Assembly: GCA_029262065.1 (NCBI GenBank)
Contig: JAJDAC010000050.1
Location: 32,545 to 96,544 of the forward strand
Direction: 5' to 3'
DNA: 64,000 nt
Source: Candidatus Krumholzibacteriota bacterium
GTDB lineage: Bacteria > Krumholzibacteriota > Krumholzibacteriia > JAJRXK01
Notes under the pieces: model-generated
Seen by the model: only the letters and a program-made list of their open reading frames with translations
What the model was told of the DNA's origin: nothing
The model's database searches: none
Position numbers and translations under genes: made by a program
In this document: positions 1 through 64,000 of the stretch, piece by piece
Layout of the letters: every line of letters begins with the position of its first letter
Numbering within the stretch: the first letter of the stretch is position 1

Positions 1-1860
1 CGGAGTCCAGCTTCCCGTGCAGTCGCCGGTAAGGACGCCCACCACGTCGGGGATCGTGTCCCCCTCGCTCAACTCCACGTTTTCACAGAAGAACTTCCAA
101 CCACCGGCGGGAAACGCATCGATTGCACCTACCGCGAACTGAAGCAGCAGTGACGCGTCGTACGCGCTGATGGTGCCGTCGCCCGAAACGTCGGCGGCGA
201 TATCCATGGGGCGGATGATGTCTTCGCCGCAGCCCACCGCTATGTCGGCGAGACTCGGATCTTCAGCTCCGACCACACACTGAAGCACATATGCAGCGTC
301 GAGCGCCGATATGGTGGGGGTTTGATCGAAGGGGCGTTCGAAACTCAACTGCACATTTTCGCCGTGCGTCAGGCATACCTCGTATGACCCGTCGTCGGCC
401 GAGACCGCCCGTAGCACGCGCGCTTGCTGCTGGCTGATCAGCACATTCGGCACACCGCGACTGGGATCCGACCAATAGCTCACGCGGCCTGGTGCGCAGC
501 GTTTCGTCACGCACAGCTGTCCGTCCACTTGAACGGGCGCCGGGTGCCCTTCGTTGAACACCACCTCTTCGAAACTCAGGTCCACGCACTCCAGGGGAGC
601 ATCGTCGAAAACCCTGGCGCGCAGTCGAACGAGGGTGCCCGCGGCCGGAAGCGGCTCGACGCCAGCGCCGGACAAGCGAATCTCGCCAGGGTGTGGCTGG
701 TAGAACACCGGAGCACCCCAGCCGGCCTCGCCCGCCATGGTAGCGGCGTCGTGCTGGGCGCTAAGCACCTCGAGTATTGGAACGCTCGTGACCACACGTA
801 CCATGTAGGAAGTGATGTACGAGTGTTCGCCGTGGGCAATCCGCAAATCGATGTCCACCTCGTGCCCGGCCATGGTATCGAGTTCGGGCAACGAAAATTC
901 CAGAGGTGCGTCCGGCGGACAGAACGGCGGGTCGCACGGAGCCACGTAGGTCAGTGTCGCGCAGTCCGCCTGCCAACAAATGGAAAGCTCGCGTGAAGTT
1001 CCGTCGGTGTCGGCCAGAGGCGACGCGAACGTAGCTCGGTGCAGGCAGCAGTCGGCCGTGGCTCCGCCCAACATGGCCGTCTGCTCGACGGGAGTGACGT
1101 CTGCAATGCGGTAGTGCTCGCCACCCAGTTCGTGACTCAGATTGCGCAACCAGGTTTCATTCAATGGCCACGTGGACACCGCGAAGAACCTGGTGTCGCA
1201 AGTTCCAATGGCCGTCAATATCTGTTCACGGTCGTCGTCCAGCGTTCCGTCGTAGGATCCGTTCAACGGCAACGCGCAATCCTGACTTTGAAGGTCGATG
1301 CCGTTGCCAATGTAGACGGCTGAAGTAGCGCCTTGGGCGCAGGCGGTGGTCAGCCCCAGGTACACGGCATCGGCCATCGCCGCGCCGCCCTGGGCAATGA
1401 GCTGGTTCAGTGCATCGCGCACCGCTTGCATGTTCGAGGTCATTTCCACTTCGACGGCAGCACAACCGGCGTACACCACCAGGGATGCCTGGTCTTGGGG
1501 GCCAAGGGTGTCTAACAGGTCCAGTGCGAGCTGCCGGGCGCCGTCGAGTTGGCCGGCCATGAGGGCTCCTGCCGACAGAATCAGGACAACTCTGCGGCCG
1601 CAGTTGCCCCCGCTCAGGGGGTCCACCTGCAGGTCGAGCACGGGCACTCCGTTTTCGTTGACTGATAGATCCCCGGCTTCCAGGGCACAGAGTGGATTTC
1701 CTAAGGGGTCGGTGACCCGCAGATCAACGGTGAGTTGGGGAAAAGAATCTCGGTCGAACTCCAGGATCTCAACTGCGCTTCGCGAAGAACCCGCGGTCAT
1801 TCCCAGAAGCAAGGCCGTGATTGTGGTCAGTACAGTAGATCGATAGCAGTGGTGGGACAT
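1..1860 (-). CDS. Secreted VWA-like / cohesin-like / dockerin protein (C-terminus beyond window)
   Basis: Reading the minus strand from ATG at 1860 gives 620 codons with no stop before the window edge, so the gene is cut at its 3' end. AGGAGGAAG lies just upstream of the ATG. Residues 1-29 are a signal peptide. Residues 40-270 look like a von Willebrand A domain, but the MIDAS Asp is missing: where DxSxS is expected (residues 91-100) the protein reads VVLILSAGAL. A cohesin-like beta domain follows (about 330-450, containing GWGAPVFY). Two type I dockerin-like calcium repeats follow at about 514-530 and 553-571 (DVSGDGTISAYDA). From the cohesin-like part on it is paralogous to the next gene upstream (1937-3757) and is probably co-transcribed with it. 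A FlgD-like tail is expected outside the window. Probable role: surface or matrix protein; no enzyme motif is visible. Confidence 0.8.
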   Translation of the reverse strand, partial: MSHHCYRSTVLTTITALLLGMTAGSSRSAVEILEFDRDSFPQLTVDLRVTDPLGNPLCALEAGDLSVNENGVPVLDLQVDPLSGGNCGRRVVLILSAGALMAGQLDGARQLALDLLDTLGPQDQASLVVYAGCAAVEVEMTSNMQAVRDALNQLIAQGGAAMADAVYLGLTTACAQGATSAVYIGNGIDLQSQDCALPLNGSYDGTLDDDREQILTAIGTCDTRFFAVSTWPLNETWLRNLSHELGGEHYRIADVTPVEQTAMLGGATADCCLHRATFASPLADTDGTSRELSICWQADCATLTYVAPCDPPFCPPDAPLEFSLPELDTMAGHEVDIDLRIAHGEHSYITSYMVRVVTSVPILEVLSAQHDAATMAGEAGWGAPVFYQPHPGEIRLSGAGVEPLPAAGTLVRLRARVFDDAPLECVDLSFEEVVFNEGHPAPVQVDGQLCVTKRCAPGRVSYWSDPSRGVPNVLISQQQARVLRAVSADDGSYEVCLTHGENVQLSFERPFDQTPTISALDAAYVLQCVVGAEDPSLADIAVGCGEDIIRPMDIAADVSGDGTISAYDASLLLQFAVGAIDAFPAGGWKFFCENVELSEGDTIPDVVGVLTGDCTGSWTP

Positions 1861-1879
1861 CGGGGCTTCCTCCTGGGGG

Positions 1880-1908
1880 GTCCGGGGGGAACCATGCGCC
1901 CCCCGGAC
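1880..1908 (-). terminator. GC-rich hairpin between the two dockerin-protein genes
   Basis: A perfect 10-bp inverted repeat (GTCCGGGGGG at 1880-1889 with CCCCCCGGAC at 1899-1908) has a 9-base loop. It lies between the stop of the upstream paralogue and the ribosome binding site of the downstream one. No T-run follows, so it may be an attenuator or an mRNA-stabilising stem rather than a full terminator. Confidence 0.5.
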
Positions 1909-1936
1909 TTGGGCTCTCGGCAAGTCTGGTCAATGT

Positions 1937-3757
1937 CTATTTGACCAGAGTCATCTTGTGAGAGCTCGACCACTCGCCCGCTTCAACGCGGACGAAGTAG
2001 GCCCCACTGGAGACTTTCACTCCTCTCTCGTTGCTACCGTTCCATTCCATGTTCACCAGGCCGTTCATCAGCTCTCCCTGCGCGAGAGTTCTCACCAAGC
2101 GCCCGGCGGCGCTATAGATGCGAACGCTCGTCGCGCGTTCGGAGGGCAGGTAGAACGAGATGGTGGTCTTGGGGTTGAAGGGATTCGGGTAACTGCCGAA
2201 TACCTTGAACAGCGTCGGAGTGGCGCCCGCACCCGAAGACTGCGAAATGACCGCCTCGACGGATCCGTCGTTGAGGGTAGCGGTCACGTGGGTGAGTTCC
2301 ACTTTACCGGTAGTCGTGGCGAACTGCAGTTCCAGTACCTTGTCCTGTCCTTGGACCAGTTCAGAACCCGCGAAAGCGATCCGCAGTGACGTGCCGTGCT
2401 GATTGCCGTGCACCATGAACGTTTCGCACAGCCCGGCGCCGCGGGCGCCCAGGAAACGCGATCCGGGATCCACGGTCATTTCCATGACGCCGCCGAAGAC
2501 TCCAGTGTTGGCGTCCATGGTCACAGGCACGGTAGCCACGTCATGATCGATCGACGTGTCACCCATGTGCATGGCAACGACGTGCATGGGCGCCTTGCCG
2601 CGTCCCTGACGCCATTTGCCGTCTACATCGCCCATGAGAATGGCGACGAACTCGTCGCCGCGATCTCCTGAGCTTGCACCGCACTGCCCTTCGTTGAAGT
2701 CAGAGCCGTTGTGGTTGCAGAATACCCATTCCTCGCCACCGTGGGCTGGGAACCGGTAGTTCTGCGCCGGGTGCGAGGCCAGCATCTGCAGGATCAGCGC
2801 TGCATCGTAGGGGCTGACGGATCCGTCGCCGGAGACATCGGCCACGTATTGGGCTGCGTCCGATCCGTCAGGAAGATCAACCAGCCCAAACGGGTTGGGT
2901 CCTAGCTCCACTGGAATCGGCTTGCCGATGACGAAGTGAAGAATCAACGAGGCATCGGTCACACCAATGCTGAGGTTCCCGGTGGCATCGTCATCTTCTT
3001 CCACGTACGGCCGCGAAAGGCGGATAGGCTTCGGCTGCTCGGGATCGCCCAGACCGTAGGGCAGGCAGTTGAAGCTGTAGTTGCCCGTGCCGTCCGTGAA
3101 CACGGTGTCGATGACCTGTTGGGCTTGCAGGATCACGCGAACGCGATCCACGGGCTCATCGTTCCGCCAGAACTTGATAGCACCACTACTGTGGTAGTCG
3201 TCCACGTACGCCTCGCCACTGTGGAGCATGGTGGTGATGGCGAAATTCGGCTCGTTGAACTCGAGGCTCACCAACTCGATGTCGGTGGCGTCACAGGCAA
3301 CGGCGCCCGCGTTGACCTCGAACATGAACCTGGCCAGGAGATCAAGATCCGGATCCTGGGGAATCGTGCCCGTATCGGGTAGCGGAGTGGCGCCGGCCGC
3401 CACAATGGTGATCAATCCGGGCGGATCCTCGTAGTAGACCGGGGAGCCCCAGCCCGCTAGTTCCGGAAGCGTTCCGGTGTGGACCACGAAGGGTGCTCCC
3501 TGTCGCTCTCGCGGGAACAGCATGTTGTCGGGGAGGTTGTAGCGGATCTTCATCTTGTAGCTCAAGATCTCGTGTTCCGCGTGGGCAACGTTGCGAATGT
3601 AGACCGGAAATTCCTTGTCATTGTCCCCCGGGGTAACCGAGGTGTTCTCCTCGAAGAAGACATCAACCATCGCCAGGGCTTGGGTTGGGGCAAGCAATGC
3701 AACCGCAAGTACGATTGCCAAAGTTGCTCTTCCCCAGCCGGCGTAACAGCTAGTCAT
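1937..3757 (-). CDS. Secreted cohesin-like/dockerin protein with FlgD-like (type IX-type) C-terminal tail
   Basis: 606 residues. The signal peptide covers residues 1-29 (ends AALA-type, QALA). Residues 35-185 form a cohesin-like beta domain (contains GWGSPVYY). An Ig/carboxypeptidase-regulatory-like segment follows at 190-235, and a dockerin pair lies at about 262-275 and 310-327 (DVSGDGSVSPYDA). A second beta domain covers 390-510. The C-terminal about 80 residues are the FlgD-like sorting domain (YPNPFNPKTTISF ... KMTLVK). The tail implies export across the outer membrane by a type IX-like route; this is an inference from the family. Cohesin-like and dockerin modules on one chain could allow self-association. 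It is downstream of a sigma-54 activator gene on the same strand and of a strong sigma-54 promoter match at 3862-3877. No catalytic motif was seen. Confidence 0.85.
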   Translation of the reverse strand: MTSCYAGWGRATLAIVLAVALLAPTQALAMVDVFFEENTSVTPGDNDKEFPVYIRNVAHAEHEILSYKMKIRYNLPDNMLFPRERQGAPFVVHTGTLPELAGWGSPVYYEDPPGLITIVAAGATPLPDTGTIPQDPDLDLLARFMFEVNAGAVACDATDIELVSLEFNEPNFAITTMLHSGEAYVDDYHSSGAIKFWRNDEPVDRVRVILQAQQVIDTVFTDGTGNYSFNCLPYGLGDPEQPKPIRLSRPYVEEDDDATGNLSIGVTDASLILHFVIGKPIPVELGPNPFGLVDLPDGSDAAQYVADVSGDGSVSPYDAALILQMLASHPAQNYRFPAHGGEEWVFCNHNGSDFNEGQCGASSGDRGDEFVAILMGDVDGKWRQGRGKAPMHVVAMHMGDTSIDHDVATVPVTMDANTGVFGGVMEMTVDPGSRFLGARGAGLCETFMVHGNQHGTSLRIAFAGSELVQGQDKVLELQFATTTGKVELTHVTATLNDGSVEAVISQSSGAGATPTLFKVFGSYPNPFNPKTTISFYLPSERATSVRIYSAAGRLVRTLAQGELMNGLVNMEWNGSNERGVKVSSGAYFVRVEAGEWSSSHKMTLVK

Positions 3758-3843
3758 GGTTAGACCTTTCTTAGCTCAGCTGGGGCTACGCAGATGGGGG
3801 GCATGGATTCCAGGGGCCTACCGGTCGGCGCAGCGAAAACAGG

Positions 3844-3861
3844 TTGTCGGTTGCCCGACAA
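3844..3861. promoter_or_regulatory. Palindrome TTGTCGG-n4-CCGACAA at the expected transcription start
   Basis: A perfect 7-bp inverted repeat with a 4-base spacer directly abuts the -12 element of the predicted sigma-54 promoter, so it would span about -10 to +8 of the transcript. The same heptamer arms occur in reversed order at 4984-5001, inside the 5' part of the adjacent activator gene. It could be an operator or a 5' mRNA hairpin. Confidence 0.4.
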
Positions 3862-3877
3862 AGCATCGCACATGCCA
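3862..3877 (-). promoter_or_regulatory. Sigma-54 promoter for the dockerin-protein operon
   Basis: On the minus strand the sequence reads TGGCATG-TGCG-ATGCT. It matches the sigma-54 consensus TGGCACG-N4-TTGCW at 10 of 12 conserved positions, and the invariant GG-N10-GC spacing is exact. It lies about 105 bases upstream of the ATG at 3757 in a 253-base intergenic gap. The gene on the other side of the gap encodes a sigma-54 activator. The only other element seen in this gap is the palindrome at 3844-3861. Confidence 0.65.
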
Positions 3878-4010
3878 TCACGCGCAAGCGGCTGCCGCGC
3901 ACACTCAACACGAGTTCCTGAAACGCGTTGCGCAGTAAACTCAAGTGTGGGAAGCAACTGCCGTTGCCGTGGATCGTATCTCTGGTGTTGATGAACTGTG
4001 TCCGCGACGT

Positions 4011-5048
4011 TCAGTGTTCGGTGTGTCCACTGATGCCCAGCTCCTTCAGCATTCGATGCAAGCTGGTGGGAAGCACGCCGGCGTCGCGGGCCGCGCGGGA
4101 AATACTGCCGCCGGCGCAACCGATGCGGTTCTGCCAGTAGATCCGCTTGAACTCGTTCATCACTTCCTGTTTCGCTTCCTGGTAGGGAAGCTCGAGCAGA
4201 GCACGGCTGGGATTCAGGCGAAACGGATCGACGTGGCGTTCTTCGGGCGGTAGGTCGCTTACCGAAACCTGGCCGCGCAGCGCGGCCGAGGCCATTCCCT
4301 GGATAACGACATTCTCCAGCTCGCGCACGTTGCCCGGCCACTCCCGGCCTCGCAGCACCGCGTAGACTTCTTTCGAAATCGGAAGGCTGGTAGCGCAGCC
4401 CACTTTGTGGGCGTGCTTCTGCATGAAATGCTGTACCAGCAGCGGAATGTCGGTCTTGCGGTCCGCTAACGAGGGTACCTGTACCTCCAGCATTTTCAGA
4501 CGGAAGTACAGATCCTGCCGAAACTGTTTGTTCTGGACCTTGGCCCAGAGATCTTCGTTGGTGGCGGCGATGATACGAGCGTTGGTGTGAATGTTCCGGG
4601 CTGACCCCAGCGGCGAGAATTCACGTTCCTGGAGAACGCGCAGAAACATGCTCTGGAACGCCAGGCTGATGCTGGACACTTCGTCCAGGAACACCGTGCC
4701 TTGGCCTCCCGTTTCGAAGGCGCCGACATGCTTCTCGCGGGCATCGGTGAACGCGCCCTTTTCGTGCCCGAACAGTTCGCTGCCGGCCAGCTCTCGAGGC
4801 ACATAACTCAGATCCACGGCGATGAACACGTTGCCGCGGGTCTTGGGGTTCTGCTGGTGAATGGCCTTGGCGACCAGTTCTTTGCCCGAACCGGTAGGCC
4901 CGCGAATCAGGATGGTGATCTGGGGGTCAGACCGTGCGACGACTTCGATCCGGTTGCGCAACTCGCGCATGACGCGACTCATGCCGACAAGGGGTTGTCG
5001 GCTGGGGTCTGACTTCAGCTGGGAAAGCATGGTGAGTCCATGAGCCAT
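4011..5048 (-). CDS. Sigma-54-dependent transcriptional activator without a receiver domain
   Basis: 345 residues from the ATG at 5048, chosen because GGGAG sits 9 bases upstream; an open frame continues further upstream without a ribosome site. It is an AAA+ bacterial enhancer-binding protein. It has Walker A GPTGSGKE (residues 50-57), a Walker B region VFLDEV, an arginine-finger region, and a C-terminal Fis-type helix-turn-helix (SISRAARDAGV). The sigma-54 contact loop reads GAFTDA rather than GAFTGA (Asp102); this is a tolerated family variant, with Thr retained. There is no N-terminal sensor domain, as in PspF, so activity may be set by a partner protein or by expression. It lies directly upstream of the dockerin operon that carries a sigma-54 promoter, which makes it the likely activator. 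Confidence 0.9.
   Translation of the reverse strand: MAHGLTMLSQLKSDPSRQPLVGMSRVMRELRNRIEVVARSDPQITILIRGPTGSGKELVAKAIHQQNPKTRGNVFIAVDLSYVPRELAGSELFGHEKGAFTDAREKHVGAFETGGQGTVFLDEVSSISLAFQSMFLRVLQEREFSPLGSARNIHTNARIIAATNEDLWAKVQNKQFRQDLYFRLKMLEVQVPSLADRKTDIPLLVQHFMQKHAHKVGCATSLPISKEVYAVLRGREWPGNVRELENVVIQGMASAALRGQVSVSDLPPEERHVDPFRLNPSRALLELPYQEAKQEVMNEFKRIYWQNRIGCAGGSISRAARDAGVLPTSLHRMLKELGISGHTEH
4984..5001. promoter_or_regulatory. Inverted repeat CCGACAA-n4-TTGTCGG inside the activator gene
   Basis: A perfect 7-bp inverted repeat falls in codons 16-22 of the sigma-54 activator. Its arms are the same heptamer as those at 3844-3861, with the order of the arms swapped. It could be an intragenic binding site or a coincidence. 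Confidence 0.3.
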
Positions 5049-5233
5049 TCTGCATTTCTCCCGACTTGGGTATTGTGCAGCGTTGACTCGAGGACCCCCA
5101 TGCGAATTTTGTGACGGGCGTTGGTTTTCAGTTCGTGGGTGGGAGCGTGCTTTATCCGAAACCCAGAATCCTGGCTTGGTACTATACTCACGCAGTTCGC
5201 GGCTATTCACTCGAATGAGAGGTCTGGGTCGGC

Positions 5234-6472
5234 ATGTCGGCATACGTGAGCCACCTCGAGGCCGCAATCGATGGAACGCGCCTGCCGGCGCGCGAGCAAC
5301 ATACTCTGCACGAGGGCAGGCCGCTCTGGGTCCGATATGACCTGCAGGAGGTCTCCAGAACGCTGAGCAAGGAGGCGCTGCGCCAACGACCGCCCACCCT
5401 CTGGCGCTATCGTGAGCTACTGCCGGTCGAGGACGAACGAGACATCATTTCGCTCGGCGAGGGCATGTCGCCGCTACTGCGTTGTGATCGTCTCGGTAGC
5501 TCATTGGGCCTGAGTACCCTGTTCATCAAAGACGAATCCCAAATGCCTACTGGTTCATTCAAGGACCGCGGCCAGACCGTCGCCATTAGCATGGCCAGGT
5601 CGTTTGGCGTGACGAGAGTTGCAATTCCTACCGCGGGCAACGCCGGCGGTTCGATGGCGGCGTACGCAGCCCGGGGGGAAATGGAAGCCTTCGTTTTCAT
5701 GCCCGAAGACACGCCCGAAATGAACCAGTACGAAACCGTCCAGGCCGGCGCGCGCGCGTACCTGGTCAACGGACTGATCGGTGATTGCGCGAAGATTGTT
5801 CTCGATGGACGCGAGAGAATGGGGTGGTTCGACCTCTCCACCTTGAAGGAACCGTATCGGCTGGAAGGTAAGAAGACGATGGGGCTCGAGTTGGCCGAAC
5901 AGCTGGACTGGTTGCTCCCTGATGTCATTTTGTATCCGACTGGCGGAGGCACGGGGCTCATTGGTATGTGGAAGGCATTCCAGGAGCTGCAAGAGTTGGG
6001 ATGGTTGAAAAGTGAACGCATGCCCCGAATGGTCGCGGTTCAATCGGATGGTTGTTATCCGATCGTCAGGGCGTTCGATTCGGGAGAGCGGTTCGCCCAG
6101 CCGTTCGAACACGCAACCACCATCGCGTCGGGTCTGCGGGTGCCGGCGGCCATCGGCGACTTCATGATTCTCGACGCGGTCAGGGAAAGCCATGGTTGTG
6201 CGATCGCGGTAGAGGACAGCCGAATTGTCGAATGGATGAAGGTCGCCACCGCAGCCGAAGGCATCTCGGTGGGTCCCGAAGCCGCGGCCTGTGTGGGCGC
6301 GGTCGGGCATCTCCTCGATTCGGGTTGGCTGTCGCCGCACGAGAGCGTCGTCTTGTTCAACTGCGGCGGCGCAAGGAAGTACCCGAAGTTGATGCAGGTG
6401 AATCTGCCCCGGCTGGACAAAGAGCAAGGGCTGGACTGGGCGTCGTTCGCGACGGACTTGCGACGCAGGTAG
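5234..6472 (+). CDS. thrC: Threonine synthase
   Basis: 412 residues. This is a PLP-dependent fold type II enzyme that converts O-phospho-L-homoserine to L-threonine and phosphate in the cytoplasm. The PLP lysine is Lys110 in GSFKDRG. The Asn-containing loop TAGNAGG and the phosphate-binding glycine run TGGGTG are present. The length fits the family. It is divergent from the sigma-54 activator (gap 5049-5233) and convergent with the sulfatase-like gene, so it is probably a single-gene unit. Closely related fold II enzymes such as threonine dehydratase are less likely because of the N-terminal segment with SLGEGMSPL typical of threonine synthases. Confidence 0.9.
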   Translation: MSAYVSHLEAAIDGTRLPAREQHTLHEGRPLWVRYDLQEVSRTLSKEALRQRPPTLWRYRELLPVEDERDIISLGEGMSPLLRCDRLGSSLGLSTLFIKDESQMPTGSFKDRGQTVAISMARSFGVTRVAIPTAGNAGGSMAAYAARGEMEAFVFMPEDTPEMNQYETVQAGARAYLVNGLIGDCAKIVLDGRERMGWFDLSTLKEPYRLEGKKTMGLELAEQLDWLLPDVILYPTGGGTGLIGMWKAFQELQELGWLKSERMPRMVAVQSDGCYPIVRAFDSGERFAQPFEHATTIASGLRVPAAIGDFMILDAVRESHGCAIAVEDSRIVEWMKVATAAEGISVGPEAAACVGAVGHLLDSGWLSPHESVVLFNCGGARKYPKLMQVNLPRLDKEQGLDWASFATDLRRR

Positions 6473-6523
6473 GCCTGATCGATTGCCACGGCGACAGGTA
6501 CCAGCGAGCTGCCAAACTCGCTC

Positions 6524-8830
6524 CTAACGTCGGGCGTACCGCTCGGTTCGCTGCTTCAATCCCTCGTGGTCGGGAAAGCGAGCGCGGGCCTGCTGCGCGT
6601 GCCCAGCCGCATCGTCCATCAGGCCCAGGCGCTCCAGGACCTCGAGGTACACATCGTGGTAGTCGGCCTCGCCGGGCTGAAGATCCAGCGATCGCGCGGC
6701 GTGTGCTCGGGCCTGGTCCGCGGCGTCATTCTGCGTGGCCAGGATCCAGGCGAGGCGACTGTGGGCCAACGCGACGGTTTCGCTACGCCCCAGGCTTTCC
6801 CGGTACAAGTACATTGCCCTCGTCGCATCGCCGTTGTGTTCGTGGGCCAGCCCCAGCAGCGCCAAGGATAGCGGGTCGTTTGCCAACGCGGCCGGCATGG
6901 GTTGAAGATAGGCGAGCAATAGAGCCCACTGGCCGCGCGCGCGAAAGTACCTTGCCTTCAGCTGGTGCAGCTGCGCGTCGGGGTCGAGTCGCTCGGCCGC
7001 GTCGAGGTTTTGTTGGCACTCATCGAGCGTTCCCGCCTGCAGACAGAGCCATCCCATGGCTACGTGCAGCAACGAGCGCGTCTTGTCGTCTTCCCCTCGT
7101 GTAAGACGAAGCCGGGTAAACGAAGTTGCTTCGGGCAATGAACCGGCCGCGGACAGGAAGCGTACGCATTCCAGGAACACGTTAACGTCGGGGGGATCCA
7201 ACTCCAGAATGAACGCGAAGCTCTGGCTGGCTTCTTCCGTGTCGCCCGCTGCCTGTTGCAATCGCGCCAACGCGATGCGCGGCTCCACCCCCGTCGGTTG
7301 TCGGCGCACCTCCACCTCATACATTGCGATCGCGCCTTGGGAGTCGCCGGCGTCTCGGAGGCACGCGGCGAGAAGACTTCGCGCGAAACCGTTCTCTTCG
7401 TTCGCGGCGAGCACTTCGCGCAGCAGGGACAATGCCTCGTCGTGGCGGCGTTGGCGAATCAGCTTCATGGCGCGGCGCACGCGCTTGCGTTCGCCGAGCT
7501 GTTCAGTGGGATCTGGACGTTTGTGCGTGGCCTGCAACAGCGTGTCATCTACCCTGGGTGGTGCCCCCTGTACGTAGCCAAGGGCCGCCAGGGCCTCCGC
7601 TTCCTGGACCGATGGTTGCCGTGACGATCGATCGGAGGAACCGTTGTTTGCGGCACGGACCAGACTATCGAGTTGCGACAGCAATGGCGCCGCCCAGGTC
7701 GCTCTTGTAATAAGATCAGTTTCTTCGTCCGGGTCGGTGGTCAGGTCGTAGGCCCGCGAACGCGCCGAACGAAACACCTTGTGCTGTCCGGCCCGCAGGC
7801 TGAACGAAGGACTCCACCCGAATGCCTCGTAGCCGTAGAGCGTCTCGGAGTAGAGCTCCCGGGGCTTCGTAGTCCCGTTGATCGCAAGCACGGTCCCGTC
7901 GGCCTGGAGTTGAGTCGTCGGATCTCCGCCGACCCACGCCAGAATCGTCGGCGCCAGATCGATCAGCCCAACGGGGGTTTGCACCACGCTTCCGGCTGCG
8001 ACCTCGCCGGGCCAGTGCACGATCAACGGAACACGCAGCGTGCTCTCGAACAGGAACAGGGAGTGCGTATCTTCGCCGTGCTCGCCCAGCCCCTCGCCGT
8101 GGTCGGAGGTGACCAACGTCAGCCGAGAGCGAGATCGCGGCCATTGCGCGAGCAACAACTCCAGCGCTGCGTCGGCCGCGGCGACCTCGCCATCGTAGGG
8201 GGAATCGGCGAAGCGGACCGCCAGTTGGGATGGCGGCGTGTACGGGACATGGGGCTCGAAGAAGTGCAGCCACATGAGCACGGGCGTTTCCTTTGGTTGT
8301 TGTCGCAACCACGCCAGCGCCGATTCGACCACGTCAGGAGCGGCCCGCTCCTGGACGTCGAACATCTTCAACTCCGATCCGGAAAAGCTATCGTCGTAGG
8401 GTGCGAATCCCCGGTCCAGACCGAAGCGAGAATCTACCGGAAACGCACCGACGAACGCCGCGCATTGGTAACCACGGGTTCGCATGGCTTCGGCCAGCGT
8501 GGGTATCTCTGGCGGTAGCCGGTAGGTGAGGTTGTTGCGCACTCCGTGGCGTAGAGGCAACTGACCGGTGAAGAGCGACGCGTGCGCCGGCAGTGTGATG
8601 GGCACCGGACTGACGCAGTGTGCGTAGCGCCGGCCCTCGGCGGCAAGGCGATCCATGGTGGGAGTGAGAGCTTCCGAATAGCCGTAGCAACCGACGCGGT
8701 CGGCGCGCAGCGTGTCGATAGTGATCAGGATGACGTCGGGTGGGGTCGCGGTGTTCGCGCAGCCGCATACGATCATGCAGATCAAGGAGCCCAGCAGGGG
8801 TCGTTGGATGTGTAGCCGCCGCGTTCGCAT
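6524..8830 (-). CDS. Sulfatase-like (alkaline phosphatase superfamily) lipoprotein with TPR C-terminus
   Basis: 768 residues from ATG 8830 (GGAG 6 bases upstream); an in-frame TTG 12 bases earlier is less likely. The N-terminus has a lipobox (IVCGC). Residues 20-350 form the alkaline-phosphatase-superfamily metal domain: DVILITIDTLRADRVG, then TSDHGEGLGEHG. At the sulfatase signature position C/S-x-P-x-R the protein has Thr79 in TLPAHASLFTG, so formylglycine cannot form. A Thr nucleophile is known in phosphatases and phosphoglycerol or phosphoethanolamine transferases, so a phosphoryl-transfer or hydrolase role is more likely than a sulfatase. Residues 430-768 are TPR helices. It is probably anchored in the cell envelope. 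The substrate is unknown. Confidence 0.8.
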   Translation of the reverse strand: MRTRRLHIQRPLLGSLICMIVCGCANTATPPDVILITIDTLRADRVGCYGYSEALTPTMDRLAAEGRRYAHCVSPVPITLPAHASLFTGQLPLRHGVRNNLTYRLPPEIPTLAEAMRTRGYQCAAFVGAFPVDSRFGLDRGFAPYDDSFSGSELKMFDVQERAAPDVVESALAWLRQQPKETPVLMWLHFFEPHVPYTPPSQLAVRFADSPYDGEVAAADAALELLLAQWPRSRSRLTLVTSDHGEGLGEHGEDTHSLFLFESTLRVPLIVHWPGEVAAGSVVQTPVGLIDLAPTILAWVGGDPTTQLQADGTVLAINGTTKPRELYSETLYGYEAFGWSPSFSLRAGQHKVFRSARSRAYDLTTDPDEETDLITRATWAAPLLSQLDSLVRAANNGSSDRSSRQPSVQEAEALAALGYVQGAPPRVDDTLLQATHKRPDPTEQLGERKRVRRAMKLIRQRRHDEALSLLREVLAANEENGFARSLLAACLRDAGDSQGAIAMYEVEVRRQPTGVEPRIALARLQQAAGDTEEASQSFAFILELDPPDVNVFLECVRFLSAAGSLPEATSFTRLRLTRGEDDKTRSLLHVAMGWLCLQAGTLDECQQNLDAAERLDPDAQLHQLKARYFRARGQWALLLAYLQPMPAALANDPLSLALLGLAHEHNGDATRAMYLYRESLGRSETVALAHSRLAWILATQNDAADQARAHAARSLDLQPGEADYHDVYLEVLERLGLMDDAAGHAQQARARFPDHEGLKQRTERYARR

Positions 8831-8967
8831 TCCGGTCTCCAAGTTGATTAGGGGAATCCATCATACTCCTGCTTGGCGTGTCCGTCCCATCCCCTGTGCA
8901 AATGGGGTCCTCCAAGTGTCCTCCTCATTAGAAAGGTCAGAACCGCCCCCGTCCCCGAGGAGGACCC

Positions 8968-9381
8968 ATGCAAAAACTGACCATTGCGATAGCCCTCATC
9001 AGCCTGCTGACTTCCGCTGCCTTGGCCTCCGAGGCTCTCGAGCCCGCCCCTGCCTCTGAGCAGAAGGCGCCAGTGGAACTGGTCCAGCCGAAGATTTCTC
9101 CTCGCCAGGCCTTTCGCGAGGGCCTGGATTCTCTCCGGGAAAATCTGCATCGCGATCTGGGCGAGCTGCGCGAGGTATCGAAATCGGCGCAGACCCCGGA
9201 GCAACGACTGGCGGCCGACCAGGTGAGTCAGGAACGCAAGCAACGCTACGAGTTGGATCTCCTGCGGCTCCAGTTGACCTTGGCGCAAGCTGAGGGTCAG
9301 GCGGAGAAATCCTCCCAGCTGCAAAACACCCTTGAGCGGCTCGAGGCTCTCTACTCCCAACGCGGGGAGGACAAACAATGA
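8968..9381 (+). CDS. Small secreted coiled-coil protein
   Basis: 137 residues. It has a signal peptide (residues 1-20) and then an acidic/glutamine-rich, almost wholly helical chain from about residue 40 that looks like a coiled coil. GAGGAGG stands 5 bases before the ATG. Its stop overlaps the ATG of the following 1495-residue surface protein (ATGA), so the two are translationally coupled and may work together, for example as a periplasmic chaperone or anchor. No family was recognised. Confidence 0.75.
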   Translation: MQKLTIAIALISLLTSAALASEALEPAPASEQKAPVELVQPKISPRQAFREGLDSLRENLHRDLGELREVSKSAQTPEQRLAADQVSQERKQRYELDLLRLQLTLAQAEGQAEKSSQLQNTLERLEALYSQRGEDKQ

Positions 9382-12300
9382 GGAGGCTGTCGACCCTGAT
9401 TCTGTTCTTGATGCTGGCCTCCGATGCCCAGGCGGGGTTGCGGACGCACGGACTTACCATTGACCTTTTGCCCGGCTCCTCGCCGCTGGAAGGTGCCACC
9501 TACGACGGCGTCTTTCGCGTTTCGTCACGCGGAGCCACTTCGTTTGCATTGAGTGCCATCGACTCCGACGACGACGGTTGGACCCAACTCTCGTTGGATA
9601 CGATCGGCTACACGCTCGCGGCCGGGGAGTCGATCGACTTGCCGTTCCAGCTCACCTGCCTGGATCTGTCCACCGGGTTCTACCTGGAGTATGTGGTGGA
9701 CGATCAGGTCTTCCGACGGGACTTCATCCCCGTATCGCGCGCGCTCCGCAACGCCGTGGAGGCTCCACCGGGAATCTTCGTGCCGGGCAAGCAGGAATCC
9801 TCCGAGGCCTCCCCTGATCCGTTGCCAAGGCCAGACGTTGCGGGACGCGATCGGCTCGGGACCACGACCGAAGGTCTGGACGACACGGGTGAGGACACCG
9901 CCGGTTTGGCCAAGGGTGTAGTTACGGTCCATGGACGGATCGTGTACCAACGCTGGGGTCAGGAATGGACCGGGGCCGATGGCGTTACCGTCCATCTGTG
10001 GGACGAGGACTCCGGTGCCGACGATTACCTGGGCGGCACGTCGACCGACGAGCAAGGTCGGTTCAGCGTGACATTTTTCACGGGTGAGAATCCGGACATC
10101 TACGCCGAGTTTCTGGCCGGAAATACCAAGGTCGAGGTCCAGGAGCCTTCGTTCTTCGAACCCATCTATTCATGGATCACCCCGACGTTTGCCAACCAGG
10201 CTAGCTCCGGCACGGTCAACCTGCCCGACTTCACAGCCCACGATTGGACCGGGCGACGGGTCATGCACCAGATCACGTCGGTCACACGGGCCTGGCGCTG
10301 GCTGTACGGACTGGGCTACGGACACATCGACGACGTTGATATCTTGTTCCCGGATTCGGACTGGCCGCACTACGAGTCGTTCGAGGAGGAGATCCATCTA
10401 CCCAGCACCTGGGGTTGGAACGACGGCACCATGTGGCACGAGTATGGGCATCACTTCATCGACGACTTCGGTGACTCCGACGGCGGGGAGTACTGCAACG
10501 CCGGGGACCGCTGTGATTCCGATGACGACTGCAAGCACTGTACCTGGTGCAAGGAGAACGAAGGCGTAGCCTGGTCCGAGGGCATCGCGCAGTTCTTCGC
10601 AGATCGTATCACGGTCTACGTGGACGACACCTACGGCTGGATGGATGGCGACGCGATCAATGGCAGGACTTTCGAGACCAACGACAAGTGCTGGTCTGGG
10701 AGTGGTGGCAATAACGCCTACGATGATCCCTCCAAGACCGAAGGGGCGCTGGCCGGCCTGATGCGTGACCTTGCCGATGGTGATGGCGACTCCGACCCAC
10801 GCGGTGGAGGACGTTCGTTCGACTACCTCCAGCTTGGATCGAAGTCCGTGTTGGATGTCGCGGCCATCGACGACCCCATCACGCCGTGGCAATTCATCAA
10901 CGCTTTCCGGGCCCGTCACCCATCCTTCGGGAACGGGATCTGGAACGCCGCCTGGAACAACGGCTACAACTTCGACGTGACCCCCCCGGGAACGGTGAGC
11001 AGTCTCACGTCGACCAGTCACATCACCAGCGGGGATTCGCCGGACGGGACCATCGATTTCCAGTGGACCACGCCCAGCGACGATCTTTCCGGGGTGTGGG
11101 GATACAGCCTGTACATCGCCAACACCCCGACCTTCCCGGATGCCAGCGTGGATCTGGACTCCACCGCACCGGTCGGCAACACCCAGGCCTACACCACCGG
11201 GGAGCTGGGGCCAGGCACGTACTATTTCTCGGTGCGCACGGTGGACAACGCCGGCAACTGGAGCGGGTCGTACATTTCGTTTGGTCCGATCACCGTGCGG
11301 GATCCGTATCCCGCCGACCTGGTCGCGGTACACCACCCCAGTTTCTTCGACGCGCCGCTGGTGCCCAGTAACTCGTCGGCGATGCCCAGCGGGCGGGGTA
11401 TTGCACCCAACACCCTGGGTCCGGTTACGCCGACCTACCTCAACCTGCAGTTGTTCAACTCGGGGGAACAGGCGACGCCGCCGGGGCTGATCGAGATCAC
11501 GCCCACGGTAGACGGTGTGTTGGCGACGGTGTTGTCCATTTCGTCGGCGAACCCGCTGGGGGGAATGGGTTACCTCGCATGGAACAACATCGGGCCGCTC
11601 CAGGTCCCAGGTGGTCGCCATACCATCGGGTATTGGGCGGACTCCGGGGAAGACCTGGCCGAGGCCAATGAGTTCGACAACCGCCATGTGGGTCAGTGGG
11701 TGTGGAGCCTTCCGGGAGTGGCATCAGGATTTACGCTCGGGCGTGGAACCCCGCCGTGGGTACATGCCGGCGGTGGGATCGAAAACAACTCGGATGGCAT
11801 CTCGATCGCAGTGGAGACCGGATTCGGCGGCGTGGTCATGTGGCCCGACAACGAAGCCGACAACTACGACCTGGTCCTCCATTCGGCGTCGAACGGATCG
11901 CAGCAGGGGTTTGAGCTGGCCACCAAGAAGGTGGATTCCCAGCGAGCCGTGGGATGTCTGGACGGTGTGCTCTACAACGGGTTCGGTATTCGCGTCAATA
12001 AGCTGGACGTGGCTACGGAACGTTGGGACAGCGAACGAACCGCAACCTACGGCGGGTACCAGATCCAGACCCTGATCAGTACCCCCATTCCCTTCAACGC
12101 GAGCCAGACCAGCTCGTGGGCGCAGGACGAACGGGTCACGGTGTTGCACTTCGACCTGCTTCCCGCCGACGTGGGTGAGGTCGAGGTCATCCTGCAGGCG
12201 GATCCCGCGGTGGGAAGAATGTGGCTGCGCGTCATGGACGGCGAGAACGATTGGTTCAACCTCCACAACCAACCCAAGGCCGACGACACGGATGCGAACG

Positions 12301-13865
12301 GTCTGGCTACCAAGCTCGTGGTACTGGATGAAGGAAAACACGGAATCGTGGTCTGGCGTGATCCGAAGGATCAACCGGATCCCGAGCGGCCTGCGTCGGC
12401 CACATCGTGGGACGTTCTGGTTCGGCCGGCCCGTCCGGACCCCGCGACCGTTACCCCTCCGGGTTGGGTCGAGACGTTCGTGCCGAGTCCGTTGCCCAAT
12501 GGCCAGGATATCCAGGTCGTGATCCCCGATGATCTGTATGGGAACGGGAGCACCTGGCTCAACGTGACCATGGCCAACCTGCGGGCCAATCCGGTTCTGC
12601 AGGTTCCCATGGAAGAGTACCTGGACGGCGAGCTGCTCATGAGCCGGACGGCCAGCCTGCTTGGCCACGCGCAGTTTTCCCTGAACAACCTCGGCCCGTT
12701 CACCATCCGCGGCGGACGCCATTCCCTGACCCACCGGCTGGATCCGCTGGACATCAAGGACGAGAACGACGAGACCAACAACGTCGCCGGTGGGCAGTGG
12801 GTCTGGACCGGCCTGCCGATGTCGGTGGGAAGTACTATCACCCGGGCGGTTCCTCCGGACCTCACCGGCGGTTGGGCCGACGTGAGCGTGTTCGGTACGC
12901 TGTTCTTCAACTCCGACGGACTTACGACTCCCATCCCGTCGCCGGCGGGAGAAGACGGAAGGTGGCACGGTCTCGCGGTGGTTCCGGGTTCGTCCAGCGA
13001 CGTCGACCTGCGGTTGCACAAGCAGGACGCATCGCTGTACGGAATGTACGGTGGCTTCGCCGAGGTCGAGGTCGCCTCGTCGGCGGGCGTTGGCTTGGTC
13101 GACTTCGTCCTGGTCAACCATCGCTTCCGGCAGCCGCGCCAGTACGACGCGGGCGTGATCCGTATGGAAGGCAACGAGGACTACACGGCAACCCTGGTCG
13201 AGTCGACCTGGTTGGGAGATCAACCCTCTGGCACGTTGGGACCCTTCGCCCTGGTGTCTGGCGAAGTGTTGCAGCTGCGGGAGATGACCCTGTCGGCCGG
13301 CCGGCACGTGATCGAAATCGGGAACCTGTCTGGCAACGCCGACCTCGGAGTCTCTCTGCACGCACCGGAACAATATCTGGCCGCACGCGATCTGGGGGTG
13401 CCGCGCGGCATCGCGTGGGTCGAGGAAGCCGGAGCCGACGAGAGCCTGATGGTGGACCTCGCCGCCGAGGGGAAATACTGTCTCGCGGTATGGAAGGTGG
13501 GTTCGGCCGACAAGGACCTGACCGCCACCTACCAGATCACCATCGACGACGGTGTTACCGGCGCGGATTCGACCCCGGCATCGAACCGGCGGGACAGGAT
13601 CGTGGGCATCCATCCCAATCCCTTCAATCCCCGGACGACGATCTCTTTCGAATTGGCTGATCGCACCTTTGTCAGCATGGGCATCTATGACCTGCGCGGC
13701 CGGTTGGTGCGCGAGCTGGTTGCAAAAGAGTGGGATGCCGGGCGCCACGAAGTGGTGTGGGACGGCATCGACGCCGCCGGGCGCATCGTCTCCAGCGGAG
13801 CCTACTTGGCCAAGCTGGAGGGTAGCGGGATTCGCAGCATCAGGAAGCTGACTCTGCTCAAGTAA
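9378..13865 (+). CDS. Giant secreted metallopeptidase-like protein with FN3/CARDB domains and FlgD-like tail
   Basis: 1495 residues with a signal peptide at 1-20. Residues about 280-540 contain a zincin motif, HEYGHHF (His354, Glu355, His358). A WSEG follows 43 residues later (Glu401), a spacing and context that fit a gluzincin-type third ligand, so peptidase activity is plausible. After it come a fibronectin III-like domain (about 540-640) and two CARDB-like adhesion domains, each with a LAEANEFDN- or KDENDETNN-type turn (about 650-780 and 1035-1145). Further beta domains follow, then a FlgD-like type IX-type tail (HPNPFNPRTTISF ... KLTLLK). Probably cell-surface or released. It is coupled to the small coiled-coil gene in front and followed by a hairpin at 13874-13905. 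Confidence 0.85.
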   Translation: MRRLSTLILFLMLASDAQAGLRTHGLTIDLLPGSSPLEGATYDGVFRVSSRGATSFALSAIDSDDDGWTQLSLDTIGYTLAAGESIDLPFQLTCLDLSTGFYLEYVVDDQVFRRDFIPVSRALRNAVEAPPGIFVPGKQESSEASPDPLPRPDVAGRDRLGTTTEGLDDTGEDTAGLAKGVVTVHGRIVYQRWGQEWTGADGVTVHLWDEDSGADDYLGGTSTDEQGRFSVTFFTGENPDIYAEFLAGNTKVEVQEPSFFEPIYSWITPTFANQASSGTVNLPDFTAHDWTGRRVMHQITSVTRAWRWLYGLGYGHIDDVDILFPDSDWPHYESFEEEIHLPSTWGWNDGTMWHEYGHHFIDDFGDSDGGEYCNAGDRCDSDDDCKHCTWCKENEGVAWSEGIAQFFADRITVYVDDTYGWMDGDAINGRTFETNDKCWSGSGGNNAYDDPSKTEGALAGLMRDLADGDGDSDPRGGGRSFDYLQLGSKSVLDVAAIDDPITPWQFINAFRARHPSFGNGIWNAAWNNGYNFDVTPPGTVSSLTSTSHITSGDSPDGTIDFQWTTPSDDLSGVWGYSLYIANTPTFPDASVDLDSTAPVGNTQAYTTGELGPGTYYFSVRTVDNAGNWSGSYISFGPITVRDPYPADLVAVHHPSFFDAPLVPSNSSAMPSGRGIAPNTLGPVTPTYLNLQLFNSGEQATPPGLIEITPTVDGVLATVLSISSANPLGGMGYLAWNNIGPLQVPGGRHTIGYWADSGEDLAEANEFDNRHVGQWVWSLPGVASGFTLGRGTPPWVHAGGGIENNSDGISIAVETGFGGVVMWPDNEADNYDLVLHSASNGSQQGFELATKKVDSQRAVGCLDGVLYNGFGIRVNKLDVATERWDSERTATYGGYQIQTLISTPIPFNASQTSSWAQDERVTVLHFDLLPADVGEVEVILQADPAVGRMWLRVMDGENDWFNLHNQPKADDTDANGLATKLVVLDEGKHGIVVWRDPKDQPDPERPASATSWDVLVRPARPDPATVTPPGWVETFVPSPLPNGQDIQVVIPDDLYGNGSTWLNVTMANLRANPVLQVPMEEYLDGELLMSRTASLLGHAQFSLNNLGPFTIRGGRHSLTHRLDPLDIKDENDETNNVAGGQWVWTGLPMSVGSTITRAVPPDLTGGWADVSVFGTLFFNSDGLTTPIPSPAGEDGRWHGLAVVPGSSSDVDLRLHKQDASLYGMYGGFAEVEVASSAGVGLVDFVLVNHRFRQPRQYDAGVIRMEGNEDYTATLVESTWLGDQPSGTLGPFALVSGEVLQLREMTLSAGRHVIEIGNLSGNADLGVSLHAPEQYLAARDLGVPRGIAWVEEAGADESLMVDLAAEGKYCLAVWKVGSADKDLTATYQITIDDGVTGADSTPASNRRDRIVGIHPNPFNPRTTISFELADRTFVSMGIYDLRGRLVRELVAKEWDAGRHEVVWDGIDAAGRIVSSGAYLAKLEGSGIRSIRKLTLLK

Positions 13866-13873
13866 CGCAAGGC

Positions 13874-13905
13874 AGCGGAGGGGTGGCAATGTTCGCCCCT
13901 CCGCT
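13874..13905 (+). terminator. Hairpin terminator after the metallopeptidase gene
   Basis: A perfect 10-bp stem (AGCGGAGGGG with CCCCTCCGCT) has a 12-base loop and starts 9 bases after the stop codon. No T-run follows. Confidence 0.6.
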
Positions 13906-14016
13906 CGTGCGCATGCCGAAAGAGCGTCGGGAGATTCCGGCTTCCTTTCAAACAGTCTGGAGCAAGGGGTACATGATGCTCCCGAATCCAGTCATGTTCT
14001 GCCAAGGAGTCTCGGA

Positions 14017-14940
14017 ATGAGTCGCGTCGCTGTGATTGCCCTATTTCTTCTTACTTCCCTCTGCGTCTGCACGGTTGAGGCTCAGGCCAGCATCGTCTGG
14101 AAGTGGAGTTGGAAAGGCGAAGCGGGGCAGTTTGTCACCGACGGGGCTCTCGCAGAGGGATCTGCACCCGCCGGTACCTATAGTATCCTGGACTTCTCGG
14201 TAACGAACACGGCGTTGGGCGCGTCCGGCGCCGTTGTCGGATCGATTTCCGGTGGCGAGTACGATGAGGGATCTCAGCCCGGGCAGGGATTCTTCTGGGA
14301 CGGCCGCGCGGTGACTCAGTGGTTTCGGGACGGGGGCGTGCTTACCAACGGGGCGAACCTCTACGTCAGTGGTAGTGGCGATACGCGGTACCTGTTCGAA
14401 ATAGGCTTGTACCTGTTCAGGGAATTTAGCGGAGGTGACGCGGACGTCAGCTCCACGGTCGATATGACGCCATTGAAGGAACCGACCGAAACGATCTGCT
14501 GGAACTGGAGCTGGAACGGAGAGATGGGACAGATCACCACCGACGGGCTCCTGATCGGTGGCACCGCTCCGGCCGGTACCTACAGAATTCTCGATTTCTC
14601 GGTGACCGATACTGCTCTGGGTGGGTCCGGTGCCGTCGTTGGATCGATTGCAGGCGGGGAGTACGATGAGGCATCTCAGCCCGGGCAGGGATTCGTCTGG
14701 GATGGCAACGCAGTGACCCAGTGGTTTCGGGATGGGGGCGTGCTTACCAACGGGGCGAACTTCTACGCGACCGCCATCGGCGGTGGAAGGTATGTGTTCG
14801 CAATTGGCTTCTACGCGTTCAGGAATTCCGATGACGATGACGTTGACGACAGTTCCACCATCGATTTCGGGACGAAGGATCTGGAGTTACCGGCCTCGGC
14901 CGGGCAGGTTTCCTGGGGGCAGCTCAAGAGCCAGTATTGA
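14017..14940 (+). CDS. Secreted tandem-duplicated protein ending in SWGQLKSQY
   Basis: 307 residues with a signal peptide at 1-25. The mature chain is two copies of a 134-residue domain (period exactly 402 bases). Shared motifs are [IV]xWxWSW, APAGTY, DFSVT, SGGEYDE and QWFRDGGVLTNGANxY. The family was not recognised by name; the pattern looks like a beta-rich secreted domain. The last nine residues, SWGQLKSQY, match the ends of the otherwise unrelated secreted proteins at 25800-26492 and 47019-47909 and are proposed as a sorting tag. AAGGAGTCTCGGA precedes the ATG. It appears monocistronic. Confidence 0.8.
   Translation: MSRVAVIALFLLTSLCVCTVEAQASIVWKWSWKGEAGQFVTDGALAEGSAPAGTYSILDFSVTNTALGASGAVVGSISGGEYDEGSQPGQGFFWDGRAVTQWFRDGGVLTNGANLYVSGSGDTRYLFEIGLYLFREFSGGDADVSSTVDMTPLKEPTETICWNWSWNGEMGQITTDGLLIGGTAPAGTYRILDFSVTDTALGGSGAVVGSIAGGEYDEASQPGQGFVWDGNAVTQWFRDGGVLTNGANFYATAIGGGRYVFAIGFYAFRNSDDDDVDDSSTIDFGTKDLELPASAGQVSWGQLKSQY
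14092..14895 (+). repeat. Tandem 402-bp coding duplication
   Basis: Two units, 14092-14493 and 14494-14895, keep an exact 402-base register. DNA similarity is uneven: one stretch around 14317-14366 is nearly identical to 14719-14768, while flanking codons have diverged. This suggests an old duplication with local gene conversion or strong constraint. Confidence 0.8.
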
Positions 14941-15185
14941 TAGCGACGCGATCTACGACGACATGCCATCGAGACAGCTTGCTTGAACCAACACAGATTT
15001 GACCAAGCACCCAAGTAAACCGTACCATTGAGGTGTCCGGGTTCTCCCATCTTCGCGCCGCGGGCGCAGGATACCCTCTAGTCCGACCCGGACGCGAAGC
15101 TACAACCCACCATGACCCATGGTGTCAGCGCGCGTTTGTCGCAGCTGAATGTTGTTTCCGTACATCATGCACCGGGAGAACTCGA

Positions 15186-16391
15186 ATGAACCTGTTCCGG
15201 AATCACCGTATTGCCGCAGTTGCCTTCGCCGTCATGTTGATGGTGGTCGGTTGCGGTGATGCTTTGGTCGAAAATACATCCCCTCTTACCGAAACCGCCG
15301 ATCTAGCCCCGAACAAGACCGGCACACCCTCTTGGTTGGTCCTCATGCAGCCAGGAGTTGCCCCCGGCCCCGTGGCTTCTCGCAACCAGCTGACGGTGAG
15401 TGGTTACTATGCGGCGGGCGATCTGGCCCTGCTCGAGGGCAACGTTAACCCAGTCGATCTTGAGAACGATCCCGACGTTTTTCTCGCTCAACAGAACCTG
15501 GCCATCAGCCTGGGGCCCATCGACTTGATCATGGGTTTCTACGAGGGCGAGCTGACCATGACGAACGTTCGTACCCAACCCTCGCTCGCGCCCATGCTTC
15601 TGGACCAGGTCCACGCCGCGGCTGCGGGTGGACTGGTACGGGCGGCTGTCCTGGACACAGGTATTGATCCCAACCATTCCCATCTGGCCAACCGATGGAT
15701 ACTCGACCCCGTCGCCGAATTGGGCGATCCGTTCGAAGCCAAGAACAACCGCGACGATGACTTCGACGGATTGACCGACGAGGGGTACGGCCACGGCACC
15801 CACGTGGCCGGAACCATTCTGACGGTGGCTCCTGGCGCCAAGGTAGTTCCCTACAAAGTACTCGGCGAAGACGGCAACGGCAGCGACTACACCTTGGCGG
15901 TGGGGTTGATGGCAGCCAAGAACGCGGCTGTGGACGTCATCAACATTAGCCTGAGCCTGAACGACAATTCGCCGGTGATCGAAGCGATTCTCGATCGTGC
16001 CAAAGCTCTTGGCATCGAAATTTTCGCAGCGGCGGGTAACACGGGTGCGGACCCGGTATTTCCGGCGACGCATTCTTCCGTGTGGTCGGTGGCCTCGACC
16101 GACGCTTCCGACGCCTTGTCAGCCTTCTCTGCACGCGGTGCCGTGGAATTCGCCGCACCCGGCGAGGGAATTGTAAGCAGCTTCCCCAACCAACGCATGG
16201 CAGTGGGAGATGGCACCTCCATGGCATGTGCGGTGGCATCAGGAGCAGCGTGCCTCATGCTCGGGCCGGGTCCGTACCTGGCCAATGACCCGCTGGCCGA
16301 ATTGCGCGTGCACACTGCACCCATCACACCGGCCACCGCCGTCCACTCCGGTCGTGTCGATCCCTTCGAAGCCTACGAAATGGGACCGTAG
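15186..16391 (+). CDS. Subtilisin-like (S8) serine protease lipoprotein
   Basis: 401 residues from ATG 15186 (GGGAGAA upstream). An in-frame start 153 bases earlier lacks a ribosome site and would bury the lipobox. Residues 1-25 end in a lipobox (MVVGC). The catalytic triad is complete: Asp157 (VLDTGID), His203 (HGTHVAG), Ser345 (GTSMA), with the oxyanion Asn in AAGNTG. A propeptide-like segment covers about 30-135. An acidic stretch NNRDDDFDGLTDEG between Asp and His resembles a calcium loop. It is predicted to act outside the inner membrane as a lipid-anchored endopeptidase. It lacks the FlgD-like tail seen on other exported proteins here. Confidence 0.9.
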   Translation: MNLFRNHRIAAVAFAVMLMVVGCGDALVENTSPLTETADLAPNKTGTPSWLVLMQPGVAPGPVASRNQLTVSGYYAAGDLALLEGNVNPVDLENDPDVFLAQQNLAISLGPIDLIMGFYEGELTMTNVRTQPSLAPMLLDQVHAAAAGGLVRAAVLDTGIDPNHSHLANRWILDPVAELGDPFEAKNNRDDDFDGLTDEGYGHGTHVAGTILTVAPGAKVVPYKVLGEDGNGSDYTLAVGLMAAKNAAVDVINISLSLNDNSPVIEAILDRAKALGIEIFAAAGNTGADPVFPATHSSVWSVASTDASDALSAFSARGAVEFAAPGEGIVSSFPNQRMAVGDGTSMACAVASGAACLMLGPGPYLANDPLAELRVHTAPITPATAVHSGRVDPFEAYEMGP

Positions 16392-16396
16392 GTCTC

Positions 16397-19153
16397 TTAC
16401 GAGGCCACCAGAAACGGGGCCCAACTGAAGGGATGGGGCATTTCGCGGCGGAGGTCGCGCCGAGCCAAATCGGCTGCCTCCGCCGCGTCCATTCCCGTGG
16501 TCCAGTGCCCATAGAATTTCTTCGCGAATGCCTGCACCGATCGATCGTCCAATCGCCAGAGCGTGAGCACCATCTCCTTGGCGCCCGCACCGAATGCTAC
16601 CGACATCCAGCCGTCGGGATCGAAGCCGGGCAAAGCATAGTCCAGGCCCGATTCGCAGCTACCGAAGAACACGAGAGCCTCGTTCAAACGCGCGGCATCG
16701 AGATGCTCGAACCCCAACCATCCGTCGGCCAGGCGAAGGCCATTGGATAGCCACCGGCCGGGGTCGTAGCAACCGTGCGCCGCGACGTGAAGCAGCGACA
16801 CCGCGTCGTGCTTCTTTTCGTACTCGCGGCGGCGGCTGGCCGTATCCACGTGGAACCCCTCGCCGCGAAGCAGGTGACGCAATTGTGCGATCTCTGCTTT
16901 GGAGCCTTCTGAACCGTCGTGCATGAGCATGACACGGCCTTCCCGTTTCCGCGGCGATCGATCCCTCCGCAAAAGGGCCGGATGAGGTAGTCGCGACAAC
17001 GTGAACGGCGATTCGCCCGACATCGGAAGGCACTCGAGCGGAAGAGAACGCAAAGGTCCCGAGGGAATCAGAACCACTCGCTTCCTCTGCAAGGGCAATG
17101 GGTCCAGAATTTCCTGCCGCAACTCGACGAGGGCCCGGTTGGCCTCCTGAAGTGTTTCGTCGAGAATCTGATCACGCCGCGAGAGTGGCAGGTGGGACGC
17201 CTGTTCCAAGGAAAGCCTAACTGGAAGCCATGACTCGTGAACCGCTTCTAGCGCCCGGGGTAGATCGACTCGTTCGACGGCGTGTTCGGAATCGACAACG
17301 TAGGCTGCGCAACTCGACTCCCGCGCGTCGAAAAAAACGACGGCCCGATCTCCCAAGTGCGGCGCCCACTGCTCGTATCGGCGCCGTTCGATTGCGCGCC
17401 TGGTCGTGGCCGGAAAGCTGCGCAGCTTGCGCGCGAGCTTCGCGTCGAGATCCGTGAGGGATCGTTCGAGCTGTTGCGAGCGGATATCGCTGGGAGTCTG
17501 TCTGGTCTGATCCAGAAGTTCCTCGCGTAGGCGAGTGATCGATGCGCGCAGCTCGGGGTCGAGGCCGGTGTCCTTGCGCAGCATGGCCTCTATCAGTTGT
17601 GGAGCCTTCGCTCGACTCAGTAGGTCGAGTGCTCGGCGAGGGGCGGCTGGCCCGCCCAACTTCAGCACCAAGTCGATAGCTCGTTCGTACACGTCTTCGC
17701 GGGAACCGGCGATGAGGGTCTGGATGACGCGGCTTCCCAGGGTCATATGTAGCTGTTCAACTCCGTCGACAGCGCGTCCCATCCAGCGCAGGCTGCCGCG
17801 GGTGTCACCCGCCGCGACCTGGGCTTGCGCACAGATCAGCGCCATCCAGGGCCTCTCGAATCGCATGGGATAGGTGCGCGCCATTGAGTGGGATTGTCGT
17901 GCGATTGCAAAGGCCCGCGCATGATTTCCCTTGGCCAGATGAGCAGCGGCGGTGATGTGTCGGCACCGGAGTCCTCCCATCTTGGGATCCTTGCGTGTGA
18001 GATAGCGGCCGGCCGTTTTCAGCAGGGCGAGCGCTGCGTCGGCCTCGTGGTGCTGCAGAAGAATGGAGGCAAGTTCTACTTCGGTGCGATGTCGGGCGGT
18101 CACGTCGCCACTGTCTCTCAGATGCCTCAGTGCCGATTCAATCTGTGACCGAGCCTCGAATGGCCGCCCAAGAGCACTCATGATGCGACCGCGCAGCAAC
18201 GCCAGATGGGCTACCGAGCGGGAAAGGCCCTGAGTTTCATAGGCGGCCTGAGACCGACCGGCCATCTCATGGGCCGTTTCGAGCGCGCCCACGGCGGCCA
18301 GAAACTGAGCCAACTCACGCTGCACCGACGCGGTGGCGCGCGCGTCACCTAGTTTTTCGAACTCGGATAGGAGGTCTTCCAGGGACTCTTGCGCGGCGCC
18401 CGTGTCTCCTTCCAGTAGATCCACGATCGCCAGACTGAACTGAGCGTAGAGCTGCTGGGCGCGACGGCGCCCACGCACGAACTCGTCGAGTGCACTCTCG
18501 ATCTCGCGTCGCGCTTCGTGTGGACGCGCCAGGTAGATAAGCGCGTGGCCCAGATTGTAGGTCGCTATTGCCCAATCTTGCTGGAACCCCACTCTGCGAA
18601 ACGTGTTTCGGGCCTTGCGATAGCTGTGTGCCGACGACTCGAAGTGGCCGCAAAGGTACTCCGTGTTGCCGCGATTGGAGTGTAAGCGCGCTCTCAGGAT
18701 CGGCTTGTTGCGTGGAATTCGCCGTCGCGTCAATTCGGCGATTTGCCGTGCTTCTTCGTAGCGGCCCAGCTGGGCAAGCACGTTTAGCCAGCCGATTCCG
18801 GTGATGGCCATCTGCTCACCGTCGTCTTGCTTCTCGAAGTCCTGCCAGGCTCGACGGTACTCGGAATCGGCGTCCGTGTATTTTCCCAGGGCGGTGAAGA
18901 GGTGGCCGCGCAATCGACGCAGCGCAGTCTGTTCGGTGGGCATCAACCGTCGTGTGTCCGATGGCCGGACTCGGTCAAGCGCTTGCAATGCCTCGGCGGG
19001 GTCCACGCGAGAGTGGGTCATGAGCGCCGCGTAGAACCGCTTGAAGGGCTGTTCCGCGCCGCGCGCTGCCCACTGATCTACCCACGTTGCGTCGGCCGGC
19101 GCAGCGATCCACCGCCGAACATTCCGGGCCAGGGTTCGCGCAGACGGGGTCAT
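16397..19153 (-). CDS. TPR-CHAT caspase-like protease
   Basis: 918 residues from ATG 19153, which overlaps the stop of the preceding gene (ATGA). The N-terminal two thirds (about 20-500) are TPR helices. Residues about 560-918 are a CHAT domain (caspase HetF associated with TPRs) with an apparently intact Cys-His dyad: His793 in HVAAHG and Cys833 in GSCESG. There is no signal peptide, so it is cytosolic. The operon order is ECF sigma factor, 157-residue protein, TPR-CHAT. Family knowledge: TPR-CHAT proteins act as regulated proteases, for example Csx29 of type III-E CRISPR, which cleaves a protein that restrains an ECF sigma factor. By inference this protease acts on one of its two operon partners. 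Confidence 0.9.
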   Translation of the reverse strand: MTPSARTLARNVRRWIAAPADATWVDQWAARGAEQPFKRFYAALMTHSRVDPAEALQALDRVRPSDTRRLMPTEQTALRRLRGHLFTALGKYTDADSEYRRAWQDFEKQDDGEQMAITGIGWLNVLAQLGRYEEARQIAELTRRRIPRNKPILRARLHSNRGNTEYLCGHFESSAHSYRKARNTFRRVGFQQDWAIATYNLGHALIYLARPHEARREIESALDEFVRGRRRAQQLYAQFSLAIVDLLEGDTGAAQESLEDLLSEFEKLGDARATASVQRELAQFLAAVGALETAHEMAGRSQAAYETQGLSRSVAHLALLRGRIMSALGRPFEARSQIESALRHLRDSGDVTARHRTEVELASILLQHHEADAALALLKTAGRYLTRKDPKMGGLRCRHITAAAHLAKGNHARAFAIARQSHSMARTYPMRFERPWMALICAQAQVAAGDTRGSLRWMGRAVDGVEQLHMTLGSRVIQTLIAGSREDVYERAIDLVLKLGGPAAPRRALDLLSRAKAPQLIEAMLRKDTGLDPELRASITRLREELLDQTRQTPSDIRSQQLERSLTDLDAKLARKLRSFPATTRRAIERRRYEQWAPHLGDRAVVFFDARESSCAAYVVDSEHAVERVDLPRALEAVHESWLPVRLSLEQASHLPLSRRDQILDETLQEANRALVELRQEILDPLPLQRKRVVLIPSGPLRSLPLECLPMSGESPFTLSRLPHPALLRRDRSPRKREGRVMLMHDGSEGSKAEIAQLRHLLRGEGFHVDTASRRREYEKKHDAVSLLHVAAHGCYDPGRWLSNGLRLADGWLGFEHLDAARLNEALVFFGSCESGLDYALPGFDPDGWMSVAFGAGAKEMVLTLWRLDDRSVQAFAKKFYGHWTTGMDAAEAADLARRDLRREMPHPFSWAPFLVAS

Positions 19154-19623
19154 GATTCGGGTCGGAAAATCGCTACCGACCCGTCGGCCAGGTGGAATTC
19201 CAGGCGCCAACCCGGCAACAGCACTTCCTCGAACTCGAACACTTCGCCGTGGGCAACCTCATGAGTGGCCATGACGCTCTGGTGGCGAGCCAATACCACG
19301 AGGATGACCTCTTCGCTGCGAGGGTTCAACCAGCTCCGGCCCTTGATGACGGACAGATGTTCACCGGTCGGCCGCTGAATGCTCACTGTAACGTCGATGC
19401 CGTCGAGGTTTCGCGTCACGAACGAGCTCTGCGGCTGGGTGTGCGTGCCGGCTGCGCGAACGTCGGTTGGTGACACGGAATGGGCTGTGTCGGCATCGCT
19501 TGGCCGAGGCACCGGCGCATCTCGGTGCATTTGGCCAACGGCATCGACCAAATCAGACGGCGCGGGCGCCCAGTCTACGTCTATGGCGTCTTGATATTGA
19601 TTGAGGAGGTCATTCCATTTCAT
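19150..19623 (-). CDS. Small soluble protein between ECF sigma factor and TPR-CHAT protease
   Basis: 157 residues from ATG 19623, which overlaps the sigma factor's stop (ATGA); its own stop overlaps the protease start in the same way. There is no signal peptide, membrane helix or zinc-binding HxxxCxxC motif, so it is not a classical ZAS or membrane anti-sigma factor. Residues 1-35 look helical, 40-75 are a low-complexity Pro/Ser/Asp/Thr linker, and 76-157 form a predicted beta domain ending in GWRLEFHLADGSVAIF. The linker could be a protease-accessible hinge. Candidate roles are anti-sigma factor, CHAT substrate, or adaptor. No family was recognised. Confidence 0.75.
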   Translation of the reverse strand: MKWNDLLNQYQDAIDVDWAPAPSDLVDAVGQMHRDAPVPRPSDADTAHSVSPTDVRAAGTHTQPQSSFVTRNLDGIDVTVSIQRPTGEHLSVIKGRSWLNPRSEEVILVVLARHQSVMATHEVAHGEVFEFEEVLLPGWRLEFHLADGSVAIFRPES

Positions 19624-20180
19624 TGTTCGGACTCCAGGAGTTTGCGTAGGCTCCGTAGACACCGCGTTCGCAGCGGACCGACGCTGTGGGACATGAGTCC
19701 CATGTCGTCTGAAATCTCCTGATACGTGGACTTTCGACTCGAGTAGAAGAGCATTCTAAGTAGGCGTTCGCAGCGGTCGCTGATCTTGCCCAGGGCTACT
19801 TCGAGTTCGTGCCTCTGCTCCAGTGCCACGAGGTGTGCATCGGCACCGGGCGCCGGTTCGATGCTGTCTTCTTGTACGTCATGAAGCCATCGTGAGGCGA
19901 CCACGGCATTGCGATAGGCGATACGTCGGGTCGTGACCACCAGCCATCGCGGCACCGCGCGGAGGTTGTCGATCCTATCCAGGGATCGATGCAACTCCAT
20001 CCACACCTGTTGAAACACGTCGTTGGCCACATCGGTGTCGATTCCCGTTTGCATGGCGGCTGAGTACACCAGATTGCTGTACCGAGCTACCAGTTCCCGC
20101 CAAGCGAGATCGTCACCCTCGATGCATCGAGAGAGCAGTTCGTCGTTGTCGAAAGGGTCCTTGTTGGTTCCGTGTTCCAT
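19620..20180 (-). CDS. ECF-family RNA polymerase sigma factor
   Basis: 186 residues from ATG 20180 (GGCGG upstream); an in-frame ATG at 20204 is an alternative. Region 2 covers about residues 20-90 (LVYSAAM ... DVFQQVW), and region 4 covers about 120-180 with the helix-turn-helix STYQEISDDMGLMSHSVGPLRTR. It is the first gene of a three-gene ATGA-coupled operon with a small soluble protein and a TPR-CHAT protease. It has no linked transmembrane anti-sigma factor, so control may go through the middle protein and the protease. A hexanucleotide-rich palindrome, ACACATGTGT, lies upstream at 20348-20357. Confidence 0.9.
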   Translation of the reverse strand: MEHGTNKDPFDNDELLSRCIEGDDLAWRELVARYSNLVYSAAMQTGIDTDVANDVFQQVWMELHRSLDRIDNLRAVPRWLVVTTRRIAYRNAVVASRWLHDVQEDSIEPAPGADAHLVALEQRHELEVALGKISDRCERLLRMLFYSSRKSTYQEISDDMGLMSHSVGPLRTRCLRSLRKLLESEQ

Positions 20181-20417
20181 AAGACCGCCGGGCTGGGTGC
20201 CCATTGATTCGCGGGTCGTCTCCCTGGTTTTCCCTCTAGTCCAGACCGGGCGTCGCCAAGACCTGGGCCCTGATGACGATCCGGATGCGACCTGCGTTTC
20301 TCTGGTCACCCAGCTCGGTGAGGGAGGCCGACATGTGCTGACCTCACACACATGTGTACGCAGCTCGCAAATTCGTTCACATCATGACGCACTTTTCAGG
20401 AAATTTCCACGCGGACC

Positions 20418-20451
20418 GGGGATGGCGGATTCATTAGAACCCGCCATCCCC
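20418..20451 (-). terminator. Strong hairpin after the small secreted protein gene
   Basis: A perfect 11-bp inverted repeat, GGGGATGGCGG / CCGCCATCCCC, with a 12-base loop starts 12 bases downstream of the stop at 20464 on the minus strand. Confidence 0.6.
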
Positions 20452-20463
20452 ACTCTGAGGGCT

Positions 20464-20883
20464 CTAACTGGCGTTGTAGCGGAGTCCACCGCAATGACCG
20501 TTCAGCACGTCTTCCCATGACGTACCTGGGGTCAGAGCCAGCGTGTGGGTCTTGCCACACGCCGAATAGGTGAGCACATTGTTCTGCGATCCGCACAGGA
20601 TAGCGGTCTCGGGTCCGCCCGAACAGCCAGAGGCGACACAATCGGTCGAGAACGAGACCAGCACAAATGGGACACCTTGCTCACAGACAGGGTAGGGCGG
20701 CGGTCCTGTGTATTCGGTAAGGGTGATGGTGGCGCGGCAACCGTTGTCGGACTTGTAGCAGGTGGTGCTACCCGAACCCACGGCCGACCCAACCGGGGCC
20801 ATCAGGCCAATAGCGACTATCGACACCGTAATCACTGCGAGAACGGCGAACAGGCGACCGCGTTGTTGAAAGGCACGAGTCAT
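20464..20883 (-). CDS. Small secreted cysteine-rich protein
   Basis: 139 residues from ATG 20883 (AAGGAGA upstream). The signal peptide covers residues 1-34 (hydrophobic core LFAVLAVITVSIVAIGLM). The mature part of about 100 residues contains eight cysteines (for example TTCYKSDNGC, CVASGCSGG, SACGK, GHCGG), suggesting disulfides outside the inner membrane. No family was recognised. It lies upstream of the ECF operon on the same strand but is separated from it by a hairpin terminator, so it is probably an independent unit. Confidence 0.7.
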   Translation of the reverse strand: MTRAFQQRGRLFAVLAVITVSIVAIGLMAPVGSAVGSGSTTCYKSDNGCRATITLTEYTGPPPYPVCEQGVPFVLVSFSTDCVASGCSGGPETAILCGSQNNVLTYSACGKTHTLALTPGTSWEDVLNGHCGGLRYNAS

Positions 20884-21104
20884 GATCGTCTCCTTGAATT
20901 CTAGACTTACGAACATGAAGACTCGACCGCCGCGCGTAAGAATGCGTCGCTGGAGAAGACACCCCGGCGTTCACCCGAACGACTACGTCGGATCGATATC
21001 TTTACTATGGAGGGATTTGCGGAGAACGATCAGAGTCGAGGAGGGAAATGCCCTGACCGGTTTCAAACTTACGACATGCGAGCGCGGAGTTCAAGTGAAA
21101 GCGC

Positions 21105-21133
21105 GAAGCCCCGAGCCAAAGGCCCGGGGCTTC
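21105..21133 (-). terminator. Hairpin terminator after the BsuPI-like lipoprotein gene
   Basis: The stem GAAGCCCCG/CGGGGCTTC is extended by GCC/GGC around an AAA loop, with one A-C mismatch. It lies 24 bases past the stop at 21158. The rest of the 20884-21157 gap shows nothing further that I can identify. Confidence 0.6.
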
Positions 21134-21157
21134 ACTTGCATCGAGTCAGCCTTACGA

Positions 21158-21667
21158 TCAGTCGAGCTCGATCGACAGGTTCGGAAACCGCAGTGCGCTT
21201 CCGTCCTCGAGTCCCGCCGATGCCTTGATTTCGTAGAAGTCACGGTCCACCGGATCGCGCGTGATCCGGTGATCCTGATTCCAGGTGTACTCGTAGTGCA
21301 GGCTCTTGCCAGCTTTCAGCGTGTACTGGTCGTACTCGCCTTCACCCGCTGCGAAGACCGAAAAATCGGTGTCATCCTGCACGTTGACGTTCACGTTCGA
21401 GTACCGGGCGGGACGACCGCGGAAGAAGTCGAGCTCCTGATCCTGGCCCGAAACGTTCTTGAGGTTGGCGTGGATCACGATGTCCTCGCCGAAGGCGTAG
21501 GTGGCCTTGGCCGTGCTGATCGTGAGCTCGAAACCGTCCTGGACGGTCTTGGCGCTGTGCGAGGGGGCCGTGGGGCCGGTGGCGCTGTCGCTACCACAGG
21601 CGGCCAGCAGAGTCAGAGAAAGAGCCGTAAGTGTCGCTTTTACAGTGTTGTTGATGCTCATGTCCAT
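21158..21667 (-). CDS. Lipoprotein with BsuPI-like (proteinase inhibitor-type) domain
   Basis: 169 residues from ATG 21667 (GGGAG 8 bases upstream). Residues 1-22 end in a lipobox (LLAACG). The mature protein is a single beta-sandwich whose pattern (FELTISTAKATYAFGEDIVIHANLKNVSG ... QYTLKAGKSLHYEYTWNQ) fits the BsuPI intracellular proteinase inhibitor-like family. The family is named after a protease inhibitor, but many envelope members have no demonstrated inhibition. It is downstream of, and collinear with, the response regulator/kinase genes; a gap of about 130 bases lies between them. Confidence 0.6.
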   Translation of the reverse strand: MDMSINNTVKATLTALSLTLLAACGSDSATGPTAPSHSAKTVQDGFELTISTAKATYAFGEDIVIHANLKNVSGQDQELDFFRGRPARYSNVNVNVQDDTDFSVFAAGEGEYDQYTLKAGKSLHYEYTWNQDHRITRDPVDRDFYEIKASAGLEDGSALRFPNLSIELD

Positions 21668-21797
21668 TTTCAGTTCTCCCAGTTTCGGGTGTGTGGGGGG
21701 GTCATATACAGATGCGACGGGGCGAGACCGAACGCGCAGAAAAATCCAAGAAAAATTGCGAGGTGGCCGACCTGGCACCGTCCGTCACCGCTGAAGA

Positions 21798-22472
21798 TCA
21801 GGGGACGAATTTGTAGCCCACTCCATGCACGGTCCGGATGTGTTGGGGGCGTCTGGCGTCTGGTTCCAGCTTCTGGCGCAACCAGGAAATGTGCACGTCG
21901 ACGGTGCGCGTCGGGGGTGGGATGTCGTAGTTCCACACTTCGCTCAACAAGCGATCGCGGGACAGAACCACTCCAGGGTTCTGGGCCAGGTACACGAGCA
22001 GGTCGAATTCCTTTACCGAGAGTTCCAGAAGCACTCCGTCACGCTTGACCTCACCGCGCTCGGGGTTGATATCCACGTTCGCGAAACGAAGTGTGTCCGT
22101 GGAGGAAGGGCTGGTCCGTCGCAACAACGCCTCCACGCGCGCCAGCAGCTCGGCCATTTCGAACGGTTTGGTCAGGTAGTCGTCGGCTCCCAGGCGTAGT
22201 CCCACGACCTTATCCGCCAACTCGCCGCGGGCGGTGAGCATGAGAATGGGCGTGTCGTTGCGATCGGCGCGGAGGTTGCGGCAGATATCCAGGCCGCTTC
22301 GCCCCGGCAACATGAGGTCCAGGATCAGCAGGTCATAGGTCTTGTTGCGAGCCAGCTGTTCGCCCTCTTCGCCATTGAGGCTCGACGAAACCAGGTGCCC
22401 CTCGGCCAGCAGGCGATCGGTCAGAACGTCCACCAACGCGGCTTCGTCTTCGATGATCAGGATATGGGTCAT
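21798..22472 (-). CDS. OmpR-family response regulator
   Basis: 224 residues. The receiver domain has acidic residues EDE near the N-terminus, the phospho-accepting Asp in LLILDLMLPG, and the conserved Lys in LTKPF. The C-terminal winged helix runs from about residue 130 (FDLLVYLAQNPGVVLSR ... TVDVHISWLRQKLE ... VHGVGYKF). Its start overlaps the stop of the upstream kinase gene (ATGA), forming a cognate pair. A likely target is the divergent intergenic region at 24230-24374, which contains a palindrome. Confidence 0.95.
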   Translation of the reverse strand: MTHILIIEDEAALVDVLTDRLLAEGHLVSSSLNGEEGEQLARNKTYDLLILDLMLPGRSGLDICRNLRADRNDTPILMLTARGELADKVVGLRLGADDYLTKPFEMAELLARVEALLRRTSPSSTDTLRFANVDINPERGEVKRDGVLLELSVKEFDLLVYLAQNPGVVLSRDRLLSEVWNYDIPPPTRTVDVHISWLRQKLEPDARRPQHIRTVHGVGYKFVP

Positions 22473-24202
22473 GTCGATATTACCGGAAGGCGGAGGCTGA
22501 ACGCGGTTTCGCCGCCCGGACTGCTGGTCATTCTTACCGAGCCGCCGAGTTCGTCGGCTACTTGCTTGACGACACTGAGCCCAAGGCCGGATCCCGGTAG
22601 CTGCGCCTCACGCGCCGCGCGTCCGCGGAAGAACGGTTCGAAGAGTTGCGATTGCTCGCTGCTTGGAATGCCTGGGCCTCGATCCCACACCGTGATGTCC
22701 ACGTGCAACGCATCGGGGGAACTTACCCGAACGCCGACCTCGGGTGGGTCGCCGCCGTACTTGAGGGCGTTTCCCAGTAGGTTGGACAACACCTGCTCCA
22801 GTGCGCCGGGGTCAGCTAGTACGGGCGCTACTTGTGCCGACATTTCCGGATGGGGAGGCGATCCGCTCCGATTGTTTCTCGTCCAGTATCGCTGCAGGGC
22901 AGTAGGTAGGAATTCGGCCAGCTCCACGGGCTGAACTTTCACTCGCGTAGCCGCGCGGTTGGCGCCGGCCAGGGTCAGTGCTCCTTCGATAAGGTCGCCT
23001 AGCCGCCGGCCCTCGTCGTAGATGAGTTGTCCGTAGTGCCGGGATCGCTCGGGCCCTTCCACGACACCGTCAATGAGGTTTTCGGCCGCCGACTGAATCA
23101 CGGTGAGAGGTGTCCGCAACTCGTGCGTGACACCGGCCACGAAGTCCATTTGCTGTCGTGCGACTCGTCGCGACCGTTGTTCAGCTACCAGAAGCAACCC
23201 CGTGGTCAGCGCAAGGAGTCCCAGAATTCCCAGTCCCATGGCCAGGTTGCGACGCCGCACCGGTGCCACCGCCGCGGCCACCGATCCCGCGGTGTGGCGT
23301 GCCCGAAATTCCCAAACCGGCGACACCACCACCCGACGAAAGCGAGTGTCCGATGCCATGTCGGTGTCGTGCACGCGTTGTTCGGTTTCCAGAATGGAAA
23401 CCGCATGATCTTCACCGCCCTGTGACGACACGACCCGTCGATCGCCACCACTCGAGCGTTCCAACCTTTCCTGGGTTCCCCCCAGGCGAATGACGGCGTC
23501 GGCCGGCAGGAGTTCTTGGCCAAGATTGCCGTTCGAGTCGTAGACGATATCCCCACCCAATAGCACCTGTACGTCGAGGGCCCCGTCCAGGTCCTGGCCC
23601 AGATGGTGTGCGACGAGGGTGGGAAAGAAACAGGTCTTCATCTGTTCTCGGTCCAGTAGTACGACCGCGGCATACGGTCCGATCACGGGGTCGGGGCTCA
23701 ACAGTGGTATCAACATGCCGGGCGGATCGTGTGGAACCACGACCGGCGACTCATCGGACGACCGGTCCGAAAGAATCAACGTGACGGCACGTTGCCATTC
23801 TGATTGGCCGCGGCTCCATTCTTCGGCCGTAATGGAACCAGTCTGGGGATCAACAATCCATGGCGTGGTTGGTGACCGTGGATCGACCCATAGTATCCGG
23901 GAGACCAGCTCGGGGTGCGCGGTTGATGACCGCCATTGGTCCCACCGTCGCGCCAGCTCGGATCCGAAATCAGCCGATATTTCTCCGGTGCCGCGTAGTA
24001 GACTCGCCAACTCGGTCAGTTCCCGCTGTGAGTCCATGGCAACCTGGTTGGTGCCCGTGGCAATTGCATTTGCAAGCCGGCGAGCCTCGCCTTCTCCCAA
24101 CGCGTCGATCCACCGCAATTGCAGGATCGCCAGTACGGGAAGCAGGACCAACAAAATCCCCACCAGGGTAGGGATCCACCAACTGCGCAATCGTGATCTC
24201 AT
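22469..24202 (-). CDS. Membrane sensor histidine kinase
   Basis: 577 residues from ATG 24202; an upstream in-frame GTG at 24229 is possible. A transmembrane helix at about 6-28 and a second at about 320-340 flank a long extracytoplasmic sensor region of about 290 residues with no recognised domain. The kinase core follows: H-box THELRTPLTVIQ, N-box LLGNALKYG, G1 DRGPGIP, G2 GSGLGLSVVK. It precedes and overlaps its response regulator. The signal is unknown. Confidence 0.9.
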   Translation of the reverse strand: MRSRLRSWWIPTLVGILLVLLPVLAILQLRWIDALGEGEARRLANAIATGTNQVAMDSQRELTELASLLRGTGEISADFGSELARRWDQWRSSTAHPELVSRILWVDPRSPTTPWIVDPQTGSITAEEWSRGQSEWQRAVTLILSDRSSDESPVVVPHDPPGMLIPLLSPDPVIGPYAAVVLLDREQMKTCFFPTLVAHHLGQDLDGALDVQVLLGGDIVYDSNGNLGQELLPADAVIRLGGTQERLERSSGGDRRVVSSQGGEDHAVSILETEQRVHDTDMASDTRFRRVVVSPVWEFRARHTAGSVAAAVAPVRRRNLAMGLGILGLLALTTGLLLVAEQRSRRVARQQMDFVAGVTHELRTPLTVIQSAAENLIDGVVEGPERSRHYGQLIYDEGRRLGDLIEGALTLAGANRAATRVKVQPVELAEFLPTALQRYWTRNNRSGSPPHPEMSAQVAPVLADPGALEQVLSNLLGNALKYGGDPPEVGVRVSSPDALHVDITVWDRGPGIPSSEQSQLFEPFFRGRAAREAQLPGSGLGLSVVKQVADELGGSVRMTSSPGGETAFSLRLPVIST

Positions 24203-24272
24203 GATTCTATTATCGCAGGGGCAGCTCACCGAGTCATCCGTGACCAGGAATGAAATGGGGTATTTTACATTC

Positions 24273-24299
24273 TTAACGAGCGTTAATACTGCTTTGACA
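24273..24299. promoter_or_regulatory. Palindrome TTAACG-ag-CGTTAA followed by a TTGACA hexamer
   Basis: A perfect 6-bp inverted repeat with a 2-base spacer (24273-24286) lies 7 bases upstream of TTGACA (24294-24299) in the 172-base gap between the kinase gene and the divergent gene at 24375. Its position suggests an operator. The nearest TAATAG is 23 bases from TTGACA, too far for a standard promoter, so a factor would be needed or another -10 used. Confidence 0.4.
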
Positions 24300-24374
24300 A
24301 CTTCCCGTGCGCGACCTGCGGATAATAGGAGCGTACCATGCCGGTATCACCGTCCGCTCGATAGGAGACCAACG

Positions 24375-25736
24375 ATGCGATCAAGACTCTGGCTCATCAC
24401 ACTGCTTCTCATTGCGATTGCCGAACCGTCCGCGGGCCAAACCGGGAAGATCCGCGAAATGCGAAGTATGGCGACCGAGCACATGATCGAGGGCGAAGGT
24501 GATGCCTCGTTGCTGGACTATGCGCACAAGCACCTGGCCGCGGACTACCGCGATTCGTTCGCGGATGAGGCCGCCTTGTTGGACCACCTGCGGAACATCC
24601 GGGACGCCGTAGCTCCCCTTGGTGGCGTTGGTCTCATGATCGACGGAGCTGGCGTGGTTCGACTCCATATTTCCAACCGGGCCAAGAAGTCGGTCGTGGC
24701 CGTGCGTCTGGAAAAGGACGATCCATACGCGATCGTGGACATCACGCTCGAAAGTAGTGAGGCGCGAGCGGCGGGGCCGAGCGTGAGTTGGGACACCCTT
24801 GGGGATACGATGCTTGAAGCCGAACAGAAGGGCTTCTGCGGATCGATTCTGGCGGTGCGCGATGGAAACGTGGTTCTGGACCGTGGGTACGGGCACGCCG
24901 ACCCCAAACGCCAGCACAAGGTGTCACCGACCACGTTGTTTGCCATCGGTTCCACTCCTATAGATTTCACGCACGGGGCTATTCTGGAGTTGGAAGAGTC
25001 GGGCAAACTATCCCTGAGTGATCCCATCACCAAGTTCTTCGACGACGTGCCAACCGACAAGCAATCCATAACGCTGGAACACCTTCGGACTGGGCAGTCG
25101 GGTCTGCTTGACTTCCCCGGCCTACCGGAAGTGGACGCGAACCTGGATCTCAGTTGGATCGGCCGCGATGAGTTCATGCGGCGGGTGCTGTCGGCGCCGC
25201 TTCTGTTCGAGCCAGGAACCAGCGAGAAGCATTCACACTGCGCGTGGGGAGTTCTGACCGCGGTGGTGGAGCTCGTGTCGGGTCAGCCCTACGAACAATA
25301 CCTGCGCGAGACGTTCTTCGAGCCCGCCGGCATGACCAGGACGGGCAACTATCCCCTGTCCAAGTCGTTTCCGGACTCCGAGGTGGCCGTGGGCCTGGGC
25401 GGAAACCAGTGGGGTGAAGTGAACTCGCCGCAGCACTGGGGCGAGACGTCGTGGTTGGTCATGGGCAGTGGTGGCATGGTCTCCACGCCGCGGGACCTGC
25501 GCCGCTGGCGTGACTTCATGAAGAGCGGCAAGGTCCTGGGCCCGGCGGCCCAGAAAAAGTACGGAGTTGAGGGGGTCTTCGCGGCCGAAGGGGGCAATGA
25601 CCGCGGGTTCATCAATACCATTGGTGCACAAGGCGACGACCTGGTGATCATGTGCAGCAATTCCCACACGGGAATGGCCGATTTCGCGGCGCAGCTGGGC
25701 GAGGCGCTCACAGAAATGGTGCTCGACGAGCCTTGA
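24375..25736 (+). CDS. Secreted beta-lactamase-fold protein with degenerate active site
   Basis: 453 residues from ATG 24375 (AGGAGA upstream). The signal peptide covers residues 1-21. Residues 25-125 form a small alpha/beta domain, and 135-450 a class C beta-lactamase/penicillin-binding-protein fold (FAIGS, HLRTGQSGLLDFPG, EPGTSEKHSHCAWG, GMVSTPRDLRRW). Key residues are missing: SxxK is S193-T-P-I196, so the general-base Lys is lost, and the YxN motif is H286-S-H288. Hydrolysis by the usual mechanism is therefore unlikely. It may bind a peptide or glycan ligand instead. It is divergent from a two-component system and may be its target. Confidence 0.8.
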   Translation: MRSRLWLITLLLIAIAEPSAGQTGKIREMRSMATEHMIEGEGDASLLDYAHKHLAADYRDSFADEAALLDHLRNIRDAVAPLGGVGLMIDGAGVVRLHISNRAKKSVVAVRLEKDDPYAIVDITLESSEARAAGPSVSWDTLGDTMLEAEQKGFCGSILAVRDGNVVLDRGYGHADPKRQHKVSPTTLFAIGSTPIDFTHGAILELEESGKLSLSDPITKFFDDVPTDKQSITLEHLRTGQSGLLDFPGLPEVDANLDLSWIGRDEFMRRVLSAPLLFEPGTSEKHSHCAWGVLTAVVELVSGQPYEQYLRETFFEPAGMTRTGNYPLSKSFPDSEVAVGLGGNQWGEVNSPQHWGETSWLVMGSGGMVSTPRDLRRWRDFMKSGKVLGPAAQKKYGVEGVFAAEGGNDRGFINTIGAQGDDLVIMCSNSHTGMADFAAQLGEALTEMVLDEP

Positions 25737-25757
25737 GGTAGCCCGGTTGCGGCGTGG

Positions 25758-25763
25758 TATACT
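25758..25763 (+). promoter_or_regulatory. Possible -10 element for the 25800 gene
   Basis: TATACT lies 37 bases before the ATG at 25800. No convincing -35 at 16-18 bases is visible; TTGAGG at 19 bases overlaps the preceding stop codon. Weak. Confidence 0.3.
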
Positions 25764-25799
25764 ACGAATCCTCCCGGTACCCGGACGATGGAGGTTCCA

Positions 25800-26492
25800 A
25801 TGCGCCTATTGATCGTGTTTTCCATTCTCTTGCTGGCCGTGCCCTCGCCCGCGGACGTTCCAGGTGAACCACCCGAGTTCAGCGACCTCGAGTTGGATCT
25901 GATCTGTGGTATCACGGCGCCCACGTCGGTTCTCATTTCCATGACCATCGGTGTCAATTTCGATGGGGGCGTGCAAGGCCTGGCGTTGGAACGAAGCGAG
26001 TTGGGAAACTGCGCCTCGGCGGTGCGCATCAACGAAATCCAGTACGGTACGCTCGCGGCTGGCGCCCACACGGTCATGTGGACCGACGCATCGGCCGTGT
26101 TCGGCATCGCCTATCGCTATCGGGTCATTGGTTTGAAATCGAACGGTGACGAAGTTTCTCTGTGGCCCTCCTTCGACATGGCGTCTCCCGTCGACTACGC
26201 TACCTGCGGCGATCCGGTCGTGGGCCACGGGCTTATCACGTCGGATATTGCGCCGGGGCTGTTGGAACCCTGCGACGGCGGCTGCTGGGACTTTTTTACC
26301 GTGGAGGTAGGCGACCCCATTCTGGATCCGTTTGTGGAAAGCGGAATTCCCGTTCAGTTGATTGGCTCGATCGACTGCACGTTGGGTAATGTCGAAGGCT
26401 GCCACCTCAACGTGACCGAGGTCATCGCGGTGCCTTGCCCCGTGGTGGCGACGCAAAAGGACAGCTGGGGCGCGGTGAAGGCGCGATTCTAG
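25800..26492 (+). CDS. Secreted Ig/FN3-like protein ending in SWGAVKARF
   Basis: 230 residues from ATG 25800, with GGAGG 6 bases upstream. The signal peptide covers residues 1-19. Residues about 35-120 look like a fibronectin III/Ig-like domain (alternating strands, AYRYRVIGL). The second half has six cysteines and no recognised fold. The final nine residues, SWGAVKARF, match the ends of 14017-14940 and 47019-47909. The stop codon overlaps that of the convergent hemerythrin gene by four bases. Confidence 0.75.
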   Translation: MRLLIVFSILLLAVPSPADVPGEPPEFSDLELDLICGITAPTSVLISMTIGVNFDGGVQGLALERSELGNCASAVRINEIQYGTLAAGAHTVMWTDASAVFGIAYRYRVIGLKSNGDEVSLWPSFDMASPVDYATCGDPVVGHGLITSDIAPGLLEPCDGGCWDFFTVEVGDPILDPFVESGIPVQLIGSIDCTLGNVEGCHLNVTEVIAVPCPVVATQKDSWGAVKARF

Positions 26493-27064
26493 TGACACCC
26501 CGGTTGGACCTCGAATTTTTCCCGGTCCACGCCCAGCCGCCCGGCCAGTTCGCGCGCCCAGGCCTCGTAACGGTCATGGACATCGGCCTCGAAATCTCGC
26601 GACTCCGCGGCCGCGTAGGCGTTGGCCAACTGTGTCAATTGGTGCTCTGGTAGCATACGTGCCGCCATGGGAAAGAGGATGTTGTCTTCCTTCCCGATGT
26701 GTCCACGTAGCAGCGTAACGAACTGCATTCCGGGATCTGCGATTGCAGACACACTGAAGCCCTGACCATCGCAGATCTCGGCCATGTGCCGTACGAGGGC
26801 CCGCCCCTCTTCGTGCTCGTGGCGCATGACCGCCGTGGGCCCGTTTTCGGCCGGCATGCCGTTGCTTTCCATGGCGGGAAAAAGGAGGGACTCCTCTTTC
26901 CCGTGATGCAGCCGGTCGGCGTAGGTTCTCAGGAAGTCGACGATGGCGGAGAATGTGGCTACTGGTTCTTCCCGATACGCCTCGTCGCTCACGAGCTTCT
27001 CGACACACGCGAGTACTCGGAGAATCGTCTGGTGCTCTTCGCTGAGGGTCTCGGTCGCATGCAT
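26489..27064 (-). CDS. Hemerythrin (HHE) domain protein
   Basis: 191 residues from ATG 27064 (AGGAG upstream); an earlier in-frame ATG lacks a ribosome site. Residues 10-140 form an HHE four-helix bundle with the expected di-iron ligands in EEHQTI, LHHGKEESLLFP, MRHEHEEG and LRGHIGKEDNILFP. It is a cytosolic oxygen- or nitric-oxide-binding or iron-handling protein by family. It is convergent with the secreted SWGAVKARF protein and divergent from the cyclotransferase-like gene. Confidence 0.9.
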   Translation of the reverse strand: MHATETLSEEHQTILRVLACVEKLVSDEAYREEPVATFSAIVDFLRTYADRLHHGKEESLLFPAMESNGMPAENGPTAVMRHEHEEGRALVRHMAEICDGQGFSVSAIADPGMQFVTLLRGHIGKEDNILFPMAARMLPEHQLTQLANAYAAAESRDFEADVHDRYEAWARELAGRLGVDREKFEVQPGCH

Positions 27065-27112
27065 GGGTCTCACTCCTGTGGTCATTGGTCAGGGCCGAGG
27101 CAGCAGGGTATC

Positions 27113-27562
27113 ATGTTGGTCATGACCGACGCCAATCCCACGGAATTTCAAGGATCCTCTGGGGTCTTTGTCTACGGAACGCTTCAACGGGCCGAGAAAC
27201 GCGGGCGTATGTGGCCCCATGAGCCGCTCTGCATCGAATCGGCTACGGTCCAGGGCCGCCTGTACGATTTCGGTGAGTATCCAGGACTGGTGGATGGGTC
27301 CGACCCGATCGTGGGTGAGTTGTGGTCGTTCGAACCCAAGCACATGGCCAGGGTACTCGAGGTGCTGGACGAAATCGAAACGTTCAACCAGGAGAATCGA
27401 ATCGACCGCTACGTTCGGCGGCTGGTTCCGGTAACGCTAGGCGACGGGAAAACCCATCAGGCCCACGCGTACTTCTTTGCGAGGCCGGATGAGTTGTTGA
27501 ACGCGATCGCGGTGCCAAGGGGTGAACAGGGGTTTGTTCAGTGGCGAAGGCTGGCCCTCTAG
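27113..27562 (+). CDS. Gamma-glutamylcyclotransferase-like (AIG2/YtfP-type) protein
   Basis: 149 residues from ATG 27113; ATG 27122 is a close alternative, and neither has a strong ribosome site. The family motif VFVYGTLQ opens the domain, and the conserved acidic helix VLDEIETF carries the candidate catalytic Glu. Family members release 5-oxoproline from gamma-glutamyl compounds or cleave gamma-glutamylamines; the exact substrate cannot be read from the sequence. Confidence 0.8.
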   Translation: MLVMTDANPTEFQGSSGVFVYGTLQRAEKRGRMWPHEPLCIESATVQGRLYDFGEYPGLVDGSDPIVGELWSFEPKHMARVLEVLDEIETFNQENRIDRYVRRLVPVTLGDGKTHQAHAYFFARPDELLNAIAVPRGEQGFVQWRRLAL

Positions 27563-27757
27563 TTGTTCAAATATCGGTCTTGGCCACGGTAAACCAGAGC
27601 CTCGGTGTTGAAGGCCCATGTGATCCTGGGTGGAGATCACCAATTCGCAGTGCCCGTTCCTTGGTGGGAGGCACTCGCGACGGTTACAATCAAAAACTAG
27701 GCACGGGCCTGGTTCAGAGATTTCGCAGGCGCAATCGCGTACACGCAGGGGAGTGCA

Positions 27758-28723
27758 ATGGCCGCCAAAGAGACCCGACCCACCGTTTCGGCCAAACCGA
27801 CGGGGTCGACTGCCTTGATCCGCGACGTGGTTCAACGCGTGGAAGTCGACGGCAAGCGCATGAAGATCAAGAAGCGCGTGCGCAAGATTCACGAGGAAAT
27901 GCGTAGTCGGGACCTGACTCAACTCGCCGAGGCGGCGCTGACGAGCTACCTGGAAAGCGAAGATCTGAAACCGTATCAGGTCGAGCTGATAAAACTCCAG
28001 CAGCACCTCGAGCGAACCCGCAAGAAGCTGATCGTGTTGTTCGATGGGCGAGACGCGTCGGGCAAGGGTGGCACCATGCGTCGCGTCGTCCGGTACATGA
28101 ACGAAAAGCACTACCAGGTGGTGGCGTTGGGGAAGCCATCGGACAACCAGAAAACCGAACTACACATGAAGCGCTACATCGAGTGCTTTCCGCATGCGGG
28201 TGAGACGGTGCTCTTCGACCGAAGCTGGTACAACCGGGCCATGGTGGAACCGGTCATGGGGTTCTGCACCGATGCGCAGTACCGGGAATTCATGCGTCGA
28301 GTGGTGGGTTACGAAGAAAGTTTCATCAGCGATGGTGATACGTACCTGATAAAGCTCTACTTCTCGGTTTCCAAGAAGGAGCAGAAGCGTCGTTTCCAAC
28401 GCCGTAAGGACGATCCTCTTCGCAAATGGAAGCTCAGCGAGGTCGATCTGCAGGCGCAGGGCCTCTGGGACGAATTCACCGACAGGAAATTCCGTCTATT
28501 GAAACGCACTCACACCGCGAACACGCCGTGGTGGGTCATTCGATCCGACGACAAACACCTGGCCCGGATTGAATCCATGAAGACGATTCTACGATCGGTT
28601 CCCTACCGAGGGCGAAGCAGGAAGCTCAGCTTCGAACCCGATCCGGCAATCGCGATCAACGGCAAAGACGAACTGAAAATCATGCAAGCCCAGCGACGGA
28701 AGCACGGCAAGTTCCTGAGTTAG
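27758..28723 (+). CDS. ppk2: Polyphosphate kinase 2
   Basis: 321 residues, with GGGGAG upstream of the ATG. The P-loop GRDASGKGGT is at residues 97-106, followed by the PPK2 lid and Walker B region (FDRSWYNRAMVEPVMGF) and FQRRKDDPLRKWKLS. It transfers phosphate between polyphosphate and nucleoside diphosphates, usually in the nucleotide-forming direction. It is convergent with a Na/phosphate cotransporter gene only 4 bases away, which fits a phosphate-homeostasis pair. Confidence 0.92.
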   Translation: MAAKETRPTVSAKPTGSTALIRDVVQRVEVDGKRMKIKKRVRKIHEEMRSRDLTQLAEAALTSYLESEDLKPYQVELIKLQQHLERTRKKLIVLFDGRDASGKGGTMRRVVRYMNEKHYQVVALGKPSDNQKTELHMKRYIECFPHAGETVLFDRSWYNRAMVEPVMGFCTDAQYREFMRRVVGYEESFISDGDTYLIKLYFSVSKKEQKRRFQRRKDDPLRKWKLSEVDLQAQGLWDEFTDRKFRLLKRTHTANTPWWVIRSDDKHLARIESMKTILRSVPYRGRSRKLSFEPDPAIAINGKDELKIMQAQRRKHGKFLS

Positions 28724-28727
28724 CGTT

Positions 28728-30458
28728 TCATGCTTCGGTGTCTTCGCTTGACGGGTCTTCTTGCAGGTAGTGCATATCCACTTTGGCTACGACTTTCGCG
28801 ATGCGCTTGGCAAAGTAGTAGATCCGTTTCTGGTTCTCGATGATGTCGGTCTCCACACGAAACGCAGCCAGACGATTGGCGTCTTCGGCGACCAGGCGCT
28901 GCGCCAGGTGCCGTTCTGCTTTCAGAACCAGCTGGTTGATCGATCCCTTTTCCTGCATGACACGCTTGGCCAGATCGCGGTCGTCCTGAACAAATGCCGT
29001 CACCGCTCGCTCCACGGCCATCGTCACCTGATCGTGCAAGTTGGTCAGAAGTGCGGTCGTGGCCGGGCTCATTTCAAAACCCCATCGCAGGCGTTGTGTT
29101 CCCGCTTCGAACAAGTCGGTTTCGATGACGTCGCCCACGTTTTCAATGTAGTTTGCCGCCGCCAGGCAGTCGTGCAGCTGTTCCGACTGCTCGCTGGAGA
29201 TGCTCTCCATGGACAGTTTCCCCAGGTAGGTCACAATGGCGCCATGAAGTGCGTCGAGATCGTCGTCCTTGTGCTGCAGCGCTTCCAGGTCTTCGCGGCG
29301 TCCGTGCAGAATGGCTGTCCGCGCCACGGCGAGCATCTCGATGGCCAGTCGACCCAGGTCTTCGAGTTCCCGGCGGACACGGTCGAGGGCCAGGTCGGGC
29401 GCCTGTAGGACGATGGGGTCCAGAAAACGAGGGTGGACCGGATCTATCTCGTGCACGCGGCGGTCGGGCACAAGCCGGGTAGTCAGTTTGGCGAGCGGCC
29501 CCGTGAACCATATGAACAAGGCCGTGTTAGTAAGGTTGAATGCCGTGTGTGCATTGGCAATCTGTCGCGGCACCGACGCGGCGAGGCGGTCGGGACCCTC
29601 CAGGCCTGATAGCGGCGGTGACAGCCAACGGACGAACGTGGCCAGTTGATCGATGAATCCTACCCACAGAATGACGCCAAGCACGTTGAACATCACGTGC
29701 ACCATGGCCGCGCGTACCGCCTCGGGTGGTTTGCCGATGGCGGCCAGCGTTGCCGTGACGCAGGTACCCACGTTGGCACCGAATGCCAGGGCAATTCCGG
29801 CCTCGATCGAAATGAAACCCTGGCTAGCCAGAACGATCACAACCCCCAGCGTTGCCGATGAACTCTGGACCAGACCCGTGAACAGCGCGCTACATAGGAT
29901 TCCAAGCGCCGGATTGCTCATGCGCTGCATGACATCGATGAACGGTTGGTAGGACCGCAGTGGGCGAGTGCCGTCGCTCATGAGCTGCATCCCGTAGAAC
30001 ACCATGCCCAGCCCCATGATCAGCGCTCCGTACCGCCGGATCTTGTCATTCTTGGCCAGAAAAAGAACTGCGAAGCCGCCGGCCACGAGCACCAGGGCGT
30101 AGTGCGTTACCTTGAACGCGACAATCTGCGCGGTAACGGTGGTTCCGATGTTGGCCCCGAGAATCACACCAATGGATTGGGGCAAGGTCATGAGTCCCGC
30201 GGTGACGAAGCCAACGACCAGGACGGTGGTGACCGACGATGATTGGATGATCGAAGTCACGAAAGCCCCTGCCAACGCCGACTTGACCCGGTTGGTGGTG
30301 ACCCTCGCCAAGAACCCTTTCATTCGGTTTCCGGCCACGATCTTCAGGGCGTCGGTCATCTGATCCAGACCAAACAGGAAGAACGCCAGTCCGCCCAACA
30401 GACCCATGAGTACGGGAGCGAGCGGAAAATCCGCGGTCAGTCCGGGTGGGGCATCCAA
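28728..30458 (-). CDS. Na+/phosphate cotransporter (PNaS family) with PhoU-like domain
   Basis: 576 residues from a TTG start at 30458; no good ATG precedes the first membrane helix, and the next ATG is at codon 18. Two Na_Pi_cotrans repeats carry the signature QSSS twice (TSIIQSSSVTT and TGLVQSSSATLG) within about 8 membrane helices up to residue about 325. The C-terminal 220 residues are a helical PhoU-like regulatory domain. It takes up inorganic phosphate at the inner membrane. It lies opposite the PPK2 gene. Confidence 0.9.
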   Translation of the reverse strand: MDAPPGLTADFPLAPVLMGLLGGLAFFLFGLDQMTDALKIVAGNRMKGFLARVTTNRVKSALAGAFVTSIIQSSSVTTVLVVGFVTAGLMTLPQSIGVILGANIGTTVTAQIVAFKVTHYALVLVAGGFAVLFLAKNDKIRRYGALIMGLGMVFYGMQLMSDGTRPLRSYQPFIDVMQRMSNPALGILCSALFTGLVQSSSATLGVVIVLASQGFISIEAGIALAFGANVGTCVTATLAAIGKPPEAVRAAMVHVMFNVLGVILWVGFIDQLATFVRWLSPPLSGLEGPDRLAASVPRQIANAHTAFNLTNTALFIWFTGPLAKLTTRLVPDRRVHEIDPVHPRFLDPIVLQAPDLALDRVRRELEDLGRLAIEMLAVARTAILHGRREDLEALQHKDDDLDALHGAIVTYLGKLSMESISSEQSEQLHDCLAAANYIENVGDVIETDLFEAGTQRLRWGFEMSPATTALLTNLHDQVTMAVERAVTAFVQDDRDLAKRVMQEKGSINQLVLKAERHLAQRLVAEDANRLAAFRVETDIIENQKRIYYFAKRIAKVVAKVDMHYLQEDPSSEDTEA

Positions 30459-30611
30459 AGTGGTGATTCTTTCGCGAGAGGGAGGGAGGGTCAGTTTCCC
30501 ATGCTTCGGTCCGCGCGCTGGAGCTTACGCCCCAGGCTGACGGCCAGATTCTGGTAGACGATGACGCCTATGTCGGGACGTTGTCGAACCAGGGATGTCA
30601 GTACCTGCGAT

Positions 30612-31430
30612 TCATGATGTTTTCCCCGCGGGCACCCCCGTCGACAGCTGCTCAGATGCTTCGCGGGCGACGCTCGCCAGCCACGCGGCTCCTGTGGTTA
30701 GCGCCACTTCGCTGAAGTCGAACTTGCTCGAGTGGGCGGGGTAGAGCTCCCGCCCTGGTACCTTGGAGCCGAAGCGGACGTAGCATCCGGGTACGTCTTC
30801 CAGGAAGTAGGCGAAGTCTTCGCCTCCCATGTTCGCTGTGCGCAACTCCTGGATGTGTTCGGAGGGAAGCACTCGCTGGGCGGCCCGCCGCGAGAGTTCG
30901 GTCATGTCGGGCCGATTGATCAGGGCCGGTGTGCCGCCCCGAAAGGCTATCTCGACCTCGGCTCCGTGCAGTTGTCCGATTGCGTTGGCAATACGTCGTA
31001 CAGAGTCCTTCAGCGACTCGCGAAGTTCAGGATCGTGCGATCGAATCGTGCCCTCCAATCGCGCGGTACCCGCGATAACGTTCGAGGCCTGTCCGGCGTG
31101 GAAGCTTCCCACCGAAACCACCGACGGGTGGGCGGGGTCGACCTCGCGTGACACGATGGTCTGAATCGCGGTGACCAGCAGGCTACCCGCGACGATTGCG
31201 TCGAGAGCCTCGTGAGGCCTGGCACCGTGGCCTTGCTGTCCGTGGATGTCGATGAAGAACGCATCGGTGGCGGCATTCACCGTTCCGTCGGTCACCACGA
31301 TCGTCCCGGGATCGTGGTGACGATCTACATGTCCTCCGAAGATCAGGGCGACATCTTCGAGAACCCCTTCTTCCTTCATGAACACCGCTCCGCTGCCCAA
31401 TTCCTCAGCCGGTTGCCAGATCAATCTCAC
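30612..31430 (-). pseudogene. M20-family amidohydrolase/aminoacylase lacking its N-terminal catalytic part
   Basis: The readable part is 272 residues from GTG 31430, starting at the family motif VRLIWQPAEE, which normally sits near residue 125-140. It contains the lid/dimerisation domain (IHGQQGHGARPHEALDAI), the metal-ligand Glu region QPAEELGSG, and the C-terminal His region LYPAHSSKFDF. About 120 residues are missing, including the HxD metal motif and the HACGHD motif. The in-frame upstream codons reach a TGA about 28 codons before the GTG, and the gap to the next gene (about 170 bases) is too short for the missing part. It is probably a decaying gene, although a ribosome-site-like GGAGGAG is present. 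Confidence 0.7.
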
Positions 31431-31598
31431 CGGAAACTCGAGAGTTCTCCTCCAGTCTAGACCTCCTGGGAGAGCTGGTCCAAGGCCAGGCTGGGTTCTG
31501 AAGGCCTGAGATCACACGTTTGCCTTGGTTGGCGGGCGGCAATTGCGACCGTAGCGAGGACCTTGCGCAAGTTCACGGTGTAACCCGAGCCGCGCGGG

Positions 31599-32372
31599 TC
31601 ATGAATGGGAGCCGGTCAGTTTGATCAGCGCGATTGCTGCTCCCGCTGGATCAGAAACTACGCCGAAGCGACCCACGTTGGGGACATCCTGCGCGGCAAG
31701 TAGTGTTTTTCCGCCCAGTCGCTTCGCCGTGTCCATCGATGCGTCGCAGTCACCGACCAGCGCGTAGACGAGCCAGTGGGGAGGAACGTGCGACCGCTCC
31801 GCGTCGGGGATGGCCATCATGCCGCCGATAGATCGATCCCCAACCTGAAACTCCGTGTAATGCCCCGACGGGTCTTCTTTTGCGTTCCACCCGAACAGTT
31901 GTGTATAAAAGGCCTTGGCTGCTTCCTTGTCGGTAGTGTGGAGTTCGGACCATCCCAGGTTGGCCACTTCCGCGTCGGTTCCATCGTGGGCGCCGGGCTG
32001 GAAGATCGCGATGTGGGCCCCGGTGGGATCGGCGAAGAGCGCCAAGCGGCCAACGCCGGGAACTTCGATGGGGGGCTGGAGAACCTCAGCGCCCAAGGTG
32101 GTTGCCCGGGCCGCCGTTTCATCCGCGTCGGCCACTCCTACGTAGGTCATCCAATGCGAGGGCACTCCCTCGAATTGAGGTCCGCCTAGTTCGAACAGAC
32201 CCGCGACGTCTTTTTCCCCGACCTTGAACAGCGTATACGTTCCGCCCGCGTCGCCGGGCATGGGAACATCCACGGCCGTCCAACCAAAGAGCTCGGCGTA
32301 GAACGCCTTGGCGGTCGGGGGATTCGTGGAAGCGCATTCGAACCAACAGAACGTGCCGGGTTGAGCGGCCAT
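31599..32372 (-). CDS. VOC-family (glyoxalase-like) protein with two domains
   Basis: 257 residues from ATG 32372 (GGAG 6 bases upstream); an ATG 42 bases earlier has no ribosome site. Two vicinal-oxygen-chelate halves (about 5-120 and 135-255) share FCWFECASTNP / LGWSELHTTD, KAFYxxLFGW, and DPTGAHIAIFQ / DPAGAAIALIK. This resembles the bacterial CFP30B/glyoxalase-like group, where the ligand is often unknown. Cytosolic. Confidence 0.9.
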   Translation of the reverse strand: MAAQPGTFCWFECASTNPPTAKAFYAELFGWTAVDVPMPGDAGGTYTLFKVGEKDVAGLFELGGPQFEGVPSHWMTYVGVADADETAARATTLGAEVLQPPIEVPGVGRLALFADPTGAHIAIFQPGAHDGTDAEVANLGWSELHTTDKEAAKAFYTQLFGWNAKEDPSGHYTEFQVGDRSIGGMMAIPDAERSHVPPHWLVYALVGDCDASMDTAKRLGGKTLLAAQDVPNVGRFGVVSDPAGAAIALIKLTGSHS

Positions 32373-32468
32373 GTGATCTCCAAACGTCTGTGGAGGGGGC
32401 GCATGTTGGCTCATTTTATAGCTTTGGGGGTGTCTGTCGAGGAAATGTCGACCGGCACCCCCCGTTTG

Positions 32469-34217
32469 CTAGGCATCTGCCCCGGACAGGTCTTCCCGGT
32501 AGCGATCCCAGGTCTTCTTCACTGCGTCCGTGATGCCGGGTTCGGATTGCGCGCGATCGATTTCATCGAGCAGTCGCTTGACCGACGATATGACTTCGGG
32601 CCGGAAGAGATAAGAGACTCTGCCCTCGTTGGTCTCCAGCCGAAGGAGCGCGGGGGTGGTGTGCGATGCAAGTAGCTCGGTGATCACGGCGTTCCAGACC
32701 AACCCGTCGTCTTGCGTCAGTCCGTCCAGCTGGATGTCTTCCACCACAAACCCCGGTCCGCCCAGTGCTTCCACCGCAGGTTCGAATCGAGCGCGGGCGA
32801 ACACCCGGATGACACGCCGGGCCCGTGACATGTCGGCAGTGGTGATGACCTCGGCGAGTACTTCCTCGGCCGGCGGGCCCTTCTTCTCGCGGCGCAGGAT
32901 CCAACCTTCGCGCGCGCTGCGCCAAGCCTCGCGATACTCGGTCGCGCCGATGATCGCTACTTCGCTGGGCAACACGGCCGCCCGGCCGAACACCGTTCCC
33001 ACCGCCCTAGATATCGACGTGACGGTGATCCCCAACAGGTCGCGCAACAGAATAGCCACCAGGTAGGGAAGCAGGAAAAACGCGTACCATGCCATGCTGA
33101 TGAGCAGCACGGATCCATCGAGTACAAGCGCTACCCCGGCGGCAATGAACGCTTCGGTACCGCCGCGCATCAGGTTGAACCAGGCAAAGCGAATGTGGCT
33201 GGACAGAGCGCCAATGGCCACGCGAGTCGAAACGTCCCGCTCCGAAATGGTTGGCCCCTCGGTCAGGCCGCGGCTGGTGATCAACAGAACGGCCTGGTCT
33301 TCGAGAGCTGGAATGCGTTCTTCGGCTCCGGCCGGCACGGTATGGATAGATCGGATGGCGTCCTGGACTTCGTTCGTGAACTGTGGCCCTGGAATATTCA
33401 GCGCATCGTACTGCGTGCGAATGCGATCGTACTCGCGTTGTCGCAGAACATCCCGTTGCACCAGATCGTCGCTGAGCGCATACGAGTTCTGCAGCGTTGC
33501 AATTGCCTCCAGCAGGTCGGACTTGTGTTGCCGAAAGGCGGAAGCCTGTTGCCCCGCGGCGGTGGCGATGCGGGTGAGAGCTTCGTGTCGGGGACCGGTG
33601 CCCGATCCTACGCCGTAGAACGAATCGGCCCACTCACCATCCTGTTGCTCCACGCCCCGCCGTGCCATGGCTTCTACTGCACCGTAGGTTTCCGCTGATC
33701 GCGTCAGGGCGTCCTGCACGGCACGTAGCTCGGGGTAGGCTTGGGCCAGGACAGCTTCATGAACGTCCTGGGCCCGGTGATCTTCGAACTGGGCAGTAGC
33801 TTCGGCACCCGCCACGCGGTAGTGGACATCGATATACGACCCCATGATGTTCAAGGTGGCCGCGATCATCAGAACGATGGTCATGGCCACGAATCTTCGA
33901 TCGAACACGCCGAGATCGAGCGGCAGGATGCCGTGTCGCTCGGACGTGCGCAGAACGGTGGCGACGTGTTCAAGCGCCAGATACTCCAGAACACCAATGA
34001 TGATGGTGATCATCAGTCGGATGCTCTCGGGCATGTTGGGCATGAACAGTCGAATGGTGCCAAACAAGAAGTAGGTCGACGCGCCAATGACCAGCAGGTT
34101 GATGACGTGGACGAGGTTCTCGGTGTTTCGAATCCAGCGCAGCCCGTGTCGGACAACCCCTACGACCATCTCTCCGAGCAGAAGCGGCCATATGAATAGA
34201 AAACGTAGCTTCGACAT
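32469..34217 (-). CDS. Polytopic membrane protein with large soluble middle and C-terminal domains
   Basis: 582 residues from ATG 34217 (GGGAGG upstream). Four membrane helices are predicted at about 5-25, 38-58, 66-86 and 110-130. A long helical, probably coiled-coil extracytoplasmic segment follows (about 140-330; GEWADSFYGVGSGTG in the middle). A hydrophobic pair lies at about 350-420, and then a soluble C-terminal region of about 160 residues (EKKGPPAEEVLAEVITTADM ... YLFRPEVISSVKRLLDEIDRA). I do not recognise the family. The topology suggests an envelope sensor or scaffold. It is possibly monocistronic. Confidence 0.75.
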   Translation of the reverse strand: MSKLRFLFIWPLLLGEMVVGVVRHGLRWIRNTENLVHVINLLVIGASTYFLFGTIRLFMPNMPESIRLMITIIIGVLEYLALEHVATVLRTSERHGILPLDLGVFDRRFVAMTIVLMIAATLNIMGSYIDVHYRVAGAEATAQFEDHRAQDVHEAVLAQAYPELRAVQDALTRSAETYGAVEAMARRGVEQQDGEWADSFYGVGSGTGPRHEALTRIATAAGQQASAFRQHKSDLLEAIATLQNSYALSDDLVQRDVLRQREYDRIRTQYDALNIPGPQFTNEVQDAIRSIHTVPAGAEERIPALEDQAVLLITSRGLTEGPTISERDVSTRVAIGALSSHIRFAWFNLMRGGTEAFIAAGVALVLDGSVLLISMAWYAFFLLPYLVAILLRDLLGITVTSISRAVGTVFGRAAVLPSEVAIIGATEYREAWRSAREGWILRREKKGPPAEEVLAEVITTADMSRARRVIRVFARARFEPAVEALGGPGFVVEDIQLDGLTQDDGLVWNAVITELLASHTTPALLRLETNEGRVSYLFRPEVISSVKRLLDEIDRAQSEPGITDAVKKTWDRYREDLSGADA

Positions 34218-34344
34218 TGCGGTGCCTCCCGAGGCAACGGACGAAGAGAAATGGCGGTTTTTCTGCGGCGGGTTCGAAGGGGATACTGTGACGGGTACCA
34301 CAGTCGGAGAGTGGGGGTCAAGTCGGCCTGGGTTGACGGAACAT

Positions 34345-34378
34345 GAAACGGCCCCTGGTGGTAGCCAGGGGCCGTTTC
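34345..34378 (-). terminator. Strong terminator after the Spy-like lipoprotein gene
   Basis: A perfect 14-bp stem (GAAACGGCCCCTGG / CCAGGGGCCGTTTC) has a 6-base loop and A/T-rich flanks. It is the last element of the minus-strand operon 38679-34409 and may work in both directions. Confidence 0.8.
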
Positions 34379-34408
34379 TTACCGTCGGGGGTTATTGGAC
34401 GGTGTTTG

Positions 34409-35413
34409 CTACGAAGGTCCGCGCCGGCCGAACCGCGGTCGATGTCTCAGCGTGTTCAGCTCTTCGAAGACTTCGAGTTGATCGTCGTTGAGTTGACTCA
34501 TCAGCGCCTCCCTCGTGGATTCACGCAGGTTCTGCAGCGTGGCCCTCGCGTCTTCGCTTGAGACCTCATCGTTCTGAAGCCCCGTGAGAACCAACGAGAG
34601 TTCGGGTTTCACCGCTTCGAGGATCTGCGCGATCGCCGTCCCCTGGGCCTCGTCCAGCCCCAGGATCTGCGTCAGGTGGCTCAGCTTGCGTGATGTCGCT
34701 GCGTCGAACCGTTCGATGCGCCGCTCGAGCTGTTCGACCATGCGCGCTAACTGGTGCGCTTCGAGTGCCGCGACCTGATCGTCGGTGAGAATCGCCTCGA
34801 CCGCCGATCGCATGGCCGTCCGCGCATCCCGAGCGGCCGTCCGGAATTCCACGACCGTGATGCTGCCGTCGATGCGCGATTGATGCAGAGCGCTCATGGT
34901 TGAGTGCAGTCTTTCCCGGATCTCCTGCATCGCAGTCTTCTGTTCGTCTGTGAGGTCGAGCACCAAACCAATGCCTTGGCCTCGTTCACCATTTGGCCCG
35001 ATGCCGCCTCTTGGCCCGATGCCGCCTTGGTCTCCTCGGCCGCCTCGGCCCCGGCGGCTCCGGAAGGTCTCGTTTTCCTGAACGCGATTCTCGCGTACGT
35101 TGACGATCAATCCCAGCAGTTGGCTTCGGTCGAGTATGGGCGCCGATTCGGCGATGAATCCGACGGCCGGATTGCCATCGGATGGCTGGTCGCGGTTCTC
35201 GGCCGCGCTCCAACGTGTGTGTGGTGCCACCAGCTTCTCGGCCTGGCTGGTCGTCAAATCCAGGTCGGCGGTGATTTTCGTCAGCGAGGGTACGGCCGTG
35301 CTCGCGACGGCTGCGTTTGCGTTTTCGGGTTCGGTAGTGGTTCCGCAGCCTGTCATTCCCGTGAGAAGAAAAAGTCCCAGGGCCAGGCTGATATTTTGTT
35401 GATGCCTTCGCAT
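34409..35413 (-). CDS. Spy/CpxP-like LTXXQ lipoprotein with Gly/Arg-rich insert
   Basis: 334 residues, AAGGAG upstream. A lipobox sits at the N-terminus (MTGCG). Residues about 115-145 are a Gly/Arg-rich, collagen-like segment (RRGRGGRGDQGG, GPRGGIGPNGERGQG). The rest is helical with two LTxxQ-type motifs (LDLTDEQKTAMQEI and ILTDDQVAALEA), as in Spy/CpxP periplasmic chaperones that respond to envelope stress or metals. It lies 3 bases after the DOMON/CBM9-like lipoprotein gene and downstream of a two-component system, the same gene company as CpxRA with CpxP in enterobacteria. Confidence 0.8.
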   Translation of the reverse strand: MRRHQQNISLALGLFLLTGMTGCGTTTEPENANAAVASTAVPSLTKITADLDLTTSQAEKLVAPHTRWSAAENRDQPSDGNPAVGFIAESAPILDRSQLLGLIVNVRENRVQENETFRSRRGRGGRGDQGGIGPRGGIGPNGERGQGIGLVLDLTDEQKTAMQEIRERLHSTMSALHQSRIDGSITVVEFRTAARDARTAMRSAVEAILTDDQVAALEAHQLARMVEQLERRIERFDAATSRKLSHLTQILGLDEAQGTAIAQILEAVKPELSLVLTGLQNDEVSSEDARATLQNLRESTREALMSQLNDDQLEVFEELNTLRHRPRFGRRGPS

Positions 35414-35416
35414 GAT

Positions 35417-36325
35417 CTACTCCTTCGTGCCGGCGATACGTGTGTTGAGTTTGGAAGGATCGGAAGTCGTGGCGGCGGAGGCTTCTACCAGCTGAACCAT
35501 CACCCAGGCGTTCACAGGATCGGGTATTGGCGGTCCGCCGAACCCACCTCTGGCTCCGCGCCCACCCCGTCCTGCGCCACCTGGGTCGCCTCCGCCGCCC
35601 ATGCCACCCCGGGAGCGTCCGCCGCCGCCTGGACGCTGATGGCCGCGCCCTGACATCTGATCGCGCATTGCCTCCCGGTCTATTTCTGGCGTCTGGATTC
35701 CCAGCGCAATCTCATCTCCCGGTTTCGCGTTGATCGCGATTGCTCCGGGCTCGTTGGAGGTGAACGGAATCTTGATCTCGTAGCTCAATCGAGCGGCCGT
35801 GGTTTGAACGCTCACCTCGAGCCCTTTGACGTCGTCGATGTTCAGACGCTGGGCGTTGTCATCGCCGCGTAGCAATTCCAGTTCACCGAGTGACTCCTGG
35901 AAGACCTTCTGCATGCTTTCGATCTGGCTGGGACTGGGTTTTGTGCGACCGGAGCCAGGTGCCGGTCGGAACGTCGCCATCTGTTCGGGCTTCAAGCCCA
36001 CCGGATAGCGTATGCCCAGGTCCTGTTTCTTTTCGCCGCTGGTATCGAGCCACACGATGAGGCCCTGTCGCTCGATTTGCCGTCTCATTTCATCGGTCGT
36101 GGGGATCAACGACACGTACAGAAACTCGGCGTCGTTGTATACGCCGATATCCACGTTGCCATCGTCGAACACCACGAACTGGTCGTTCCATTCCTGGGTC
36201 TCGCCATCGATGGTTACGTTGGTGGGAGGCCACGCGCTGCTTAGCGTCGTGGCCCCTCCACAACCCACCGACGCCAGAATCAGGGTCAACGCCCCGCCCA
36301 TCCCTGACACTATCTTTGCCAACAT
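35417..36325 (-). CDS. DOMON/CBM9-like lipoprotein with Gly/Arg-rich segment
   Basis: 302 residues, GAGGAGG upstream. A lipobox (SVGCGG) is followed by a beta-sandwich of the CBM9/DOMON type (VTIDGETQEWND ... VDIGVYNDAEFLYVSL ... LIVWLDTSG ... LSYEIKIPF). Residues about 228-268 are a Gly/Arg-rich low-complexity run (RGGMGGGGDPGGAGRGGRG). Family members bind sugars, heme or other small ligands, and which applies here is unclear. It sits between the histidine kinase and the Spy-like gene in the same operon and may present a ligand or cell-wall material to the kinase sensor. Confidence 0.75.
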   Translation of the reverse strand: MLAKIVSGMGGALTLILASVGCGGATTLSSAWPPTNVTIDGETQEWNDQFVVFDDGNVDIGVYNDAEFLYVSLIPTTDEMRRQIERQGLIVWLDTSGEKKQDLGIRYPVGLKPEQMATFRPAPGSGRTKPSPSQIESMQKVFQESLGELELLRGDDNAQRLNIDDVKGLEVSVQTTAARLSYEIKIPFTSNEPGAIAINAKPGDEIALGIQTPEIDREAMRDQMSGRGHQRPGGGGRSRGGMGGGGDPGGAGRGGRGARGGFGGPPIPDPVNAWVMVQLVEASAATTSDPSKLNTRIAGTKE

Positions 36326-36469
36326 TGGTTCCTCCTCGTGAGCCGTACCGTTCGTCGCTCTCTGAACCTACGCACGAGATGTGGCAGAAGTGTGGCAGGG
36401 ATGCGGCAAGTTCTGGGTAAGTATGGGCTTTCGCGGGCCGCCCATGATCCGGTGCAAACGGGGATGCAA

Positions 36470-38002
36470 TCAAGCGGAGGGAAGCTCGATGGTGACCGAA
36501 GCGCCTCCGTTCTTGCGGTTCTGCGCGCTCACGCGGCCGTCGTGCTGTTGAATGATTTCCTGGACGATGGCCAGCCCCAGTCCCGTTCCTTCGCTCGTGC
36601 GGGCGCGATCGCCCCGGTAGAAACGTTCGAAGACCAGAGGAAGGTCGTTTTCGGTGAAACCGGGTCCGTCGTCCCGGACATGCAGGCGGTGGGTCGATGC
36701 ACCAGATTCGCTGGCCAAGGTCTCGAGTTGCACTTCAACTGTCCCACCGCGGGGAACGTATCGCAGCGCGTTGCTCAGGAGGTTGTCGATTACCTGTTCC
36801 ATGCGGCGCCCGTCGGCCTCGATCCACGCCGGCTGGTCGTCGCCTTGCCACACCAGCCGGAGTTCGCCTTCTTCGAACTGCGACCGGAATCGTTGCAACG
36901 TGTGGCTGCAAAGCGACGACCAGTCGATTCGTTCGCGGTTGGTGTTGGTGGCGCCGGCTTCGAGCCGGCTCAGGTCAAGCAGTCCCTGTACCAGGTGATC
37001 CATGCGCTCCGCCTCTTCCAAGGAGTTCTCCATGTAGCGTTTTCGCTCCTCGTCCGAGATCTCGATGCTGGGGTTGAGCAGAGTCTCCGTGTAGCCGCGG
37101 ATGGAGGTGAGCGGCGTGGCCAGCTCATGCGAAATGTCGGCGAGCAGGCGGCGGCGCTGAATCTCGTTGCTCTCTATTTGCTGGCGTGCCTGGGACAGGT
37201 TGGAGGCCATGGTATTCAGACGGGTCGACAACCGTCCGAGTTCGTCTTGCCCGGGGTTGGGGACACGCGCGTCCAGGTCGCCCTGGCTCCAGCGGTCGGC
37301 CACGACTTCCAGGCTTCGAATGCGACGCACCAACAACCGGAACACGACCAGCCCGCCGATCGCGGACAGGAGAATGGCCACCGGTACGAATCCCAGGAGA
37401 TTGCGCGAGGAACCTCTTCCCAATTGGTGCCACCGCAGCGGCGGCAGAAGCGCAATGACGCGCCCAACGACAGCGTCGTCCTCGCGCACCGTGTCTACGC
37501 TGACCACGCGAAGCGGACGTCGGGGCTGGCCTCGGCGGTCGAAGAGGGCGTCGCGGCCACCTCCACCGTTCGGCGGTCCGAAGCCGCGGCGCCGGCCATC
37601 GGGGGCGGGACGCTCCATCGGGTCGGGGTTGGCCAGCTCGGGGTTGCCGTTTTCGAAGTTCTGCACCAATCGCTGGAAGAACATTCCCGCGACCGGAGGC
37701 AGTTCACTGGAGCCCACGGCGCGCCCGTCGGAGGTGAGGTACGCCAAGGAAAGCCTTTCCTCGCCCATCGAGTTGCGGGCCAGGATTTCAGCTATCGTGC
37801 CGTCAGGGACCTGCGGTCCAGCCAGGCTGATTTCGCGGGCGGACCGCGCTGATATTCCGCCGGCCCGGGAGGTTTCCCATTGATCCCAGAGCGGTTGTAC
37901 CAGCCACACCAGCACCAGGGCTTGCAGAACCGCGCCCAACAGGAGCACGGCCAGGAACGAGGCGGCGAACGTCACGAACAAGCTAGGGGAGCGGACATTC
38001 AT
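36470..38002 (-). CDS. Sensor histidine kinase (HAMP type) with Gly/Arg-rich periplasmic region
   Basis: 510 residues. Membrane helices at about 10-36 and 205-228 flank a periplasmic sensor region whose residues 133-163 are Arg/Gly/Pro-rich (RRRGFGPPNGGGGRDALF). A HAMP domain (230-280) is followed by the H-box DISHELATPLTSIRGY (Ala where Arg is usual in HELRTP), N-box DNLLSNALRYV, and G boxes DDGPGF and GTGLGLAIV. Its start overlaps the response regulator stop by 4 bases. This is likely an envelope-stress or metal-sensing system given the Spy-like gene downstream. Confidence 0.92.
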   Translation of the reverse strand: MNVRSPSLFVTFAASFLAVLLLGAVLQALVLVWLVQPLWDQWETSRAGGISARSAREISLAGPQVPDGTIAEILARNSMGEERLSLAYLTSDGRAVGSSELPPVAGMFFQRLVQNFENGNPELANPDPMERPAPDGRRRGFGPPNGGGGRDALFDRRGQPRRPLRVVSVDTVREDDAVVGRVIALLPPLRWHQLGRGSSRNLLGFVPVAILLSAIGGLVVFRLLVRRIRSLEVVADRWSQGDLDARVPNPGQDELGRLSTRLNTMASNLSQARQQIESNEIQRRRLLADISHELATPLTSIRGYTETLLNPSIEISDEERKRYMENSLEEAERMDHLVQGLLDLSRLEAGATNTNRERIDWSSLCSHTLQRFRSQFEEGELRLVWQGDDQPAWIEADGRRMEQVIDNLLSNALRYVPRGGTVEVQLETLASESGASTHRLHVRDDGPGFTENDLPLVFERFYRGDRARTSEGTGLGLAIVQEIIQQHDGRVSAQNRKNGGASVTIELPSA

Positions 38003-38679
38003 GACTGTTCCGACAATCTATACCCTGCTCCCCAGACCGTCTGCACGTAGTGCCCCTTCTTCGATGCACGTGTGATCTTGCGCCGCAACCGGCTGACCAG
38101 GCTATCGATCGATCGTTCGTCGACCACGCGATCTTCGCCCCAAACCTGATGCATCAGAGCCTCACGGCTATAGACGCGGCCGGGGTGGGTGATCAGTAGA
38201 TGAAGTAGGTCAAACTCCAGACTGGTGAGATCCAACGGTTGGCTATCACACGAAACCTCGCGCCGGGCCACGTCCATGGCCAGATCACCGAACTGCAGCG
38301 AAACATCTTCTTCGTAGGTTGAACGGCGAAGCAAGGCCCGCACCCGGGCCACGAGTTCCTGCGTGCTGAACGGCTTGGTCATATAGTCGTCGGCGCCAAT
38401 TTCCAGCCCCAGAACCTTGTCGGCATCGGAACTTCGAGCCGTGAGCATCAGGATGGGAACTCGGCTGGTTTCACGCACACGCCGGGTGATCTCCAGGCCG
38501 TCCATTCCTGGCAACATCAAGTCCAGGATCACCAGCGAAGGTTGCCGTTCCCGAAATTCCTTCAAACCCGTCGGCCCGTCGGGGACGACATGACACTGGA
38601 AGCCGGCCGCCTCGAGGTTCTTGGCGGCGATTTCGGCGATCTTGGGATCGTCTTCTACGATAAGGATGGTGAAAGTCAT
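37999..38679 (-). CDS. OmpR-family response regulator
   Basis: 226 residues. The receiver has EDD near the N-terminus, the phospho-Asp in LVILDLMLPG and the conserved Lys in MTKPF. The winged helix lies at about 130-226 (FDLLHLLITHPGRVYSR ... VDERSIDSLVSRLRRKI ... VWGAGYRL). It is the first gene of the run RR, HK, DOMON/CBM9-like lipoprotein, Spy-like lipoprotein. It is divergent from the pyruvyl-transferase-like gene; the 170-base gap probably holds both promoters, but I see no clear consensus. Confidence 0.95.
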   Translation of the reverse strand: MTFTILIVEDDPKIAEIAAKNLEAAGFQCHVVPDGPTGLKEFRERQPSLVILDLMLPGMDGLEITRRVRETSRVPILMLTARSSDADKVLGLEIGADDYMTKPFSTQELVARVRALLRRSTYEEDVSLQFGDLAMDVARREVSCDSQPLDLTSLEFDLLHLLITHPGRVYSREALMHQVWGEDRVVDERSIDSLVSRLRRKITRASKKGHYVQTVWGAGYRLSEQS

Positions 38680-38849
38680 TGAGCGAGCCCCAGATCGGGA
38701 GGAATCCCAGTGCTTTCGAAGAACTTTCGGCTATTCAAAACAACGCCAACACTTTCGCCTACCGGCAATGCTAATGTGTTTGACGCAGCTTCGGTAGACC
38801 TACCGTCACCCCGTATTTCTCTCGCGTCCTAGTTAGAGTTGCAGCGCTC

Positions 38850-40373
38850 ATGACTTCTCGACTTCCTCAGGTCATTCCCCACGGCAGTGGGACGCGTGGC
38901 CTATTCGGCTTGGGTCGAATTCCGCGTCCCGCCGAGTATGTCCACCGGGCTCCCAAGATTGGCCTGATTACTCCCTCGGGGTGGGGGAATCTGGGAGATG
39001 CCGCCATTCAGGACGCGGTTATCCTGAACATCCGGCGCCGGTGCCCCGACGCGATCATCAGAATCTTCTCGCTGAATCCCGTCGATACGACCCAGCGTCA
39101 CCATGTTCCGTCCGAGACCATTTCGGGGTTTTCGATCACGCCGGGGTATCACGTCGACACCCGGGTACCCGTGGTGGAATGGCCGATCGAGCCGGCGACC
39201 AGCGGCGCGTCCGAGCCGCGTGCCGCGGCGCAAAGTGCCGGCGTACCCGAACTCCACCGTACCAACGGTTCCGAATCCCGGCCCCACATTCTGTCCGTCG
39301 CGTCGGCGAAAGGAGTTGCAAAGACCCTGCTTCGACGCACGGGCCCGCTGCACGACCGCATGTACGACGCGGTGTGCGAGTTTCGCCACGCACGCCACGC
39401 GCGCGAGTGCCTGGCCGAGTTCGATCTTCTGCTGGTGTCCGGCGGAGGCCAGATCGACGACGAGTGGGGCGGGCCATGGGGACACCCGTACGCCCTTTTC
39501 AAGTGGTCTCGGGTGGCCCTCGCCACCAGAACCCCCATGGCCGTCGTGGGGGTGGGGGTCTGCCAGTTGCGTTCGCGACTGAGCCGTTTTTTCATGAGGC
39601 GGGCGCTCGCGGCGGCGGCCTCCAGGTCCTTTCGAGATGCGGAGTCCAGCTCGTTGGCGATTGACTGGAATCTGTCTCACGATCACTTCGTGGTTCCCGA
39701 TTTGGCGTTCGGCCTGCCGGTGCGCACGGCGCGGGCTCCGCTTCCCGGGGAGCGACTGATCGTCGGCGTGAGTCCCATTGCATTCTGTGATCCCCGCATG
39801 TGGTCACGCCGGGATTCTTCGGTCTATGACGCGGTGGTGCAGCGTTTCGCTGAGTTCGTGGTTTGGCTCTCAAGAACTGGACACGACATAGTGATGTTCA
39901 CCAGCGACATCTCCGATCAGCGAACGGTGGCCGACGTCTTGGCCGCGGTCGAACGAGCGTGTCCAGAAACGGCCGGGCGCATTCTGAACACGCCGACGGA
40001 GACTGTTGATCAGCTCCTCGAGGTCTTGCCGCGGTTGCATTTTGCGGTGACGAGCCGCTTGCACGGAACCCTTTTGGCGTGCGCGCATGGGATCCCCACC
40101 ATGGCGTTGTCGTACGATCGAAAGATCGGTTCCCTGATGACCGATCTGGGTCAGCAGGACTATTGCCTGGATATAGAAACGGTCGAACTGGACGACATGA
40201 CGGAGACATTCGGCCGTTTGAAACGTTCGGCCGATGAGGTGAGGCGCTCGACGGCGGTTCGGGTGGCTGGCTACCGGCGCTCGCTCGACGAACAATTCGA
40301 CTGGTTGACGGCGAACTTCATGCCTGCTCCGGCGCCCCCCGACCACGAGATCGTCGAGTCGCTGGACGGGTAA
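38850..40373 (+). CDS. Polysaccharide pyruvyl transferase family protein
   Basis: 507 residues, longer than most members (about 350-400) because of an insert around residues 95-175. Family motifs: GNLGDAAIQDAV near the N-terminus, LLLVSGGGQID in the middle, and TSRLHGTLLACAHGIP near the C-terminus, with YDRKIGSLM after it. Members such as CsaB or WcaK transfer ketal pyruvate from phosphoenolpyruvate to cell-surface sugars. The acceptor is unknown, and no exopolysaccharide genes lie next to it. The start is uncertain because no strong ribosome site is present. Confidence 0.85.
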   Translation: MTSRLPQVIPHGSGTRGLFGLGRIPRPAEYVHRAPKIGLITPSGWGNLGDAAIQDAVILNIRRRCPDAIIRIFSLNPVDTTQRHHVPSETISGFSITPGYHVDTRVPVVEWPIEPATSGASEPRAAAQSAGVPELHRTNGSESRPHILSVASAKGVAKTLLRRTGPLHDRMYDAVCEFRHARHARECLAEFDLLLVSGGGQIDDEWGGPWGHPYALFKWSRVALATRTPMAVVGVGVCQLRSRLSRFFMRRALAAAASRSFRDAESSSLAIDWNLSHDHFVVPDLAFGLPVRTARAPLPGERLIVGVSPIAFCDPRMWSRRDSSVYDAVVQRFAEFVVWLSRTGHDIVMFTSDISDQRTVADVLAAVERACPETAGRILNTPTETVDQLLEVLPRLHFAVTSRLHGTLLACAHGIPTMALSYDRKIGSLMTDLGQQDYCLDIETVELDDMTETFGRLKRSADEVRRSTAVRVAGYRRSLDEQFDWLTANFMPAPAPPDHEIVESLDG

Positions 40374-40390
40374 GGTGCGCACGTCCGATT

Positions 40391-41623
40391 TCAGTGCTCT
40401 TTGCGCGCCGATTTCAGAGGGCGCGCACGAGAGCAAGCCGACCCTTCCTCGCATATGCCTTCGCGTACGAACAGCGACAGGTGGTCAATGAGTCCATTCT
40501 GGTCGAGCGCAATTCCGAAATAACCGGCCATACCATCGGCAAGGTGAAACGTGACCGGTCGCATGGGGGAGCTCGAGTCGGGAATCTGGACTCCCTCTCT
40601 CGCCAATGGATGGAAGGTCTTGATGTCGCCGCGGGCGGTTCGCACTTGCCGCAGAAAGTCGAACATCGAAACCACGGAATCACCGGCTTCTTCACGCTTG
40701 GCGGTGTACGCTGAGTCGAATAGAGCGACGTAGTCTTCACGTGCATCGTCGTGGACGGCGCCAACCAGGGAACCAACGACGCTCCACAGTCTCGCATCGT
40801 CTGATTGTTTCAGCGGGACCATCTCGAGTTTTTCTCGCTGGACCGTGGCCTGGCCCTGTTCGTTCTCGTCGTATCGTAAAACCTGCGGCTCGCGGGGCGT
40901 TTCCTCCCCGCGCATGACGCTTTCGAGCCACTCGAGCTCGGTCGATACCCGGCCATAGAATTCGTTGCTGCCGTAGGTACATTGCACGGTACCGTCGTTG
41001 TAGGCGCTCACGCCCAGCACGGCCAGGCCGTCGTCGGTTTCCACGAAGGCCGGGCCACCGCTGTCACCAGGGCCGCTGATTCCTTCCAGTGCATCCCCCG
41101 CGGGCGGTGCGTCGAAGTGGAACACCACCCAATTGGGTTCGACACGTTCCGCCGTGTTGTGCGCTGCACGCCAAACGCGCTCTCCGGGACTGGGTCCGTC
41201 GTTGCCGTTGCCCGTGTAGCCGTTGCCCACGAACGTCACCGTTTGTCCGGCTTCGTTCTGCGTGCGATACAGCGTGGCGGCCTCGATGTCTTCTACCGCC
41301 GTAGCCAATTTCAGCAGCGCGAGATCGCGGTGATCTGCGCCGTCTGCGTACCTGGGATGGATGTGAACCGATTCGACCTCCACGCGCCGCTGGCCAAACG
41401 TCACGTGCCCACCCTTGCGCGGGAACGATTCGGCGACATGGGCCGCGGTCAGCACCCAGTGTGGGTTGATCAGGGTACCGGTTCCGCCGCCGACTTCGCA
41501 GACCATGGGAAATTGGGCGGCCAGCGAGCGGTAGAAAGCGTCCTCCCGATCGTGGCGAATCACAATGGCATTGGCTGGCAGGGAGGCGAGCAGGAGGGCC
41601 AGGGAAAGCAGGATTCGGATCAT
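40391..41623 (-). CDS. Secreted trypsin-like serine protease
   Basis: 410 residues from ATG 41623 (GGAG 8 bases upstream). The signal peptide covers residues 1-19. The chymotrypsin-fold domain (about 20-235) has the full triad: His62 (LTAAHV), Asp100 (RDLALLKL) and Ser188 (GPGDSGGPA). The C-terminal 175 residues form a separate domain without a recognised family (VTFHLADGMAGYFGIALDQNGLIDHL), which may bind substrate or inhibit. It has no FlgD-like or SWG-type tail, so it is probably periplasmic or released. It is downstream of the FtrA-type regulator on the same strand but 63 bases away. Confidence 0.88.
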   Translation of the reverse strand: MIRILLSLALLLASLPANAIVIRHDREDAFYRSLAAQFPMVCEVGGGTGTLINPHWVLTAAHVAESFPRKGGHVTFGQRRVEVESVHIHPRYADGADHRDLALLKLATAVEDIEAATLYRTQNEAGQTVTFVGNGYTGNGNDGPSPGERVWRAAHNTAERVEPNWVVFHFDAPPAGDALEGISGPGDSGGPAFVETDDGLAVLGVSAYNDGTVQCTYGSNEFYGRVSTELEWLESVMRGEETPREPQVLRYDENEQGQATVQREKLEMVPLKQSDDARLWSVVGSLVGAVHDDAREDYVALFDSAYTAKREEAGDSVVSMFDFLRQVRTARGDIKTFHPLAREGVQIPDSSSPMRPVTFHLADGMAGYFGIALDQNGLIDHLSLFVREGICEEGSACSRARPLKSARKEH

Positions 41624-41686
41624 CGAATTCTCCAGAAGCTCACGCGGGGGTGCATTCAATACGTTGTGCGGGGCGCATGGTTCCCG

Positions 41687-42628
41687 TCAGGCCACAAACG
41701 TTCGCCGGTAGGCCGATGGAGGCGTACCTACCACCCGTTTGAAATGCAGTCGCAGAACCTGTGGGTCGGAGAAGCCGGTGCGCTCGGCTATGCGTTCCAG
41801 TGGCATTGTCGTGGTTTCCAGCAGTGTCTGCGCCAGGCGAACACGCTCGATCTGGAGCCACTTGTGTGGCGTGGTGCCGGTTACGGCCTTGAACCTTCGA
41901 GCCAGCGTGCGCGTGGACATGTTGGCGTCCGCGGCCATACTCTCGATGCTGTGCAAGCGGGTGAGGTCGGCACGGAGTTCGTCCAGGAACGAGGCAAAGG
42001 CCTTCTCGTCGAGATCGGTCTCAACTGGAGTGTCGATGAACTGTTTCTGCCCACCGTCGCGATGGGGCGGTACCACCAGTCGTCGGGCAACGGCGTTGGC
42101 CACGGTGGTTCCGAAGTCGCGGCGGATCAGATGTAGGCCCATGTCGATACCGGCCGCGCTGCCGGCGGATGTGAGTATGTTGCCCTCGTCTACGTACAGT
42201 ACGTCGGGATCGACGTGGGCTTTCGGAAACATCTGTCTCAGTGTCTCCGCGAATCGCCAGTGGGTCGTAACCCGCCTGCCATCGAGCAGCCCGGCGGCGC
42301 CCAGGACGAATGCCCCCGAACACACAGACAGGATGCGGGCGCCTTCATCATGCGCTCGCCGGAGTTTGCGTAACAATGTATCGGGTACCGGAGTTTGCGG
42401 GCCACGCCAGCCCGGCACCACGATGGTTCCGGCCGTGTCCAGTACCCTCAGGGTAAAGGGAGCGTCCACGAGCACGCCGCCCGTCGCCCGCAGGGGACCA
42501 GGATCCACCGCCGCCACGCGTAGGTTGTACCAATGTTCGAACTCGGGGCGTGGCAGCCCGAACAGTTCGACAACGATGCCGAATTCGAAGGTGCACAGAC
42601 CATCGTAGGCCAACGTCACCGTGTTCAT
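41687..42628 (-). CDS. FtrA-type AraC-family regulator with DJ-1/PfpI-like N-terminal domain
   Basis: 313 residues from ATG 42628. A TATAAT promoter at 42650-42655 puts the transcript start close to the other in-frame ATG (42643), so 42628 is the better start. Residues 1-175 form a class I glutamine amidotransferase-like domain (ILSVCSGAFVLGAAGLLDGRRVTTHW; the nucleophile-elbow Cys is present). Residues 210-313 hold two AraC helix-turn-helix motifs (MSTRTLARRFKAVTG and LERIAERTGFSDPQVLRLHFKR). It probably senses a small metabolite. It is divergent from a GNAT gene. Confidence 0.92.
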   Translation of the reverse strand: MNTVTLAYDGLCTFEFGIVVELFGLPRPEFEHWYNLRVAAVDPGPLRATGGVLVDAPFTLRVLDTAGTIVVPGWRGPQTPVPDTLLRKLRRAHDEGARILSVCSGAFVLGAAGLLDGRRVTTHWRFAETLRQMFPKAHVDPDVLYVDEGNILTSAGSAAGIDMGLHLIRRDFGTTVANAVARRLVVPPHRDGGQKQFIDTPVETDLDEKAFASFLDELRADLTRLHSIESMAADANMSTRTLARRFKAVTGTTPHKWLQIERVRLAQTLLETTTMPLERIAERTGFSDPQVLRLHFKRVVGTPPSAYRRTFVA

Positions 42629-42649
42629 GGGGTCTCTTTTCATGGCACA

Positions 42650-42678
42650 ATTATACGCACCAAGGGCATTTTTGCCAA
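42650..42678 (-). promoter_or_regulatory. Sigma-70-type promoter of the FtrA-type regulator
   Basis: On the minus strand TTGGCA (42678-42673), a 17-base spacer and a perfect TATAAT (42655-42650) give the best housekeeping promoter in the window. It faces the regulator gene and fixes its start at 42628. Confidence 0.75.
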
Positions 42679-42763
42679 TCGCCGAATCGACGCCGTGAGC
42701 GATACCATCGTAGTCCAACCCCACCTAGGGGAGGCGCGATCCATTTCTTGGCTGGAGGCAGCG

Positions 42764-43255
42764 ATGAGTGAATCAGTAGTACGGGCGGTCGAGAAACGAG
42801 ATCTTCCCGCCATGATCGAGCTATGTCGCGAACACGCGGCCTACGAGCGAGCCGAGTTCGTCGAACGCGAGCGAGAGGCGCAATTGGCCGAGTTGGTGCT
42901 TCGCTCGGACCGGATCCGGTGTTGGGTGGTCGACACCCCCAACGGCCTGGCTGGGTTCGCCGTCGTAAGTCTGGAGTTGTCGACGTGGGACGCGGGTCGC
43001 TACCTGCATCTCGACTGTCTATACCTACGCGAGGAGCATCGAGGCCAGCGCTGGGGACGCGTGCTGATGCAGTATGCCGCACGCACTGCGCTTGAGTGGG
43101 GTGCGGTGAATCTGCAATGGCAAACGCCGACCTGGAACGATGGAGCGGCGCGCTTCTACGAACGGTTGGGCGCCAGCGCCAGGGAAAAGCTGCGCTTCAC
43201 GTTGCTTCCTTCGGATTGCGCAAAGCTGGCTGGAGAAGACCTGGCCGATCGGTAG
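42764..43255 (+). CDS. GNAT-family N-acetyltransferase
   Basis: 163 residues from ATG 42764 (GGAGG upstream). This is a GNAT fold: the beta4-alpha3 acetyl-CoA motif is YLREEHRGQRWGRVLMQ, preceded by the beta strand YLHLDCLYL and followed by W-N-D-GAARFYERLGA. It acetylates an amine on a small molecule or protein; the substrate is unknown. It is divergent from the FtrA-type regulator, which may control it. Confidence 0.85.
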   Translation: MSESVVRAVEKRDLPAMIELCREHAAYERAEFVEREREAQLAELVLRSDRIRCWVVDTPNGLAGFAVVSLELSTWDAGRYLHLDCLYLREEHRGQRWGRVLMQYAARTALEWGAVNLQWQTPTWNDGAARFYERLGASAREKLRFTLLPSDCAKLAGEDLADR

Positions 43256-43290
43256 TCGACACCGAACCGGGAACCCCAATGCGAGGGCCT

Positions 43291-43316
43291 GCTGCGGCCG
43301 CAGTTCCGGCCGCAGC
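43291..43316. terminator. Bidirectional hairpin between convergent genes
   Basis: A 9-bp perfect stem, GCTGCGGCC / GGCCGCAGC, with an 8-base loop lies between the GNAT stop and the dockerin-protein stop. Confidence 0.6.
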
Positions 43317-43329
43317 CAAGCGGGAGGGG

Positions 43330-43920
43330 TTACGGGCAGCGCTCGCCCATGTGTTCGGCCATGATGGCCACATCACCCAGGTCCTCGGTTCCGTCGTGGC
43401 TCAAGTCCGAACGGAACTGGTAGGTTGGGTCGTTGAAGTCGTCGGCGAAAATGCCAAGGTCGGCCAGGTCGACCGAAAGACTCCCGTTGATGTCCGGACT
43501 CACGATGAAGATGGGGATTACGTCCGAACTGGGCGAGCCCGCTCCGTACGCTGTGAGCCCGGTCTGCGAATGCCCTCCGCCAATCATGATCCCGGAAATC
43601 TGTGTGCGCCCTTCGGCGTCGGTGTTCGCGTCGGCAACGTTGGGAGGCATGCCGCCGCAGGTGCCGAGGGTCGTCACATCATGGTCCCAGAGCCACAGAT
43701 CCTGAAGCGGGTAACCGGGTACGGGAGTTCCATCGAACATGCTGGTAACCACAAGCTGCACGGTGGCCGCCAGACCGATCAGGCTCTCGCCGTTGCCGGC
43801 TGGCGTAACCAGGATTGTGGCGCCGTTTGTGGTAGCGCTGACATCGACAAACTTGGCCTGCGCTGGCGTGGAAAAGAAGAACGCAACGGCGAGCGTCACG
43901 AGTACGAGTTCAAGTTTCAT
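43330..43920 (-). CDS. Secreted Ig-like/dockerin-like protein
   Basis: 196 residues from ATG 43920 (AAAGG upstream). The signal peptide covers residues 1-22. Residues 25-130 form a beta-rich Ig-like domain. Residues about 135-190 are a dockerin-like calcium pair (SPDINGSLSVDLADLGIFADDF and DLSHDGTEDLGDVAIMAEHMG). No FlgD-like tail is present, and the protein stops right after the second repeat. It may dock onto cohesin-like modules such as those at 1-3757. Confidence 0.75.
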   Translation of the reverse strand: MKLELVLVTLAVAFFFSTPAQAKFVDVSATTNGATILVTPAGNGESLIGLAATVQLVVTSMFDGTPVPGYPLQDLWLWDHDVTTLGTCGGMPPNVADANTDAEGRTQISGIMIGGGHSQTGLTAYGAGSPSSDVIPIFIVSPDINGSLSVDLADLGIFADDFNDPTYQFRSDLSHDGTEDLGDVAIMAEHMGERCP

Positions 43921-43926
43921 GAAAGT

Positions 43927-43943
43927 GCCTTTCGAAGAAAGGC
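43927..43943 (-). promoter_or_regulatory. Hairpin overlapping the ribosome binding site of the 43920 gene
   Basis: The perfect inverted repeat GCCTTTC-gaa-GAAAGGC lies 6 bases before the ATG. On the minus strand its right arm contains the AAAGG ribosome-binding bases, so the stem would hide the site. Confidence 0.35.
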
Positions 43944-44152
43944 GCGACGGGGGCGACGTCCAGGGGTTCGATTGGTCATCGCGCGTGTGGGTTTGGCAGC
44001 CACTGGTGACTATACATGTACTTGCGGGGGCCTGTCCACGGAGTACGCCCTGACCTCGGACGCGTAACATCGGTCCTGTGGTCGTGGTTCCACAATTCGC
44101 GTACGTTGCACGTGTTCGACGACGTAGAAAACGCAATCCCAAAGGACCGCTA

Positions 44153-46861
44153 GTGGCGCGAGAGATCGATTTTCCTACTAAAGATGTCGCCCTGCGCGAT
44201 GACGTGCGGCTGCTGGGAGCCATGGTCGGCGATATCGTCCGGGAGCAGGGGGGCGACTCCCTCTTCGAAATCGTCGAAAGCGCCCGCGCGGCGGCGATTC
44301 GCCGGCGAGAGGGTGATCCCAAAGCCGATGCGGAGTTGGCCACGCGCCTTGGTGGTTGCGACCCTCACATCTGCGAAGCTGTCGTGCGCAGTTTCGCCAC
44401 CTACTTCCAGGTCGTGAATCTGGGAGAGACGATCCATCGCATCCGCCGGCGACGCGAGTACGAGCGTCTGGCCTCCGAAGGGGGCCGGCCCCAGCTATAC
44501 AGCTTCCATGATCTGCTCGAAGGCTTGAAGGAAACCGGCCACGACGCCGCGTCGGCCATGAAGATCCTGGCGCGGATTCGCATTGAGCCGGTGTTCACCG
44601 CGCACCCCACCGAAAACACCCGGCCCGCTATTCTCGAGAAGCGCCAACGCATTGCCCGTGCTTTGGTGGATCGCCTCGATCCATCGCGTCCGCCGTCGGA
44701 GGAGCGTCGTGCCATCGCGCGCATTCGGGCCGAGGTTACCTCGGCTTGGCAAACGCTGGAGCACCCATCCGAGCGGCCCACGGTGGCCGACGAGTTGGAG
44801 TTCGTGCTGTTCTTTCTGTCGGACGTGGTCTATCGAATCGTCCCGCCGCTGTACGAGCAGCTGGAAGATGCGTTCTTGCAAGTGTTCGGCGAAACGGTAA
44901 GGGCCCCGGCTGTTCTGGGATTTGCATCGTGGGTCGGTGGCGACATGGACGGCAACCCCAACGTCTCGGCGCAGACCATTCGCGGCACGCTGGCCCGCCA
45001 ACGCGAAGTCATTCTCTCTCGCTACCGCGGTGAGCTTCACCGCGTGTCGGGTCTCCTGACCCAGTCTGAAGCCCGCGTGAATATCGCGCCCGCCGTGGTG
45101 GACCGCGCCGCCGCCTATGGGCGCATGTTTCCCGCAGCCATGGAACGGATCCCGCGGCGCCAACGAGACATGTCCTATCTGGTTTTGCTGCGCGGTATCG
45201 AAGCGCGTGTCGTCGCTACGCGCGATGAGAGGGCCTATGCCTACACTGGAGTTGACGAACTACTCGAGGACCTTGCCCTGATCGAGGAGAGTCTGGCGGC
45301 CAACCGTGGGTCGAATGCAGGACTGTTCTCCGTGCGACGTCTGGCGAGAAGAGTGGAGACATTTGGTTTTCACCTGGCCACGCTGGATGTGCGCCAGCAC
45401 GCCGAGGTCCACCGCGCCGTGGCTGGTCGGATTCTGGGCGACCCGAAGTTCCCTGAGCGGTCAGCCCCCGAGCGGACGCGAATCCTGAGCCAGGCGTTGG
45501 CGACCCCGCCGGTCGAAGCGTTCTTGCCCGATGCCGCCGATGATGCGGTGCTCGAGGTGTTTCGTGCCATCAAGGAGTGCCAGCTGAAGTATGGGCATCG
45601 GGCTATTGGTCCTTACATCGTAAGCATGTCGCAGGGTACCGATGATGTGTTGGCCGTCTTGCTTCTGGCGCGACATGCGGGGCTGGTTGAAGACAACGTC
45701 GTGCCTTTGGACGTGGCGCCGCTGTTCGAGACAGTTCCAGATCTGGAAGCCGGCCCCGCCATTCTTCGTGAACTCTTGTCGGTGGATGGCTACCGGACGC
45801 ACCTGGCCACGCGCGACAATCACCAGATGATCATGATCGGCTACTCCGACAGCAACAAGGACGGGGGAATCGCCGCATCGCGCTGGGCTTTGCATCGCGC
45901 CCAGACCGCGTTGCTGGCTCCGCTGAATGACGCGGGGGTAGACATCACATTCTTCCACGGACGTGGCGGTACCATAAGTCGCGGCGGAGGCAAGACGCAC
46001 CTTGCGGTCCTCTCGGCTCCCGAAGGGTCGTTGCGCGGCCGTCTGCGTACGACCGAGCAAGGTGAGATGATCGCGGCCAAATACGGCTTGCGCGGTATTG
46101 CCATGCGGACGCTCGAGCGGGCGGCGGTCTCAGTCGCGCGAGCCACGGCCAGCCCGATGCACGATCCGCGCGAAGCGGATTGGGCCAAGGCAATGTCGAC
46201 TATCGCCGATGAGGCCCGGGCCACCTACCGGGGTCTGGTTTACGAGCACCCGGGGTTTGTCGACTACTTTCGTTCGGCTACCCCCATCGACGTCATCGAG
46301 AAAATGCGAATTGGATCGCGGCCGTCGTCGAGGAAGTCGGGACGACGAGTCGAAGATCTGCGGGCCATTCCATGGGTGTTCGCGTGGACCCAATCGCGCC
46401 ATCTGCTCCCCGGCTGGTATGGCTTGGGCACGTCGCTCGAATCCTTCTGTCAGCGCGAGGGGATTGCGTCGCTTATGGAGATGGCCGACGAATGGCCTTT
46501 CCTGCTCGCGCTACTGGCCGACGTGGAAATGGTGTTGGCCAAGGCTGATATGCCCATCGCTACCCACTACGCCGATCTTGCGGGTGAAGCGGGGCAACCC
46601 ATCTTTTCGATGGTGCGGGAGGAATACGAGCGGACGGTCCGTATGGTGCTGCAAGCCAGAGGCCGCGAGCGGTTGCTGGAAGACGACGTTACCCTGGAGC
46701 GCTCGATTCGACTGCGCAATCCGTACGTCGATCCCATGAGTCTGTTGCAGATCGATCTTCTGCGGCGCTGGCGGGCCACCGACGGCACCGACGATGCTCT
46801 GCTTGGTGCGCTTGTTACCACCGTCAATGGAATCGCCGCGGGTCTCCAAAACACAGGATAG
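44153..46861 (+). CDS. ppc: Phosphoenolpyruvate carboxylase
   Basis: 902 residues from GTG 44153, chosen because AAAGGA stands 6 bases upstream and the protein then starts near LRDDVRLLGAMVGDIVREQ, the usual N-terminus; an in-frame GTG at 44078 would add 25 basic residues. It converts PEP plus bicarbonate to oxaloacetate to refill the TCA cycle. Active-site signatures are intact: His151 in FTAHPTEN, Lys569 in GYSDSNKDGG, and HGRGGTISRGGG. The C-terminus ends LQNTG, as is typical. It is a monocistronic cytosolic enzyme. Confidence 0.97.
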   Translation: MAREIDFPTKDVALRDDVRLLGAMVGDIVREQGGDSLFEIVESARAAAIRRREGDPKADAELATRLGGCDPHICEAVVRSFATYFQVVNLGETIHRIRRRREYERLASEGGRPQLYSFHDLLEGLKETGHDAASAMKILARIRIEPVFTAHPTENTRPAILEKRQRIARALVDRLDPSRPPSEERRAIARIRAEVTSAWQTLEHPSERPTVADELEFVLFFLSDVVYRIVPPLYEQLEDAFLQVFGETVRAPAVLGFASWVGGDMDGNPNVSAQTIRGTLARQREVILSRYRGELHRVSGLLTQSEARVNIAPAVVDRAAAYGRMFPAAMERIPRRQRDMSYLVLLRGIEARVVATRDERAYAYTGVDELLEDLALIEESLAANRGSNAGLFSVRRLARRVETFGFHLATLDVRQHAEVHRAVAGRILGDPKFPERSAPERTRILSQALATPPVEAFLPDAADDAVLEVFRAIKECQLKYGHRAIGPYIVSMSQGTDDVLAVLLLARHAGLVEDNVVPLDVAPLFETVPDLEAGPAILRELLSVDGYRTHLATRDNHQMIMIGYSDSNKDGGIAASRWALHRAQTALLAPLNDAGVDITFFHGRGGTISRGGGKTHLAVLSAPEGSLRGRLRTTEQGEMIAAKYGLRGIAMRTLERAAVSVARATASPMHDPREADWAKAMSTIADEARATYRGLVYEHPGFVDYFRSATPIDVIEKMRIGSRPSSRKSGRRVEDLRAIPWVFAWTQSRHLLPGWYGLGTSLESFCQREGIASLMEMADEWPFLLALLADVEMVLAKADMPIATHYADLAGEAGQPIFSMVREEYERTVRMVLQARGRERLLEDDVTLERSIRLRNPYVDPMSLLQIDLLRRWRATDGTDDALLGALVTTVNGIAAGLQNTG

Positions 46862-46873
46862 TCGGCAGGCCGT

Positions 46874-46903
46874 TTGACTGAGCGGCGCTTCACGTACTAT
46901 ATT
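46874..46903 (+). promoter_or_regulatory. Sigma-70-like promoter for the 47019 gene pair
   Basis: TTGACT (46874-46879), an 18-base spacer and TATATT (46898-46903), about 115 bases before the ATG at 47019. Confidence 0.55.
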
Positions 46904-47018
46904 TCCACTCCCTCCACCGAACGCGCGTGCATCCTTCCCCGCGCGACACCAATCCCGTCAGCCTCCTCCAATCGAGCGCACCGCGTCGCTCGTTAACTCT
47001 TGTTGTCAGGAGGCCGAT

Positions 47019-47909
47019 ATGTTTCGGGGCTTCATGGTGTGTCTAATGTTGCTCGTGCCGCGAATGTGCACGGGTGGTCCGGGTCAGTTTTCCTACCTGG
47101 AGACCGTGCACGAATGGCAGAACGACTCCTTGAAGGGGTGTGACGAACTCATGGACGTCATACTTCCCGGCCTGTTCTGTGATTCCTGGGAGAGTGGTTG
47201 TCTGGGTGGGTGCAATGGTCCCAAGTCGGCGTACGTGTTTGGTCCTACCGCGTACTCTCCGCTGTGGGGGACCCAGCGCAATATGTATGTAATTGTTGGC
47301 TACGGTACCATTCGAGACGGGCTCGTGCCGGCGAAGCAACACTTTCTATTGTCCACGTATACGCAGGATCCCGTGCAAGGGGAAGTTCCGGGGGCGTATG
47401 TGCCCAGAGGTGGGATCAGTTTCGATCTTCGAATCCGGGATTTTCTGTTCGACAACGGGAGCTTCTACGATGGACTGGATCTCTCCAGACTGTCGCTTGC
47501 CTGGAACCACCTGGTGGATGTGGACGCCGGGGAGTACTACACTGGCGGCGGCGGTTGTGATTCCTACTACGAAGGTTGCAATGGGTGGTGGCGGCGTCTA
47601 CATGCGTCGGCCATCCTGGCGCGCCCCGAAATTGCTACGTTCGATGGGGAAGTATCGGCGTCTGCATCGACTCCACCTCAGAAGTATTTCGAGTGGGAGG
47701 CCGTGAGTTTTGCCATGTACCTGGCGTTCGAACATCCGGACGGAGACGCGGTCGCCGCCGACTTCGGGATTGGGCAGTACGTCACCGAGTGGCGTCATTG
47801 CACTCCCGAGCCGATCATCGAATTCATGGAATGGTCGACGCCAATCCTGGGGCACGGTGGCGTACCCACGCAATCGTCTTCCTGGGGTGCTATCAAGGCC
47901 AGGTACTAG
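47019..47909 (+). CDS. Secreted protein ending in SWGAIKARY
   Basis: 296 residues with AGGAGG 6 bases before the ATG. The signal peptide covers residues 1-19. The mature chain is beta-rich with clustered Cys and Tyr/Gly segments (CDSWESGCLGGCNG, YYTGGGGCDSYYEGCNGWW). No family was recognised. The last nine residues, SWGAIKARY, match those of 14017-14940 and 25800-26492. The following gene starts directly after its stop codon, indicating an operon of two. Confidence 0.75.
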   Translation: MFRGFMVCLMLLVPRMCTGGPGQFSYLETVHEWQNDSLKGCDELMDVILPGLFCDSWESGCLGGCNGPKSAYVFGPTAYSPLWGTQRNMYVIVGYGTIRDGLVPAKQHFLLSTYTQDPVQGEVPGAYVPRGGISFDLRIRDFLFDNGSFYDGLDLSRLSLAWNHLVDVDAGEYYTGGGGCDSYYEGCNGWWRRLHASAILARPEIATFDGEVSASASTPPQKYFEWEAVSFAMYLAFEHPDGDAVAADFGIGQYVTEWRHCTPEPIIEFMEWSTPILGHGGVPTQSSSWGAIKARY

Positions 47910-48389
47910 ATGAATGTTTCTACACTTCTTCTGGCGTTCATGGGAATTGCGGTCATTGGCGCGGGCGATGTTGAAGTTCTGGCATTGCAGCAAATCCAAC
48001 TGGTCGTGGACCATACCAAGGATCTGAGTGCCAAGCATGACTCGGATGCCGAATTTCCCGATCCTGAGCGCCCTTGGATGTCCCGAATGGGGCTCATCGA
48101 TCTGGCTTCGGACGAAGCCTACCTACGCGATATCGACAATGAACACTGGTTTGTCAGTTCCCTCATGGGCAAGCCGTGGATGTTCTGGTCGAAGATTGCC
48201 CGATACATGTGGGAGAACCACGAGGCGGAAGTCCCTGAGGGAGTGGAGTTGCTGGATCGGCGCGGAACCGTATGGTTGATCGAGCGGGAGACCGGCGTAG
48301 CCATCTCGCACGAAGATATCGGGTGGTACGCGCTTCGACTCGCGCGCGTGATGGATCGATTCGTGCCGTTTGATCAAGACGCGTGGTAG
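47910..48389 (+). CDS. Small exported or membrane-anchored protein of unknown function
   Basis: 159 residues starting on the base after the preceding stop, with AAGGCCAGG just upstream. Residues 1-20 are hydrophobic (LLLAFMGIAVIGAG), giving a signal peptide or anchor. The rest is acidic and aromatic-rich (PWMSRMGLIDL, WFVSSLMGKPWMFWSKIARYMW). No family was recognised. Co-expression with the SWG-tailed protein suggests a shared task. It does not have the SWG-type ending itself. Confidence 0.65.
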   Translation: MNVSTLLLAFMGIAVIGAGDVEVLALQQIQLVVDHTKDLSAKHDSDAEFPDPERPWMSRMGLIDLASDEAYLRDIDNEHWFVSSLMGKPWMFWSKIARYMWENHEAEVPEGVELLDRRGTVWLIERETGVAISHEDIGWYALRLARVMDRFVPFDQDAW

Positions 48390-48398
48390 CCCCACCGG

Positions 48399-50504
48399 CT
48401 AGCGCACCAGCGTAAGTTTCTGTCGGTCTACCTGGGTACCGGCCCGGAGCTCCAATACGTACACGCCACTCGCCACCGCCTGACCTGCGTCGTTCACCCC
48501 CGACCAGGTCACGCGGTGGGTCCCCGCGCCCTTGTATACCTTCGCCAATTGACGCACGCGTTCTCCGCGCAGGTTGTAGATGGTCAGTTGCATCAACGCA
48601 GGTTCGGCCAGCGCGACTTCGACGGTAGTGCGTGGATTGAACGGGTTCGGTGCGACCGAGCTCAGCCGGGAGAGGCGAACAATCCTGGGGTCGTTGGCGG
48701 TGGCTGTGTCAGTGCGAAGTAGGCGAAACCAATCGGTGGGTTGGCCCAGTGTGTTGATGAAAGTCAGATCCAACTGGAGCCCGTCGATGTCGAGTACGAC
48801 TGAGCCCAGCAAGTTCAGTGATGTATACATTGCGGGGTGATCGAGAGTGCCGCCGCCTATCTTGCCCGAGCTGCCGGCAACGACGTACACCGCGCCCTGA
48901 TTGGCCGCACCGCCTTCGAGTGGTTTTCGGTAGGCGCCGTTCCCTCCGATACGGCCGTCGCCGCTGTCTACCAGCATTGAGTCGTGAAGCGTTGTCGAAA
49001 GCCCGTAGTGTTGATCGAGCAGAAACGATCGCTCGTAGGCGTGGCTGTGGCCACCCAGCACCAGGTCGACTCCGGCCGCCTCGAGAATAGGCAGTGCGTT
49101 CTCACGCATTTCATCGTGGCGAGGTTCGGTGTCGGAATCGTGCGAACCCTTGGTGTACGGGGGATGGTGCCAGAACGCCACGATCCAGTCGGCGGTTACC
49201 TGGTCCAGGTCCATTTGCAGCCACGTGAGCATGTCGCCGCCCGTGGATCGATCGGTTTCGAACGATTCGAGGCTTATGAAATGCACGTTGGCGTAGTCGA
49301 ATGAATAGTAGGCTTCGGTCCCCGAAGGCTCTCCTCCCGCTTCCCCATTGGTGGGTAGCGTGAAGATGTCGTAGTAGGGACCGGTCTGCGTGGCCGAGTC
49401 AGCCGAGATTCCGTCGTGGTTTCCCAGGGTGGACCACAGAGCGCTCTTGCGCAGCATGGACGGATACAGGTCGAATACGGCGGCCTGGTACTCCGTATCG
49501 AAGCCACTGCCGTAGGCATTGTCGCCTAGCATCATCCATAGGTCGGTGTGCGTGGACCCGGTGTAGTTGAAGTAGCCATCGCGTACCGCGGCCGCGTTGT
49601 TGTCGGCGGTTCCCGAGTCGCCCAACACCCAAACCCGCGTGGGTTTTTGGCTGCCGGCCACCGGGGCCGTCAGGAAGTAGTGATCCGCGTCGTCACCCGC
49701 CAGGGCACCAGTCGAGGTGCCCACCGAGTAGTAGTAGAACGTGTCGGCGTTCAGGCCCGAAATAGAGATTTCATGCTCGGTGCGGGTTCCCGCGACGGAC
49801 TGGGTTTGGCTCAGGGCTCCCAGTATGGTGCCGTAGCGAACCACGGTTTCGGTGTTCACGTCGGTGCGCCAACGCACCGTCATTTCGTTCGACGTGCCCT
49901 GCTGCAGGTACGGCCCGCGCGAAATCAGTTCGGCGGGATCGATGCGCAGCTGCGGTACGAGGGCCAGATCGGAAGACGAGGTACTTTGATTGTAGACCGC
50001 GATAGCCAGTACGTTGTCACCGTCGACCAACAAAGGAATACCCGAAGACGAGATGTCATTTCGAGGAGCGTACACTGGTGTGGGGCCGTTGCTCGATTCG
50101 TGCAAGGCGGGTCGCGTATTCCAGGCGATCTGGCCAACGGGCATCTCCGGCGAACGAAATACTTCCACCCCATTGATCCAGGCGACGTAGCCGTCGTCGT
50201 AGTCCGCGCCCAACAGGAGTATCTGCACGCTCGATGCATCCGCGATGTTGAACGTGGCTCGGGTGTATACCGAAGACGTACCGGCGGGCACGGGAGTCTG
50301 GATGATCGCACCGGCGTTGTAGCCCGCGCCGTATGTGCCCGTGCTCCACGCACTGTCGTCGTAACCGGTCGATGTCCACAGTTCCCCGACACCCGGATCG
50401 GTTTGATTGGCCAGGTACGTCATGCTCGCGCCCAACCCAAGCTCGTCGATCGCTGAAGCTGGGGTGGCCGCCAGGCACAAGACGAGAGCAAATAACTTTC
50501 TCAT
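48399..50504 (-). CDS. Secreted purple-acid-phosphatase-like metallophosphoesterase with FlgD-like tail
   Basis: 701 residues with a signal peptide at 1-18. Residues 20-190 form a beta-sandwich ligand-binding domain. Residues 195-285 are the FN3-like N-terminal domain typical of purple acid phosphatases (SRGPYLQQGTSNEMTVRW). The metal centre is complete: GDSGT, MMLGDNAYG, LGNHD, WHHPPYTKG and GGHSHAYER. The C-terminal FlgD-like tail reads APNPFNPRTTVEV ... KLTLVR. It probably releases phosphate from organic esters at the surface. It is coupled (ATGA) to the upstream TPR gene. Confidence 0.92.
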   Translation of the reverse strand: MRKLFALVLCLAATPASAIDELGLGASMTYLANQTDPGVGELWTSTGYDDSAWSTGTYGAGYNAGAIIQTPVPAGTSSVYTRATFNIADASSVQILLLGADYDDGYVAWINGVEVFRSPEMPVGQIAWNTRPALHESSNGPTPVYAPRNDISSSGIPLLVDGDNVLAIAVYNQSTSSSDLALVPQLRIDPAELISRGPYLQQGTSNEMTVRWRTDVNTETVVRYGTILGALSQTQSVAGTRTEHEISISGLNADTFYYYSVGTSTGALAGDDADHYFLTAPVAGSQKPTRVWVLGDSGTADNNAAAVRDGYFNYTGSTHTDLWMMLGDNAYGSGFDTEYQAAVFDLYPSMLRKSALWSTLGNHDGISADSATQTGPYYDIFTLPTNGEAGGEPSGTEAYYSFDYANVHFISLESFETDRSTGGDMLTWLQMDLDQVTADWIVAFWHHPPYTKGSHDSDTEPRHDEMRENALPILEAAGVDLVLGGHSHAYERSFLLDQHYGLSTTLHDSMLVDSGDGRIGGNGAYRKPLEGGAANQGAVYVVAGSSGKIGGGTLDHPAMYTSLNLLGSVVLDIDGLQLDLTFINTLGQPTDWFRLLRTDTATANDPRIVRLSRLSSVAPNPFNPRTTVEVALAEPALMQLTIYNLRGERVRQLAKVYKGAGTHRVTWSGVNDAGQAVASGVYVLELRAGTQVDRQKLTLVR

Positions 50505-51337
50505 GGCGTTCCTTGGTCCGAATCCATTGCACGGGCGGAATGAAGGCGAGCGTTGGCGTGGATACGAAGTTGCGCCGTCCTCGCGCCATTTCGCCGAGTC
50601 GTTGGAAGGTTTTCGATGGCAATGACAGCTGCCTTGTAGCTGCTCCGTGCTTCAGCGGTGCGGCCCAGATTCCAAAGAATGTCTCCCTGGTGTACGAGCC
50701 ACGGTTCGGGGCGAGCCGCGCGGACAATCAACTCCGACACGCGTTCCAAGGCGGCTTCGGGACGCCCCAGCGCGAGCTCCAGTTCAATTGCCTTCGCCTG
50801 CAATGTGGCTATCGATCCTCTACGTTCCAGTCCAAGTTCGATGATGGCCAGCGCGTCTTCTGTCGCCGGGCGCTGGCCGGCAACCTCGGCGGCTTCCAGG
50901 AACAACGATGGGCCTGGTTTGTCGGCCAGGTCAATGGCGAGCCGGTAGACACTCAGCGCGATCGACGAGTCGAGTGCGGCCAGAGCGCGGGCGCGAAGCA
51001 GGTGGACCACCGCATGGCGTGGTTGGTGCTTGGCGTAGCGATCCAGCGAAGTCAACGCCGATCGGAAATGTTTGGCCTGCAGTTGTGCGCGGCCCTCCAA
51101 CACGTCGAGCTCGGGCATGTTCGCGCCCAGTTGGCGGGCCAGGTCGATATCCGAGAGCGAGGCGGCCCAGTCGCCGTTGGCCCAGTGCGACCGAGCGCGC
51201 TCGACGACGGGTTGTACGTCCTCGGGGAAAACCCGGCTGTCCAACGCGTGTGGATTGTTCTGGGTGGGGGAGTCGTGGCCGAACGCGGTCGCCGGAACGA
51301 TGACGACGACAAGTGTCGCAAGCAGTCGGTAGTGCAT
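50501..51337 (-). CDS. Secreted TPR-repeat protein
   Basis: 278 residues. The signal peptide covers 1-20 (ATAFGH cleavage region). The remainder is TPR-like helices in about six units (ALTSLDRYAKHQPRHAVVHLLRARALAAL; AEARSSYKAAVIAI). Its stop overlaps the ATG of the phosphatase gene, so the pair is translationally coupled. It probably acts in the periplasm as a scaffold or chaperone for the exported phosphatase. Confidence 0.8.
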   Translation of the reverse strand: MHYRLLATLVVVIVPATAFGHDSPTQNNPHALDSRVFPEDVQPVVERARSHWANGDWAASLSDIDLARQLGANMPELDVLEGRAQLQAKHFRSALTSLDRYAKHQPRHAVVHLLRARALAALDSSIALSVYRLAIDLADKPGPSLFLEAAEVAGQRPATEDALAIIELGLERRGSIATLQAKAIELELALGRPEAALERVSELIVRAARPEPWLVHQGDILWNLGRTAEARSSYKAAVIAIENLPTTRRNGARTAQLRIHANARLHSARAMDSDQGTP

Positions 51338-51374
51338 GAAGCAAGCATACGCTACTTCGTAGTGAATCGACCCC

Positions 51375-54300
51375 TCAATCTGCCAGGTGGGCTTCGGAAA
51401 CGCCTACATCGATACGCACGACACGACCGTCGCGAGCAAAGAGAGATTTCCCCGTACCTTCGTCGAGTTCGATACCCGCGTACTCGGTCCTCTCACCGTC
51501 GCTTGTGAGCACGCGGATCCAGGGACCGTCAGCCGATATCTGATACACCACGGGAACCTGGCAGTACGTGAATGCCAGGCCGTTGGTCGGGATTTCCACT
51601 GACCTCGTGGTTCCCTCCAGTGTGTTCAGCGTACAGGTGGTCGATTTGTCCAGGAATTCTCGTCTCGCCAGCAGCCGTGGGTCGAAACGAACGCGACCGC
51701 TGCCCACCCGTAGGCCCAACTCGCCGAAGCGAATGAGAATTTCCTCTTTCACCTGGCCGGTCATGCCTGGTTGTTTGGCACCGCTATCGGCTGGTGTATG
51801 AGAGTAGGGGTCGGTGGGAAATGCGCCGTATTCCTGTGGCGTCTTCAAGTAGCCCAGGCCGTCGCGAATTCGGTAGTAGTAGCCCGTGAGTTCCGCCGTA
51901 ACGTCCGAGGACCCCTCGGTGTCAAGAGTCAGCATCAACAGTTCCTGGACGCCCAACAGAAGCTTGGCGACCATGTGCCAGTAGATACTGCCCAATCCTT
52001 CGTAGCCATAGATGCGCCCCGATCGGCCGGTGAATTCGTGATGCAGAAACACCGCCTCGAACGCATCCAACACCGCGGTGCGGTCGCGGCCGACCTGCTC
52101 CTGCCACCGTGCATCGGCCGCAAGTTCATCGAGGGCAGCGTCCAGGTCGCCGGCGTTGTTGAAGTCTGCGTTGAACCGCACGTGGTTGGCCGCGTCTCGC
52201 TCCACGATCGAGTGGTTTTGCTCTTGCAGGCACCGCACGAGTAGGGGGATGGGGGCCACGAGTTCTTCGGGCACGATGTTTCGTTCCATGAACGGGGGCA
52301 GCTCACGGGCCGGGTACAAAAGGAAGCTCCTCTGATCCTCGCGATACATCCGGCTGGCGAATAGCGCCTTCAGTAGTTCGATGGCTTCGCGCGGCGTGAC
52401 CGATCCGGCACTCAGGGCGGCTACCTGTCCTTCGAGCATTTCGTACAGATGCCGAAATCCCATTCCATGGGGGAGCGGGTCCAATAGATTGTAGGAATGG
52501 AATAGTCCGTCCGGTCGGCGTCCGCGATTCAGGGTGTGCTCGAGGACCAACCGCGTCCGCTGGGCGAAGTGCAGCACCTGGTTTCCGGTGAGCTTGGCTT
52601 CGCCCGAGAAACCGCGGTTGTACACGGCCGTTCGGTACGTTTCGAAGGACCTTCCCAGGTCGTACATGATGGCTTGTCTTTGAGGCGGCGTCGAATTTCC
52701 CGCGGACAGGTCGATCGCGTCGAACACCGATCCCAGTTCTTTCATCCAGGTGAAGACCTCGGTCGAAATCAGGAACGATTCGTCGCCGTCCACGAGTGAC
52801 GCCAGGAACTCCATATAGCGTTCCAGGTAGCAAAGCGTAACCATTGAAATGCCATAGCCCGCCAGCGCGTTGTTGGCGTCGTTCCATTCTGGTCGTTGCG
52901 TGTTCATCCAGATACCGGCATCGGGGACGAAATTCGACAACTTGCTCAGCGCGGGCACCAGCAGTTTCTCCAACAGGGTCACGTGGACAATCTGCCCACG
53001 GGGGTTCGCAACGAGCTTGCCGTCGGTGCCCATGTTTCGCACCCGGCCGTCGACACGGGCGGCGGCGGATTCATCGAACACGATGGTATGGTGAGGATCC
53101 TTCAGCATGGACTCGTAGGACCCAAGCCGGTAGGGGACATCCGCGTAGGAAAATTCTGGCCGGGTCAGCATTGATTTGAGCGCGGCGGGTTCGTGGCGAT
53201 GCAGACACTCGAGCAGTCGCAGCAGGTAGACGATCTGATGATCACCCCAGTATCCAATGTGGCTCCAGGGGCGATCGGCTTCGAAGACTTCCCATTCGAA
53301 GCCGTCTTGATTTACCCGGTAGGGGTTGAACCCGTCCACGGTCGAAGCATTGACGAACTTGGCCACGAAGCTTTGTAGGTATCCGGGGTAGCTAAGGGCC
53401 AGGGCCTCCCAGTTCTGGAAGATGTCGCGCCAGTTGCCCTCGTACCCTATGGCCGCTTGGCCGTCAGCCGATCGTGGTCGAATGTAGAACTTGTTCCAAG
53501 GACGGCTGGGGTCGCCGTGACGGCGACCGAACGTCAGTGGCAAATATTCCAGTACCAGACGGCGAAAATCTGGATCGTGGGATGTTTCGGCCCGCGCCAT
53601 CAGTGCGGTGCGCGATGTGGCGCTCGGAAGTGCAACGAGGTCGTCGGCGTACTGTTCGGAAACATGCCGATTGCGCACGCGGAGGAATTCCACGAAGTCT
53701 TGCGTGGGAATCGAATAGTCGGCGTGGAAGACTCCGCCGCGCATATTGTTGAACAGCACGTTTGCGAAGTGGTGGGCGTCGGTCGTGGGGTTGGCCGTCA
53801 CCTGTATGCCGTCGGCGGAAGCGACGTTGCGAGTCAGGTTTCGGGTAGCGTCGTCAAGCTGTCGCTCGATCTTGAGTACCAGGTCCACGTTTTCGCGGAG
53901 CTGCTCTCCTAGCTTGGCCAGCTGGGCGTGGCTCTGTCCCACGTTGCCTACCAGGTGCCATGTCGACTTCTCGCCGCTGGCCAGTTTGAAGCTCGCTTCC
54001 ACCATGAAGTTCCCGCGACGTCCGGTAAGTACGTTGGCGTGCGGCAGAGGCCTTCCTTGTTCGAAATCCGCGACGGTCTCGGATCGAAGGTGAATTCGTG
54101 CGTTGTCCAGACCAGCGGACCATACACAGTTTGCGCGCAGTTCCTCGCCCGCCTCGGGTCGGTCGATGATCTGGGATGTCAACGAGAAGATCGCCAGCGG
54201 CAGATCGGGTTCGCAGTCGGTGCGTTTGTACGCGTCGACCAGACTGCTCGTCTGTTGGTACAACGCCAGTTCGGCGCCGTACGGCAGCACGTTGCGAAGC

Positions 54301-54794
54301 CCATCGAGCAACGAGACGGAGACCGACTGGTCGCTATCGTTCACGAGCCAAGCGGTGCGAATCAGTCCAAGCTGGTCGCAGCCAGACCAGCGGTAGCGAA
54401 ACGTCAGCCCGAGCTGCGTGTGGATCTCTTCGAAAACAACCCGATTTCCCGCCTCGTTCTTGTAGAGGTTGCGTTGCACGTCGGGAGTGGCCGTGGCCCG
54501 CTTGAACGGACGCCATACCGAGTGCGAGCCGTCAGCGCGGGTCACGCGCACAACCGTCACGGGGCCGGTGTGGTGGTGGGCGTCTTCCAGGCGGTCCACC
54601 GTTTCGTACGGGAACAGGCTGGATTCAGCGCTCACGCGGCCCGCGGTCAGACCGCCCGACGAACACAGGTACGTCCAAAGGTCGCTGTCGTTGGCGACCG
54701 TCATCAAGAACGGACGCATGTGGTCATAGTTGGCAATGCGGTAGTACTGCTCGCCATCGAGTTGCACGAAGTCGCCCCGCACTTCGGCCGTCAT
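51375..54794 (-). CDS. Clan GH-Q-like glycoside phosphorylase, probably beta-1,3-glucan type
   Basis: 1139 residues from ATG 54794, which overlaps the GH17 stop (ATGA). There is no signal peptide, so it is cytosolic. An N-terminal beta-sandwich-rich region (1-330) is followed by an (alpha/alpha)6-type region (about 390-1000). The putative general-acid Asp639 lies in PEWNDANNAL, which resembles the DWND motif of GH94 phosphorylases; GYEGNWRDIFQNWEAL and IGYWGDHQIVYLL are other landmarks. Size and neighbours (GH17, GH1, Opp transporter) fit the large beta-1,3-glucan phosphorylases of GH149/GH161. That assignment is an inference. It would split imported oligosaccharides with phosphate to glucose 1-phosphate. 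Confidence 0.6.
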   Translation of the reverse strand: MTAEVRGDFVQLDGEQYYRIANYDHMRPFLMTVANDSDLWTYLCSSGGLTAGRVSAESSLFPYETVDRLEDAHHHTGPVTVVRVTRADGSHSVWRPFKRATATPDVQRNLYKNEAGNRVVFEEIHTQLGLTFRYRWSGCDQLGLIRTAWLVNDSDQSVSVSLLDGLRNVLPYGAELALYQQTSSLVDAYKRTDCEPDLPLAIFSLTSQIIDRPEAGEELRANCVWSAGLDNARIHLRSETVADFEQGRPLPHANVLTGRRGNFMVEASFKLASGEKSTWHLVGNVGQSHAQLAKLGEQLRENVDLVLKIERQLDDATRNLTRNVASADGIQVTANPTTDAHHFANVLFNNMRGGVFHADYSIPTQDFVEFLRVRNRHVSEQYADDLVALPSATSRTALMARAETSHDPDFRRLVLEYLPLTFGRRHGDPSRPWNKFYIRPRSADGQAAIGYEGNWRDIFQNWEALALSYPGYLQSFVAKFVNASTVDGFNPYRVNQDGFEWEVFEADRPWSHIGYWGDHQIVYLLRLLECLHRHEPAALKSMLTRPEFSYADVPYRLGSYESMLKDPHHTIVFDESAAARVDGRVRNMGTDGKLVANPRGQIVHVTLLEKLLVPALSKLSNFVPDAGIWMNTQRPEWNDANNALAGYGISMVTLCYLERYMEFLASLVDGDESFLISTEVFTWMKELGSVFDAIDLSAGNSTPPQRQAIMYDLGRSFETYRTAVYNRGFSGEAKLTGNQVLHFAQRTRLVLEHTLNRGRRPDGLFHSYNLLDPLPHGMGFRHLYEMLEGQVAALSAGSVTPREAIELLKALFASRMYREDQRSFLLYPARELPPFMERNIVPEELVAPIPLLVRCLQEQNHSIVERDAANHVRFNADFNNAGDLDAALDELAADARWQEQVGRDRTAVLDAFEAVFLHHEFTGRSGRIYGYEGLGSIYWHMVAKLLLGVQELLMLTLDTEGSSDVTAELTGYYYRIRDGLGYLKTPQEYGAFPTDPYSHTPADSGAKQPGMTGQVKEEILIRFGELGLRVGSGRVRFDPRLLARREFLDKSTTCTLNTLEGTTRSVEIPTNGLAFTYCQVPVVYQISADGPWIRVLTSDGERTEYAGIELDEGTGKSLFARDGRVVRIDVGVSEAHLAD

Positions 54795-55840
54795 TTGCGC
54801 GGTGCTTTCAGCGCCAGCTTGGGCGTTCGATCGGCGTGATAGAGTCCCCAGTGTTTTTCCACCTCGTTGGGGTGATCGCCACCCTTCCAGTTTTCGTCGA
54901 ATGCTTCGAAATAGAACATGGGAGTCTTCGTCTCCCGCGCCCACGCCGTAGCCCGGTCGTAGAAAATCCGCTGCTCTTCTTCTCCGAGCGCTCCCTTGAT
55001 CAATTGGGCTTGTTCTCCCTCGGTGTGCCGTTGCGTGGCCCATCCGGTTTCGGCGAGCACGACAGGGACCGAAGGGTGAGCCTTCTGGATGTTCTGAACA
55101 ACGTTTTTCGTCCAGTCCATTGCTTCATCCAGTAGCTGGCCGTTCCATGCAGGGTGGGCGTGTAGCATCATGAAATCGATCTCGGCCGCCACGGCGTGGC
55201 TTTCGGGCTTGTTCCAGAAGTTGAAGTCGTCGGCCACCGATACCGGCACGATGGTGCTTGCGCGCACCCGCCGTACGTGCCGAATGAGAATGTCGGCGGG
55301 GCTTCGATGCGCCGACCAGAATACCTGGGTCTCATTTCCCACGCAGATGGCTCGCACGATGCCGGGGTATTCGGCGGCCAGTCGGACGGCCGCGTCGACC
55401 TGCGCCTGGTTGGCGCGTCGGGCGTCGGGGAACCGTTCGGTCACCGCACCTTGATCGTCCCGGTTCTCTTCGGGCGCGATCCACACCCCCAGCACTACCT
55501 TCATGTCGGCGGCATCGGCGCGGATGACCTCGAGCAGTATCTCGGCCGGTCCTTCGGAACCGTACACTCGTAGCATGTTCCAGTGCTTCAGGAGAATCTT
55601 CAGATCTTCGCGGATCTGTTCCCGGGTAGGATCTACCTGGCCGGGACGCTGGCCGTCGCGGTGAGGCCCATACGATATGGCGTTGCCGATCCAGCGTCCC
55701 TCGTGCGTGGCCAGGAACGGCCGGCGGTCGGTCAGGGTTTGGTTCGAGGCCTCGTGGCCTACGTGGCGTTTCGCGCACGACATGGCCGACAATAGGACCA
55801 GAGTTGCAAGTACCACGGCCAGGGTTCTTTGCGCGCCCAA
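54791..55840 (-). CDS. GH17-family beta-1,3-glucanase-like lipoprotein
   Basis: 349 residues from a TTG start at 55840, supported by GGGAGG 7 bases upstream. The lipobox is LLSAMSC. It has a TIM-barrel of family GH17: acid/base Glu170 in CVGNETQVFW and nucleophile Glu264 in LAETGW, with LRVYGSEG and DFMMLHAHPAW as further family landmarks. It acts on beta-1,3-glucans by hydrolysis or transglycosylation and is probably tethered to the outer membrane. It is coupled to the phosphorylase-like gene. Confidence 0.85.
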   Translation of the reverse strand: MGAQRTLAVVLATLVLLSAMSCAKRHVGHEASNQTLTDRRPFLATHEGRWIGNAISYGPHRDGQRPGQVDPTREQIREDLKILLKHWNMLRVYGSEGPAEILLEVIRADAADMKVVLGVWIAPEENRDDQGAVTERFPDARRANQAQVDAAVRLAAEYPGIVRAICVGNETQVFWSAHRSPADILIRHVRRVRASTIVPVSVADDFNFWNKPESHAVAAEIDFMMLHAHPAWNGQLLDEAMDWTKNVVQNIQKAHPSVPVVLAETGWATQRHTEGEQAQLIKGALGEEEQRIFYDRATAWARETKTPMFYFEAFDENWKGGDHPNEVEKHWGLYHADRTPKLALKAPRK

Positions 55841-55862
55841 AAGAAAGCCTCCCGGAAACGAG

Positions 55863-55897
55863 GGCGCCCCAGGACCGAGAAGGTCGGCTGGGGCGCC
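55863..55897 (-). terminator. Strong hairpin between the carbohydrate-binding and GH17 genes
   Basis: The stem GGCGCCCCAG / CTGGGGCGCC is extended inward by GACC/GGTC. It starts 26 bases after the stop at 55924 and ends before the GH17 ribosome site. It is probably an attenuator that lowers GH17/phosphorylase expression relative to the binding protein. Confidence 0.7.
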
Positions 55898-55923
55898 AAG
55901 TCAGAACGAAACTGGTCCAGAAC

Positions 55924-57342
55924 CTACTTGATGAGCACCATCGTCCGTGAAATCTGCCCGGACTCGGTGCGCAGCACGTAGCGGTACACACCCGTGGCCA
56001 CTGGCATATCCCGCTGGGACCGCCCGTTCCATGTGATGGAGTGCGAACCCGCACCGCGGTTCTCATCCAGCAGCGTTACCACCTTGCGGCCCGCCGTGTC
56101 GTACACCGACAGCTCGACCTGCTGATCCCGCGACAGATTGAACTGGATCTGGGTCGAGGGATTGAAGGGGTTGGGGTAGTTCTGCTCCAAGCGGGCGTCC
56201 AGCACGGTGGGTGGTGTCGCGGTAGCGAGAGGTGCCCCGAAGTAGACGTCGTCGACGAACACCGCACCACCCATCAGGGTAGGCGAGATGAACAGGATGA
56301 AGGCCTCCACCGTGACGGTTCCCGCGGGCGCGGTGGCGCTGACCGAAGTCTGCGTCCAATTGCCCAGCGGCGACGCGGCATCCGTCAGGATCTCCTCGTT
56401 GCCCACAACGGGAATTTCATCGCCGATGCTATCGCGGAACACGATCCGCGCCGTGGCGTAGTTGTCGTTGGCCAGGTAGATCGGGTCTTCCACGCAGGTC
56501 GTCATGGAGAACGCATTCAACTCGAACTGCTCGCCCGGGCTAGCCGCGAACGACTGGAACATTCCCGAAGGCGCGTCGGTGACGAACGTCGAGAAGAGCT
56601 TGGCGGCTCCGGGTGCCGAACGCAAACCGAAGGAGCGGGCTTCGGAGAACACGTTGCCGAAGATCGACCAAGCGGGAGTTACGCCAGTGTCGAAGCTGGG
56701 ATTGGCCAGCAGGTTGCCAGCCGGCACGGTCGGCGTGTCTTCGCAGAACGACAGGTCGTCGACGAAGGCGGCGCCCGTGTCACAGCCGGGCTGCAGGTAG
56801 AGGATGAGACTCTCGACCCGTAGGGCGCCGGCGGGGGCTACCGCGCTCAAAGTGAACGGATTCCATTGCTCGGTGGGGCTGGCCGAACTGGCGATGATCA
56901 GTTCATTGGCCTGGATCTCGGCCCCATTCACGGCGGCGTCGAAGAACACGATCTTGGCTATCAATCGGTTCGAGTTGCAGGTGTCGCTGCCCAACATGGG
57001 GTCGACATCAGCAACGAACGTCGAGCCGCTGAAGGTGTATTCCTGGCCCGCCGTGGGTGTGAACAACTGACCATACCCGCCCACGTCGAATACCTCGAGC
57101 GGACAGGCCGTGAACTCGCCGAACACCTTCGAGGCGGCGGCCCCGGACTGGAAGATGTTGTCGTTGGCCGCGGTGGAAATCTGTACGCCGGAACCAAATG
57201 TAAACCAACCGTCGTACGAACCACCGGTATCTTCGAAACCGGGGTTTGCGAGCAGGTTCGTCGCAGCAGATGAAAGATTAGGCGCCAACATGGCGGCGCC
57301 ACACGCTAGTACGGAGAGGAAACGTGAGAGACCACGATTCAT
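55924..57342 (-). CDS. Secreted tandem CBM-like protein with FlgD-like tail
   Basis: 472 residues from ATG 57342 (AGGAGG upstream). The signal peptide covers 1-27. Two CBM4/9-like (CenC-type) modules cover about 28-190 and 205-380, each opening with NLLANPxF(E/D) and ending in a GxAFVDD- or GAVFVDD-type strand. The C-terminal FlgD-like tail reads YPNPFNPSTQIQF ... TMVLIK. It is probably a surface glycan-binding protein that captures beta-glucan for the GH17 enzyme encoded downstream. No catalytic motif was seen. Confidence 0.85.
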   Translation of the reverse strand: MNRGLSRFLSVLACGAAMLAPNLSSAATNLLANPGFEDTGGSYDGWFTFGSGVQISTAANDNIFQSGAAASKVFGEFTACPLEVFDVGGYGQLFTPTAGQEYTFSGSTFVADVDPMLGSDTCNSNRLIAKIVFFDAAVNGAEIQANELIIASSASPTEQWNPFTLSAVAPAGALRVESLILYLQPGCDTGAAFVDDLSFCEDTPTVPAGNLLANPSFDTGVTPAWSIFGNVFSEARSFGLRSAPGAAKLFSTFVTDAPSGMFQSFAASPGEQFELNAFSMTTCVEDPIYLANDNYATARIVFRDSIGDEIPVVGNEEILTDAASPLGNWTQTSVSATAPAGTVTVEAFILFISPTLMGGAVFVDDVYFGAPLATATPPTVLDARLEQNYPNPFNPSTQIQFNLSRDQQVELSVYDTAGRKVVTLLDENRGAGSHSITWNGRSQRDMPVATGVYRYVLRTESGQISRTMVLIK

Positions 57343-57519
57343 TTCTGGATTCCTCCTTGGGAATGCCTGGCTCGTCGGTTCGGCGAAGTGCGGAGGCGCC
57401 GGGCGAGTTCGGCGTCTCCGCGTCGAGAGAGACTTTTCGCCTGTATCTGGAGCACGGTTGTGTGACGAGACAGAACTCGTCGCTGCCCTTATCGTCTGAA
57501 ACCGGATGGGCTGGGCGCA

Positions 57520-57565
57520 GCAGGGTCTACCCTGCCTTGACAGCCCAGATACCATCCTACACTAT
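57520..57565 (+). promoter_or_regulatory. Palindromic operator and promoter before the ABC-ATPase/GH1 operon
   Basis: The perfect inverted repeat GCAGGGT-ct-ACCCTGC (57520-57535) is followed one base later by TTGACA (57537-57542), a 17-base spacer and CACTAT (57560-57565), 23 bases before the ATG at 57589. A regulator bound to the palindrome would touch the -35 element. Confidence 0.5.
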
Positions 57566-57588
57566 GTTCGGGCATCGAACAAAGTCCC

Positions 57589-58590
57589 ATGATCGAGGTT
57601 CGGCCAACTAAAATGGTCCAACGTGACGGAACAACTGCCCCGCCGCCGCTGCTGGAAGTTCGCGATCTTCGTAAAACTTTCACCTCAAAAGGCATATTCT
57701 CTTCCGGTCCCACCGTCGTGGCCGCGTCCGAAGTCAGCTTCCAACTGGTTAAAACAAAAGCAGTTGCACTGGTGGGCGAGTCTGGAAGCGGCAAGAGCAC
57801 CATCGCCAAGATGCTGATGCGCCTGGAGACCCCCGACAAAGGCGCCATTCTGCTCGATGGCGAAGACGTGCTGACCCGCGAGCCGCGTGGGGCCTCGTTG
57901 GCCTACCGCCGGCGGGTGCAGATGATCTTCCAGGATCCGTTTGGGTCCCTGAATCCCGTCCACGATGTAGCCCATCATCTGATTCGGCCCCTGCTTCGGC
58001 ATAAGCGGGCGTCTCGCTCTGAGGCCCGCCAGCGGGCAGTGGAACTGTTGGAGAGCGTGGACCTCGAACCGGCGCGGGATTTCATCGACCGGCATCCCTT
58101 CGAGCTATCTGGCGGACAACGCCAGCGCGTGGCCATTGCGCGTGCGTTGGCCGTGGAGCCCGACTTGCTGGTGGCCGATGAGCCCACCTCCATGCTCGAC
58201 GTGTCGATTCGTTTGGGCGTGCTGAATCTCCTGGCGGGACTGAAAGAACGCGGTCTGGCCATCTTGCTCATTACGCACGACCTGGCTTCGGCTAGGTATC
58301 TCGCCGATCGCATCCTGGTCCTGTTTCGCGGTCGCGTGGTCGAGGACGGCCCGAGCGAGGTCATCGTGCGATCGCCGGCGCATCCTTATACAAAGGCCCT
58401 ACTGAGTTCGATTGCCAATATCGGCGACGACTCCGTTACTCCCAAGACCGATAGCTCCACCGCCGCGCAGGGTTGTCCTTTCGCGTCGCGCTGCGCCGAC
58501 GTGTTCGATGCATGCACCGTCGATCCGGCTCCTCGCGAGTACGAGGGCCGAGCGGTTCGCTGTCATCTCTATCCTGAAACCGTGGGCTAA
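57589..58590 (+). CDS. Opp/Dpp-type ABC transporter ATPase (OppF-like)
   Basis: 333 residues; an ATG at codon 9 is an alternative start, and neither has a strong ribosome site. It has Walker A GESGSGKST, Q-loop FQDPFGSLNP, signature LSGGQRQRVAIARAL, Walker B LLVADEPTSMLD, and H-loop ITHD. The C-terminal oligopeptide-transporter motif is CPFASRCADVFDAC. Opp-type transporters import peptides or, in several bacteria, gluco-oligosaccharides; the following GH1 gene (7 bases away) favours sugars. The permeases and binding protein are not in the window. Confidence 0.92.
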   Translation: MIEVRPTKMVQRDGTTAPPPLLEVRDLRKTFTSKGIFSSGPTVVAASEVSFQLVKTKAVALVGESGSGKSTIAKMLMRLETPDKGAILLDGEDVLTREPRGASLAYRRRVQMIFQDPFGSLNPVHDVAHHLIRPLLRHKRASRSEARQRAVELLESVDLEPARDFIDRHPFELSGGQRQRVAIARALAVEPDLLVADEPTSMLDVSIRLGVLNLLAGLKERGLAILLITHDLASARYLADRILVLFRGRVVEDGPSEVIVRSPAHPYTKALLSSIANIGDDSVTPKTDSSTAAQGCPFASRCADVFDACTVDPAPREYEGRAVRCHLYPETVG

Positions 58591-58597
58591 GCAGGTC

Positions 58598-59965
58598 ATG
58601 AAGCGCAAAGGGTTTCCCGCCGATTTTCTCTGGGGCGTTGCGACCTCGTCTTTTCAGATAGAGGGGGCCTACGACCAGGATGGTCGTGGCGAATCCATCT
58701 GGGATCGGTTCGCGGCCACGCCGGGCCGGGTGGCCGACGGAAGCAACGCGCGTGTTGCGTGCGATCACTACCATCGCTGGCGTGAAGACATCGAACTCAT
58801 GCGCGAGTTGGGCGTGGGTGCATATCGGTTTTCGATCGCCTGGCCCCGGATTGTGCCTGGTGGCACGGGCCCGGTGAACGAAGCCGGTTTGGATTTCTAC
58901 GAAGCGTTGGTCGATCGACTGCTGGAAGTGGGCATCAAACCGTTCGTTACTTTGTATCACTGGGATCTGCCTCAGGTGCTCGAAGACCGTGGCGGTTGGA
59001 GCAACCGGGATACGGCCGCCGCTTTCGTCGAGTATTCCACGCATGTCGTGAAGCGGCTTGGGGACCGGGTTTCCAGTTGGGTGACGCACAACGAGCCCTG
59101 GTGCATCGCGACGCTGGGTTACGAGAAGGGCGCGCACGCACCGGGGTGGGAAGATCCCGAGCGTGCTCTGCGTGCCGCACACCATGTATTGCTGTCCCAC
59201 GGGTGGACCAACGAGATGATTCGTTCCTACGCCCCCGCGGCGCAGGTGGGGATCGTTCTGAACCTCACGCCAAGTATGCCAGCGTCGGAGAGTGCCGCTG
59301 ACGTGGACGCGGCCCGCTGGTTCGACGGCCAATTCAACCGATGGTTTCTGGATCCGTTGCTGCGAGGCTCCTACCCGGCCGATTCTGTTCAGGATCGGAT
59401 CCAGCAAGGTCATCTGCCCGACGACGGACTCTCCTTCGTTCGGGCCGGAGACCTGAAAGCCATTGCGCGGCCGTTGGATTTCCTGGGTGTGAACTACTAC
59501 ACCCGCGCCGTCTTGCACACCGACGGAGAAGGCAAGCCCGAGAGTATCGTGACCGCGCCGCAGGACGAACTCACCGACATGGGTTGGGAACTGTATCCCC
59601 AGGGCCTGCATGATCTGTTGGTGCGACTGGACCGCGAGTACGATTGTCCGCCCATCTATATCACCGAGAATGGGGCAGCCTATTCGGACGGCCCGGACGA
59701 CGCCGGCCGAGTGCGCGACACGCGTCGCGTTGAGTATCTGAGAACCCATCTGGCCGCGACCCAGCGAGCCATGGCCGCGGGCGTGGATGTTCGCGGCTAT
59801 TTTGCTTGGTCGCTTCTCGACAATTTCGAGTGGGGCCACGGCATCGCAAAGCGTTTCGGTTTGTACTGGATCGATTACGCCAGCCAGCAGCGGATTGCCA
59901 AGGACAGCGCGTTCTGGTACCGCGATTTCATTCAGGCGAATACCACGGCCCAAGGGGCCATGTAA
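58598..59965 (+). CDS. GH1 beta-glucosidase
   Basis: 455 residues from ATG 58598, 7 bases after the ATPase stop; an open frame reaches further upstream inside that gene but is not needed. GH1 motifs: N-terminal FLWGVATSSFQIEGA, acid/base Glu166 in THNEPW, nucleophile Glu357 in ITENGAAY, and C-terminal SLLDNFEWGHG. No signal peptide. It hydrolyses terminal beta-glucosyl residues of imported oligosaccharides to glucose. Confidence 0.95.
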   Translation: MKRKGFPADFLWGVATSSFQIEGAYDQDGRGESIWDRFAATPGRVADGSNARVACDHYHRWREDIELMRELGVGAYRFSIAWPRIVPGGTGPVNEAGLDFYEALVDRLLEVGIKPFVTLYHWDLPQVLEDRGGWSNRDTAAAFVEYSTHVVKRLGDRVSSWVTHNEPWCIATLGYEKGAHAPGWEDPERALRAAHHVLLSHGWTNEMIRSYAPAAQVGIVLNLTPSMPASESAADVDAARWFDGQFNRWFLDPLLRGSYPADSVQDRIQQGHLPDDGLSFVRAGDLKAIARPLDFLGVNYYTRAVLHTDGEGKPESIVTAPQDELTDMGWELYPQGLHDLLVRLDREYDCPPIYITENGAAYSDGPDDAGRVRDTRRVEYLRTHLAATQRAMAAGVDVRGYFAWSLLDNFEWGHGIAKRFGLYWIDYASQQRIAKDSAFWYRDFIQANTTAQGAM

Positions 59966-59986
59966 TCCCGATTCGAGGAGAGTCCA

Positions 59987-62900
59987 TTGAATTTCGCGCA
60001 ATCCACCCTTACACGTGCTGTCTCCATTCTTGCGCTGGCGGCCGTTGGTTTGGCGACCCAGAGTGTCGAGCTCTACGCGCAGCACGAGGCGTCCGTCGCC
60101 ACGGTCAAGGTAGTAAGTGATGACCAGGGACACAGACTCCAGGTAGATGGTCGCGACTTTCTGGTTCAGGGAATGAACTGGGACTACTTTCCCATTGGCA
60201 CCAACTACAGTTTCAGCCTGTGGAACCAGACCGACGCATTCATCGAGGCCGCGCTCTCGCGCGAGATGCCTTTGTTGCGCGACATGGGTGTAAACGCAAT
60301 TCGCCTGTACAACGGTATCCCGCCCCGTTGGGTAAAGTTCATCTACGAACGCTACGGCATCCATACCGTTCTGAATCACCCCATGGCGCGGTACGGATAT
60401 ACCATCGATGGTACGTGGATCCCCGCGGTGGACTATTCCGATCCGCGACTGCGCAGCGCCGTGAAGGCCGAGATCCTGGCGATCGTCGAAGAGTTCAAGG
60501 ACACGCCGGGAATACTGATGTGGTTGTTGGGCAACGAGAACAACTACGGCCTGACGTGGAGTTCCTTCGAAATCGAAGCGCTTCCCGAGGGCGAACGCCA
60601 TGCGGCGCGCGCGAAGCATCTGTATTCGCTGTACGGAGAAATCTCCTCGGCCATCCAGGCGATGGACTCGAAACGCCCCGTGGCCATTGCCAACGGTGAT
60701 CTCCAGTACATCGACCTGGTTGCGCAGGAATGCGGCAACATCGACGTGTTCGGCACCAACGTCTACCGCGGAATATCCGCGCGCGACCTGTATGCCGTGG
60801 TGAAGGAGAAGTTGGGCATCCCCGTCATGTACACCGAGTTTGGTGCCGACGCGTTCAACGCCAAGGAGGGGCGCGAAGACCAGCTGACCCAGGCCAAGTA
60901 CCTGATTGGCCAGTGGCAGGAAATATACGAGATGACGGCGGGTAAGGGGCGCGTGGGCAACTGCATCGGTGGTCTCACCTTTCAGTGGACCGATGGTTGG
61001 TGGAAGTTTGGTCAAACAGAGCGCCTGGACATCCACGACACGAACGCGTCCTGGCCCAACGGCGGATATTGGGAAGATTTCGTCGAGGGTGCCAACAACA
61101 TGAACGAGGAGTGGTGGGGCATTTGCGCGAAGGGACCCACCGAGAACAGCGGTCTATACGACATCTACCCTCGTGCTGCCTACTACTGCCTCCGGCAGGC
61201 CTACGAGCTCGATCCGTACGCAAAATCCACCGATCTGGATGCCATCCGACGTCACTTCGGTTCAATTGAAGCGGCGGGCGGCGCATTGCTCGCCCGTGGC
61301 GACAAGGCCAGTCTGCTAGCCGACGCCTACGACCGTGTGCACCTGTCGGGCGTACGCATGGAGTTTGAGACCTTCAGTACCGGCGGAGATCGCACGGACA
61401 TTCCGAATTCGGCGAACCCGCGTGACTCAGCCCCGTCGTTCACGGGTTTCGATCAGATGCAGAGCTTCTACGCCGAGTTTGAAGCCAAGCCGGCCGACAA
61501 CCTCTTGGCCAAGGTCTCCTTCAATGTGCTGGGAAATGTGGCCAGGAACCCGATCGATCAGATCTTCTACGAGAACCGGGGGCTGGCGCGGCGTGTTCAG
61601 TTTGATGGGGGCACTGAAGCCGAGGACCTGTCGGGCATCGAGAGAGTGAAGGTGTATCAGGGTAGCGTGTCATGGGACGAACCCTGGTTTCGCTTGGATG
61701 GTTTCTATCGGACCGGGCACCTGCATTGGCAGTTCGAGGGCGATTTCTTCGGGCTGTATCGCAACGCCTACTACGGCGAGAACATAGACATCTACAACGG
61801 TGAGGCTCCCGTGGGTATGGAGTTCACGGGCAAGAGAAGTTTGTCGGGTCTGAAGGTCGCGTTCGGTCCCCAGCTGTGGTGGGGGGCCAACCCGGCCATC
61901 CTGGGCAAGTACCAGTTCAAGCTGGGGCCGCTTGCCACCACCGCGGTCTACCAGGAAGATGTAGCCAGCCAGGGCACCGTGAACAGCACCATCGCCATTC
62001 CCGAACAACGTACGCGCAAGGGCACGCTTCAGTTCGAAGCCAAGCGTGGGAAGTTCAACCTGACCGCGGGTGGCATCTGGGCGGGCAACACCAAGATAGG
62101 TGACAAGTTCAACATCATCGGCGAGCAAGATGGACAACAGGTTTCGTTCGAAGATGAGGTCAAGGACTCCGACACCCTGGGTGTGAAGGGCAAGCTAACC
62201 TGGGAGTCCGGCAAGTGGCATTGGTACGGCCAGGGGGCCTACATGGGCCTCGTGGCCGACGGCGGACCCACCGAAACCATAACGTTCACGGGTTGGCGTT
62301 TGAAGGACTCGGGTTCGGGCAACCAGGGCAACTTTCTTTCGGGAATCGCCGCGAACTTCGGCAGCTGGCAGTTCGGCCCCAATTTCCTGTGGCAACGACC
62401 ACTGGCCGGCCCGGTGCCGTTCTTCGCCGGCGATGCTGACAACCGTCCAACCACACCTCGCAACATCATCGACGATCCGTTCGCGGTACGCGGCAATCGC
62501 GAGATGACCGCCGGCGAATTTCTCATTACGTACGACCCCACTCCAGCGACCTGGGCCTGGGCCTGGGACAACGTGGTGCAGGAGGATGCCTCGTTTTCGG
62601 CCGCGGCCGGTGTGGTGTTTCGACACATGCCGACCACGGTGGACGCAGCCATTGGAATTCTCGAAAACGGCGCCACCTTCGCCTTCGAAGGCGGGACGCC
62701 GGCGCGTGACCTCTGGGAAGTCCACGGTCGCATCGTGGGCAGTCCATCGAAAAGCGTACGGTTCGCCGCCAATCTCTTCGCGGGCGAAGGCGAACCCATA
62801 GGCAATGACCCGCGATTGGTCAAACGATACGGCGGTGACTTCCGGATCACGTGGAACCAGCTGGCTCTCGATAGCTTCCTGAAGATCAACGACTGGGGAC

Positions 62901-63169
62901 CGTACGACTTCAATCGGGACTTCAACCTTACGTACCCCATGCAGGCCATGGCCGACATTTCGTATTCGCTGGGTACGCCCCGGTGGTTCGGCTTTCCCCA
63001 GACCAAGTTCGGCGTACGGGGACTCATCCGATCGCTCGACGTGAACTCACCGCGCTACTGTCCTCAGCAGATTCTGGGTCCCGACGGCGAACTCACTTGT
63101 GATCCCACGGCTCCCGGCGACGACGGCCGCGAGTGGGAAATACGCACGTACCTGCACGTTTCGATGTAG
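59987..63169 (+). CDS. Glycoside hydrolase (GH2/GH5-like barrel) fused to a probable outer-membrane beta-barrel
   Basis: 1060 residues from a TTG start at 59987 (CGAGGAG about 9 bases upstream). The signal peptide covers 1-31. Residues about 45-430 form a TIM-barrel of clan GH-A type: acid/base Glu184 in LLGNENNYG and nucleophile Glu284 in MYTEFGADAF, with GVNAIRLYN and GLTFQWTDGWW. Residues about 455-1060 are dominated by alternating amphipathic strands with aromatic girdles (YAEFEAKPADNLLAKVSFNV, GPQLWWGANPAILGKYQFKLG), the look of a 16-18-strand porin-like barrel. It lies 21 bases after GH1. By inference it cleaves glucan at the surface, and the barrel anchors the enzyme or passes the product. 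Confidence 0.75.
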   Translation: MNFAQSTLTRAVSILALAAVGLATQSVELYAQHEASVATVKVVSDDQGHRLQVDGRDFLVQGMNWDYFPIGTNYSFSLWNQTDAFIEAALSREMPLLRDMGVNAIRLYNGIPPRWVKFIYERYGIHTVLNHPMARYGYTIDGTWIPAVDYSDPRLRSAVKAEILAIVEEFKDTPGILMWLLGNENNYGLTWSSFEIEALPEGERHAARAKHLYSLYGEISSAIQAMDSKRPVAIANGDLQYIDLVAQECGNIDVFGTNVYRGISARDLYAVVKEKLGIPVMYTEFGADAFNAKEGREDQLTQAKYLIGQWQEIYEMTAGKGRVGNCIGGLTFQWTDGWWKFGQTERLDIHDTNASWPNGGYWEDFVEGANNMNEEWWGICAKGPTENSGLYDIYPRAAYYCLRQAYELDPYAKSTDLDAIRRHFGSIEAAGGALLARGDKASLLADAYDRVHLSGVRMEFETFSTGGDRTDIPNSANPRDSAPSFTGFDQMQSFYAEFEAKPADNLLAKVSFNVLGNVARNPIDQIFYENRGLARRVQFDGGTEAEDLSGIERVKVYQGSVSWDEPWFRLDGFYRTGHLHWQFEGDFFGLYRNAYYGENIDIYNGEAPVGMEFTGKRSLSGLKVAFGPQLWWGANPAILGKYQFKLGPLATTAVYQEDVASQGTVNSTIAIPEQRTRKGTLQFEAKRGKFNLTAGGIWAGNTKIGDKFNIIGEQDGQQVSFEDEVKDSDTLGVKGKLTWESGKWHWYGQGAYMGLVADGGPTETITFTGWRLKDSGSGNQGNFLSGIAANFGSWQFGPNFLWQRPLAGPVPFFAGDADNRPTTPRNIIDDPFAVRGNREMTAGEFLITYDPTPATWAWAWDNVVQEDASFSAAAGVVFRHMPTTVDAAIGILENGATFAFEGGTPARDLWEVHGRIVGSPSKSVRFAANLFAGEGEPIGNDPRLVKRYGGDFRITWNQLALDSFLKINDWGPYDFNRDFNLTYPMQAMADISYSLGTPRWFGFPQTKFGVRGLIRSLDVNSPRYCPQQILGPDGELTCDPTAPGDDGREWEIRTYLHVSM

Positions 63170-63177
63170 CGGAACCG

Positions 63178-64000
63178 CTACTCGACGAGGAGACAGGCCA
63201 CGCGGTGACCGGAGGCAATTTCGTTTGCCTTGGGTTCCCGGGTCTGACATTCGGCGATTGCCACCGAGCACCGCGGATGGAACCGGCAGCCTCCCGGCGG
63301 TCGCTCCAAGCTAGGCGGGTTGCCGGGAATGCTGGTGGGCTCCGCGGAGTCTTCCTCGAGGGTAGGAAATGCGTGCAATAGCCCCTGAGTATACGGGTGT
63401 CGGGGTGCTCGCCGCAATTCGGCCACGGGCGCCACTTCGGCCACTCGCGCGGCGTAGAATACGGCCACGCGGTCGGAGAACTGCAGCATGCGGTGTAGGT
63501 CGTGGGTGATGAAGATCACCGCGAACTTCAGTTTCTTCTGGAGCGCCTGGATCTCTTCCAGGATCTCGCGTTCGACGATTACGTCGAGAGCGGTCGTGGG
63601 TTCATCCAGAATCACGAGCGCGGGTTCGAGGGCCAACGCGATCGCAATGCCCACCCGTTGCCGCATGCCGCCCGACAGCTGATGGGCGTGGCTATCCAGA
63701 CGGCTGGCCGGAATGCCGACCAATTCCAACAGTTCAGCCGCCCGTTCGCGAGCGCGCTTTGCGTTGCCGGCGCCGTGCGCCAGCACCGTGTCCATGATCT
63801 GTTCGCCGATGGTGGTTACGGGGTTCAGCGCATCCATCGCGCTCTGGAACACCATGGACATGCGGCGCCACCGCATGGTCTGGAGTTCGGGTTCGCTCAT
63901 CGTCAGGACATTCTTGCCCTCGAACCACACCTCACCGTGCGAAATGACCGCCGGCGGCTGCAATGTTCGCATGATGGCCTGGGCCAGGGTCGACTTGCCG
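63178..64000 (-). CDS. Opp/Dpp-type ABC transporter ATPase (OppD-like), 5' end outside window
   Basis: The frame is open to the right window edge, where the last visible residues read GKSTLAQAI, the end of Walker A, so roughly 40-50 N-terminal residues are missing. Visible parts: Q-loop FQSAMDALNPV, signature LSGGMRQRVGIAIAL, Walker B LVILDEPTTALD, H-loop ITHDL, and the Opp C-terminal CRFHPRCSVAIAEC. It is convergent with the hydrolase-barrel gene and is the natural heterodimer partner of the OppF-like ATPase at 57589-58590, although encoded on the other strand. Binding protein and permease genes probably lie to the right. Confidence 0.93.
   Translation of the reverse strand, partial: GKSTLAQAIMRTLQPPAVISHGEVWFEGKNVLTMSEPELQTMRWRRMSMVFQSAMDALNPVTTIGEQIMDTVLAHGAGNAKRARERAAELLELVGIPASRLDSHAHQLSGGMRQRVGIAIALALEPALVILDEPTTALDVIVEREILEEIQALQKKLKFAVIFITHDLHRMLQFSDRVAVFYAARVAEVAPVAELRRAPRHPYTQGLLHAFPTLEEDSAEPTSIPGNPPSLERPPGGCRFHPRCSVAIAECQTREPKANEIASGHRVACLLVE

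Follow-up and report, generated by a model that had tools for sequence, protein, structure and literature searches.

A short C-terminal tail shared by unrelated predicted exported proteins of Krumholzibacteriota is a probable sorting tag that may be read by PorV-family carriers

In the LPXTG/sortase system a C-terminal linear motif sets the location of unrelated exported proteins, and LPXTG, PEP-CTERM, MYXO-CTERM and type IX C-terminal domains have each led to an enzyme or a transport system. Cargo-loading peptides of encapsulins and bacterial microcompartments are short terminal, probably amphipathic helices that follow a flexible linker and act in the cytoplasm. The type IX system is described as Bacteroidetes-specific in the available text of several papers. 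Its carriers read C-terminal signals in Flavobacterium (PMC12618676, PMC10994853; available text), where type A domains have a single conserved translocon contact residue, a lysine (available text of PMC10994853), and the shortest type IX signals reported in the available text of PMC11969387 are domains of 40-51 residues.

The window analysed here is a stretch of 64,000 nucleotides from a Candidatus Krumholzibacteriota genome, in which three genes on the forward strand code for predicted exported proteins with similar ends. Direct reading affirmed that the 307-aa product of 14017..14940 terminates exactly in SWGQLKSQY, as a preliminary description of this DNA had claimed. The motif occupies 14911-14937 and the TGA stop 14938-14940, so that this first copy with its stop spans 14911..14940; the end formerly assigned, 14940, is correct with the TGA included, whereas the assigned start, 14914, is that of the Trp codon and the Ser codon begins at 14911. 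The two further proteins that had been reported to share this ending were also found. SWGAVKARF with a TAG stop (26463..26492), just downstream of PVVATQKD with its V-x-T linker, closes the protein encoded at 25788..26492, and SWGAIKARY with a TAG stop (47880..47909), just downstream of GVPTQSS, closes the 296-aa protein encoded at 47019..47909. The three proteins form separate BLAST clusters, in keeping with the earlier statement that they lack mutual similarity, and the internal duplication noticed in the first one was seen again, each of its five homologues having a single such domain. Searches of Pfam and NCBIfam gave no match for window protein 1 and no family above cut-off for window protein 2, a protein search with window protein 3 returned this protein alone, and none of the three matched an NCBIfam model even at E 10. 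A structure model of window protein 1 built from six sequences had a mean pLDDT of 37.5, and its short tag helix was not counted as evidence. An Rfam scan of the window yielded nothing above gathering scores. As context outside the tag, the neighbouring gene on the same strand (9378..13865) codes for a 1495-aa protein with a FlgD-like, type IX-like C-terminal domain (FlgD_ig, 34.5 bits at a cut-off of 27; Por_Secre_tail, 17.1 bits, under its cut-off of 27). The first tagged protein is closely followed by a gene (15186-16391) that codes for a subtilase (Peptidase_S8) and whose start is lipoprotein-like.

The genome of the window (G000; 5.77 Mb, 59 contigs) was scanned with the pattern [ST]WGxxKxx[FY] followed by a stop, and reversed patterns and internal positions served as chance controls. 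The pattern gave 31 exact C-terminal matches, including the first window copy, and its reversed form none; one of the 30 copies viewed (L012) lay in a reading frame that lacks a start codon and meets a stop 17 codons before it. A sample of 856 genes, called with our own hexamer caller on four contigs (1,103,818 bases), contained 17 terminal and no internal instances of the strict form. A broad form, [ST][WFMY][GSNA]x[VILMFA][KR]xx[FYW] within 10 residues of the C-terminus, was found 35 times at the terminal position and twice internally, when the internal rate predicts 0.06 terminal instances. Signal-peptide-like starts were present in 32 of the 35 under a lenient rule that 385 of all 856 genes pass, which bears out the proposed enrichment at the C-termini of predicted exported proteins. 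Of the three failing genes, two are the 3' parts of thioredoxin-like genes interrupted by TGA, and the 5' part of each opens with signal-peptide-like sequence.

In an overlapping and partly tag-selected sample, a similar rule was passed by 25/25 strict-tagged proteins and by 411/917 others. Altogether, 62 of 68 tagged proteins of this genome have a predicted signal peptide (59 type I and 3 lipoprotein-like, by our own lenient rule), and, of the six that have none, two are parts of TGA-interrupted genes in which a start of this kind precedes the interruption. Contig C27 was sampled for its size, and for C17 and C41 it was also known beforehand that they hold tags, so that 35 per 1.1 Mb may be slightly high. 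C5, C42 and some further pieces, picked for tags or type IX genes, enter the sequence logos, clusters and tail swaps reported below, and the C5 and C42 pieces also enter the comparison of 25/25 with 411/917 and the neighbourhood statistics. Extrapolation from 13 tagged proteins per 549 kb to 35 per 1.1 Mb puts their number at about 140-180 in this genome.

Codon usage supported the earlier proposal of selection at the protein level. In 30 of the 31 copies of the genome, the Ser/Thr position is written in seven codons and the Gly position in all four. Since codon choice varies at every degenerate position, the constraint acts on the protein, and a DNA-level element was ruled out. The tag is terminal beyond chance, conserved at the protein level and carried by unrelated proteins.

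We grouped 164 entries into 65 BLAST clusters; some genes are represented twice among the entries, and a small number of short fragments may each make up a separate cluster. The genome sample alone comprised 68 tagged proteins in 40 clusters. The tagged bodies are unrelated across the 65 clusters, and the full-length homology that the preliminary description had set up as the competing explanation was not found. One representative from each cluster gave the consensus [P/V/A]-V-[A/P]-T-E-x-x-S-W-G-x-[V/I]-K-[A/S]-[R/L]-[F/Y], which contains no Cys. Upstream of the core, V, T and E occur in 39, 33 and 32 of the 65 representatives, respectively, and constitute an independent signal because the regular expression did not contain them. 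The best conserved tag position is Lys/Arg. At the Trp position, Phe is found in 8/65 and Met in 4/65 representatives, Gly is replaced by Ser in 8/65 and Lys by Arg in 7/65. The form first proposed, SWGx[LVI]K[AS][RQ][YF], was too narrow with respect to these substitutions, to the frequent V-x-T segment before the core and to trailing residues. Likewise, the motif abuts the stop codon in the three window copies, as had been claimed, but not as a rule: the last tag residue is the protein end in 35/65 representatives, and 1-6 further residues follow in 30/65.

Within one tagged family, all 120 homologues retain the core [ST][WF]Gxx[KR], tag identity is 0.89 against 0.52 for the body, and the sole invariant alignment columns are the Gly and Lys of the tag. 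The final aromatic residue is absent in 7 members, and 110/120 run past it or lack it. Judged from this alignment, the tag is under purifying selection. In a model of this family of moderate confidence (mean pLDDT 71.2), most of the beta body scores 70-85 and the tag scores under 50, so that in the one usable model the tag is predicted to lie outside the folded part. A segment that is predicted to be unstructured and nevertheless is the most conserved part of the protein is as would be expected of a binding peptide. It is plausible that the tag forms a helix with the conserved positions on one face, although the helical-period test is partly circular, as the regular expression fixed those positions. 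Among the 68 tagged proteins, one has a hydrophobic stretch in the last 50 residues and is a possible membrane-helix exception. A tagged tandem NTF2-like protein (L159:7632-9296, contig C42) carries internal tag-like sequences, SWSKLKTLY and SWGSLKLAY, with more protein after each; these are possibly relics of fused tagged genes.

To cover the phylum, 80 Krumholzibacteriota genomes, all of one class, were scanned with three patterns, which combined detected the tag in 79/80. The pattern of the tag followed directly by a stop matched in 27/80 genomes, with 128 matches summed and 2 for the reversed pattern. Its last codon, TRR, also admits TGG, and 5 of the 128 matches end in TGG and not in a stop; they are all the matches of this kind in G036, G054, G063 and G079, leaving 23/80 genomes. 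With one Arg or Ser residue between tag and stop, 76/80 genomes matched, with 640 matches summed (some of which may end in TGG) and none for the reversed pattern; the 38 genomes of family f6 were all tagged under this pattern and supplied 479 of the 640. The SW[ST] form with an extra residue was found in 47/80 genomes (again, some matches may end in TGG), with 3 reversed matches. Genome G002 had no match to the first two patterns but 11 to the SW[ST] form, and in 400 kb of it the broad regular expression found 5 terminal and 1 internal instances. Only G076, which is 65% complete, matched none of the three patterns. Two homologues of one tagged family, P0014 and P0084, are named as Candidatus Krumholzibacteriota, P0014 being letter-for-letter a tagged protein of G024; P0089, a homologue that one source names Bacteroidales, we take to be a probable binning error. 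Similar protein ends may occur in related candidate phyla.

The tagged cargo is diverse. Malectin, Calx-beta, NHL, CBM96, PPC, DUF1349, NosD and glucose/sorbosone dehydrogenase domains were each detected in 1/40 representatives, and one tagged protein resembles the choice-of-anchor F family below cut-off. The median length of tagged proteins is 225 residues, that of proteins with a type IX-like domain 743. Type IX-like domains were located by our own PNPFN-type pattern and not by a profile; so defined, tag and domain were found together in none of the 68 tagged proteins, and 46 other proteins carry the domain. In three of the 40 tagged clusters of the genome a homologue has a FlgD-type, type IX-like domain in place of the tag. 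The tagged protein L166:10269-11036 (contig C24) shares a 205-residue domain of 57% identity with the product of the adjoining gene, which has a type IX-like domain end. Among the homologues of window protein 1, P0002 has the variant tag RWGRIKMLYR, P0004 (named Verrucomicrobiota) a PEP-CTERM tail in the slot of the tag, and P0003, P0005 and P0006 a Pro-rich stretch followed by a conserved Cys-containing tail, GKVTLCHKGR...HGDTLGGCE, which is possibly another C-terminal module. Comparison of these homologous proteins indicates that the tag occupies the slot held by a type IX-like domain or a PEP-CTERM tail in their relatives.

The commonest tagged family (P0009, contig C56) is cohesin-like by fold, with cohesins as best Foldseek hits (best E 1.1e-3). 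Elsewhere, dockerin modules were detected in two neighbouring protease-like genes (L128:11293-13517), the match exceeding the Pfam cut-off in one gene and falling slightly short of it in the other. At locus L097 (contig C27, 47424-47987 and 48059-48622), two adjacent thioredoxin-like genes with signal-peptide-like starts and SFGxVKALF tags contain an in-frame TGA at GYG-[TGA]-xFC, a UxxC-like site; by sequence, this pair looks like exported selenoproteins.

Comparison with the described sorting signals placed the tag close to several and inside none. Type IX C-terminal domains (types A and B; TIGR04183, PF18962) are likewise C-terminal signals on Sec-exported cargo with unrelated bodies, domain and tag swap on homologous bodies within one genome, and each has a conserved basic residue (for the domain, available text of PMC10994853). 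Tagged proteins have predicted Sec signal peptides, and their genomes have homologues of SprA, PorV and PorU. However, type IX domains are folded beta structures of at least 40 residues (available text of PMC11969387), whereas the tag is a linear sequence of 9-16 residues with a pLDDT below 50 and without a folded beta domain. PEP-CTERM signals are, like the tag, short C-terminal tails on many unrelated exported proteins, yet the tag differs in motif and has neither PEP box, membrane helix nor Arg-rich end. MYXO-CTERM resembles it in being phylum-wide with dozens of carriers per genome (available text of PMC11980579). Both MYXO-CTERM and GlyGly-CTERM are tripartite with a membrane helix that the tag does not have, and MYXO-CTERM needs a Cys, which is missing from the tag. 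The tagged proteins also lack the LPXTG box, membrane helix and basic tail of LPXTG cargo. Cargo-loading peptides share with the tag the linear peptide after a flexible linker, but they are cytoplasmic whereas the tagged proteins are predicted to be exported.

The claim that no named signal has this form was sustained: each NCBIfam model matched at most 2 of 40 tagged representatives, and none models this tail. A search of published papers gave none with SWGAIK, SWGSIK, SWGxxK, SWGxIK, WGxIK or TWGAIK, and the available text of the publications found for the phylum, for type IX secretion and for sorting signals in general contained no such tag. The proposal of a new C-terminal tag is supported by these results, and the usage of the tail suggests that it very probably serves in sorting.

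To find candidate readers, we searched the 80 genomes for known families. Of those tested, homologues of the type IX proteins SprA, PorU and PorV are the ones that occur throughout the phylum, which contrasts with the Bacteroidetes-specific description in several papers. SprA homologues were detected in 80/80 genomes (72 above cut-off), PorU homologues in 80/80 (54 above cut-off; the 26 below may match the peptidase or tail part only) and the PorV family in 80/80, here always above cut-off, each genome giving between 2 and 17 matches. In the genome of the window, SprA maps to contig C32 (20779-27723) and PorU and PorV to contig C14 (86247-90798). Exosortase was above cut-off in 28/80 genomes, but family f6, whose 38 genomes are all tagged, gave no exosortase match, and this distribution ruled it out as reader. 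In the genome of the window itself, a single gene (contig C14, 311140-311889) exceeds the Pfam cut-off for exosortase; judged from this gene, the genome may run a PEP-CTERM system alongside the tag. Rhombosortase, expected for GlyGly-CTERM, and PorP/SprF, the carriers of type B domains, were above cut-off in 0/80 genomes each and were ruled out likewise. Weak rhombosortase matches in 77/80 genomes were also obtained in 14/14 control genomes and are probably general rhomboids; weak PorP/SprF matches occurred in 33/80, the genome of the window not included. The neighbourhood of PorV genes showed no clear link: 1.6 Mb contained three, one with two tagged genes nearby. Tagged genes lie near genes with type IX domains in 5/25 cases compared to 53/882 for other genes (p 0.018, a weak link), and compared to 13/204 for untagged small signal-peptide genes (p 0.033).

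We propose that the tail is a phylum-wide sorting address on unrelated predicted exported proteins which may be read by an outer-membrane carrier of the PorV family, and we assign this reading a probability of about 0.45. Cargo would cross the inner membrane by Sec export. The tail, composed of the V-x-T linker and then probably a short helix that presents Trp, the hydrophobic position, Lys and Phe/Tyr on the same side, would dock as a linear peptide on an outer-membrane receptor, and this receptor, most likely of the PorV family, would carry the protein to the cell surface. On this view, small proteins would use the tag as a minimal substitute for the large type IX domain. Stated more broadly, we consider it rather probable that Krumholzibacteriota possess an undescribed sorting route for small exported proteins: more than 100 of them per genome, as extrapolated for the genome of the window, would be sent to the surface by some 16 unfolded residues at the C-terminus (V-x-T linker plus SWGxVKxxF helix) that include neither a membrane anchor nor a domain. 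The reader would be either PorV-family carriers, with the tail as the smallest known type IX signal, or another receptor.

A PorV-type carrier is favoured because SprA, PorU and PorV-family homologues span the phylum and because, in Flavobacterium, carriers of this system already recognise C-terminal signals; its assignment as reader is put forward tentatively. Co-occurrence inside the phylum cannot discriminate, as none of the 80 genomes lacks a match to SprA or PorV. Several observations speak against PorV and type IX reading: the tag of 9-16 residues has no beta domain, as opposed to the shortest signals of 40-51 residues in the available text of PMC11969387, the neighbourhood link to PorV genes is not clear and that to type IX-domain genes is weak, some PorU matches may reflect a part of the protein, and 3/68 tagged proteins are lipoprotein-like by our own rule and would already be anchored. 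Possible too, with a probability of about one third, is a dedicated machine outside the type IX system, in which a receptor, protease or ligase of the phylum would retain, anchor or export the tagged proteins. Such a machine would accord with a tag unlike any known type IX domain, with the distribution of the known C-terminal-tag enzymes searched for, which does not follow that of the tag, and with the precedent of the Myxococcota, whose phylum-wide C-terminal tag has an enzyme of its own, myxosortase (available text of PMC11980579). However, the five known families searched provided no candidate for it, and tagged clusters swap tails with type IX-like-domain proteins in the same genome.

These swaps also weigh against the idea that the tail serves in assembly or adhesion, as a short helix through which secreted proteins would dock with one another or with a common scaffold outside the cell: the tag shares its slot with tails known to sort, it is found on many unrelated domain types, and cohesin-dockerin binding would need no such tail. 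We regard this as unlikely, although it would fit the cohesin-like fold of the most frequent tagged family and the dockerin modules of secreted-protease-like genes in the genome, and although a conserved, unstructured and probably helical tail suits docking. Far less probable is a quality-control or degradation tag for a periplasmic PDZ protease recognising a free C-terminal Phe/Tyr. The aromatic residue that would be recognised is the last one in 35/65 representatives, but residues follow it in the other 30, unlike in DegS-like PDZ recognition, 110/120 members of one family run past it or lack it, and conservation is highest at Gly and Lys. Recognition of a free C-terminus is ruled out in general, as many copies continue beyond the aromatic. 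That the three window tails are alike by chance or by full-length homology is of negligible probability and was ruled out by the empty reversed scan of the genome, the 35 terminal against 2 internal instances and the separate BLAST clusters.

The tag gives many unnamed proteins of a little-studied phylum a shared class. If a PorV-family carrier does read it, what type IX secretion requires at minimum would shrink several-fold.
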